Below, in pieces: positions 1 to 33,674 of a DNA stretch of 33,674 bases. The stretch is from Thermoplasmata archaeon (GTDB lineage Archaea > Thermoplasmatota > Thermoplasmata > Lutacidiplasmatales > UBA184): positions 1-33,674 of the forward strand of contig JAKIVX010000018.1 of assembly GCA_022750335.1 (NCBI GenBank), given 5' to 3'. Every line of letters begins with the position of its first letter. Position 1 is the stretch's first letter. The position numbers and the translations under genes were made by a program. The notes under the pieces were generated by a model. That model saw only the letters and a list, made by a program, of their open reading frames with translations. It did no database searches and was not told the origin of the DNA.

Positions 1-44
1 TTCCGAATTGGCAAGGCCACCATGTTGTCGCGAGGAAACCATCC

Positions 45-1019
45 ATGAGACACTCGATAGCTCTCGTCACCGGCAGCACCTCCGGGCTCGGTTATACGGC
101 AGCCAGTATGCTCGCCGCCCAGGGCTGTCGCCAGGTCATCGTCACGGGACGCACCCTGGCCCGAGTCCAAGAAACGGCCGCCCAGCTCGCGACTGAGACA
201 AAGTCACAGGTCTTCACGCCGCTGGAGCTGGATCTGGGATCGCCGAGAAGCGTTCAGTCCGCTCTAGCCGAGTTGGTAAAGCTGGGTCGACCGATCGATT
301 TTCTTCTGCTCAACGCGGGGATTCTCGGCGGCAAGGAGCGCGTGGTCACCGCGGAGGGAATTGAGACGGCTCAGGCCCCACTAATCGGCCATCATCAACT
401 GACTGTGGGGTTGCTCCGCGCCAACCTGCTTAGCCCCAGCGCGCGGATTGTTATCGCTGGCTCGGAAGCTTCCCGAGCGGACGTGCCTATGTTCAACTAC
501 ACCGACGTGGCGGCCCTCGCGGCCACTCATCACCACGGTGACCGAACTGCCGCCGTGGAAGCCCTGTTGCGCGGCGGGCCGAACGTGAAGTACCGGCCCA
601 ACCGGGCGTTCGCCGACGCGAAGCTCATCGTCGCTTGGTGGGCCGCTGCACTGGCGCGCCGCCTACCCTCCGGCATGGCCGTATACGCTGTCTCGCCCGG
701 TGCCGCGCCCGACACCTTGGCGGTGCGGAACGCTGGGGGGGCCACGAAGTGGCTGTTGATTCCGCTGTCAAAGCACATCCCCGGCATGTCTCATACGCCG
801 GAGACCGCGGCTCGTCGCTACCTCCAGGCATCGGAGTTCGGCACCGACGTTTCGGGCCAATTCTTCGCCTCGGCCCCCAAGAAGCTCACCGGCCCGATCG
901 AGGCGATGCGCCACCCGCACTTTCACGATCGCGCGAACCAGGAAGCCGCGTGGCAGGCCGTCGTCAAAGTCGCCGGCGTCGACTTCTACTCCGCAGCACC
1001 CTCGAGCGCTGTGTCCTGA
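45..1019 (+). CDS. Short-chain dehydrogenase/reductase (SDR) family protein
   Basis: This 324-aa protein has an N-terminal Rossmann nucleotide-binding motif, TGSTSGLG (residues 9-16), and the SDR structural motif LLNAG near residue 90. These are hallmarks of NAD(P)-dependent short-chain dehydrogenases, usually cytoplasmic oxidoreductases. The sequence where the catalytic YxxxK is expected reads RAFADAK, so the Lys is kept but the Tyr is Phe. A Ser in the preceding VIAGSEAS segment could be the third catalytic position. With the Tyr missing, normal SDR chemistry is doubtful; the protein may be non-catalytic or may use another residue. A GAGGAA ribosome-binding site precedes the ATG, supporting this start. 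Codon choice looks less GC-extreme than in the rest of the window, and it lies beside a gene fragment, so it may be horizontally acquired. The substrate cannot be predicted. Confidence 0.9.
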   Translation: MRHSIALVTGSTSGLGYTAASMLAAQGCRQVIVTGRTLARVQETAAQLATETKSQVFTPLELDLGSPRSVQSALAELVKLGRPIDFLLLNAGILGGKERVVTAEGIETAQAPLIGHHQLTVGLLRANLLSPSARIVIAGSEASRADVPMFNYTDVAALAATHHHGDRTAAVEALLRGGPNVKYRPNRAFADAKLIVAWWAAALARRLPSGMAVYAVSPGAAPDTLAVRNAGGATKWLLIPLSKHIPGMSHTPETAARRYLQASEFGTDVSGQFFASAPKKLTGPIEAMRHPHFHDRANQEAAWQAVVKVAGVDFYSAAPSSAVS

Positions 1020-1090
1020 GCGAGCACCCGATCGCGCCGAGATGAACGTGGTGACCCGAATGAGCCGGCGAGTCCTGGGTCGCCGTTCCG

Positions 1091-1417
1091 GCGCTTCGAT
1101 CTCGTCGAAGCTGCGCGGATGCTCGGACGGATCGAGAAGTTCGCGAGATCGAGGGGGCCGGTCACATCATCACCTTACGGGTCGAACAGGTGCAAACCTC
1201 GTGCGGCTACGCTGTGCGCCGGGTGGAGTTCCAAGCCCCACGCCTGACCCTGGTCCGCTGGGCTGCAACGAAGGGGGAGGTCGGTCTCGAAAAATACCGC
1301 ACCGAGAGGAACCTCGCGAGCCTTGACGGGGTTCCGACCCACCTGGGCCGCCGGCGTCGAAAGGGAACGACCGAGGGTCCGCCTCAGCCCATTCCGGTTC
1401 CAGAGGAGCTCGGCGAA
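1091..1417 (+). pseudogene. 3' remnant of a pyridoxamine-5'-phosphate-oxidase-like (PPOX) flavoprotein
   Basis: The approximately 400-bp gap between the SDR gene and the next minus-strand gene holds no intact gene. In the frame through position 1190 it encodes the recognisable C-terminus of PPOX-class FMN-binding proteins: VEQVQTSCGYAV (about 1181-1216), then an Arg/Trp-rich stretch with WAATKGEVGLEKYR and ERNLASLDGVPTHLG (to about 1350). Family members have a longer N-terminal FMN-binding barrel and end soon after the SIDGLPT-like motif. Here the N-terminal two thirds are absent, no plausible start with a ribosome-binding site exists, and the frame runs on into the antisense epimerase gene. 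The upstream boundary is uncertain; a helix-like stretch in another frame near 1093-1143 may be a frameshifted part. I read this as a decayed 3' fragment. Confidence 0.62.
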
Positions 1418-2083
1418 CTAGGTGCCGAGCCGGTTGATGTCGCGCGTGCCGAGCAGAGGGTTCGGAGCGCCCTCTTTCGCCACTCGGATCATTGCGCGTC
1501 CGACCTTCTCCGTGGTCGTGATCGAGTCGGGGGCCACCCGGAGGAGGATCACGAGCACGGGCCACAGAACGAGGTAGATGAATCGATAGGCCGGGGTCTT
1601 GGATCGGACCCCGTGACGGGGTTGGATGGCTCCCGGGCGGAACATGAACGCCGCATGGAACGGGAGGCGGAGAAGGGCGTTCTCGGTCGCACCCTTGACC
1701 CGGGCCCACATCCGAGGTCCGTGCTCGGTACTATCGGTGCCGGCCCCGGAGATATAGACGAAGGTGAGGTTCGGATTGAGTCTTAAGAGGGTCTGCGCCA
1801 CCGAGAGCGTGAGGTCGTACGTGACCTTTCGGTACTGTTCCTCGGTCATTCCGATCACGGAGATCCCGAGGCAGAAGAAGGCGGCGTCGTAGCCCCGGAG
1901 CCGCTCCTCGATCGGAGCGAGGTTGGTGAGGTCCTTCCAGAGGATCTCGGTCAGTTTCGGGCTGAACGTTCCGGTGGGACTGCGGCCGACCGAGAGGACC
2001 GTAGTCACCTCGGGATCGAGGAGGCACTCGCGGAGCACGCCTTGCCCGACCATCCCCGACGCACCGAACAGGAGGACCTTCAC
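1418..2083 (-). CDS. NAD(P)-binding epimerase/oxidoreductase-like protein (atypical SDR)
   Basis: The protein starts with VKVLLFGASGMVGQGVL, a glycine-rich NAD(P)-binding loop (GASGMVG) typical of small atypical SDRs annotated as epimerases or NAD(P)H-binding proteins. It also has FCLGIS and VYISGAGTDS after beta strands, as in this family, and a hydrophobic stretch near the C-terminus. I chose the GTG at 2083 because family members usually begin MKVLLFGATG; a TTG at 2110 would add nine residues (DPGPVPAL) without an obvious ribosome-binding site. It lies about 50 bp (21 bp with the TTG start) downstream of the aspartic-protease gene on the same strand, so the two are probably cotranscribed. 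The substrate is unknown. A stand-alone function in stress or redox metabolism is only a guess. Confidence 0.85.
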   Translation of the reverse strand: MKVLLFGASGMVGQGVLRECLLDPEVTTVLSVGRSPTGTFSPKLTEILWKDLTNLAPIEERLRGYDAAFFCLGISVIGMTEEQYRKVTYDLTLSVAQTLLRLNPNLTFVYISGAGTDSTEHGPRMWARVKGATENALLRLPFHAAFMFRPGAIQPRHGVRSKTPAYRFIYLVLWPVLVILLRVAPDSITTTEKVGRAMIRVAKEGAPNPLLGTRDINRLGT

Positions 2084-2131
2084 GAGGGCGGGCACCGGAC
2101 CGGGGTCCAAGAGGACATCGGCGCGGTCAAT

Positions 2132-2959
2132 TCAGCTCCGGGCCGGCGCGAAGTAGATCCGGGAGCGGCCGAGGTCGAACGTGACATCATAGGGCCGTAG
2201 GAACTCGTCGCCGAGCAGCCCGTCGTAGATGATCTTCTGGAACATCACCACCGGGTCTCGCTGCGCGACGCCCGGCACGCCCCGAACGGCCACCCGGCCG
2301 CGAACCGTGGCGAGATACCGAGTGTATGCGTTCCCGGTCTCATCGGTCCCCTCGTTCCTCCGCACGCCTGGGTCGCCGTCTCGCACCCCAAGCGCGGTCA
2401 TGAACCGGGCGTCCAGGATGAGGTTGCTCGAGCCGGTGTCGACCTCGACCGTGGCGTTCCACCCGTCCGGTAGTTCGAGGTCCACGAACAGGGTGACGGC
2501 CGGACCGTCCCACCGGGCGTCCAACGGGGCCCCCGGTCCGAGCGCGGCCGGAAGGTCCGACGGGCCCTCGTCCCCCCAGACCAGGGTTCCTGCGGTTCGG
2601 CCGAGCGTGAACGGGGTCTTTCCGAAGAAGGTCGGGGCCAGGAATCCCTCGATCCGTTGCAATTCAGGGGGTAACGCAAGGTCGAACACACCCACGAGCG
2701 CGTCGTCGTGCCGAAGGGCCCCCAGGGACAGGCTGGGCACGCGGGCGAGCGGGACCTCGAGCAGTTGCCCCGACATTCGCCGCCCTGAATAGGTCTCTCC
2801 CGTGAGTCGTCCGCCCGCCCGGGCCAGGAGGGCGTTCGAGACCAGGTCGAGTCCGACTCCGGTATCAAAGATGAACCGGGTCTCCTCGGACCCGTCGACC
2901 CGGACCGGTACGTGGACGAGGTGGCCTCCGATCGCCTCCAGCTTCACGTCTCCTCCCAT
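2132..2959 (-). CDS. Retropepsin-like aspartic protease with two DTG domains
   Basis: This 275-aa protein carries two aspartic-protease signatures: FDTGVG (Asp32-Thr-Gly34) and VDTGSSNLI (Asp174-Thr-Gly176). The second half ends with GLLGDEFLRPYDVTFD, the usual flap-distal motif of bacterial and archaeal retropepsin-like proteins. Single-domain retropepsins must dimerise to bring two Asp residues together. Having two DTG motifs in one chain suggests a pepsin-like monomer made by duplication, although two independent domains remain possible. No signal peptide or membrane segment is visible, so it is probably cytoplasmic. The ATG at 2959 is preceded by GAGGGGAA on the coding strand at suitable spacing. 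The downstream neighbour on the same strand is the epimerase-like gene. The substrate is unknown. Confidence 0.85.
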   Translation of the reverse strand: MGGDVKLEAIGGHLVHVPVRVDGSEETRFIFDTGVGLDLVSNALLARAGGRLTGETYSGRRMSGQLLEVPLARVPSLSLGALRHDDALVGVFDLALPPELQRIEGFLAPTFFGKTPFTLGRTAGTLVWGDEGPSDLPAALGPGAPLDARWDGPAVTLFVDLELPDGWNATVEVDTGSSNLILDARFMTALGVRDGDPGVRRNEGTDETGNAYTRYLATVRGRVAVRGVPGVAQRDPVVMFQKIIYDGLLGDEFLRPYDVTFDLGRSRIYFAPARS

Positions 2960-3055
2960 CGTTCCCCTCGGACGAATACGGCGGCGGCCCGGCGTTCGGA
3001 ACTCCCGACGGTATTTGGCCGAAGGGATTTGTCCCCGGGGCGCATCCCTCGAGGG

Positions 3056-3577
3056 ATGGCCTGGGTCGTCTTTCTGCGCGGGGTGAATGTGGGAAGCGCG
3101 CGCCGGTTCCTCCCGAGCGCGTTCGCGAAGGAGCTCCCCGAGCTCGACCTCGTGAACCTCGGGGCGGCGGGAACCTTCGTGGCGCGCGCGAACATCTCGG
3201 AGCCCCGGCTACGGAGCTCCTTTGAGCGCCTCCTTCCGTTCAAGACGGACCTGCTCGTGTCTCCCGGGAAGGAAATTGTAGAGCTCGTCCGGAGCGACCC
3301 GTTTCGCCGCGTCCCGGCCGGTGCGAAGTCGTATCTGACGGTGCTCATCGCCCCGGCCACGGTCCCCCTGTCCCTTCCGTTCCACGTTCCCCCCGCGCCC
3401 GATTGGGATGTACGTGTGACGGAGATCCGGGGTCGCTACGTCCTGAGCGTCGCTCGCCGACGGACGAAGCGGCTGACCTATCCCAATCCGGTCATCGAGA
3501 AAGCCCTCCGTGTTGGCGCCACCACGCGCGGTTGGCCCACCGTGGTCGCCCTGGACGAGATCCTGTGGAGCGGCTAA
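3056..3577 (+). CDS. DUF1697 family protein
   Basis: The 173-aa product begins MAWVVFLRGVNVGSARR, matching the FLRGINVGG-type opening of DUF1697. It ends with a segment containing EKALRVGATTRGWPTV, which corresponds to the family's C-terminal motif (a Thr-Arg-Asn-Trp-Thr pattern in most members). The central motif that is usually SGN appears here as AAGTFV. DUF1697 proteins are small, cytoplasmic and of unknown biochemical role. The frame is open further upstream to 2912, but that extension is antisense to the aspartic-protease gene and has no family similarity, so the ATG at 3056 is the start. A GAGGG lies directly against the ATG, too close for a normal ribosome-binding site, so the message may be leaderless or nearly so. 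It is divergent from the protease gene. Confidence 0.85.
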   Translation: MAWVVFLRGVNVGSARRFLPSAFAKELPELDLVNLGAAGTFVARANISEPRLRSSFERLLPFKTDLLVSPGKEIVELVRSDPFRRVPAGAKSYLTVLIAPATVPLSLPFHVPPAPDWDVRVTEIRGRYVLSVARRRTKRLTYPNPVIEKALRVGATTRGWPTVVALDEILWSG

Positions 3578-3611
3578 CCGGAACGGCAACCCCGGCGCGC
3601 GTCGGGATTCC

Positions 3612-4172
3612 CTACTCCGGCGGGAAGTAGAGGTCGAGGTTCGACCAGCCATACACAGTCTCCTCGAGCTCTTGACCCCCGATCGAGACCGTATCGATCC
3701 CGAGGGAGCGCGCGCCGAGGCGTTCGTAGAACAAGCGGGCCGGGTTCGCCGTGAGCACGCGGACGAGCATCCCCTGGAACCCGAGATCGAGGAGCGAACG
3801 GGCCACGCGACGGACGAGTTCGTGTCCGATCCCGCGACGTTGGTGCTCCGGAAGGAGGTAGATCGAGATGAGTTCCGCGTCGTAGCCGAGCGGCGGTTCG
3901 CCTCGGGCCGGGCCGCCGACCGCAAACCCAACGACACCTGCGGGTTCGACCTCGGCGACGACCACGGGGTCGTGGGGGAGGTTCGTGAGGCGGTCCTTCC
4001 ACCGCGAACGACGCTCCTCGAGCTGCTGGGGAAGACTGTTCAACCACTCCTGCGGGTCGATGCCCCGATAGGCCACCATGAGGACCCGGATGTGCACATC
4101 CGCGAGTCGGTCCGCATCGGCCAAGACCGCCCGCCGGTACGTCGGCGGTCCGTACGAGTCTCCAGTTCTCAT
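3612..4172 (-). CDS. GNAT family N-acetyltransferase
   Basis: This 186-aa protein has the GNAT fold signatures: an N-terminal YRRAVLADADRLADVHI segment typical of RimI-like enzymes, then a central acetyl-CoA-binding loop QRRGIGHELV (the Q/R-x-x-G-x-G/A motif) after the strand ELISIYLLPEHQ. It ends with the NPARLFYERLGARSLG segment that closes the fold. It should transfer an acetyl group from acetyl-CoA to an amine, but the acceptor (small molecule, peptide or protein N-terminus) is not evident. The ATG at 4172 is preceded, about 30 bp upstream on the coding strand, by a GCTTAATC TATA-like box (4199-4206). It is convergent with the DUF1697 gene, with 34 bp between stops. Confidence 0.88.
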   Translation of the reverse strand: MRTGDSYGPPTYRRAVLADADRLADVHIRVLMVAYRGIDPQEWLNSLPQQLEERRSRWKDRLTNLPHDPVVVAEVEPAGVVGFAVGGPARGEPPLGYDAELISIYLLPEHQRRGIGHELVRRVARSLLDLGFQGMLVRVLTANPARLFYERLGARSLGIDTVSIGGQELEETVYGWSNLDLYFPPE

Positions 4173-4376
4173 CGGTGCGGCCGGGGAGAGAGGGTCGAGA
4201 TTAAGCGGCTAGCCTCCGAGCCGGGTTGATAGGACGGGGGAAGACAGTAGGGTCGGACCACCGACCGGAGAAGGGACGTCCGTTCGGAGCGTCACGACCT
4301 CCCGTCCATCCGCGCGTCGGCCCGTGGGGAGCGGGCCGGGACGAGCGGGTCGCGCACGCGCTTATCCATCGCGGGA

Positions 4377-7300
4377 GTGTGGGCGGCCGTGGAGCCCTAC
4401 TTTCGGGCGATCGAGTCCGAAGTGGACCGGGCGTACACGGTCGCCGAGAAGGCACGTCGGGAAGGTCTCGACCCCGAGACGCACACCGAGATCCCGCGCG
4501 CGCAGGACATGGCGATGCGCGTCGAGAAACTGCTCTCCCACCTCAAGATCGACGGCATTTCGGAGGAGATCCGAACCCTGGCCGCGGCCCTCCCCCGGGA
4601 AGAAGTGGCGGTTCGCATCGCCCGCCGGCTGGCCAACGATACGGCTCGCGGCGACCCCGCCGAGCGGGTCGACGTCGCCCTCCGCGTCGGCCTCGCGATC
4701 CTGACGGAGGGGATCCTGGTCGCCCCCTTGGAAGGACTGGCCGAGGTCCACGTTCGACCCGGACCCGAGGGCCCGTACATCGAACTCTACTACGCGGGAC
4801 CGATCCGCGCCGCCGGAGGCACCGCCCAGGCGCTCAGCGTCCTTCTGGCCGACATCGTCCGGCGCGACCTCGGCCTCGCGCGCTTCCGCCCTGACCGCCA
4901 GGAGGTCGAGCGGTACCAAGAGGAGATCCCGCTCTACAAGTACCACCAGCATCTTCAATACGTCCCCACGGCGGAGGAGATCGCCCTCGTCGTCCGGAAC
5001 GTCCCCGTCGCGATATCGGGCGAGTCGACCGAAGGCGACGCGGAGGTGAGCGCGTTCCGCAACCTGCCTCGGGTCCCGACCAACGGCATCCGCGGGGGAG
5101 CCTGCCTCGTCATCGCCGAGGGGCTGTGCCAGAAGGCGGCGAAGCTCCGAAGGATCGTCGACAAACTCGGCCTCGACGGCTGGGAGTTCCTGGACGAGGT
5201 GGGGCACCACGCGACGGACGACGACGACTCCCACACGCCGAAGTACCTCCAGGATTCCGTCGGGGGCCGACCGGTGCTGGCCCATCCGAGCCATCCGGGG
5301 GGATTCCGACTGGTCTACGGGCGGGCCCGGACGACCGGCCTCGCCGCCTGCGCGATCAACCCGGCGACGATGGTCATCCTCCAGCACTTCGTCGCGATCG
5401 GCACGCAGGTCAAGCTCGAATACCCCGGGAAGGCGACTGCGATGGGCGTCTGTGACACCATCGAGGGCCCCATCGTGGAGCTCGAGGACGGCACGCTCAC
5501 GGCGGTCCACGAGCCCGAACGTGCGCTCGCGCTCCTTCCCAGCGTCCATCGGATTATCGACCTCGGTGAAATTCTCGTGAGCTACGGGGAGTTCCTCGAG
5601 AACAACCGACCGCTCTCACCCGGCGCTTACACGCTCGACTGGCACGCGGCGGAGCTCACCGCGGCCGGTGCCGACCCCGACGCGCTCGCCCCCGTCCACT
5701 ACGAGGACGCCGTGAGGACGTCGGCCACGTTTCGGGTTCCGCTCCACCCGCGATGGCTGCTGTTCTGGCACGATCTGGCGCCGGGGGAGATCCGGGCGCT
5801 GTCCGAATTCATGGAAAGCACCGGACGCTGGACGGACGGCCGACTCGATTTCCCCCACGACCCGGCGTGGAAGGAGGTGCTCGTTCGACTGGGCTTTCTG
5901 ATGGGCCCCTCCGCCCCGGACCGTTGGCAAGGCGAACCCGACTCGAGTGCCGCATTGATCGGTGGCTTGGGGTTGGAGGTGGCGGACGGGCTGCTCGTGC
6001 GACGGACCGACCTCGACCCCCCGGACGAAGACCCGCTCGTCTATGTGAGCCGTCTCGCCGGCGTTCCGATCCGGGCCCGGGCCCCCTCGCGGATCGGAGG
6101 TCGGGTCGGCCGGCCCGAGAAGGCGTACCAGCGGAGCATGGAGCCGAACGTCCACGCCCTGTTCCCTGTCGGGGCGGCCGGTGGTCCCACGCGGTCGCTC
6201 CTCGAGGCGTCGCGGCACACGATGCGCGAAGGGGTCCGGGTCGAACTCGGGGTGCGGCACTGTCCCGCGTGCCAGCGCACGACCGTCTGGAATCGCTGCA
6301 CCTGCGGAACCCACACCGAGCCGGACGGCCGGGTCGTGAGCGAGCCGCTTCCGATCGCCCGCCTCTGGAGCGACGCGGTCGCGCGCCTCCACCTCGCCAA
6401 GACCCCGGTGGTCAAGGGGGTCAAGGGGCTGACGTCGCCCGGCAAGGTCCCCGAGCCGATCGAGAAGGGTATCTTGCGAGCCTCCCACCAGATCTCCGTC
6501 TACCAGGACGGCACGGCCCGATTCGACCTCACGGACCTACCCCTGACCCATTTCCGGCCCAACGAGGTGGGGACCCCCGTCGCCCGGCTGCGGGAACTGG
6601 GGTACACTCGCGATTGGGCCGGTGCGGAACTGACGGAGGGGGAACAGCTGGTCGAGCTGCGGCCGCAGGACCTCGTGGTCGCGCGGTCGTGCGGGGACTA
6701 CCTCACGCGCCTCGCCCAATTCGTGGACGACGAGCTCCTCCACCTGTACAATCTCGACCCGTATTACCGGGCGAACCGTGCCTCCGACCTGGTCGGCGCG
6801 ATCGTCGTGGCGCTCGCGCCCCACACGTCCGGCGGCGTCGCGGGACGGATCGTCGGATTCACGAACGCCGAGGCCTGCTTCGCCCACCCGGTGTTCCACG
6901 CCGCCAAGCGTCGCAACTGCGACGGGGATGAGGACTCGGTCACGCTCCTCCTCGACGCGCTGCTCAATTTTTCCCGGGCGTACCTCCCCGAGAGCCGGGG
7001 GGCGTTGATGGACAAGCCGCTCGTGCTCACGACCCGGCTGGAGGCGACCGAAGTCGACAAGGAAGCGCATCACGTCGATGTGGGGGATCGGTATCCCCTC
7101 GACTTCTACCGAGCGGCGGCCGAGCGGCGGCCGGCGAAGGAGGTCGAGTCGATGATCGACCAAGTCTCTGGTCGCCTCGGCACGGACCGCGCCCTGGCCG
7201 ACTACGGATTCACGCACGACACCGGACGGATCGCCGCCGGACCCGTCCGGTCGGCCTACCGCGATGCCCGCTCGATGAACGACATGGTCGAGCGCTCGAT

Positions 7301-7718
7301 CCTGCTCGCGACGCAGATCCGAGCCGTCGATGTGGCAGAAGCGGTCACCCTCGTGCTCAACGCCCACTTCCTTCCCGACCTCATGGGGAACCTGAAGAGC
7401 TACGCGACGCAGAAGTTCCGATGCAAGACCTGCAACGCCGCCTACCGCCGGCCGCCGCTGACGGCGCGATGCATGGCCCTGCGGCCCGGGGGCGGGCGCT
7501 GCGACGGAGAGTTGCTGTCGACGGTCTATGAGGGCTCGGTCCGCAAGTACCTCGCGCTCTCCCAGCGACTCGGGTCGATGGACGGCATCACCCCGTACGT
7601 CCGGCAGCGTATCCAGGTGCTCGGCGATTCGCTGGCGACCCTTTTTCCCGGTGCGGCGTCCCAACGGACCCTCGACCAATTCCCGGGGTCGACCGGCCCA
7701 CCGGCGTCGGACCCCTAG
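4377..7718 (+). CDS. polC: DNA polymerase D large (catalytic) subunit DP2
   Basis: This 1113-aa protein is the catalytic subunit of archaeal replicative polymerase D (also called PolD2 or DP2). It works with the small exonuclease subunit DP1, which is not in this window. Visible landmarks are an N-terminal YFRAIESEVDRAY segment, the glycine-rich motif GGTAQALSVLLADIVRRD, the GRPEKAYQRSMEPNVH region, a first zinc site at Cys629, 632, 641 and 643, the catalytic NCDGDED motif with Asp849 and Asp851, and a C-terminal zinc-finger region starting at Cys1016/Cys1019 (FRCKTCNAAYR). No intein interrupts it, although the catalytic motif is a frequent intein site in this family. The start is a GTG at 4377. 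A second GTG at 4389 lies about 26 bp after a CTTATCC box (4361-4367), which fits a leaderless start four residues later. Confidence 0.97.
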   Translation: MWAAVEPYFRAIESEVDRAYTVAEKARREGLDPETHTEIPRAQDMAMRVEKLLSHLKIDGISEEIRTLAAALPREEVAVRIARRLANDTARGDPAERVDVALRVGLAILTEGILVAPLEGLAEVHVRPGPEGPYIELYYAGPIRAAGGTAQALSVLLADIVRRDLGLARFRPDRQEVERYQEEIPLYKYHQHLQYVPTAEEIALVVRNVPVAISGESTEGDAEVSAFRNLPRVPTNGIRGGACLVIAEGLCQKAAKLRRIVDKLGLDGWEFLDEVGHHATDDDDSHTPKYLQDSVGGRPVLAHPSHPGGFRLVYGRARTTGLAACAINPATMVILQHFVAIGTQVKLEYPGKATAMGVCDTIEGPIVELEDGTLTAVHEPERALALLPSVHRIIDLGEILVSYGEFLENNRPLSPGAYTLDWHAAELTAAGADPDALAPVHYEDAVRTSATFRVPLHPRWLLFWHDLAPGEIRALSEFMESTGRWTDGRLDFPHDPAWKEVLVRLGFLMGPSAPDRWQGEPDSSAALIGGLGLEVADGLLVRRTDLDPPDEDPLVYVSRLAGVPIRARAPSRIGGRVGRPEKAYQRSMEPNVHALFPVGAAGGPTRSLLEASRHTMREGVRVELGVRHCPACQRTTVWNRCTCGTHTEPDGRVVSEPLPIARLWSDAVARLHLAKTPVVKGVKGLTSPGKVPEPIEKGILRASHQISVYQDGTARFDLTDLPLTHFRPNEVGTPVARLRELGYTRDWAGAELTEGEQLVELRPQDLVVARSCGDYLTRLAQFVDDELLHLYNLDPYYRANRASDLVGAIVVALAPHTSGGVAGRIVGFTNAEACFAHPVFHAAKRRNCDGDEDSVTLLLDALLNFSRAYLPESRGALMDKPLVLTTRLEATEVDKEAHHVDVGDRYPLDFYRAAAERRPAKEVESMIDQVSGRLGTDRALADYGFTHDTGRIAAGPVRSAYRDARSMNDMVERSILLATQIRAVDVAEAVTLVLNAHFLPDLMGNLKSYATQKFRCKTCNAAYRRPPLTARCMALRPGGGRCDGELLSTVYEGSVRKYLALSQRLGSMDGITPYVRQRIQVLGDSLATLFPGAASQRTLDQFPGSTGPPASDP

Positions 7719-7743
7719 CTCGGCCCCCGCCACCGCGGAACGT

Positions 7744-7750
7744 CCAAATA
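7744..7750 (+). promoter_or_regulatory. TATA-like box of the tRNA-Arg gene
   Basis: CCAAATA lies in a GC-rich surrounding with its centre about 28 bp before the first base of the tRNA. This is the normal spacing of an archaeal TATA box to the start of a stable RNA. It is assigned by sequence and spacing only. Confidence 0.5.
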
Positions 7751-7774
7751 GCCCCCCTCCCGTGGAAGGGCCGC

Positions 7775-7875
7775 GGGCTTGTGGGGTAGTCTGGACTATC
7801 CTGTTGGCCTTCGAAGCCAACGACCCGGGTTCGAAATCGTCGGCGCTGCCGACGACGAAACTCCCGGCAAGCCCG
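7775..7875 (+). tRNA. tRNA-Arg (anticodon TCG) with a 26-nt intron in the T-loop
   Basis: The cloverleaf is complete only if an intron is removed. The acceptor strand GGGCTTG (7775-7781) pairs perfectly with CAAGCCC (7868-7874), followed by discriminator G. The D-arm has T8, G10-G12, A14, G18G19 and A21, with the G10-T25 pair common in archaea. The anticodon stem is TTGGC/GCCAA, with loop CTTCGAA and anticodon TCG at 7811-7813. T-stem CCGGG (7825-7829) pairs with CCCGG (7863-7867). Between them lies TTCGAA, then an insertion, then T. Removing 7836-7861 gives the canonical T-loop TTCGAAT and a 75-nt tRNA. CCA is not encoded, and there is no intron at the usual 37/38 site. It should read the CGA codon, and CGG by wobble if the anticodon is modified suitably. 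Confidence 0.93.
7836..7861 (+). other. tRNA intron (bulge-helix-bulge) at T-loop position 59/60
   Basis: The exon-intron junctions fold into a canonical bulge-helix-bulge. The T-stem forms the outer helix, and TTCG (7830-7833) pairs with CGAA (7856-7859) as the 4-bp central helix. Three-base bulges AAA (7834-7836) and ACT (7860-7862) sit on opposite strands. The intron closes with an 8-bp perfect hairpin, TCGTCGGC (7837-7844) with GCCGACGA (7848-7855), around a GCT loop. The archaeal splicing endonuclease normally cuts after the second base of each bulge, which removes exactly 26 nt and restores the T-loop. Confidence 0.92.
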
Positions 7876-7884
7876 CTCCCGTCG

Positions 7885-8187
7885 CTAGCGGAAGTACCCC
7901 GGGGCTTGGCCGGCGTCCGAGCGCTTTTCCTCTTCGGGCTTGGCGGCCTCAAGGATGTCGACCGCGAGCAGGGCAGGCACCGGCACGAGCCGGATCCGTC
8001 CCTTCTCGTCCCCGCCGGTCCCGTCGAGCTCGATCGCGAGGGTGTTGTCCCCGCCGATCGAGACGAGGCCGCGGAAGTGGCCGGTCGAGTCGATGGCCTG
8101 GTCGTCCGGACCCGCCGAGCGGACCCGTACACGGGAGCCCGGCACGAGCGCGATGGGGGGCTTCTTGGCCGAACCGCCCCCGCTCAT
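7885..8187 (-). CDS. Hypothetical 100-aa beta-rich protein coupled to a winged-helix regulator
   Basis: I do not recognise the family. The product is 100 aa and starts MSGGGSAKKPPIALVPGS. It has a run of predicted beta strands (SRVRVRS, GLVSIGGDN, TLAIELDG, GRIRLVPVPAL) and a charged, disordered-looking tail rich in Glu, Lys and Gly. The pattern of short strands with GxVxIGGDN resembles SH3-like or Sm-like small barrels, but that is inference only. Its ATG overlaps the stop codon of the winged-helix gene by four bases (ATGA), with GGGGAGG about 6 bp upstream, so it is very likely translated from the same message and functionally linked to that regulator. The frame is open much further upstream, but that part is antiphase to the regulator and is not coding. 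Its stop lies 10 bp from the convergent tRNA-Arg. Confidence 0.75.
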   Translation of the reverse strand: MSGGGSAKKPPIALVPGSRVRVRSAGPDDQAIDSTGHFRGLVSIGGDNTLAIELDGTGGDEKGRIRLVPVPALLAVDILEAAKPEEEKRSDAGQAPGYFR

Positions 8188-8690
8188 TTGGCGCCTCCCC
8201 GTTCCCGGGCAGCGGCCTTCGTCGGAGGCGACTCCGTCCCTTTCTTCTCGATCAATCCCTGCAAGTGATTCACCGTTTCCCGATATCTCTTGAGCGCGTT
8301 CTGGGCGTTCGCTTCCGTGAAGTCCCAGGCTCGGGAGAGGTTGCCGTACCGCAGCCGGTACCCCTTCCGTCCCTTGCCATCGGCGACGCCTCCGACCTCT
8401 TCGAGCAGGTCGAGCGCCTTTAGCTTGTTGATGTGCCGGTAGATCGTCGGTTTGGAGGTCTTGAGGACCGCGGTGAGCTCCTCGATGTACCACGCGCGAG
8501 AGGGGTCGCGGAGAAGGCAGTCGCGGACCATCCGGTAGGCGAGGCTCGAGGCGACCGGTCCTTCGGACCCCCGGCCCTCCTCTCCCTCCGGAAGATACCC
8601 GACCAACCGCAGGAACTCCCGCAGCACCTCATCGAGGTCATCGATGGGCGTGAGCGGTGTGCTGTAACGTAACGAAAGTTCGAACGGCAT
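8184..8690 (-). CDS. Winged helix-turn-helix transcriptional regulator
   Basis: This 168-aa protein carries a winged-helix domain at about residues 50-115: LAYRMVRDCLLRDPSRAWYI, then ELTAVLKTSKPTIYRHINKL as helix-turn-helix, then LLEEVGG and a basic wing (GKGRKGYRLRYG). It ends in a helical segment that could dimerise (FTEANAQNALKRYRETVN). The N-terminal 50 residues are acidic and helical and were not recognised. It is probably a DNA-binding regulator, but its targets are unknown. It may act on the divergent hydroxylase operon, with which it shares a 92-bp intergenic region, and on its own gene. The ATG at 8690 lies about 34 bp after a TTTATTA box (8721-8727, read on this strand). The downstream gene overlaps it by four bases. 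Confidence 0.85.
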   Translation of the reverse strand: MPFELSLRYSTPLTPIDDLDEVLREFLRLVGYLPEGEEGRGSEGPVASSLAYRMVRDCLLRDPSRAWYIEELTAVLKTSKPTIYRHINKLKALDLLEEVGGVADGKGRKGYRLRYGNLSRAWDFTEANAQNALKRYRETVNHLQGLIEKKGTESPPTKAAARERGGAK

Positions 8691-8717
8691 GGCGAGCGGG
8701 TGACCCAGCCCCTCATT

Positions 8718-8730
8718 GGATAATAAAGCC
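8718..8730. promoter_or_regulatory. AT-rich divergent promoter core between regulator and hydroxylase operon
   Basis: GGATAATAAAGCC is the only AT-rich block in the 92-bp gap between the divergent winged-helix gene and the FAD subunit gene. Read on the minus strand it gives CTTTATTATCC, a good archaeal TATA box about 34 bp before the regulator ATG. On the plus strand TAATAAA could serve the hydroxylase operon, leaving a leader of about 33 nt. One box may serve either or both directions. Confidence 0.5.
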
Positions 8731-8782
8731 GGGGATTTGTGCCGAGTTCGACGCGCGAAACGCTAAGCCGAAGTGCCGGAAT

Positions 8783-9643
8783 ATGCGCCCGGTGAGCGGG
8801 TTCGACCTGGTCGTTCCGGAAACAGCGGAAGAGGCGATCGCCGCCCTCCAGACGCTCGGGCCCGGCGAAGCCGCCCCCCTCGCGGGAGGGACCGACCTAC
8901 TGCTCGACGTGGACGAAGGTCGGCTCACACCCCGCCGGATCGTGTCGCTGCGGCGACTTCCCTGGCGCACGCTCGATTGGAACGGAGACTCGCTCACGGT
9001 GGGGAGTACGTTGCCTCTCCGGTCCCTCGAGGACGACCCGCAGGTCCGCGTCAAGTATCCGGGTCTCTACGAAGCCGTCCGGAACGTGGGGAGTGTCGCG
9101 CTTCGACACCGCGCGACCCTCGGCGGCAACCTCGTCCGCGCCGCGCCGGCCTCCGACCTTATCCCGATCCTGCTCGCGCTCGACGCCGAGGTCGACCTCG
9201 TCGGTCCGCAGGGGGACCGCACGGTGCCCGTCGACCGGTTCGTCCTGGCGTCGCGCCGGACCGACCTGCGTCCGGGCGAACTCGTCCGCTCCGTACGGTT
9301 CCCCGAGCCCCGACCCTCCGATTTCCTCTGGCAACGCGTCCGTCCGGCGAACGACATCTCCCAGGTCGTGGTGGCCGTAGCCTTCTCTCCCTCGGGGCGC
9401 AGGTGGCGGGTGGCGGTCGGCGGCGTTTCTCCCCGACCCACCCTGCTCACCGAGGCGGCGGAGGCTCTCGGCAACGGCCGGCCGAACGCAGCCGCGGTCC
9501 GGCGAGCTGCCGAGTCCGCGTCCGCGCGGGCCCCGTTCGTGACCGACCGCCGGGCGTCCGAGGAGTATCGTCGCCGGCTGGTGGGGACCTTGCTCGAGCG
9601 AACGGTGGCGAGAGTCGCCGGCGCGAAGGTGTTCCCGGCATGA
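8783..9643 (+). CDS. Xanthine dehydrogenase-family FAD-binding subunit (medium subunit)
   Basis: This 286-aa protein is the FAD-carrying medium subunit of a molybdenum hydroxylase (XdhB/CoxM/CutM type), which passes electrons from the iron-sulfur subunit to the final acceptor. It has the family's two FAD pyrophosphate-binding motifs: AGGTDLL (34-40) and RHRATLGGNL (108-117, usually x-x-TxGGN). It also has the C-terminal domain segment VAVGGVSPRPTLL (210-222). Length fits the family (about 280-300 aa). The frame is open upstream to 8657, but those residues show no similarity. The ATG at 8783 places the usual FDLV/FEYxxP opening at the N-terminus. It overlaps the next gene by four bases (ATGA), making it the first gene of a coupled five-gene unit. 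Confidence 0.93.
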   Translation: MRPVSGFDLVVPETAEEAIAALQTLGPGEAAPLAGGTDLLLDVDEGRLTPRRIVSLRRLPWRTLDWNGDSLTVGSTLPLRSLEDDPQVRVKYPGLYEAVRNVGSVALRHRATLGGNLVRAAPASDLIPILLALDAEVDLVGPQGDRTVPVDRFVLASRRTDLRPGELVRSVRFPEPRPSDFLWQRVRPANDISQVVVAVAFSPSGRRWRVAVGGVSPRPTLLTEAAEALGNGRPNAAAVRRAAESASARAPFVTDRRASEEYRRRLVGTLLERTVARVAGAKVFPA

Positions 9644-10116
9644 CGCCCCGTCCGCTCCGGCTGAACGTCAACGGCACGGCCGAGGAGATCCCGGACGTAC
9701 CCGGGCCCGAACGGCTCCTGGACACGCTGCGCTGGCGGCTCAAGCTCAAGGGGACCAAGGAGGGCTGTCGTACCGGTGATTGCGGCGCCTGCACCGTCCT
9801 CGTGGACGGGCGCTCGTGCCTGTCGTGCCTCACGCTCGCGCACGAGGTGGACGGGTCGACAGTCACGACCATCGAGGTCGGAGCCGAGGAGGTCCTCGTG
9901 GCCCGGGTCCGCGCCGCGTTCGACACGGCGGGCGCACTCCAGTGCGGCTACTGTACTCCGGGGTTCGTGATGGCGGTCGCCGGTCTGCTCGGAGAGCGCG
10001 GGACGGCGGCACCGCGCGAGGAGCTCTTGGAAGGATTGGGCGGGAACCTGTGCCGGTGCACCGGCTACGCCGCGATCGTCCGAGCGGTCGACCTCCTCCG
10101 CACGGAGGTCCCGTGA
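9640..10116 (+). CDS. Xanthine dehydrogenase-family 2Fe-2S subunit (small subunit)
   Basis: This 158-aa protein is the small subunit of the hydroxylase and holds two [2Fe-2S] clusters that relay electrons from the molybdenum site to FAD. The plant-ferredoxin-type cluster has Cys43, Cys48, Cys51 and Cys63 (CRTGDCGAC and then LSC). The second, alpha-helical cluster has CGYC (Cys102, Cys105) and CRC (Cys138, Cys140). Length and order match the CoxS/XdhC-type subunits. The ATG overlaps the stop of the FAD subunit gene (ATGA), and its own TGA overlaps the GTG start of the large subunit, so the three subunits are translationally coupled in the order medium-small-large. Confidence 0.95.
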   Translation: MTPRPLRLNVNGTAEEIPDVPGPERLLDTLRWRLKLKGTKEGCRTGDCGACTVLVDGRSCLSCLTLAHEVDGSTVTTIEVGAEEVLVARVRAAFDTAGALQCGYCTPGFVMAVAGLLGERGTAAPREELLEGLGGNLCRCTGYAAIVRAVDLLRTEVP

Positions 10117-12317
10117 CGGCGGCGGCGCGTCCGGACGCAGGCGTCAAGCTAGCTGGGACGGCGGTCTTCGGGACCGACCTCGATGTCCCCGGCATGTTGT
10201 GGGCCGCGTTCGTCCCCGCCCCCATCGCCCACGGACGGATCCGCTCCTTGGACCTCCGTGCCGCCCGAGCGCTCCCGGGAGTCACCGTGCTGGGTCCCGA
10301 CGACCTCGGGCGGTTCTTCGGCCCCGCCGAGCGGGACCAGGAGCGATCGTTGTTCGCGCTGGGCGAGGTCATCTACCGAAACCAACCCCTCGCGGTCGTG
10401 GCGGCTCCCTCGGCCCTCGAAGCCCGGGCGGCGGTCGATGCCGTGAAGGTCGAGATCGACCCGCTGCCGATCATCGCGGACCTCGAGACCGTGTTCCCCG
10501 ACTGGCCGGGGTCGGACGCGGACGCCTCCCCGCAGGTCGCGGCCCACGTGCACGCGCGGCACGGAAACGTGGACGACGAATTCCGGGGGGCGGACCGAGT
10601 CGTCTCCGAGACGTATCGAACCGCCAGCGTCCACCAGGTCGCCCTCGAACCGCACGCCTGTGTGGCCGAGATCCGCGGAGACGTTTGGTACGTCCGAACC
10701 TCCACGCAGAGCCCCTTCGGGGTGCGCGAGGACACCGCGTCGCTCCTCGGTATCCCGGAATCGTCCATCGTCGTCGACGGCACGTGGGTGGGCGGTGGCT
10801 TCGGGGGAAAGGGCAGCTCGTTCCTCGAACCCTACGCCCTGATCCTCGCCCGCGCGACCGGTCGACCGGTCCGTTTTGCGCTCGGGTATCGCGAAGAGTT
10901 CCGCCTCGGCCGGACCACGCTACCGGCCGTCGTCCGGATGGAGACCGCCGTGAAGGATGGCCGCATCCGGGCTCGTCGGGTCCGGCTCCTCCTCGACGTC
11001 GGGACCTCGTTGCCGGGGCGCGACTTCGCGACGGGGTACTCGATCGGGTTCCTCCTCGGTCCGTATCGGACCGAGTCGTTCGAGGTCGAGGGGTACGCGG
11101 TCCGGACGAACAAACCACCGTTCGGTCCTCATCGCGCGCCGTTCGCCCCTCAGTGTGCCTTCGTGGTCGAGTCGCATCTCGACCATGTCGCCCGCGAAAT
11201 GAACCTCGACGGGGAAGAGTTCCGCGCGAGCCACCTCTGGCGGGAAGGCGAGTCGACGCTGCTGGGTCAGACGATCGGACCGTTCGGGATCGCGGCGGCG
11301 TTCGAACGGGCCCGCGCGACCGCCCGGGCCTGGCGGGCCGAGGCGGCGCCGGGCCACGGGGTCGGGGTCGGGTGCGGCTTCTGGTCGACCAGCACCGGTG
11401 CGGGCGGAGAGGTTCGGCTGCGCCTCGGTCCGCAACGACTCGTGGTCCTCGAAGGCGAGCGGGAGATCGGCAGCGGAAGCGTGCTCGCCGGTCTTGCCGC
11501 GGTCGCCTCCCGCGTCACCGGCCTCCCCCGCGACCGGGTGGTGATCGAATACGGCAACACCGCCGTCGCGCCCTACGACTCGGGGGTGTACGGGAGCCGC
11601 ACGCTCGGCGCGCTTGGCCGCGCGATCGAGGAGGCGGCGGTGGCCCTGCGCCGGACCGTCGCCGAGCGGCTCGGCGCCCGCGGCCAGGCCGAACTGTCGG
11701 TCGAGCGGGGTGAGATCTACGCCGAGGCCGGGGAACGCCGGGCCGCCCTCACCCTGCTCCTCACCCCGGAGGAGCACGACGCGGGCGGGTTGGTGGCCGA
11801 CGGTCGGCACTACGCGCCGTCTCGGTTGATCGACGACAGCCGCGTGCTCTCGGGTACGTTCTACCCGTACACCGACTTCACCGGAGCGGCGCACGTCGCC
11901 GAGGTCGTCGTCGACCCCGAGACCGGGGCCGTCCGCGTCGTGCGGTACGCCGCCTTCCACGACGCCGGCACCGTGGTCGACGCCGGGGCCGCCCAGGCCC
12001 AGGTCGAAGGCGGGGTCGCGATGGGACTCGGGGCCGCGCTGACCGAGGAGGCGATCTGGTCGGACGACGGTCGGCTCGTGAATGCGGGCCTGCTCGATTA
12101 CCGGATCCCGACGCTGGGGGAGATCCCGCCGATCTCGGTCGAATTCATCGAAGGGTTCGCCGGTGCGGGCCCGTTCGGGGCGAAGGGCCTCGGCGAACCC
12201 CCGATCGTCCCGGTGCCGGCGACCGTGGCGATCGCGACGCGCGCAGCCTGCGGGGCCCACGTGACTGAGCTCCCGCTCTCGGCCGAGCGCGTGGCGCGAG
12301 CGCTTAAGCTCCTTTGA
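10113..12317 (+). CDS. Xanthine dehydrogenase-family molybdopterin-binding subunit (large subunit)
   Basis: The 734-aa protein is the catalytic subunit, expected to bind a molybdopterin cofactor and hydroxylate an aldehyde, purine or other heterocycle with water as oxygen source. The N-terminal aldehyde-oxidase/hammerhead domain (about 10-120) precedes the Mo-binding domain. Key motifs are GGGFGGKG (227-234), GPHRAPFAPQ with Arg341, and GAKGLGEPP with the presumed catalytic base Glu695. The carbon-monoxide dehydrogenase signature with a selenium- or sulfur-bound Cys loop (AYRCSFR) is absent, so it is not a CO dehydrogenase. Bovine xanthine dehydrogenase has Glu802 right after GGFGGK; here that position is Gly, so xanthine is not assured as substrate. 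The GTG at 10113 overlaps the previous stop (GTGA). A long upstream open frame is antiphase to the small subunit. Confidence 0.93.
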   Translation: MTAAARPDAGVKLAGTAVFGTDLDVPGMLWAAFVPAPIAHGRIRSLDLRAARALPGVTVLGPDDLGRFFGPAERDQERSLFALGEVIYRNQPLAVVAAPSALEARAAVDAVKVEIDPLPIIADLETVFPDWPGSDADASPQVAAHVHARHGNVDDEFRGADRVVSETYRTASVHQVALEPHACVAEIRGDVWYVRTSTQSPFGVREDTASLLGIPESSIVVDGTWVGGGFGGKGSSFLEPYALILARATGRPVRFALGYREEFRLGRTTLPAVVRMETAVKDGRIRARRVRLLLDVGTSLPGRDFATGYSIGFLLGPYRTESFEVEGYAVRTNKPPFGPHRAPFAPQCAFVVESHLDHVAREMNLDGEEFRASHLWREGESTLLGQTIGPFGIAAAFERARATARAWRAEAAPGHGVGVGCGFWSTSTGAGGEVRLRLGPQRLVVLEGEREIGSGSVLAGLAAVASRVTGLPRDRVVIEYGNTAVAPYDSGVYGSRTLGALGRAIEEAAVALRRTVAERLGARGQAELSVERGEIYAEAGERRAALTLLLTPEEHDAGGLVADGRHYAPSRLIDDSRVLSGTFYPYTDFTGAAHVAEVVVDPETGAVRVVRYAAFHDAGTVVDAGAAQAQVEGGVAMGLGAALTEEAIWSDDGRLVNAGLLDYRIPTLGEIPPISVEFIEGFAGAGPFGAKGLGEPPIVPVPATVAIATRAACGAHVTELPLSAERVARALKLL

Positions 12318-13489
12318 CGGTGCCCTTCCTAATGGGTCTGCCCCGCGAGGAGATCCGCGCGTTACTCACGCGGTATCCGAAGACCCCGGTCGTCGCGACC
12401 GTGGGCTCCCACTCCGCGCTCGACGTCGCGGACGGCGCCGTCACGGAGGGGCTGGCGAGCCTCGTGCTCGGGGAGGCGGGTCGGGAGACGACCTATTCGC
12501 AGTACTTCCGCACGCGGCGCGGTCCCGACGGAACCCGCGTGCGCGGGTGCGTCGACGACGTCTGGGTCTACCCCAGGTTCGCCGACCTCGCGGATACGCC
12601 GTCCCAAGAGAAGTTGCGGGCGCACGGAGCGCTTCTCGTGCCGAACCGTGCTCTCAGTTCGTACGTTCCTCTCGACACCATCGAGAACGACCTCCGGGTC
12701 CCCATCGTGGGCAGCCGCACCATGCTGCGGATCGAGGAGCGGTCGGAGCGGGAGAACTACTACACGCTCCTCGCGGCGGCCGGGATATCGTTCCCCGCGG
12801 CGCTCAGCGGACCGGACGCGATCGATGGTCTCGCCATCGTCAAGCTCCCCCACGCGACCCGCCGGCTCGAGCGGGGATTCTTCACCGCGGCCTCGCCCGC
12901 GGAGTATCTCGCCAAGGCCGAGCGGCTCGAGGCGCGGGGCGTCGTCTCCCCGAAGGACCTCGCCCACGCCCGGATCGAGCGCTATGTCCTCGGCCCGGTG
13001 TTCAACTTCAACTTCTTTTTCTCCCCCCTCGTGCCCCGGTCGGAGGGGCTCGAACTGCTCGGGGTGGACGAACGGCGGGAGAGCAACCTCGACGGCCTGG
13101 TCCGCCTCCCGGCGGCGCAGCAGCTCGAGCTCGGCGAGACCGACCGGATACCGGAGTACACCGTGGTGGGACACGGAACGCTCACGGTTCGTGAGTCGAT
13201 CCTCGAGGAGGTGTTTCGGATGGGCGAGCGGTTCGTGGAAGCGTCGCGCGCGCGCTACGCGCCCGGGATCCTCGGTCCCTTCTGCCTCCAGACCTGCATC
13301 GACAGCGGTGGGCACCCGGTCGTGTTCGACGTCGCCGCGCGGATCGGCGGTGGGACGAACGTCCATCTCGGGCTGGGACATCCGTATGGCAACGCCCTCT
13401 GGCGCGAACCGATGAGCACGGGCCGACGGATCGCGCTCGAGATCCGGCGCGCGGTCGCCGAGGGACGGCTGGGAGAGATCGTCACATGA
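12314..13489 (+). CDS. purP: PurP-family formylaminoimidazole-carboxamide ribotide (FAICAR) synthetase
   Basis: This protein of up to 391 aa belongs to the PurP family, the archaeal ATP-grasp enzyme that uses formate and ATP to formylate AICAR to FAICAR in purine synthesis. The N-terminal domain contains VATVGSHSALDVADGA, as in PurP, where most enzymes have a similar HSAL motif. The ATP-grasp region has IVKLPHATRR and a C-terminal VFDVAARIGGGTNVHLG, the family's hallmark. PurP paralogues of unknown function are known in archaea, so the exact reaction is a family-level call. The TTG at 12314 overlaps the preceding stop (TTGA). A GTG at 12320 or ATG at 12332 are alternatives that shorten it by 2 or 6 residues. 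It overlaps gcvT by four bases (ATGA). Confidence 0.88.
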   Translation: MTVPFLMGLPREEIRALLTRYPKTPVVATVGSHSALDVADGAVTEGLASLVLGEAGRETTYSQYFRTRRGPDGTRVRGCVDDVWVYPRFADLADTPSQEKLRAHGALLVPNRALSSYVPLDTIENDLRVPIVGSRTMLRIEERSERENYYTLLAAAGISFPAALSGPDAIDGLAIVKLPHATRRLERGFFTAASPAEYLAKAERLEARGVVSPKDLAHARIERYVLGPVFNFNFFFSPLVPRSEGLELLGVDERRESNLDGLVRLPAAQQLELGETDRIPEYTVVGHGTLTVRESILEEVFRMGERFVEASRARYAPGILGPFCLQTCIDSGGHPVVFDVAARIGGGTNVHLGLGHPYGNALWREPMSTGRRIALEIRRAVAEGRLGEIVT

Positions 13490-14664
13490 TCACAGACCGA
13501 CCGCATCCGGTATCCCTCCACCGTACCCCGCTCACCGAGTTCCACCTCCGCCACGGCGCGCACCTGGTCCCCTTCGCCGGCTGGGAAATGCCGTTGTACT
13601 ACACGAGTATCCTCGCCGAACACCACGCCGTGCGCACGGGCGCCGGGCTGTTCGACGTTTCACACATGGGCATCCTCGCGGTCTCGGGCGCGCATGCCGC
13701 GGACCTCCTCGCGCGGCGGACCACCGCGGATGTGCCGCGACTCGTGCCGGGACAGGTACGGTACACCTTCTTCCTCGAGACCGCGGGCGGGATCGTGGAC
13801 GATCTGCTCGTCTCCCGCCTCGACGACGGAACGTCGCTGGCCCGCGAGTACGTCGCCGTGCCCAACGCCGGGCGGGCGGACGAGGTGGAGGAAATACTCC
13901 GGCAGCACCGCCTGCCGGACACGACTCTCGTACGTTGGAACCCGAAGACCGCCTTCCTCGCCGTCCAGGGTCCCCGTGCGCGCGAGACCCTCGAGCGGAC
14001 CTTCGGCTGGACGCTCTCGGGCTTGCCCTTCTACCACACCGCGTGGTTCCCGGCAGCCCCCGGGGCCGGAAGCCCGGGCGGACGCCTCGGCCTCGGGATC
14101 GCCCAGGGTTTCCCGACGTCGTACCTCGTGAGCCGCACCGGCTACACGGGAGAACGGGGCTACGAGATCTTGCTCCCGGCCGAGGACGGCGATGCGGTGG
14201 CCGAGCGGTTGCTCGCGGCCGGAGCGGTTCCCTGTGGCCTCGCCGCCCGGGACACGCTCCGTCTGGAGCAGGGGTACCTCCTTTCGGGACAGGAGTTCCA
14301 ACGGGACCACACTCCGCTCGAGGCGGGTCAGGAGCGGTTCGTCGACTTCGACCACGAGTTCGTCGGGCGGTCCGCTCTCGAAAAACAACGGACGGACGGT
14401 CCGGCGGTGCGCCTGGTGGGTCTCGTGGTCGAGGAAGAGGGAGCCATCCCCCGCCACGGCACGCCCGTACGCCTGGGGGACGTCGTCCTCGGGGCCGCGA
14501 CGAGCGGCGGCCTCTCCCCGACCCTCGGGCACGGGATCGCGCTGGCCTATCTCCCTCGCGAGCACGCGGCGCCCGGCACGGAGGTCACCCTCACGCTGCA
14601 CGGCCGGGACGTCCCCGCCCGGGTGACGTCGCTGCCGTTCCGAACGACGCCGAAGCCGGCCTAG
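13486..14664 (+). CDS. gcvT: Glycine cleavage system T protein (aminomethyltransferase)
   Basis: The 392-aa protein matches GcvT. It should transfer the methylene group from the aminomethyl-lipoyl H protein to tetrahydrofolate (or an archaeal pterin), releasing ammonia. It opens with TPLTEFHLRHGAHLVPFAGW, followed by GLFDVSHMG, GGIVDDLLV with the presumed catalytic Asp105, and SRTGYTGERGYEI. The C-terminal barrel has GLVVEEEGAIPRHG and a PTLGHGIALAYLP segment. Size is typical (360-400 aa). The partner genes gcvH and gcvP are not in the window. The ATG overlaps the purP stop (ATGA), so it ends the coupled hydroxylase-purP-gcvT unit. Its TAG shares the palindrome CTAG (14661-14664) with the stop of the convergent regulator gene. 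GcvT-like paralogues with other one-carbon roles exist, but the motifs here are standard. Confidence 0.93.
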   Translation: MITDRPHPVSLHRTPLTEFHLRHGAHLVPFAGWEMPLYYTSILAEHHAVRTGAGLFDVSHMGILAVSGAHAADLLARRTTADVPRLVPGQVRYTFFLETAGGIVDDLLVSRLDDGTSLAREYVAVPNAGRADEVEEILRQHRLPDTTLVRWNPKTAFLAVQGPRARETLERTFGWTLSGLPFYHTAWFPAAPGAGSPGGRLGLGIAQGFPTSYLVSRTGYTGERGYEILLPAEDGDAVAERLLAAGAVPCGLAARDTLRLEQGYLLSGQEFQRDHTPLEAGQERFVDFDHEFVGRSALEKQRTDGPAVRLVGLVVEEEGAIPRHGTPVRLGDVVLGAATSGGLSPTLGHGIALAYLPREHAAPGTEVTLTLHGRDVPARVTSLPFRTTPKPA

Positions 14665-15419
14665 GTCTTTCCGGCCGCCCGGGGCAACGGGCGCGTCGCG
14701 GCATCCAGGGGGAGCCCGCGCGACGCCATTTTCTCCGGTGGTCGGTCCGCCGTGGCATACAGTTCCAGGTAGGGGACGAGCGCGTTCACGAGGCGATTCT
14801 CGGCCTTCCGAAGGTGTTCCTCGAACGTGGACCGGCTCAGCCCCTGCCCGCGCGCGAGGTCCTCAGTCGTGACCGATCGGGGGCTCGAGTAGTACCCGGC
14901 GCGGTGCGCCTGGAGGATCGCATCGACCTGACGGCCGGTGAGGTCACCGAAGAGCGACCCGGCCCAGATGCTCGAGGGGAGGACATGCAACGGGAGTTCC
15001 CGCTTCTGCAGGAGGACGGTCGGGCCCATGTTCCGGAGCTCCTTGAAGAGGAGGCGGGTGCGCGCCGGGTCGAAGCTCAGGAAGCGGTGGTAAGCCCACC
15101 CGTCGAGGAAGACAGCGGGGGGACTGTCGAGGCACTGATGCTCGTCGAAGACGTTCCACATGCTCCGGTGGCGGCCGCACGTGCACTCGAGGAGGAAGAG
15201 CCGACCCCCGCGCGCGTCGACCCACTCGTCCACGACGTGGCCGGCGTCGCGGATCGCCTTCTCGACCGCCTTCAGGATCGCCGGGTCGCGGGTGGGGACC
15301 TGGAGGAGCTCCCGGTTCCAGATGCACCACATCGAGAGCGCCGTACCGGGCAACTGCTTCGACAGCTCGAGGAAGGGGTAGTCGTACTGGTTCCGGAACG
15401 TCACCTCCCAGAGCGGCAT
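14661..15419 (-). CDS. Bacterio-opsin activator-type HTH_10 transcriptional regulator
   Basis: This 252-aa protein has a C-terminal HTH_10 domain at about residues 159-220: DLTGRQVDAILQAHRAGYYS, then SVTTEDLARGQGLSRSTFEE and HLRKAENRL. This domain is typical of the Bat (bacterio-opsin activator) regulators that are abundant in haloarchaea and Thermoplasmata. The N-terminal half (1-150) is a sensor-like region with a small Cys/His group (CTCGRHR at 79-85, HQC at 94-96) that might bind metal, which is inference. The same frame is open another 2.5 kb upstream, antisense to the AAA/TPR gene; that is not coding. The ATG at 15419 lies about 26 bp after a CGATATACC box, which fits a leaderless start. 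It is convergent with gcvT and divergent from the AAA/TPR gene. Confidence 0.86.
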   Translation of the reverse strand: MPLWEVTFRNQYDYPFLELSKQLPGTALSMWCIWNRELLQVPTRDPAILKAVEKAIRDAGHVVDEWVDARGGRLFLLECTCGRHRSMWNVFDEHQCLDSPPAVFLDGWAYHRFLSFDPARTRLLFKELRNMGPTVLLQKRELPLHVLPSSIWAGSLFGDLTGRQVDAILQAHRAGYYSSPRSVTTEDLARGQGLSRSTFEEHLRKAENRLVNALVPYLELYATADRPPEKMASRGLPLDAATRPLPRAAGKT

Positions 15420-15440
15420 CGTCCGGACGAGAGACCCACT

Positions 15441-15449
15441 CGGTATATC
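15441..15449 (-). promoter_or_regulatory. TATA box of the HTH_10 regulator gene
   Basis: On the minus strand the sequence reads GATATACCG, with its centre about 27 bp before the regulator's ATG. This spacing puts the predicted transcription start at or next to the A of the ATG, so the transcript is probably leaderless. Confidence 0.6.
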
Positions 15450-15563
15450 GTCCCAGCCGTCGATTGACGGCCGTCCTTGGGGGCCCTCTGCGACCTGTCC
15501 CGGTCCAACCGCCCCCGTCGCGGGGGACTCCCGGCCCCTTCCGTCCCGCGGTTGGACACGAGC

Positions 15564-15570
15564 GTTAATA
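15564..15570 (+). promoter_or_regulatory. TATA-like box of the AAA/TPR-nadC-nadA unit
   Basis: GTTAATA stands out in a GC-rich region with its centre 33 bp before the ATG at 15600. The predicted transcription start is around 15592, leaving a very short leader without a ribosome-binding site. Confidence 0.5.
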
Positions 15571-15599
15571 GTGGACGGTCCCCCTTGCACCCTACGGAA

Positions 15600-18014
15600 A
15601 TGACGGCCGATCCCGGGGACGGCCGTCCGTTCGTCGGGCGGGTGGAGGCGGTCGAATCCCTCCAGCGCCGGTTCGAGGACGCACGGGCGGGGCACGGAGG
15701 CGTGACCCTGCTGGTCGGCGAGACGGGCGTGGGAAAGTCCGAGCTCGTCGGAAATCTCGTCCGTACGATCCGGGCGCGGGACGTTCGGGTGCTCGAAGCG
15801 CATGCGGCGCCGCTCGACGCCCCGCCTCCGTTCGCCCTCATCCGCTCCGCGATCGAAAGCGCTCGGAACGCGGAGAGCCCTCCCGACCCGGGCGAGGCGA
15901 GCCGGGCGCCCGAGGGGTTCCTCATCGGGTTTGCGCCTCGCTTGAACGACAGCTCCCTCGCCGCGCCCATCCAGATCGAGGACCGACTGCTGGACGCGCT
16001 CGAGTCGGCCGATGAGCACGGGGCCGCCGGGCGACTCTCCCTGCTCAACGGGATCGCGGCCCAGTTCCTCGAGTTCACGCGGCGGGGGCCCACGGTCGTC
16101 GTCCTCGAGGACCTCCACCGGGCCGACGAGACGTCGCTCGCCACGCTCGAGTTCCTCTCGGGCCAGTTCCAGAACCGACCGCTCTGGATCCTGGCCACGA
16201 TCCGGCCTCCGTCCACGCTTCCCGAGTCGCGCCGCAACCGCATCGAGGCGTTCGAGGTCGCGACCCACGCCGAGCGGATCGTCCTGCGTCCGCTTACTTC
16301 GGCGGAGGTGGGTGAGTATCTGTTCCAGCGGGACCCTCGCCGCATCCTCTCGGTCGAGGAGGTCGCCCGGCGCTACTCGGAGAGTGGCGGGAACCCGCTC
16401 CTGTTGGAGCAGCTCGAGCGCCGGCTCGAGCCGTCGCGTCGCACGACCCCCGCGGCGGCCCGGGACTCGTCCCTCCCTATGCTCCTCCCGCCGCTCGACG
16501 AGGTCGAGGAGCGGGTGGCGGCGGCCGGGGCGGTACTGGGACCTGAGTTCTCCTTCGCGCTCCTCCTGCGGGCTAGCGGCGAGGACGAGGAGACGCTCGC
16601 GGAGACGGTGGACCGGCTCGTCGGGGCGGGGGTCGTCCTCGAACGGCCGGGCGAGAACCTCGCGTTCGCGGACGAGCGGATCCGGGCCCACGTCTACGAC
16701 AACCTCAACGAGAGCCGCCGCCGACTCCTGCACCGGCACGTAGGGGAGGCCCTCGAGGCGGGAGGCAGTGCCGACCTCCCGACGATCTACGCGCTCGCCC
16801 GACATTTCTACCTCGGAAAGGTCGACGAGAAGTCGATCACGTACAACCGCACCGCCGCGGAGGTCGCCCTTCGGGCGGACGCACCGGAGGTCGCCGTGGA
16901 GCACCTCAGCCGCGCCCTCGAGAGCCACCGTCGGCTGCGCCCGGACGACTGGGAAGCGGAGACGGACCTGGTCATCGAACTCGCCCAGCAGGTCGATCAC
17001 GTCGGCCGGCTCGAGGAGGCCGAGGGCCTGCTCCGCCAGCACCTCGCCCGGCGGGGCCTCAAGTCCCGCATCTCCCCGGCCGTCCACGCGTTGACGGAGC
17101 TCTACCTGTCGAAGATCCTCACCGACCAGGGGCAGTGGCACGACGCCGAGATCACGATCCGGAAGGTGATCGACCCGGCCACCGCCAAGCAGCTCGAGGG
17201 CCATCCCACCGTCCTCATCGCCATGCACCGCCTTCTCGGGGAGGCGCTGTACTACGCCGGCCGGTACCCGGACGCCCTCGCCGAGCACAACGAGGAGCTG
17301 CGGCTCGCCGACGCGACGGGCAACGCCCGCGCCCGCGCCCTCGGGGAGGTCCGGCGGGCCAACGTCCTCGGCATGATGGGCGAGCACGAGAGCGCCCTCA
17401 CCGACGCGCGGCATGCCGCGAAGACGCTCGAAGCGCTGGGGGACGCGAACGAGGCCGCTTACGCCCACCTCTTCGTCGGCGTCGAGATCGCGGGGCTCCC
17501 GGCGGTCCCACCGCGGTATGTGGAAGCGATCGCTGAGTTCGCGGAAGCGATGCGCCTCGGAGAGAAGGCGCGCAACCCGCGCCGGGTCGCCTGGGCGCTG
17601 TTCAACACCGCCGACATCCTCCGCGAGATGGGGCAGGTCGACGAGGCCGCGGAGCAGAACGGCCGGGCCCGGGAGATTCTCGAGCGGATCGGGGACCGGT
17701 TCGGCCTGGTCAACGCCATGATCGTCCAGGGAAAGATCCTGACCGACCGGGGGGAGTTCGAACGGGCAGAGGTCGAGCTCCTCGACGCCTACCGGATCGT
17801 CCGTGAGTTGAAGGCGCCGGCCGACGAGGTGGACGTCGTCCTCCGCCTGGCTCAGCTCTCCTACGCAAAGGGCGACCGTGCGAGCGCCCGACGGCGCGTC
17901 CTCGAGTTGGACCGGAACCACCTGCCCGACCTACGGCCCGACCTCGCGGCCGACTTCCAGCGGCTGAAGAGTGTGCTCGCCGCCAAAGAGGGGGCCGATG
18001 GGGCCTCGAAGTAG
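15600..18014 (+). CDS. AAA/STAND-like ATPase with TPR repeats
   Basis: This 804-aa protein has an N-terminal AAA_16-type ATPase domain: FVGRVEAVESLQRRF before Walker A GETGVGKS (40-47), and Walker B VVVLED (166-171) followed by HRADETSL. A winged-helix-like region follows, and from about residue 400 to the end a series of TPR-like helix pairs (for example HPTVLIAMHRLLGEALYYAG and ARVAWALFNTAD-type repeats). This architecture resembles the regulatory ATPases of the MalT/AfsR and adenylate-cyclase-associated groups, but no DNA-binding or cyclase domain is visible. It may be a signal-sensing scaffold or a regulator acting through a partner. The ATG at 15600 begins a segment matching the domain edge. 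It overlaps nadC by 17 bp, so it may be the first gene of the NAD operon. Confidence 0.85.
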   Translation: MTADPGDGRPFVGRVEAVESLQRRFEDARAGHGGVTLLVGETGVGKSELVGNLVRTIRARDVRVLEAHAAPLDAPPPFALIRSAIESARNAESPPDPGEASRAPEGFLIGFAPRLNDSSLAAPIQIEDRLLDALESADEHGAAGRLSLLNGIAAQFLEFTRRGPTVVVLEDLHRADETSLATLEFLSGQFQNRPLWILATIRPPSTLPESRRNRIEAFEVATHAERIVLRPLTSAEVGEYLFQRDPRRILSVEEVARRYSESGGNPLLLEQLERRLEPSRRTTPAAARDSSLPMLLPPLDEVEERVAAAGAVLGPEFSFALLLRASGEDEETLAETVDRLVGAGVVLERPGENLAFADERIRAHVYDNLNESRRRLLHRHVGEALEAGGSADLPTIYALARHFYLGKVDEKSITYNRTAAEVALRADAPEVAVEHLSRALESHRRLRPDDWEAETDLVIELAQQVDHVGRLEEAEGLLRQHLARRGLKSRISPAVHALTELYLSKILTDQGQWHDAEITIRKVIDPATAKQLEGHPTVLIAMHRLLGEALYYAGRYPDALAEHNEELRLADATGNARARALGEVRRANVLGMMGEHESALTDARHAAKTLEALGDANEAAYAHLFVGVEIAGLPAVPPRYVEAIAEFAEAMRLGEKARNPRRVAWALFNTADILREMGQVDEAAEQNGRAREILERIGDRFGLVNAMIVQGKILTDRGEFERAEVELLDAYRIVRELKAPADEVDVVLRLAQLSYAKGDRASARRRVLELDRNHLPDLRPDLAADFQRLKSVLAAKEGADGASK

Positions 18015-18894
18015 GACCTCTCGGCGACCACGCCCCTCCTACGTCGCCCTCGCCCGCACCGCGCTCGCGGAGGACCGGTCGTCGCACGACCGGACCACTC
18101 GGGCCGTCCTGCGGCCGCGGGTCCGCGCTCGGGCCCTCGTCCTCGCCCAGGCGACGGGAGTCCTTTCCGGAGGGACGGCCGCCCGGGCCGTCGCTCGCGC
18201 CGCAGGTCTGAAGGTTCGCCTCGATGTGCGCGACGGGACCGTCGTGCGTCCGGGTCTGGTCGTGATGACCCTGGAGGGAGACGGTCATCGGATCTTTGCC
18301 GCCGAGCGTTCGATCCTCAACGTCCTCATGCACGCGAGCGGGATCGCCACAGCGACGGCCCGGGCTGTCCGGGGGACCCGCGGCAGCCGCGGTCGACTGG
18401 AGGTCTGGGCGACGCGCAAGACGCTCCCGGGACTACGGGATCTCGAGAAAGCGGCGGTCGAGGATGGGGGCGGATTCCCCCACCGTCGCGACCTCTCCGA
18501 CGGGTGGCTGATCAAGACGAACCACCTGTCGTTCGTTCCGCTCGAGACCGCGATCGCTCGCGTGCGCCGTCGGGCGCGCCGCGGGGAACGGGTCGAGGTC
18601 GAGGTACGGACCCCGGACGAAGCGGTGCGGGCCGCTCGCGCCGGCGCCGACGCCCTGCTCATCGATAACGCGTCGCCGACGCGGGCCCGTCAGATCGTTC
18701 GCGCGCTCGAACGGGTCGGGCTCCGGGCCGGTCACTGGGTCGAGCTCTCGGGAGGGATCACCCCGGAGACCGTGGGGCGCTTCCGTCGGGTAGGCGCCGA
18801 CGCCGTCAGCCTCGGGTCGCTGACCCATTCCGCCGCGGCGCTCCCGTTCCACCTCCGCCTCGAGCCCGTCCGCTTAAGTCGCCTCCGCCCCTAG
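17998..18894 (+). CDS. nadC: Nicotinate-nucleotide pyrophosphorylase (carboxylating), quinolinate phosphoribosyltransferase
   Basis: The 298-aa protein converts quinolinate and PRPP to nicotinate mononucleotide, CO2 and pyrophosphate in de novo NAD synthesis. Family motifs are clear: TRKTLPGLRDLEKAAVEDGG (139-158), HRRDLSDGWLIKTNHL (162-177), VEVEVRTPDEA, ADALLIDN and the C-terminal ELSGGITPETV with the GADAVSLGSLT loop. The basic N-terminal extension (GPRSRTSRRPRPS) is longer than usual. The ATG at 17998 overlaps the preceding ATPase gene by 17 bp and has a GAGGGGG ribosome-binding site at normal spacing. nadA follows 18 bp downstream, so the two make consecutive steps from one message. The aspartate oxidase or aspartate dehydrogenase that supplies iminoaspartate is not in the window. 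Confidence 0.95.
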   Translation: MGPRSRTSRRPRPSYVALARTALAEDRSSHDRTTRAVLRPRVRARALVLAQATGVLSGGTAARAVARAAGLKVRLDVRDGTVVRPGLVVMTLEGDGHRIFAAERSILNVLMHASGIATATARAVRGTRGSRGRLEVWATRKTLPGLRDLEKAAVEDGGGFPHRRDLSDGWLIKTNHLSFVPLETAIARVRRRARRGERVEVEVRTPDEAVRAARAGADALLIDNASPTRARQIVRALERVGLRAGHWVELSGGITPETVGRFRRVGADAVSLGSLTHSAAALPFHLRLEPVRLSRLRP

Positions 18895-18912
18895 TCCGGG
18901 GGGAGGTGGGCG

Positions 18913-19818
18913 ATGTCGCTCGAAGCCGAGGTGCGTCAGCTGAAGGAGGACCGTCACGCAGTCCTCCTGGCGCACAACTACCAGCGTCCAGAGGTCCAGG
19001 ACATCGCCGACTTCGTCGGGGACTCCCTGTACCTGTCCCGGAAGGCGATGGAGACCGACCGGCCCGTGATCGTCTTCGCCGGCGTGCGGTTCATGGCCGA
19101 GACCGCGAAGATCCTCAACCCGACCCGGACCGTGCTCCTTCCCGACCTCAAAGCCGGGTGCGGGCTCGCCGATTCGATCACCGCGGACCTCTTGCGGGCG
19201 TGGAAGGCCGAACACCCGGGCGCGGTCGTCGTGGCGTACATCAACACGTCCGCCGAGGTCAAGGCGGAGTCGGACTACTGCTGCACCTCCTCCAACGCGA
19301 TCAAGGTCGTGAGCGGGATCCCCGCCGACCAGGAGATCCTGTTCCTGCCCGACATGTTCCTAGGAGACTATGTCCGCCGGCGCACTGGCCGGGCGATGCA
19401 CCTGTGGGTGGGCGACTGCCCGGTCCACGCCAAGATGCGGCCCGAGGACCTCGTCCGCGCGCGGACGGAACACCCCGGCGCGCCGGTCGTGGCGCACCCG
19501 GAGTGCGGGTGCGCGAGCCAGGTGCTCCCGCACGTGGACCACGTCCTCTCGACCGACGGGATGGTCCGTTTTGCCGAGGAGACCCGCGTCCCGGAGGTGC
19601 TGGTCGCGACGGAGGTAGGGATCCTCCACCGGATGCGTCAGCTGAACCCGACCACGAAGTTCACGCCGCTCGACATCGGGACCATCTGTCCGTACATGAA
19701 GGAGATCGACCTGACCGACATCCGCGACTCCCTTTTGCACCTCCAGCACGTCATCGACGTCCCCCTCGAGACCGCCGCGCGGGCCCGCCGGGCGCTCGAG
19801 CGCATGGTCGCTTCGTAG
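18913..19818 (+). CDS. nadA: Quinolinate synthase
   Basis: The 301-aa NadA condenses iminoaspartate with dihydroxyacetone phosphate to quinolinate, using a [4Fe-4S] cluster. The three expected cluster ligands are present: Cys83 (KAGCGLAD), Cys198 (HPECGC) and Cys259 (GTICPYMK). The substrate-binding landmarks LAHNYQRPEVQDIADFVGDS (19-38), YINTSAEVKAESD and WVGDCPVHAKM are also seen. The length matches the short form of the family common in archaea. A strong GGGGGGAGGTGGG ribosome-binding region sits just before the ATG. It is the last gene of the ATPase-nadC-nadA run, and it is convergent with a small membrane-protein gene 14 bp away. The product of NadA is the substrate of the neighbouring NadC. 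Confidence 0.97.
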   Translation: MSLEAEVRQLKEDRHAVLLAHNYQRPEVQDIADFVGDSLYLSRKAMETDRPVIVFAGVRFMAETAKILNPTRTVLLPDLKAGCGLADSITADLLRAWKAEHPGAVVVAYINTSAEVKAESDYCCTSSNAIKVVSGIPADQEILFLPDMFLGDYVRRRTGRAMHLWVGDCPVHAKMRPEDLVRARTEHPGAPVVAHPECGCASQVLPHVDHVLSTDGMVRFAEETRVPEVLVATEVGILHRMRQLNPTTKFTPLDIGTICPYMKEIDLTDIRDSLLHLQHVIDVPLETAARARRALERMVAS

Positions 19819-19832
19819 CTCGTCGGGGCGGT

Positions 19833-20204
19833 CTAGAACCGCGGGAGCAGGGGGGCGAAATGGTCGAGGTAGAGGGCGTACGCGGCCCCGAACAGGGCGA
19901 AGGACCCCACGAAGACCACCAGGACCGCGGTCCAGGACGGCTTGCTCGTGAGGTAGAAATGAGCACTCAGCGGGTTGATCCGGGTCGATAGGAACGACGC
20001 CCCAGCGTACAGCAGGAGGAGCCCGAACAGGGCGGGAGCGAGCAGGCTGAACCGCGCGAGGTAGATCCCGAGACCGACCACGACCACGGCGACCGGGATG
20101 GCGGCATTGGATCGGTGGGGAGGGCCTGGATCCTGCGGCGGGACGGACCGGCGACGGCGGGGAGGAGCCGACGACACACCCGACCGTCCCTCCGTGCCGT
20201 ACAT
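19833..20204 (-). CDS. Small hypothetical membrane protein
   Basis: I do not recognise the family. The 123-aa product has a basic, proline-rich N-terminus (PPRRRRSVPP) and three hydrophobic stretches likely to cross the membrane: IPVAVVVVGLGIYLARF, LLAPALFGLLLLYAGASFL, and AVLVVFVGSFALFGAAYALY. Positive residues near the N-terminus suggest a cytoplasmic start. The ATG at 20204 is preceded immediately by a TTG that would add one residue. It faces the nadA gene and is divergent from the Cys-rich protein gene. No enzymatic motif is visible, so no function is proposed. Confidence 0.7.
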   Translation of the reverse strand: MYGTEGRSGVSSAPPRRRRSVPPQDPGPPHRSNAAIPVAVVVVGLGIYLARFSLLAPALFGLLLLYAGASFLSTRINPLSAHFYLTSKPSWTAVLVVFVGSFALFGAAYALYLDHFAPLLPRF

Positions 20205-20249
20205 CAATTTCGCTGTCCAATGGCACCCGTGCTGCCGCGGGACATAGAG

Positions 20250-20257
20250 CTAAAAAG
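20250..20257 (+). promoter_or_regulatory. TATA box of the Cys-rich protein gene
   Basis: CTAAAAAG is centred about 26 bp before the GTG at 20280. It supports that GTG as the start of a leaderless message. Confidence 0.55.
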
Positions 20258-20279
20258 GGGGTATCCCGTCCTTTCCACC

Positions 20280-20630
20280 GTGTCCGACCTCCCCCGTCCC
20301 ACCCCCTCCTCGCAGCCCCCCCGTCCTCCGGGCTCCGTCGGGGCGAGGCCGGTCGCCCGCTTCCCGGAGCCTCCGGCCCTACGCCCGGCCCCCGACTCGG
20401 GTCGCGCGTGCGTGAACTGCGCCGCTCCCGTGGCCCCCCGCGGGGCCCCGCCCCTCTGCTGGGGGTGCGGGCGGACCTTGTGCTCGGATTGCTATTGGCG
20501 CCACGGCCTCACTCCGGCGGCGCACTGCTGCACGAGTTGCTCCGCCCGGGGAATGCGGGCCGCCTCCTCGATCTCGGGGGGTCACGCTTCGCCGCCCCGC
20601 CCACCGGTCACGGCTTCGCCGCCCCGCTGA
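20280..20630 (+). CDS. Cys-rich zinc-finger-like small protein
   Basis: The 116-aa product has a proline-rich, low-complexity N-terminus followed by a dense metal-binding-type region: CVNC, then CWGC, then CSDCYWRH and CCTSC, that is four Cys-pair motifs within about 45 residues. The spacing resembles B-box or double zinc-ribbon folds that bind two zinc ions, and is a likely interaction or nucleic-acid module. The tail is again low complexity. The frame is open upstream to 20115, but the TATA box at 20250-20257 points to the GTG at 20280. Its last 23 bp overlap the 3' end of the convergent polX gene. The family is not recognised. Confidence 0.65.
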   Translation: MSDLPRPTPSSQPPRPPGSVGARPVARFPEPPALRPAPDSGRACVNCAAPVAPRGAPPLCWGCGRTLCSDCYWRHGLTPAAHCCTSCSARGMRAASSISGGHASPPRPPVTASPPR

Positions 20631-22263
20631 TCGGCGGTTGGGGCTCGGCATTCAGCACCTCGGAAGGCAGCGCCCCCGCACGACGGGCGAATCGGAGGGC
20701 GATCGGCCCGGTCGGGGAATCCGGGCTCTCGCCGACCCCGGTCGGGAGGGAGATCCGGAGACCGGATTCGCGGGCCTGCCGGGCCCACGTGGAGTCGAGC
20801 CGGTCCTCCCCCGGGCCGACCTCCACGGCCGCGCCCAACTTCCGGGCAAAGTCGTTCCACGCGGCTACCCCGCGGACGTCTCCGAGGTCGCGGAGTCCCC
20901 GGTGGGCCACCAGGAACACGCGACCCCGGGCGTCCGACGGAGGCTGGAGCGGTCCCGAACGCTTGGTAGGACGGGCCACCCACCATTCGGGTGGGCGTCG
21001 ATCCCCCGTCGGGGACGAGGGATCCTCCGCCGGACCGAACTCGCCCACTTCGAACGTGCGAAGTTGGGGACCCGAGGCGTTCCGTAGGTGCGTGCGGAGG
21101 GAGTCGGGGAGCGCGCTCCGTACTCCGTCGCGGTCCACCGTCACCACCACGACCCCGAGGTAGGCGAGGCCGCGCTCCCGGCCCGCCGCGAGCAGGCGAT
21201 CCACCGAGTCGGGGTCCGCATTCGAAGGCAGGTGGACGTGGAGGTCGCCTCGCAGGTCGTCCGCGCCCACGAGCGTGGGGAGGGGACCTCGAGCCGCGGC
21301 CTCCACTTCCCCCCGTGCTTCGCGCAACTCCGGAGGGACCCAGGCGAGCCCGAGGGCCTGATACACGTCCTCCTCCGTGCGACCGGCCACGCGCTCCTCC
21401 CCCCGCAGGACTCCGTACTCGTTGACCCGGAGTCCGAGGTCTTTCGCGAGCGAGCGGATCTGGACGTTGTGGTCCTTCGAACCGGTGAAGTAGACGAGCG
21501 CCGCGCCGAACGCGGCCGGCTCGACGACGCGAAGGTCGACCTGCAGTCCGTTCTGGAGGAGCACCGTTTCCTTCGTCCCACCGCGAAGCCGGACCTCCTT
21601 CACCTGGGGCAGGGCGGAGAACACGTCGAACGCCCGCTCCGCCTCCTCCGTGGTGACGAGGAGGTCCAGGTCTCCGACCGTCTCCCGGCCGCGACGGAAA
21701 CTGCCCGCGACCTCTACCCGTTCGGCCCCGGCCCCCTCCCGGAGCCCCCGGACGAGAGCGAGGGCGATGGGGTAGGCCTCCGCGATCGGAAGGCGCGCGC
21801 TCGAGCCTCCCGCGCGGTGGGCTTCGACCGCGGAGCGGATCTGGGCGATTTTCTTCTCGCCGAATCCTTTCACCCCGACGAGTCGACCGGCATCGAGGGC
21901 GGTCAGGAGCTCGGCCGGTCCCTCGATCCCGAGCTCGACCCAGAATCGTCGGGCGGTTTTCGGGCCGAGCCCGGGGATCCGGAGCATTTCGGCGACCCCC
22001 GCCGGCACGTCCTTCTGGAGACGGTCGTAGTAGTCGACCCGTCCGCTCGCGAGGTACTCGCGAAGTTTTTCCTCGATGGCGTCCCCGACGCCGGGGATGG
22101 AACGGAGGTCCCCGCGTCCCGCCACTGCGGCGAGGTCCTCGGTCAGGGAGTCGATCGACCGGGCGGCCCGTCGGTAGGCCTCGGGCTTGAATCGTTCCCC
22201 CATCACATCGAGCAGGTCCGCGATGCCGCGGAAGATCTCCGCCGCCTTCGGGTTCGACACCAT
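20608..22263 (-). CDS. polX: DNA polymerase family X (PolX) with a degenerate PHP domain
   Basis: The 551-aa protein has PolX architecture: an N-terminal 8-kDa-like domain with helix-hairpin-helix motifs (SIPGVGDAIEEKL at 55-67, RIPGLGPKTARRF at 95-107, GVKGFGEKKIAQI at 130-142). The nucleotidyltransferase core has GSFRRGRETVGDLDLLV with Asp198 and Asp200, plus Asp243 in QVDLRVV. These support gap-filling DNA synthesis in base-excision or end-joining repair. The C-terminal PHP domain begins DLHVH (340-344), but the metal-binding DHS appears as VDRDG and the late TDAH as TGVG, and a proline-rich insertion replaces part of the core. The 3'-exonuclease/phosphatase activity of that domain is probably lost. 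AAGGAG precedes the ATG. It lies 44 bp downstream of the GNAT gene. Confidence 0.93.
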   Translation of the reverse strand: MVSNPKAAEIFRGIADLLDVMGERFKPEAYRRAARSIDSLTEDLAAVAGRGDLRSIPGVGDAIEEKLREYLASGRVDYYDRLQKDVPAGVAEMLRIPGLGPKTARRFWVELGIEGPAELLTALDAGRLVGVKGFGEKKIAQIRSAVEAHRAGGSSARLPIAEAYPIALALVRGLREGAGAERVEVAGSFRRGRETVGDLDLLVTTEEAERAFDVFSALPQVKEVRLRGGTKETVLLQNGLQVDLRVVEPAAFGAALVYFTGSKDHNVQIRSLAKDLGLRVNEYGVLRGEERVAGRTEEDVYQALGLAWVPPELREARGEVEAAARGPLPTLVGADDLRGDLHVHLPSNADPDSVDRLLAAGRERGLAYLGVVVVTVDRDGVRSALPDSLRTHLRNASGPQLRTFEVGEFGPAEDPSSPTGDRRPPEWWVARPTKRSGPLQPPSDARGRVFLVAHRGLRDLGDVRGVAAWNDFARKLGAAVEVGPGEDRLDSTWARQARESGLRISLPTGVGESPDSPTGPIALRFARRAGALPSEVLNAEPQPPISGAAKP

Positions 22264-22307
22264 GCACGAACTCCTTCCCGTTCGGTCGCCTCAGGGATCC
22301 GGGTCCC

Positions 22308-23105
22308 TCACGGGTCCCGATGCGCCCCCGCATCGATCCAGAGCCGACGGGCCACCGGACGAAAGCCGAGGCGTTGGTAGAGCGACAGTGCCGCGGCCGA
22401 ATCCTCTCGCACGAAAAGGCCGCACGGCGCACCGGCGCGGTCGGCCTCGGCCATGACCGCGCGGACCACCGCACGCCCCCACCCCTGGTTCCGGTGCGCG
22501 GGGGCCACGTAGACGCCCCCGATCAGCCATAGATGGGGGAGACGGACCGCCGGTCGTGCGAGGGCCACGATCCGCCCATCCTCCAGGCCCGCCCATACGG
22601 GGTCGATCGAAAGATCAATCGAGGTGTAGCCGGCGCCGATCCGGTCGGCCTGCCGCTCGGCAAAGGTGCGCAGGAGCGCTCGGTCCTCGCCGGTCAACGG
22701 GCGGACCATCCCGTCGTGCGCACCGTCCGGCGGAGGAGTTCCCCGGGCTGCAATCTGGGTTATCACGGCGTGGACCACCGCCGGCCCACGCAGGCGTTCG
22801 ATCGTCGGCCCTGCCGCTTCCGAACAGACCACGATCAGCGGTCGGGGGGGAAGATGCTGGAGCAGCGGCGCGGTCAGAGCCGCATCCCCGAGCCAATGAA
22901 CGACGGTGGCTCCGTCGCCGAGCGGCCACAGGAGCAAGTAGCCAAGGGTCGTGGCTCCAGTGACCGCCGACGCGAACCGGACCCTGCCGGGGTGATGGTC
23001 GAGGTCCCAGAGGGCGTACGCGTGAAGGATCGGGTCGTCGCGCGCCTCCGACTCGAGCCAGGCGCGATCGATGGTCGGTCGCGTCCCGACCTCGCCCGGT
23101 GCCAT
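22308..23105 (-). CDS. GNAT family N-acetyltransferase (two-part, FR47-like)
   Basis: The 265-aa protein has an N-terminal degenerate half (about 1-130, with ILHAYALWDLDHHPGRVRF) and a C-terminal FR47-like GNAT domain. In the latter, IGGVYVAPAHRNQGWGRAVV contains the acetyl-CoA loop (R/Q-x-x-G-x-G), followed by CGLFVREDSAAALSLYQRLG and FRPVARRLW. The size and layout match the group of GNAT proteins in which an N-terminal GNAT-like half precedes the active half. The acceptor substrate is unknown. The ATG at 23105 lies about 25 bp after a weak GCTAACTAC box on this strand, so the message may be leaderless. polX follows 44 bp downstream on the same strand and is probably cotranscribed. Confidence 0.87.
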   Translation of the reverse strand: MAPGEVGTRPTIDRAWLESEARDDPILHAYALWDLDHHPGRVRFASAVTGATTLGYLLLWPLGDGATVVHWLGDAALTAPLLQHLPPRPLIVVCSEAAGPTIERLRGPAVVHAVITQIAARGTPPPDGAHDGMVRPLTGEDRALLRTFAERQADRIGAGYTSIDLSIDPVWAGLEDGRIVALARPAVRLPHLWLIGGVYVAPAHRNQGWGRAVVRAVMAEADRAGAPCGLFVREDSAAALSLYQRLGFRPVARRLWIDAGAHRDP

Positions 23106-23184
23106 GCGGGCCCGAACCCTCGTCCGTAGTTAGCCCTCCGGGAGTTGGCGGTCCTGGTTCGGTCCGTAACCCCCGCGAGCGAAC

Positions 23185-23190
23185 GTAAAT
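23185..23190 (+). promoter_or_regulatory. TATA-like box of the DUF2400 gene
   Basis: GTAAAT is centred about 26 bp before the GTG at 23213. It supports leaderless transcription from that codon. Confidence 0.5.
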
Positions 23191-23212
23191 CCGCGCCCTT
23201 GCTCGGCGCCGC

Positions 23213-24100
23213 GTGGCGGTGCACCGTCCCACGCCGGAACTTCCCCGACACCTCGAAGCCCTCTACCGGGGGTTCGCCTTCGAGCGATCGCTCGCGGACG
23301 ACCCGATATCCTCCATCCGGCCGCGGACGCACGACCTCCGTTCCGCCGAGGTTCTGGGGATCCTCGCGGCGACCCTCGCGATCGGCAACACGACGGCGAT
23401 CCGGGGCGCGCTCGCGCGCTTCTTCGAGATCGCCGGAGACGTGCCGGAACGGTGGCTGCTCGAGACTCCACGTGCGGAGCGCGCGCGCGCCCTCGCTCCC
23501 TTCCGTCACCGGTGGATCCGCGGGGATCAGCTCGAGTACCTGGCCCGGATCCTCACCGCGTACTACGCGCAGCATGCCTCCCTCGAGGACGCGTTCCTCG
23601 CCGGTTCGGACCTCGGGGGTTTCCCGGGAGGACTCGACGCACTCGCGCACGTGCTCCGGGGGGATTCGGCTCGCCGCGAGATCGGGGCGCCACCGGCCGG
23701 GTACCGCATCTTGTTCCCGAGTCCCCTCGAACTTCCCCGAAGCCCGTGCAAGCGCCTGACGCTCTTCCTGCGTTGGATGGTCCGCGAGCGGTACCCGGAC
23801 CTCGGGGTCTGGCACCGGGTGCCCACGGGGGAATTGCGAGTCCCCCTCGACCAACACGTCCATTGGATCGCCTACAACCTCGGACTGACGGCGCGACGGG
23901 CCCGATCGTGGGCGGCCGTGGAGGAAGTCAGCGAGCGGTTGCGCCGCATCGACCCGATCGACCCGATCCGGTTCGACTTCGTCCTCTGCCATACCGGGAT
24001 CTCCGGGGACTGTCCCAAAGAGCGGGACCTCGCCATCTGTGGGCCGTGCTCCGTCCGCCCGGATTGCCGGATGTGGCGGGGCCGAGGGAGGGCGGCATGA
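23213..24100 (+). CDS. TIGR02757/DUF2400 family protein, HhH-GPD-like, with C-terminal four-Cys motif
   Basis: This 295-aa protein has the DUF2400/TIGR02757 pattern: EVLGILAATLAIGN (46-59), SPCKRLTLFLRWMVR (177-191), DLGVWH (196-201), VPLDQHVHWIAYNLGLTAR (210-228) and DPIDPIRFDFVLCHTG (247-262). The PLDxHV helix-turn resembles the VDTHV segment of endonuclease-III-type DNA glycosylases, so a DNA-repair role is plausible but unproven for the family. The C-terminus has Cys267-x8-Cys276-x2-Cys279-x5-Cys285, close to the [4Fe-4S] loop of Nth and MutY (C-x6-C-x2-C-x5-C). The GTG at 23213 fits the TATA box; a GTG two codons later is an alternative. Its stop overlaps the next ATG (ATGA). Confidence 0.85.
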   Translation: MAVHRPTPELPRHLEALYRGFAFERSLADDPISSIRPRTHDLRSAEVLGILAATLAIGNTTAIRGALARFFEIAGDVPERWLLETPRAERARALAPFRHRWIRGDQLEYLARILTAYYAQHASLEDAFLAGSDLGGFPGGLDALAHVLRGDSARREIGAPPAGYRILFPSPLELPRSPCKRLTLFLRWMVRERYPDLGVWHRVPTGELRVPLDQHVHWIAYNLGLTARRARSWAAVEEVSERLRRIDPIDPIRFDFVLCHTGISGDCPKERDLAICGPCSVRPDCRMWRGRGRAA

Positions 24101-24504
24101 GTCCGGACGACCCTCCCCTGCCGATCCATGCCGGACTCCGTGCGCGGTTCCGACAGGCGGGAGAGAAGATCGAATGGACCCCGACCGCATTCTCGTCGGA
24201 CCGACCCGAGACCGCGTCTCGCCGGCGGGCCACCCTCCGGGAGGAGGAGGCTCTGGTCGAGGAGTGGGGATCCGCCACCAACGGAGGACTCCGGGTGGAC
24301 TCGGGTCCATTGGGGGCCCTCGTGCTGATGCTCGCGATCGACCGCCGCGGCCTTCCGACGACGTTGGGGGCGAGCCACGCCGGCCGGGACCCCGCCTTTC
24401 CCGCCGGGTCGATCGTGGCCGTCTGGGGGACCGGTTCCCCTCCCTCAGACGACCAACCCCGGTTCGAGGACGTGGTCGACCTGTCTCGGTACGCCCTCGA
24501 GTGA
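24097..24504 (+). CDS. Hypothetical 135-aa protein coupled to the DUF2400 gene
   Basis: I do not recognise this family. The product is 135 aa, mildly charged, soluble, and has no membrane segment or signal peptide. It begins MSPDDPPLPIHAGLRARFRQ, has a middle ALVLMLAIDRRGLPTTLG helix, and ends GSIVAVWGTG, then FEDVVDLSRYALE. Its ATG overlaps the stop of the DUF2400 gene by four bases (ATGA), so translation is coupled and a joint role is likely. The frame is open much further upstream, antiphase to the DUF2400 gene, and that part is not coding. The stop lies 55 bp before the MarR gene and just upstream of its promoter. Confidence 0.72.
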   Translation: MSPDDPPLPIHAGLRARFRQAGEKIEWTPTAFSSDRPETASRRRATLREEEALVEEWGSATNGGLRVDSGPLGALVLMLAIDRRGLPTTLGASHAGRDPAFPAGSIVAVWGTGSPPSDDQPRFEDVVDLSRYALE

Positions 24505-24517
24505 GGGTCCTGAATGC

Positions 24518-24555
24518 TTATATTCCCTAATTATTCTGGTTTGGAATAGTTAGGG
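24518..24555 (+). promoter_or_regulatory. TATA box and palindromic operator of the marR-MFS operon
   Basis: An AT-rich CTTATATT (24517-24524) is the likely TATA box. It abuts an imperfect palindrome: CCCTAATTATTC (24525-24536), a 7-bp spacer, and GAATAGTTAGGG (24544-24555), with 11 of 12 positions complementary. The predicted transcription start falls inside the right arm and the MarR ATG is 4 bp downstream. A MarR dimer bound here would block transcription of its own operon. Confidence 0.8.
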
Positions 24556-24559
24556 CCCT

Positions 24560-25051
24560 ATGTCGACCATGACCCGTTCGATCCACGCACCGCCGGCCCC
24601 GGCCGAACCCGAGGACCTCGTGAACGCCGTCCACGAGGTGATGGGAGCGATGCTGCGCCGCGCCGCCCCGTCGCTCGAGGACCAGGGGATCACGATGGGC
24701 CAATTCTGGGCGCTCCATCTCGTTTCGAGTCTCGGGCGAACCTCCCTTACGGCGGTCGCACGCCACTTGTCGGTCGCGCCGCCGACCGTCTGCGCGAAGG
24801 TCGACGACCTCGTCCGGGCCGGTCTCGTCGCACGCCATCGCTCCGAGAAGGACCGCCGAACGGTCGAACTCTCGCTCACCCCCGCCGGCCGCCGGGTCGA
24901 GGCCCACGTATGGCGCGCGATCGGGCGTGTGATGAACGCCGCGACGGAGGACCTGTCGCGGGAGGACGTCGCGACCGCCTCCCGCGTGTTCGAGGAGATC
25001 CGAAAACGCCTGGACGGAGACAGCGGGCTCCTCACCGGGGTGCCGGCATGA
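24560..25051 (+). CDS. MarR family transcriptional regulator
   Basis: The 163-aa protein has the MarR winged-helix layout: N-terminal dimer helix (EDLVNAVHEVMGAMLRR), GITMGQFWALHLVSSLG, recognition region TSLTAVARHLSVAPPTVCAK, then VDDLVRAGLVARHRSEKDRR with the DRR wing signature, and TVELSLTPAGRR. MarR proteins are dimeric repressors released by small aromatic ligands or oxidants; the ligand here is unknown. A palindrome of the right size covers the promoter just before the ATG, so it very probably represses its own operon. The stop overlaps the ATG of the MFS exporter (ATGA), pointing to a classic regulator-efflux pair. Confidence 0.94.
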   Translation: MSTMTRSIHAPPAPAEPEDLVNAVHEVMGAMLRRAAPSLEDQGITMGQFWALHLVSSLGRTSLTAVARHLSVAPPTVCAKVDDLVRAGLVARHRSEKDRRTVELSLTPAGRRVEAHVWRAIGRVMNAATEDLSREDVATASRVFEEIRKRLDGDSGLLTGVPA

Positions 25052-26655
25052 ACGCTGCTGCTCCCGCCCGGGTGTACGACACCCGGTACTCCGGCATCGT
25101 CCTCGGCATTCTCGCGGGCATGGCCCTCATGGTCACGTACGTCGAGACGATGGTCCTCCCTGCCTTCAGCAACTTCGAATCGTTCTTCCGGGTCACGGAT
25201 GCGAGCACGATCGCTTGGATCCTCTCCGCCTACCTGCTCGTGGGCGTGGTCGTCACGCCGATCTTTGGCAAGCTGGGCGACATCTACGGCAAGAAGCGGA
25301 TGCTGCTCATCGCAATGGGTGTCTACACCGTCGCCGTCAGCATCGCCGGCTTCACCCCCAACATCGGCGCGGCGATCGGGCTCTCCCGGCCCAACCAGAT
25401 CTACGTCCTCATCGGCGTGCGAGCGCTCCAGGGCGTGGGAATGGCCATGTTCCCGCTCGGGTTCGCGATGCTTCCCGAGGTGTTCCCGCCGGCCAAGGTC
25501 GGCCAGGCCCAAGGGATCCTCTCGGGGATGTTCGCCGGCGGCGCCGCCCTCGGGCTGGTCGGCGGTGGCTGGATCGCGCAGAACTACGGCTGGCAGTTGA
25601 CCTACCACACGGTCATCCCGGTCGCCATCATCGTCTTCGTCCTCGCCGCGCTGTTGATCCGCGAATCCACCGTGCGGGCGGCCCGGAAGATCGACTTTCC
25701 TGGCGTCGCGAGCCTCGGCTTCGGGCTCTCGTTCCTGATGCTCGGCATCACCGAGGGCGCGTACTGGGGATGGACCAACCTGACCGGCGGCTCGGTCGCC
25801 GGGGTGACGGTCGGCGTTCCCGAGTTCTTCGTGGTCGCCCTCGCGGCGTTCGCCTTCTTCCTCTGGTGGGAGCCGCGGGCGCCGAGCCCCATCGTTTCGT
25901 TCAAGGAGCTCCGGGCGCGGAACATCTGGGTCTCGAACCTGAACGGAGTGATCGTCGGCATGTCGATGTTCCTCATGTTCACCATCCTCGTCATCCTGGG
26001 CGAATACCCGTCACCGGGATTCGGGCTCGGGGAGTTCAACGCGGCGCTCATGCTCGTCCCGGCGGTGATCGGGATGATGGTGTTCGGCCCGTTCCTCGGC
26101 CGGATGATCAGCCGCTTCGGACCGAAGCCGGTGATGCTCCTGGGGTTCGTCCTCATCACGATCGGTTCGCTCGGCCTGCTCGCGTTCAACCGGACGAACT
26201 ACGAGGTGGCCGTCGCGGCCATCCCGATCATGGTCGGCAACGTCGGCGTCCTCATCTCGATGTCGAACATCATCGTGCTCTCGGTCGACCCGCGCACGAT
26301 GGGCGTCCACACGGGGATGAACCAGACGTTCCGGAACTTGGGTTCGGCGCTCGGACCCGTGCTCGTCACCTCGATCCTCGCGTCGTACATCATCCCCCTC
26401 ACCGTCCCCAACGGGAGCCCGCCGCCGGCGTTCATCACCTTCGACAACTACCAGCTGCACGGCTACGAGGCCGTCTTCGCGCTGACGGCGGCCATCGGGT
26501 TCGTGGGGTTGCTCGTCTCGCTCGCGCTACGGAACTACCGCTTCCGGGCCGACGGGACGCGCCTCGGGGAGGCGAGCGGCGCCGCGCCGGCCCCGCCCCG
26601 TCCCGAGACGCCCGCTCCCGCCCCCGTTTCGGCGGCGGGCCCGGGGACCGACTGA
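25048..26655 (+). CDS. MFS drug:H+ antiporter-type exporter (DHA2-like)
   Basis: This 535-aa polytopic membrane protein has about 14 hydrophobic helices, as in the 14-TM DHA2 branch of the major facilitator superfamily. Signatures include GKLGDIYGKKRMLL (MFS loop 2-3 motif), a RALQGVGMAMFPLGFAML segment with the motif-C-like region (helices 4-5), and RFGPKPVMLLG in the second half. A hydrophilic Ala/Pro tail ends the protein. It probably exports hydrophobic compounds or drugs using the proton gradient. The ATG overlaps the stop of the MarR gene, so the pump is controlled by that repressor and its operator. It is convergent with nrdJ; the stops are 4 bp apart. Confidence 0.93.
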   Translation: MNAAAPARVYDTRYSGIVLGILAGMALMVTYVETMVLPAFSNFESFFRVTDASTIAWILSAYLLVGVVVTPIFGKLGDIYGKKRMLLIAMGVYTVAVSIAGFTPNIGAAIGLSRPNQIYVLIGVRALQGVGMAMFPLGFAMLPEVFPPAKVGQAQGILSGMFAGGAALGLVGGGWIAQNYGWQLTYHTVIPVAIIVFVLAALLIRESTVRAARKIDFPGVASLGFGLSFLMLGITEGAYWGWTNLTGGSVAGVTVGVPEFFVVALAAFAFFLWWEPRAPSPIVSFKELRARNIWVSNLNGVIVGMSMFLMFTILVILGEYPSPGFGLGEFNAALMLVPAVIGMMVFGPFLGRMISRFGPKPVMLLGFVLITIGSLGLLAFNRTNYEVAVAAIPIMVGNVGVLISMSNIIVLSVDPRTMGVHTGMNQTFRNLGSALGPVLVTSILASYIIPLTVPNGSPPPAFITFDNYQLHGYEAVFALTAAIGFVGLLVSLALRNYRFRADGTRLGEASGAAPAPPRPETPAPAPVSAAGPGTD

Positions 26656-26659
26656 CGCC

Positions 26660-29449
26660 CTAGGAGCAGCCGCTGGTCGCGCCGCAGACCGTGCACGCGT
26701 AGCACGTCCCCGAGCGGACCATGATCCCGCCGCAGACGTGGCAGGACGGAGAATCCTCGTTCACGCCGCCCTGGCCGCCCGTCCCGGACTCGAACGCGTC
26801 GAGCCGGGGCGCATCGAACTTGACCGTCTGGCTCGCCCCGGGCTTCGAAGGCGGGGGCGCGACGGCCCCGTGTCCGTTGCTGCCGTCCGAGATCGCCTCG
26901 AGCCCGATCGCCTGGCGGTCGGCCTCGGTCAAGAACTCGAAGGCGAGCCATCGGGCGATGTAATCGGGGATCGATTTCGCGAAGCGGATCTTCGGGTTGT
27001 TGGTGGCGCCCGCCGGTTCGAAGCGCAGGTGGGCGAGCTTCCGGACGAGGTCCCGCAGCGGCACTCCGTGCTGGAGCGCCATCGACATCGAGATCCCGAG
27101 GGAGTCCATCAGACCGTTGACGGTCGACCCTTCCTTCGTGACGCGGAAGAACACCTCGCCCGGGCGTCCGTCGGGGTAGAGCCCGACCGTGACGTAGCCG
27201 TCGTGGCCACCGACCTGGAAGTGGTGCGTGAGCGCCTTGCGTTGGTCGGGGAGGCGTTCGCGCGCCGGGGTGCGCGGGTCGCCGACCGCGGCCGTGCGGC
27301 CCTGGCCGGTCTCGAACGGTTGGGAGGCCTTGCAGCCGTCCCGGTAGAGCGCGACCGACTTGATGCCGAGACGCCAGGCCTCGAGGTAGATCTTCTCGAT
27401 GTCCTCGACCACGGCGTCGCTCGGCAGGTTGATGGTCTTGGACGCGCCCCCCGAGAGGAACGGCTGCACCGCACCGAGCATCTTCAAATGACCCATCGGG
27501 GCGATCGTGCGGTGTCCGCCCATCGGGGCGAGGGCGCAGTCGAAGACGGAGAGGTCGTCGGACTCGAGGCCCGGGGCTCCTTCGATAGTCCCGACCCGCT
27601 CGAGGTGCCCGGTGATCTCCCCGATCTCGTCGGGGGCGTAGCCGAGCGCGGAAAGGCCGTCCGGAACCGTCCGGTTGACCATCCGCATCACGCCGCCGCC
27701 GACCAGGTTCTTCGTCTTGATCAGCGAGAGCTCGGGTTCGAGCCCGAGCGTGTCGCATCCCATCAAGAGGCCGATAGTGCCCGTGGGCGCGATGACCGAG
27801 ATCTGGGCGTTCCGATAGCCCCACAGTTCGCCGGCCTTGACCGTGTCGTGCCAGCGGTCCACGGAGGCGGTGAGGAGGGCGGTGAGACGCGGGTCGTTGG
27901 TCGGCACCTGCTCCGCGGCGCGTGCGTGCTTGCTCATGACGCGGATCATCGGCGCGCGGTTCTTGTCGAACCCGGGGAAGGGTCCCATGCGTTTCGCGAT
28001 CTCGCTCGACATGTGGTACCCCTCGGCCGAGAGGATCGCGGAGACCCCGGCGGCGAGCGTGCGGCCCGCGTCCGAGTCGTAGGCGAGGCCGTAGTGCATG
28101 AGGAGCGCGCCGAGGTTCGCGTACCCGAGGCCGAGCGGGCGGAAGTCGTGGGAGTTCTGGGCGATCGCGGGCGTCGGATAGCTCGAGGCATCGACCAGGA
28201 TCTCCATCGCGAGGATCATCGTCCGGACCGACTGCCGGAACAGTTCGACGTCGAAGAGGCCCTTCGGGTCGAGGAATTTCATGAGGTTGATGGACGAGAG
28301 GTTGCACGCGGTGTCGTCTAGGAACAGGTACTCGCTGCACGGGTTGGAGGCGTTGATCCGACCCGAATTGGGCGAGGTGTGCCAGTCGTTCGTGTGGTCG
28401 TCGAACTGGACGCCGGGGTCGCCGCACCGCCACGCGGCGAACGCGAGCTTGCGCCAGAGTTCGCGGGCCCGGAAGGTGCCGGCGACGGAGTGGTCGGTGC
28501 GGTTCGTGGTCTTCCACTCCCCGTCCCGGACGACCGCTTCCATGAACGAGTCGGGGATGCGCACGGAATGGTTCGCGTTCTGGTAGGCGATCGAGGCGTA
28601 GGCGGAATCAGGGTCGGTGCCGTCGAAGTTCGAGGAGTATCCCTGCCGGATGAGCGCGAGGGCCTTCTCCTCCTCCTTGACCTTGCACTCGATGAATTCG
28701 ACGATGTCCGGGTGGTCCATGTTCAGGATCACCATCTTCGCGGCGCGCCGAGTGGTGCCACCGGACTTGATCACGCCCGCAAGCGCGTCGAACGCGCGCA
28801 TGAATGAGACGGGGCCCGAGGCGATCCCTCCTCCGGAGAGGCGTTCGCGGCTGCCGCGGAGCGCGGAGAGGTTCGATCCTGTGCCGCTGCCGCCCTTGAA
28901 GAGACGGCCCTCGCTGGTCGCGAGCGCCAGGATGGAATCCATGTCGTCCGCCACGGACTGGATGAAGCACGCCGAGCATTGGGGCGGCTCGCGCACTCCG
29001 ACGTTGAACCAGACGGGGCTGTTGAAGGCGGCCATCTGCTGGACCATGAGGTAGGAGAGACTCTCCTCGAACGTCGCGACCTCCTCGGTCGACTCGAGGT
29101 ACCCCAGCTCGAGTCCGCGTTCGGCCATCCAGTGGCAGACGCGGCGGATCATGCCGTCGACGGACGATTCCCGCCGTCCGCCGATGATGCGGAAGTACTT
29201 CGACGCGGCGATGTTGATGCTGGTGTCCGACCAGGAAGCGGGGGCCCGGATGCCCTTCTGCTCGAAGATCATCTTGCCGTCGGCGTTCTTGATGATCGCG
29301 TCGTGCGTCCGCCAAGTGACCGTGTCGAAGGCGGTCTTGCCACGCGGGACGAGGCGGGGCACGGGAATCGGTTCCCGGCCCACCCGGTTCGCCGGTCGGG
29401 CGACGGGGGAGTCGGATGGGGACGATGCGCGTTTCTTTGATACGGCCAT
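26660..29449 (-). CDS. nrdJ: Adenosylcobalamin-dependent (class II) ribonucleoside-diphosphate reductase
   Basis: The 929-aa enzyme reduces ribonucleotides to deoxyribonucleotides with a coenzyme B12-derived thiyl radical, without oxygen or a second subunit. The radical-site motif NPCSE (369-373, Cys371 in N-x-C-x-E) is followed by FLDDTACNLSSINL. Other landmarks are CSACFIQSVADDMDSI with a redox-active Cys candidate, GTGSNLSALRGSRERLSGGG, and SGGTTRRAAKMV near residue 235. The C-terminus ends in the Cys-rich tail CHVC, CYAC and CGATSGC typical of NrdJ, which re-reduces the active site and may bind zinc. No intein is seen. The ATG at 29449 has GGAG about 10 bp upstream. An inverted repeat sits 87 bp upstream of the start. 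B12 dependence implies salvage or synthesis of cobalamin. Confidence 0.97.
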   Translation of the reverse strand: MAVSKKRASSPSDSPVARPANRVGREPIPVPRLVPRGKTAFDTVTWRTHDAIIKNADGKMIFEQKGIRAPASWSDTSINIAASKYFRIIGGRRESSVDGMIRRVCHWMAERGLELGYLESTEEVATFEESLSYLMVQQMAAFNSPVWFNVGVREPPQCSACFIQSVADDMDSILALATSEGRLFKGGSGTGSNLSALRGSRERLSGGGIASGPVSFMRAFDALAGVIKSGGTTRRAAKMVILNMDHPDIVEFIECKVKEEEKALALIRQGYSSNFDGTDPDSAYASIAYQNANHSVRIPDSFMEAVVRDGEWKTTNRTDHSVAGTFRARELWRKLAFAAWRCGDPGVQFDDHTNDWHTSPNSGRINASNPCSEYLFLDDTACNLSSINLMKFLDPKGLFDVELFRQSVRTMILAMEILVDASSYPTPAIAQNSHDFRPLGLGYANLGALLMHYGLAYDSDAGRTLAAGVSAILSAEGYHMSSEIAKRMGPFPGFDKNRAPMIRVMSKHARAAEQVPTNDPRLTALLTASVDRWHDTVKAGELWGYRNAQISVIAPTGTIGLLMGCDTLGLEPELSLIKTKNLVGGGVMRMVNRTVPDGLSALGYAPDEIGEITGHLERVGTIEGAPGLESDDLSVFDCALAPMGGHRTIAPMGHLKMLGAVQPFLSGGASKTINLPSDAVVEDIEKIYLEAWRLGIKSVALYRDGCKASQPFETGQGRTAAVGDPRTPARERLPDQRKALTHHFQVGGHDGYVTVGLYPDGRPGEVFFRVTKEGSTVNGLMDSLGISMSMALQHGVPLRDLVRKLAHLRFEPAGATNNPKIRFAKSIPDYIARWLAFEFLTEADRQAIGLEAISDGSNGHGAVAPPPSKPGASQTVKFDAPRLDAFESGTGGQGGVNEDSPSCHVCGGIMVRSGTCYACTVCGATSGCS

Positions 29450-29816
29450 TGAGGACCACTCCGGAGGAGACGAACGAAGCGTCCGAACCTGAGCGACGAT
29501 CCCCCCGCGCGCTGACTAACCCTGAACCGACCTCGTGAAACACCCTTGAGAAAAGGGTGTTTCAGGTTCGCCGGTAATGGGAAAAGGCGCGAGGGGTGAC
29601 GCTGGGGACACTCGTCTGAACCCTCCGGTTGCGGCCAAGCATCCCTTACTATAAGCATACTCGGTCGGACCTCAACGCCTCCTCGACCGGAACGCGTCGC
29701 GCGAACCGTACCGACCGTTCCGGAGTAAGAGGAAATGCGCACCCGACGTGCGTCGCGTCGGCGTTCGGGGGCCCCGGCCCAAACGTCCAAGTAGGAGGCT
29801 CTCGAAGGAGAGCGCG
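29450..29816. other. Divergent intergenic region upstream of nrdJ and a membrane-protein gene
   Basis: This 367-bp region holds no gene I can support. It contains the 12-bp inverted repeat at 29536-29564, a TATA-like CTATAAGC (29649-29656) reading toward the membrane-protein gene, and a GC-rich leader of about 140 nt with several short complementary stretches, for example CCGGAAC with GTTCCGG and GCCTCC with GGAGGC. In such GC-rich DNA, short complementarities are expected by chance, so I do not call an RNA gene. Confidence 0.5.
29536..29564. promoter_or_regulatory. Perfect 12-bp inverted repeat, probable operator upstream of nrdJ
   Basis: TGAAACACCCTT (29536-29547) and AAGGGTGTTTCA (29553-29564) are exact reverse complements separated by GAGAA. 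The site lies 87 bp before the nrdJ ATG, between two divergently transcribed genes, where no terminator is needed. The minus-strand centre CCTTTTCTC could serve as a TATA-like box, so a bound protein would cover the promoter. It does not match the NrdR-box consensus as I know it. Confidence 0.65.
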
Positions 29817-30845
29817 GTGGCGGTCCCTCCTCGGCGCCCGCGCGGTATCGCTCGGGCGGTCGCGTTCTTCCGCCGACATCCCGTCCTCCTGCTCCTCGCG
29901 TTCACGCCGGGGATCCCCGAGTACCTCTCCGGTTCCACGGCGTTCTGGCCGATCGTGGTCTCTCCCCTCGGATTCCTGCTCTTCCTCGGCCTGAACCTGG
30001 GGTTGTACGGTCCGGGCGTCCTCCTCGTGCGCGAGGCGCACGTCCGGTGGAAGAAGGGATGGTCGACCATCATCCTCCTCGGCGCCGCCTACGGGTTGCT
30101 CGAGGAAGGAACGGCGCTGTCGACGCTGTTCAATCCGAAGGCGTCGGTCGTCGCAAATCTCGGGAGCTACGGGCACGACTTCGGAGTCAACTGGGTGTGG
30201 CTCATCGGGATCCTGGGCGTCCACATCGTCTACAGCGTGGGCCTCCCGATCCTCCTCCTCGGCCTCGCGCTCCCCGAGACCCGCGGTCAACGCTTCCTGA
30301 CGGGGTTCCGGTTGCCGCTCGCGCTCGGGATCTATGCGGCCGACATCGGGCTGCTTGTCGTCATCACCCACTACTGGGCGGCCGCCCCGCTCCTCGTTCT
30401 CGTGACGGCCGTCGCCGGCGCCCTGTGGCTGGTCGCATGGCGGATCCCACCCGGGTGGCTCGACCCGCGGCGCCCCACGCCGGGTCGGGGGCCCCGGTTC
30501 TTCCTGGTGCTCGGCCTCGTCTACTTCGTCCTCCTGATCGTGGTCCCGGGTCTCATCGAGGACGCGCACCAGCCCGCGCTCCTCGCCGGGGCGGTCGACT
30601 TCGCGATCATCCTGGCCGTGTTCCTCGCCGTCTGGTGGGAGATCGGACGCTCCTCCAACGAGCCGCAGCTCATCCTGCTCGCGCTGGGGGTCGTACTCCC
30701 GCTGGCGGCGGTGGGTCTGGTGGCCCAGTGGTTCCTGCCCGTGGTCCTGGTTCCGGACATGCTCGCCGCGTTGTTCTTCGGGACGATCTGGAAGCACTAT
30801 CGCACCCGAACGCCGGAGCCGCCGCTGCCGTTCGGCGCGACCTGA
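29817..30845 (+). CDS. Hypothetical polytopic membrane protein
   Basis: I do not recognise the family. The 342-aa product has about 8-10 hydrophobic helices (such as VLLLLAFTPGIPEYLSGS, FLLFLGLNLGLYGPGVLLV, WLIGILGVHIVYSVGLPILL, and FFLVLGLVYFVLLIVVPGLI) separated by short basic loops. A conserved-looking YGLLEEGTALSTLFNP sits after the third helix. Its paired glutamates recall the EExxxR of CAAX-type (CPBP) proteases, but the Arg is missing, so a protease call is not made. The frame is open to 29748, but the GTG at 29817 has GGAG about 7 bp upstream and starts just before a basic stretch and the first helix. It is separated from the next minus-strand gene by 24 bp. Confidence 0.75.
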   Translation: MAVPPRRPRGIARAVAFFRRHPVLLLLAFTPGIPEYLSGSTAFWPIVVSPLGFLLFLGLNLGLYGPGVLLVREAHVRWKKGWSTIILLGAAYGLLEEGTALSTLFNPKASVVANLGSYGHDFGVNWVWLIGILGVHIVYSVGLPILLLGLALPETRGQRFLTGFRLPLALGIYAADIGLLVVITHYWAAAPLLVLVTAVAGALWLVAWRIPPGWLDPRRPTPGRGPRFFLVLGLVYFVLLIVVPGLIEDAHQPALLAGAVDFAIILAVFLAVWWEIGRSSNEPQLILLALGVVLPLAAVGLVAQWFLPVVLVPDMLAALFFGTIWKHYRTRTPEPPLPFGAT

Positions 30846-30869
30846 TCGAGCCGGAGGGGCCGGAGTGGG

Positions 30870-31028
30870 CTATCGCGTGGGCATCGGGGTCGGCAGGGGG
30901 AGCACGCGCATGGTGCACGGCATGATCGAGCCACAATCACCGCAGTAGAGGCCCTCTTCCGCGACCCAGAGGAAGGAGCCGCACCGTTCGCACTTGCGCG
31001 GATCGTCCGGGTCGTTCCGACAGCCCAC
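30870..31028 (-). CDS. Zinc-ribbon mini-protein
   Basis: The 52-aa product contains a single zinc ribbon, CERC-x11-CGDC (KCERCGSFLWVAEEGLYCGDC), followed by a short hydrophobic tail rich in Pro, Thr and Arg. Four Cys in two pairs should bind one zinc ion. Tiny zinc-ribbon proteins of this type are frequent in archaea, and many lack known roles. I chose the GTG at 31028 because a CATATAC box (31061-31067 on this strand) is centred 36 bp before it. The open frame continues to a GTG at 31109, but that would run past the terminator of the upstream gene and back over its T-tract. Confidence 0.5.
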   Translation of the reverse strand: MGCRNDPDDPRKCERCGSFLWVAEEGLYCGDCGSIMPCTMRVLPLPTPMPTR

Positions 31029-31060
31029 GGGAGTCGCCTCGAGAGCGCGAGCGGGTCCGG

Positions 31061-31067
31061 GTATATG
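31061..31067 (-). promoter_or_regulatory. TATA-like box of the zinc-ribbon gene
   Basis: Read on the minus strand it is CATATAC, the most AT-rich block after the terminator of the preceding gene. It leaves a leader of about 8-10 nt to the GTG at 31028. Confidence 0.45.
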
Positions 31068-31109
31068 CGTGCTTGGTCCGAGCGGTGCCGGATGACCGTC
31101 GCGAACCAC

Positions 31110-31151
31110 AAAAAAAGTGTCGATTGGGCTCCCTCCGGTCGGAGAGAGCCC
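31110..31151 (-). terminator. Hairpin plus T-tract terminator of the 71-aa protein gene
   Basis: On the minus strand, GGGCTCTCTCC, a GACC loop and GGAGGGAGCCC form an 11-bp stem with one T-G wobble (31126-31151). A short spacer and seven T residues follow (31110-31116). It lies 20 bp after the stop of the 71-aa protein gene. In archaea a T-tract alone can end transcription; the hairpin makes this look like an intrinsic terminator. Confidence 0.7.
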
Positions 31152-31170
31152 CAGAATGGGTGGGGGTGGT

Positions 31171-31386
31171 TCAGGCGTTCTTCATCTTGGCGCGGGAGAT
31201 GTAGCCCTTCTTGTCGAGGAAATACATGTACCCGTCGGCGCGGACGATTTTCTCCGTCCCGACGCGGGCCTTCTTTCCCGACTTGTTGAGCTTCGTCGGG
31301 GTCTTCCAGAGATACCCGTCCTTCCCGAGGTAGTACAGGTAGCCCTTCTCTCTCTTGGATTGCTCTTTGCCGACCTTTTCCGCCAT
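31171..31386 (-). CDS. Small basic protein with an internal duplication
   Basis: The 71-aa product is strongly basic and consists of two similar halves: GYLYYLGKDGYLWKTPTK (about residues 15-32) and GYMYFLDKKGYISRAKMK (about 52-69), separated by a Lys-rich linker (SGKKARVG). The repeated G-Y-x-Y/F-x-L/F-x-K-x-G-Y pattern suggests two copies of a beta-hairpin, perhaps forming a single small barrel. High charge and small size fit a nucleic-acid- or ribosome-associated protein, but that is inference. It has its own TATA box (31422-31427), a GAGGT ribosome-binding site about 6 bp before the ATG, and a dedicated terminator, so it is transcribed alone. I recall similar unnamed small proteins in Thermoplasmata genomes but cannot name a family. 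Confidence 0.8.
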   Translation of the reverse strand: MAEKVGKEQSKREKGYLYYLGKDGYLWKTPTKLNKSGKKARVGTEKIVRADGYMYFLDKKGYISRAKMKNA

Positions 31387-31421
31387 GAGGCGACCTCGAC
31401 CGGCGAGAGGGAGAGCGCCAG

Positions 31422-31427
31422 TATTTA
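31422..31427 (-). promoter_or_regulatory. TATA box of the 71-aa protein gene
   Basis: TAAATA on the minus strand, within AATTCTAAATACTGG, is centred about 38 bp before the ATG at 31386 and only 4 bp from the stop of the upstream hutI gene. The predicted leader is about 12 nt and contains a GAGGT ribosome-binding site. Confidence 0.65.
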
Positions 31428-31430
31428 GAA

Positions 31431-32696
31431 TTACTGACGGAGTGTCCTCGAAGAAATCGCATTTCCCTGACGGAAAACGAGGCTCGGCCGGACGTCGAAC
31501 CGGTACCCGATGTGGTTCGCGGTCGGGATCGGGAATAGCGAGAAATCCGCCGGCCGACCGACCTCGACCGTCCCCGCATCCTCGAGGCCGGACGCGTGGG
31601 CCGCGTTCACGGTCGCGGCCGTGAGGGCCTCGGCGGGCGAGAGCCGGCCCCCGTGGACGGCGAGCGAGATGGCGAGCGGCATAGACTCGACCCAGGTACT
31701 CGGGGAGCAGTCGGTTCCGAGGGCGACCGGCACCCCCGCATCCACTAGTTCGCGGGCGGGGGACCGTCGGCCCGCGGCGGACGCGAACGCGGTGACCGGG
31801 AGAACGACCGCAGTCACGCCGGCCGCCGCGAGGGCCCGGAAGTCGTCGCTGTTCGCCGCGAGCAGGTGGTCCGCCGAGCGCGCTCCCCGCCGGGCGGCGA
31901 GCCGCGCTCCTCCGGAGCGGACGAACTCGTCGGCGTGGATCTTGGTCCCGAGGCCGAGACCGGCCGCCGCGCGAAGGAGTCGCTCGGAGGAGTGGACCGA
32001 GAAGAACCCGGGTTCGCAGAACACGTCGACGAATCGCGCGAGGTTCTCCCGAGCGACGACCGGGAGCGCCGTCCGGATCAGCCGGTCGATGTAGGCGTCG
32101 GGCCGACCCGAGTACTCGGGAGGGATCGCGTGCGCCGCCAGGAACGTGGGCACGATCCGAAGTCCCGTGCGTTCGGCCAGGAGGGGGATCAGACGGAGGA
32201 GCCCGATCTCTCCCCGGGCCGTGAGCGAGTACCCGGTCTTGACCTCGACGGAGGTCGTGCCCGACCGCGCCATCGCGAGGAGGCGCTGGGAGGATTCTTG
32301 CACCAGCTGCTCCCGGGAGGACCTCCGGGTGGCGCGGACGGTCGAGAGGATCCCGCCCCCGCGCCGGGCGATCTCGGGGTAACTCATCCCACGCGCCTTC
32401 AGGTCGAGCTCGAAGGCCCGGTCCCCGGCGAACAGCGCGTGCGTATGCGCGTCCACGAAACCGGGGACGAGGGTCCCGCCGGCCGCGTCGACCTTCCGAC
32501 CGCCGGCCCGCAGGCGGACCGTCCGACCCATCCCCCGTTCCGAACCAACGTAGACGAACCGGCCTCCGGCCACCGCGACGGCGGCGTCGGGGATCGTCGA
32601 CAGTTCACCCGCGGCCGCACGTCGCCGCGGCACGGGCCCGCGGGCCAGGGTGGCCGCCTCCGCCACTCCCGTGACGACGAGGTCGGCCCAGATCAT
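31431..32696 (-). CDS. hutI: Imidazolonepropionase
   Basis: The 421-aa protein is a metal-dependent amidohydrolase that opens 4-imidazolone-5-propanoate to N-formimino-L-glutamate, the third step of histidine degradation. Motifs are PGFVDAHTHALFAGDRAFEL (metal-binding HxH), YPEIARRGGGILSTVRATR, GTTSVEVKTGYSL, HADEFVRSGGARLAARRGA followed by SADHL, and GTDCSPSTW. These fit HutI rather than a generic dihydroorotase-like enzyme. The family's typical length is about 400-410 aa. No other hut genes (hutH, hutU, hutG) are in the window. The ATG at 32696 overlaps the stop of the upstream rnz gene by four bases (ATGA), so it is translationally coupled to a tRNA-processing enzyme with no evident shared pathway. 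Confidence 0.92.
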   Translation of the reverse strand: MIWADLVVTGVAEAATLARGPVPRRRAAAGELSTIPDAAVAVAGGRFVYVGSERGMGRTVRLRAGGRKVDAAGGTLVPGFVDAHTHALFAGDRAFELDLKARGMSYPEIARRGGGILSTVRATRRSSREQLVQESSQRLLAMARSGTTSVEVKTGYSLTARGEIGLLRLIPLLAERTGLRIVPTFLAAHAIPPEYSGRPDAYIDRLIRTALPVVARENLARFVDVFCEPGFFSVHSSERLLRAAAGLGLGTKIHADEFVRSGGARLAARRGARSADHLLAANSDDFRALAAAGVTAVVLPVTAFASAAGRRSPARELVDAGVPVALGTDCSPSTWVESMPLAISLAVHGGRLSPAEALTAATVNAAHASGLEDAGTVEVGRPADFSLFPIPTANHIGYRFDVRPSLVFRQGNAISSRTLRQ

Positions 32697-33595
32697 GGTT
32701 GGAGGATGAGATGGTCGAGGAGGTCCCGGGCGGCATGCGAGCCTGGGAAGACGATCCGCGCCTCGCTCTCGAGAGGCTCGAGTTCCTTGTACCGGGAGGA
32801 GAAGTGGGTGAGGTAGAGGAGATCGACCTCGGCGGCCCGGGCGATCTCGGCCGCCTGGCGGGCGGAGGAGTGTCCCCAGTCGTTGGCCTCTTTTTCGATC
32901 TCCTGGGCGGCGGTCGCCTCATGGATGAGTAGGGTCGCCCGGTGCGCCAACCGTTGGACCTCGTCGCTTGGGGCCGTGTCACCCGAGTAGACGACCGAGC
33001 GCCCCGGTCGGGCGGGACCCATCACGTCGGAAGGGGCGACCACGCGGTTCTCCACCCGCACGGACTCTCCCGCCTCGAGGCGGGCAAAATCCCTCCCCTG
33101 GATCCCGAGCGATCGCGCGAGGTCGCCGTTGAAGCGTCCTCGCTTCGGCCCTTCCTCGATCCGGTACGACAGGGCCGGGACGGGGTGGGTGGCCGCGGCC
33201 GTTCGCACGGTGTACCCGTCCAACTCGACCGTCTCGCCGGGGCGCAGGGGATGGACCGCGACCGGGAAGCGGAGTGTGTAGTAGCCCATCCGCAGCGCAC
33301 GTCCGACCATCTCCTCGGCATCGGGGGGACCGTAGATGTCGATCGGCTCGGTCCGGTTGTTGAGGCCCATGCTCTGGATGAGCCCCGGAAGACCCAGGAA
33401 GTGGTCTCCGTGAAAGTGGGTGAGGAAGATGCGGCGGACCCGCATGAACGAGGCGCTCGATTGGAAGAATTGGCGCTGGGTTCCCTCGCCACAATCCAGG
33501 AGGAGGAGTTCCTTCTCGGTGTCGAGCGCGATGGCACTGGCCGAGCGCTCCTTGGTCGGCCAGGAACCGGCGGTCCCCAGAAAAGTGACCCGCAT
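32693..33595 (-). CDS. rnz: Ribonuclease Z (tRNA 3' endonuclease)
   Basis: The 300-aa short-form RNase Z cuts 3' trailers from tRNA precursors, which matters where CCA is not encoded, as in the tRNA-Arg here. It is a metallo-beta-lactamase-fold enzyme. It starts MRVTFLGTAGSWPT and has the zinc motif THFHGDH (His60, His62, Asp64, His65) followed by FLGLPGL. It also has SGDTAPSDEV (metal-bridging Asp), an insertion suited to the flexible arm region, and the late LLYLTHFSSRY with the final His ligand. The ATG at 33595 lies about 26 bp after a CCTTTTACC box on this strand, consistent with a leaderless message. hutI overlaps its stop by four bases. Confidence 0.96.
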   Translation of the reverse strand: MRVTFLGTAGSWPTKERSASAIALDTEKELLLLDCGEGTQRQFFQSSASFMRVRRIFLTHFHGDHFLGLPGLIQSMGLNNRTEPIDIYGPPDAEEMVGRALRMGYYTLRFPVAVHPLRPGETVELDGYTVRTAAATHPVPALSYRIEEGPKRGRFNGDLARSLGIQGRDFARLEAGESVRVENRVVAPSDVMGPARPGRSVVYSGDTAPSDEVQRLAHRATLLIHEATAAQEIEKEANDWGHSSARQAAEIARAAEVDLLYLTHFSSRYKELEPLESEARIVFPGSHAARDLLDHLILQP

Positions 33596-33616
33596 CGACC
33601 CCGGCAGCAGGACCCG

Positions 33617-33625
33617 GGTAAAAGG
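33617..33625 (-). promoter_or_regulatory. TATA box of the rnz-hutI operon
   Basis: On the minus strand the sequence is CCTTTTACC, centred about 26 bp before the rnz ATG. This spacing predicts a leaderless transcript starting at the ATG. Confidence 0.55.
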
Positions 33626-33674
33626 CCGTCGGGCCGTGCCAGGGACTGCGGGAGGGCCGGCACTCGACGCCTAG

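Follow-up and report, generated by a model that had tools for sequence, protein, structure and literature searches.

Introns of archaeal tRNA genes that lie outside the canonical 37/38 position have been tied, in the parts of two reviews drawn on here, to splicing endonucleases (EndA) of the (αβ)2 or ε2 type (PMC4090602, PMC4033280). Position 59/60 is among the non-canonical positions listed for Crenarchaeota and Nanoarchaeota, and Euryarchaeota with α4 or α2 enzymes are described in the same portion of text as carrying single introns at the canonical position (PMC4090602). Korarchaeum is given as the only α2 archaeon with non-canonical introns, with an enzyme that has a special loop, and M. 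kandleri and M. thermautotrophicus are listed as euryarchaeal multi-intron cases (PMC4033280, sections cited). A collection of 673 non-canonical introns in 217 genomes used one model built on introns of Crenarchaeota and Euryarchaeota, from which it appears that some euryarchaeal cases were known to its authors (PMC8450103, as excerpted). The α'2 enzymes have been classed as narrow, with CSL and ASL as the loops conferring broad specificity (PMC6379350, relevant passages); the ASL loop is given as 11 residues and the CSL as 15–18, with Lys near the catalytic centre (PMC12397907, likewise). Homodimeric EndA of Ferroplasma acidarmanus, from the same phylum as the archaeon studied here, is reported to cut minimal bulge–helix–bulge (BHB) substrates, so that the location of a BHB away from the anticodon arm need not preclude cleavage (PMC8707768, excerpt). 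The available text of a Methanomassiliicoccales paper mentions an intron on a single occasion, one of the group II kind (PMC4153887), and the main text, as accessible, of a description of soil genomes of the order Lutacidiplasmatales, MAG AcS5-107 among them, does not contain the word (PMC9287336). Among the literature matches listed, no title or opening of an abstract described T-loop tRNA introns in Thermoplasmatota; the search extended neither to GtRNAdb nor to subscription papers or preprints, and priority is therefore not proven.

We analysed a window of 33,674 nt (the whole stretch of DNA under study) from an uncultured soil archaeon of, or very near, the order Lutacidiplasmatales, whose genome is designated G000 below. 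The window carries a tRNA-Arg(TCG) gene at 7775-7875 on the + strand with a 26-nt intron in the T-loop. With a probability of roughly 93 %, we read this locus as a working tRNA-Arg(TCG), the only one found in the genome, from which a BHB intron would be cut by a two-unit EndA and the exons joined by RtcB.

Anatomy of the gene and its detection

Exon 1 (7775..7835, +; positions 1-59, anticodon loop CTTCGAA) was delimited by the orthologues and the spliced ARAGORN match, and exon 2 (7862..7875, +; positions 60-73) by its pairing with exon 1 in the T-stem (5/5) and acceptor stem (7/7). Excision of the intervening 26 nt at 59/60 (7836..7861, +) restores the tRNA, with the anticodon stem also fully paired (5/5) and a T-loop reading TTCGAAT. 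The minimum free energy (MFE) structure returned by RNAfold for the unspliced gene is exactly the BHB of the original prediction, at -53.8 kcal/mol, where shuffles average -35.4 kcal/mol (z -5.6; none of 200 was as stable). In this fold the outer helix is the T-stem. T-loop residues 54-57 (TTCG, 7830..7833, +), paired in 100 % of cells across 29 orthologues, form the 5' strand of a 4-bp central helix, and CGAA (7856..7859, +) forms its 3' strand. The central helix is flanked by two 3-nt bulges, AAA (7834..7836, +) and ACT (7860..7862, +), and the inner helix is an 8-bp intron hairpin with loop GCT (7837..7855, +; 7837-7844/7848-7855), seen in the MFE fold and backed by covariation. The BHB of the window gene is thus perfect in all its parts. 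On this geometry, splicing would join T-loop position 59 to position 60, with putative cuts at 7835/7836 and 7861/7862 under the BHB rule. Sequence and fold therefore bear out the predicted coordinates, exons, 26-nt intron, stems and BHB, and the gene has a T-loop intron at 59/60 and none at 37/38, as had been described.

The known archaeal pathway suggests how such a gene would be expressed. Transcription would proceed from a TATA-like box (AAATA, 7746..7750, +) located 29 bases upstream of the tRNA, the promoter role of which is putative. The precursor would fold on the T-stem, which serves as its outer helix, followed by the 4-bp central helix TTCG/CGAA and the 8-bp intron hairpin; a two-unit α'2-type EndA would cut between the second and third nucleotides of each bulge, and RtcB would join the exons to yield the T-loop TTCGAAT. 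In the surrounding sequence, the gene directly upstream (4377-7718) encodes the large subunit of DNA polymerase D (DP2), its three DP2 domains from Pfam sharing a single frame, whilst genes of the molybdenum hydroxylase type, with FAD-binding and molybdopterin-binding domains, are present downstream (8657-12317).

The expectation that ordinary finders may miss the gene holds for both ARAGORN and Rfam. ARAGORN made no call in the unspliced window but reported tRNA-Arg(tcg) once the intron was removed, and Rfam RF00005 matched only 7775-7833, at 20.4 bits, below the 29-bit cut-off. Elsewhere in G000, the unspliced Asp and His genes, like that for Arg(TCG), also lacked an ARAGORN call and were missed or truncated by the Rfam tRNA model, so intron-bearing tRNAs of this kind could look absent in annotations. 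The structure described is specific: the 160-nt stretch around the gene holds 15 BHB candidates, and excision yields an ARAGORN tRNA for just one of the 15, the one described here. A strict scan for T-loop-intron tRNAs gave a single match in the window, at this site, and none in the reversed window, in 20 mononucleotide shuffles or in 241 reversed loci totalling 1,216,236 bases; in the forward direction 89 of the 241 loci matched, many of these loci having been fetched for just such a match. Two tRNA-Gln genes with T-loop introns did receive unspliced ARAGORN calls, which we rejected as mispaired alternatives running into the intron. At a further G000 locus (L051), the intron mode of ARAGORN reads Trp(cca); in our reading it is a tRNA with anticodon CAT whose intron lies in the D-loop, since the structure recurs at a congener locus (L342). 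Two different splicings of this D-loop intron, of 28 and 26 nt, were obtained.

Conservation and covariation among orthologues

A similarity search covered 61 genomes, of which 37 belong to the genus (counting G000 itself) and 24 are other relatives. Strong matches to tRNA-Arg(TCG) were found in 30 of the 37 genus genomes, the seven others (G004, G009, G015, G017, G023, G028 and G034) being 57-80 % complete. One of the 30 loci (L031) was set aside, as a contig end falls inside the gene, leaving 29 orthologues. In that genome (G008) the assembly breaks inside the tRNA and the two parts, L031 and G008:C35:1-47, lie at contig ends and represent one gene; a GC-rich hairpin may have hindered assembly there.

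All 29 readable orthologues carry the 59/60 intron, with no mismatch in the central helix when G-U pairs are allowed. Their introns are all distinct (29 sequences, 23-34 nt) around 13 distinct mature tRNAs, and mean pairwise identity is 96 % in the exons, 67 % in the introns, and 56 % and 60 % in the two flanks. The parsing pattern required the acceptor, GGGTTCGAA and CCC, which are consequently present by construction, but left the 3' strand of the intron free; that central-helix strand nevertheless reads CG followed by A/G and A/G in 29/29 orthologues. Covariation was assessed against 500 shuffles, none of which reached the observed share of standard pair cells in the alignment (98.0 % vs 91.4 % shuffled), the number of double-change cells (49 vs 15.3) or the covariation score (0.204 vs 0.090), and seven of which reached the number of further pair types (17 vs 13.7). 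Sliding the partners by 1-3 columns reduced pairing to 30-48 %, a comparison in which the structure is favoured by having been derived from the same sequences. Within the intron helix, all six counted pairs show double-sided changes in some sequences, and 90.7 % of cells are paired. The inner helix is not uniformly strong, since seven of the 29 orthologues have just 0-2 bp of unbroken pairing next to the bulge, a point that counts against our reading. Upstream, AAATA starts 28-31 bases before the gene in 28/29 orthologues, with ATATA in its place at the remaining locus (L032).

These data bear on two other explanations of the locus. Rejection of the unspliced sequence by ARAGORN and Rfam would be expected of a tRNA pseudogene, or of a tRNA-derived fragment disrupted by an insertion. 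Against this stand the near-constant exons, the covarying introns and the upstream box held at a fixed distance in 28/29 orthologues. Every orthologue retains the intron, in distinct sequences and with compensatory helix changes, which is not how a pseudogene would be expected to look. A second, intronless copy, which the original prediction had named as refuting, was not found: no second intact tRNA-Arg(TCG) was detected in the 37 genus genomes, where no further match covering exon 1 exceeds 78 % identity. At 72 % completeness, the assembly of the window genome could still lack another copy, though none is seen in any congener. The same 59/60 intron is also present in the Asp, His and Asn tRNAs, again with no intact copy among the loci identified. 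For each of these three amino acids, one isoacceptor is normally the only one. We thus regard a pseudogene as extremely improbable, and the predicted working gene is upheld by conservation and covariation.

The stability of the unspliced fold, and nothing further, would speak for an insertion kept in the mature RNA, making the product a tRNA-like RNA with another role. Such an insertion breaks the T-loop, its length varies from 23 to 34 nt, and the parts that are conserved are those that a BHB needs. No conserved loop sequence was detected among the 29 introns. Retention is accordingly about as hard to credit as a pseudogene, and a genus-wide shared role for the excised intron was rejected on the same ground of an unconserved loop. 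A working tRNA-Arg(TCG) from which the intron would be spliced remains the preferred reading.

Introns at 59/60 and in the D-loop across the lineage

Such an intron had been considered unusual in a Thermoplasmata-like genome. The intron is real, but it does not stand alone, as the same genome holds at least nine and the trait runs through the lineage. Splicing tests on 36 candidate loci of G000 (34 tRNA-model matches, with Asp and His added from pattern or similarity matches) identified at least nine tRNAs with 59/60 introns, namely Arg(TCG), Gln(CTG), Asp(GTC), His(GTG), Asn(GTT), Ser(GGA), Glu(CTC), Arg(TCT) and Ala(GGC), whilst two further genes, Arg(GCG) and a CAT tRNA, have D-loop introns. 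The congener G029, which is 100 % complete, has at least 13 tRNAs with 59/60 introns among 42 tRNA-model matches, comprising the same nine together with Gly(TCC), Ser(GCT), Ser(CGA) and Lys(TTT); its D-loop introns are in Lys(TTT), besides the one at 59/60, Arg(GCG) and the CAT tRNA. The 42 matches include L363 and a second L328 match, both without assignment, and L339, by eye an intact Glu(TTC).

The D-loop BHB introns recur across species, in tRNA-Arg(GCG) of G000, G029 and G018 and in the CAT tRNA of G000 and G029 (L153 on G000 contig C6, L160 on G000 contig C25, L350 and L342 in G029, and L357 in G018), and judging from these sequences the D-loop is a second non-canonical intron site in the genus. 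D-loop and 59/60 introns occur together within one gene in Lys(TTT) of G029 (L364) and G038 (L149), and in L126 of G344, which was parsed as Leu(TAA) and is by eye the same Lys, one base off.

Across the phylum, the 59/60 pattern (GGTTCRAA ... YGRAAYTCC) was found in 114 of 389 Thermoplasmatota genomes, compared with 26 of 389 for the pattern written backwards; within the genus the figures were 15/15 and 0/15. In G038, a member of the same order, Arg(TCG) carries introns at both 37/38 and 59/60 in addition to the two-intron Lys(TTT), and Arg(TCG) of G049 has a 59/60 intron. Arg(TCT) carries both 37/38 and 59/60 introns in G389, G353, G297, G223 and G348, and that at 59/60 alone in G383, G327, G364 and G175, whilst Arg(CCG) has a second intron in G050, G057, G060 and, in another class, G091. 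Nine other class members have an intronless tRNA with a TCG anticodon (L066, L068-L072, L074, L076 and L079), and two pattern matches (L115 and L120), together with those from other classes (L085-L112), gave no tRNA on splicing. A scan of named-genome contigs parsed at least 67 of at least 119 stretches as 59/60-intron tRNAs among the matches listed, at least four of which, from bacterial records and scoring no more than 16.1, seem to be chance matches. Beyond the phylum, 59/60 introns were observed in Met CAT of a Jordarchaeia record (L246), in Lys CTT of a Micrarchaeota record (L182) and in Woesearchaeota records, one of which (L183) has it in Leu CAA with an additional 37/38 intron.

The BHBs of these genes are often less strict than that of the window gene. 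We surveyed the central helix in 32 genes with 59/60 introns (nine from G000, 13 from G029 and ten from G018), of which 30 could be parsed (all except L337 and L364). One central-helix mismatch is present in 18 of the 30 parsed introns, and none in the window gene. G57 faces C in 12/12 parsed genes, and A57 faces G in 15/18, T in two and A in one, so that the innermost central-helix pair of A57 tRNAs is usually an A.G mismatch. The Asn(GTT) tRNAs of G000 (L159) and G029 (L333) have CCAA opposite TTCG, giving a C.C mismatch at position 56, and the helix of the G018 gene (L133) is perfect.

Most of the non-canonical introns met in this lineage sit at 59/60, and the T-loop itself may explain why. 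Exon residues 54-59 (TTCRAA) are common to many tRNAs and would supply half of the BHB; since the T-loop TTCRAAT provides this exon half, 59/60 would readily take up introns in many tRNAs. Any tRNA of this kind could accommodate an intron whose 3' end matches, and the lineage may have filled the position often by this route. Recent copying of introns between tRNAs was also considered. With Gly omitted, the other 12 of the 13 introns at 59/60 in G029 were compared and proved barely more alike than shuffles, with a mean score of 0.92 against -0.33 (sd 2.75) and a best pair of 9.5 against a shuffle maximum of 10.0, which lends no support to recent transposition.

The splicing endonuclease and comparison with known systems

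The only EndA found in G000 is a 354-aa protein with two PF01974 units (L001:718-1782), and the RtcB ligase is also present (E 2.9e-173). PF01974 matches were obtained in 55 of the 61 genomes, including 27/27 with completeness of 90 % or more and contamination of 5 % or less; the six without a match are congeners that are 59-78 % complete. Two units in one frame are the rule, with one in G005 and G020 and three pieces in G011, and the complete genome G029 has just one EndA gene, of the two-unit form. Tyr285, His300 and Lys331 are invariant in 26/26 aligned EndA sequences, G000 included, and match to known enzymes suggests that these three residues form the catalytic triad. An α'2-type enzyme is marked by a single gene, a pair of fused units and a triad in the C-terminal unit, and on sequence and model the EndA of this genome is predicted to be one. 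Its AlphaFold model (mean pLDDT 92) is matched best by M. kandleri 5X89 and A. fulgidus 2GJW. No CSL- or ASL-like insertion, the mark of broad specificity, was seen by alignment. The location of the loop was taken via alignments from the 3P1Y graft into A. fulgidus; the segment that precedes the YG..LSL(L/I)E strand is one residue longer than in M. jannaschii and four longer than in A. fulgidus, and longer in none of 23 class members aligned. The typing of the endonuclease proposed in the original prediction thus yields an α'2 enzyme without such an insertion, a type that reviews tie to canonical BHBs only. Near the catalytic site (P0001 residues 292-296), the eight aligned EndA sequences from the genus all share YPR(N/S)P, a motif found in none of 16 other class members, most of which are acidic there (e.g. 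YEGDP); this motif could bear on EndA specificity.

It is conceivable that the intron is real and that its excision involves another endonuclease, either replacing or assisting the single two-unit EndA, or a helper. Efficient removal of relaxed BHBs has been tied to (αβ)2 and ε2 enzymes in the passages of PMC6379350 drawn on here, and 18 of the 30 parsed T-loop introns have a central-helix mismatch. However, within the PF01974 family, two-unit proteins are present in 27/27 good genomes and G029 has a single gene, and we hold this alternative to be unlikely, if less so than a pseudogene or a retained insertion. Removal by the two-unit EndA remains the favoured account. On balance, we lean towards the wider proposal that the loop-less α'2 EndA of Lutacidiplasmatales-type Thermoplasmatota removes T- and D-loop introns from a large share of tRNAs, relaxed A57/G BHBs included, which would break the CSL/ASL rule, and that a docking half-site in the T-loop drove the spread to one position.

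The kind of intron, a non-canonical BHB, is known; its combination with an apparently loop-less α'2 EndA goes against the reviews as cited above. What is presented here is a euryarchaeal lineage with introns at 59/60 and in the D-loop in many tRNAs, sometimes two per gene, alongside a predicted loop-less α'2 enzyme, so that a single recombinant protein and a handful of transcripts would put the rule of enzyme–intron co-evolution to a direct test. The 59/60 introns of Crenarchaeota and Nanoarchaeota (PMC4090602, portion cited) are alike in position, BHB fold, occurrence in several tRNAs per genome and presence of two-intron genes, but differ in that the host here is a thermoplasmatotan, the EndA is of predicted α'2 type, the introns are mostly at 59/60 and G029 has no sign of recent copying. 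Korarchaeum cryptofilum likewise combines a homodimer-type EndA with non-canonical introns, but its enzyme is reported with an (αβ)2-type specific loop, whereas no such insertion was seen here (PMC4033280, sections cited). M. kandleri and Methanothermobacter thermautotrophicus are similarly euryarchaeal with more than one intron per tRNA, but of a different lineage (PMC4033280, same sections). The genome likewise carries canonical 37/38 introns of the euryarchaeal kind (Met, Leu, Tyr and Trp), at a site other than that of the window gene. Among enzymes of known structure, the α'2 EndA of A. fulgidus and Thermoplasma acidophilum (1RLV, 2GJW, 2OHC) are alike in being two-unit single chains of the same fold (TM by query 0.76-0.78 for 2GJW and 0.61-0.63 for 2OHC); they are classed as narrow (PMC6379350, as excerpted), yet the genome here presents its EndA with non-canonical and partly relaxed BHBs. 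The best structural match, M. kandleri EndA (5X89, TM 0.87), is of similar length and also without CSL or ASL (PMC6379350, same excerpt), but 5X89 is a subunit fusion by its entry title, of an enzyme classed as (αβ)2 and constrained broad, whereas the enzyme described here is encoded by one natural gene.
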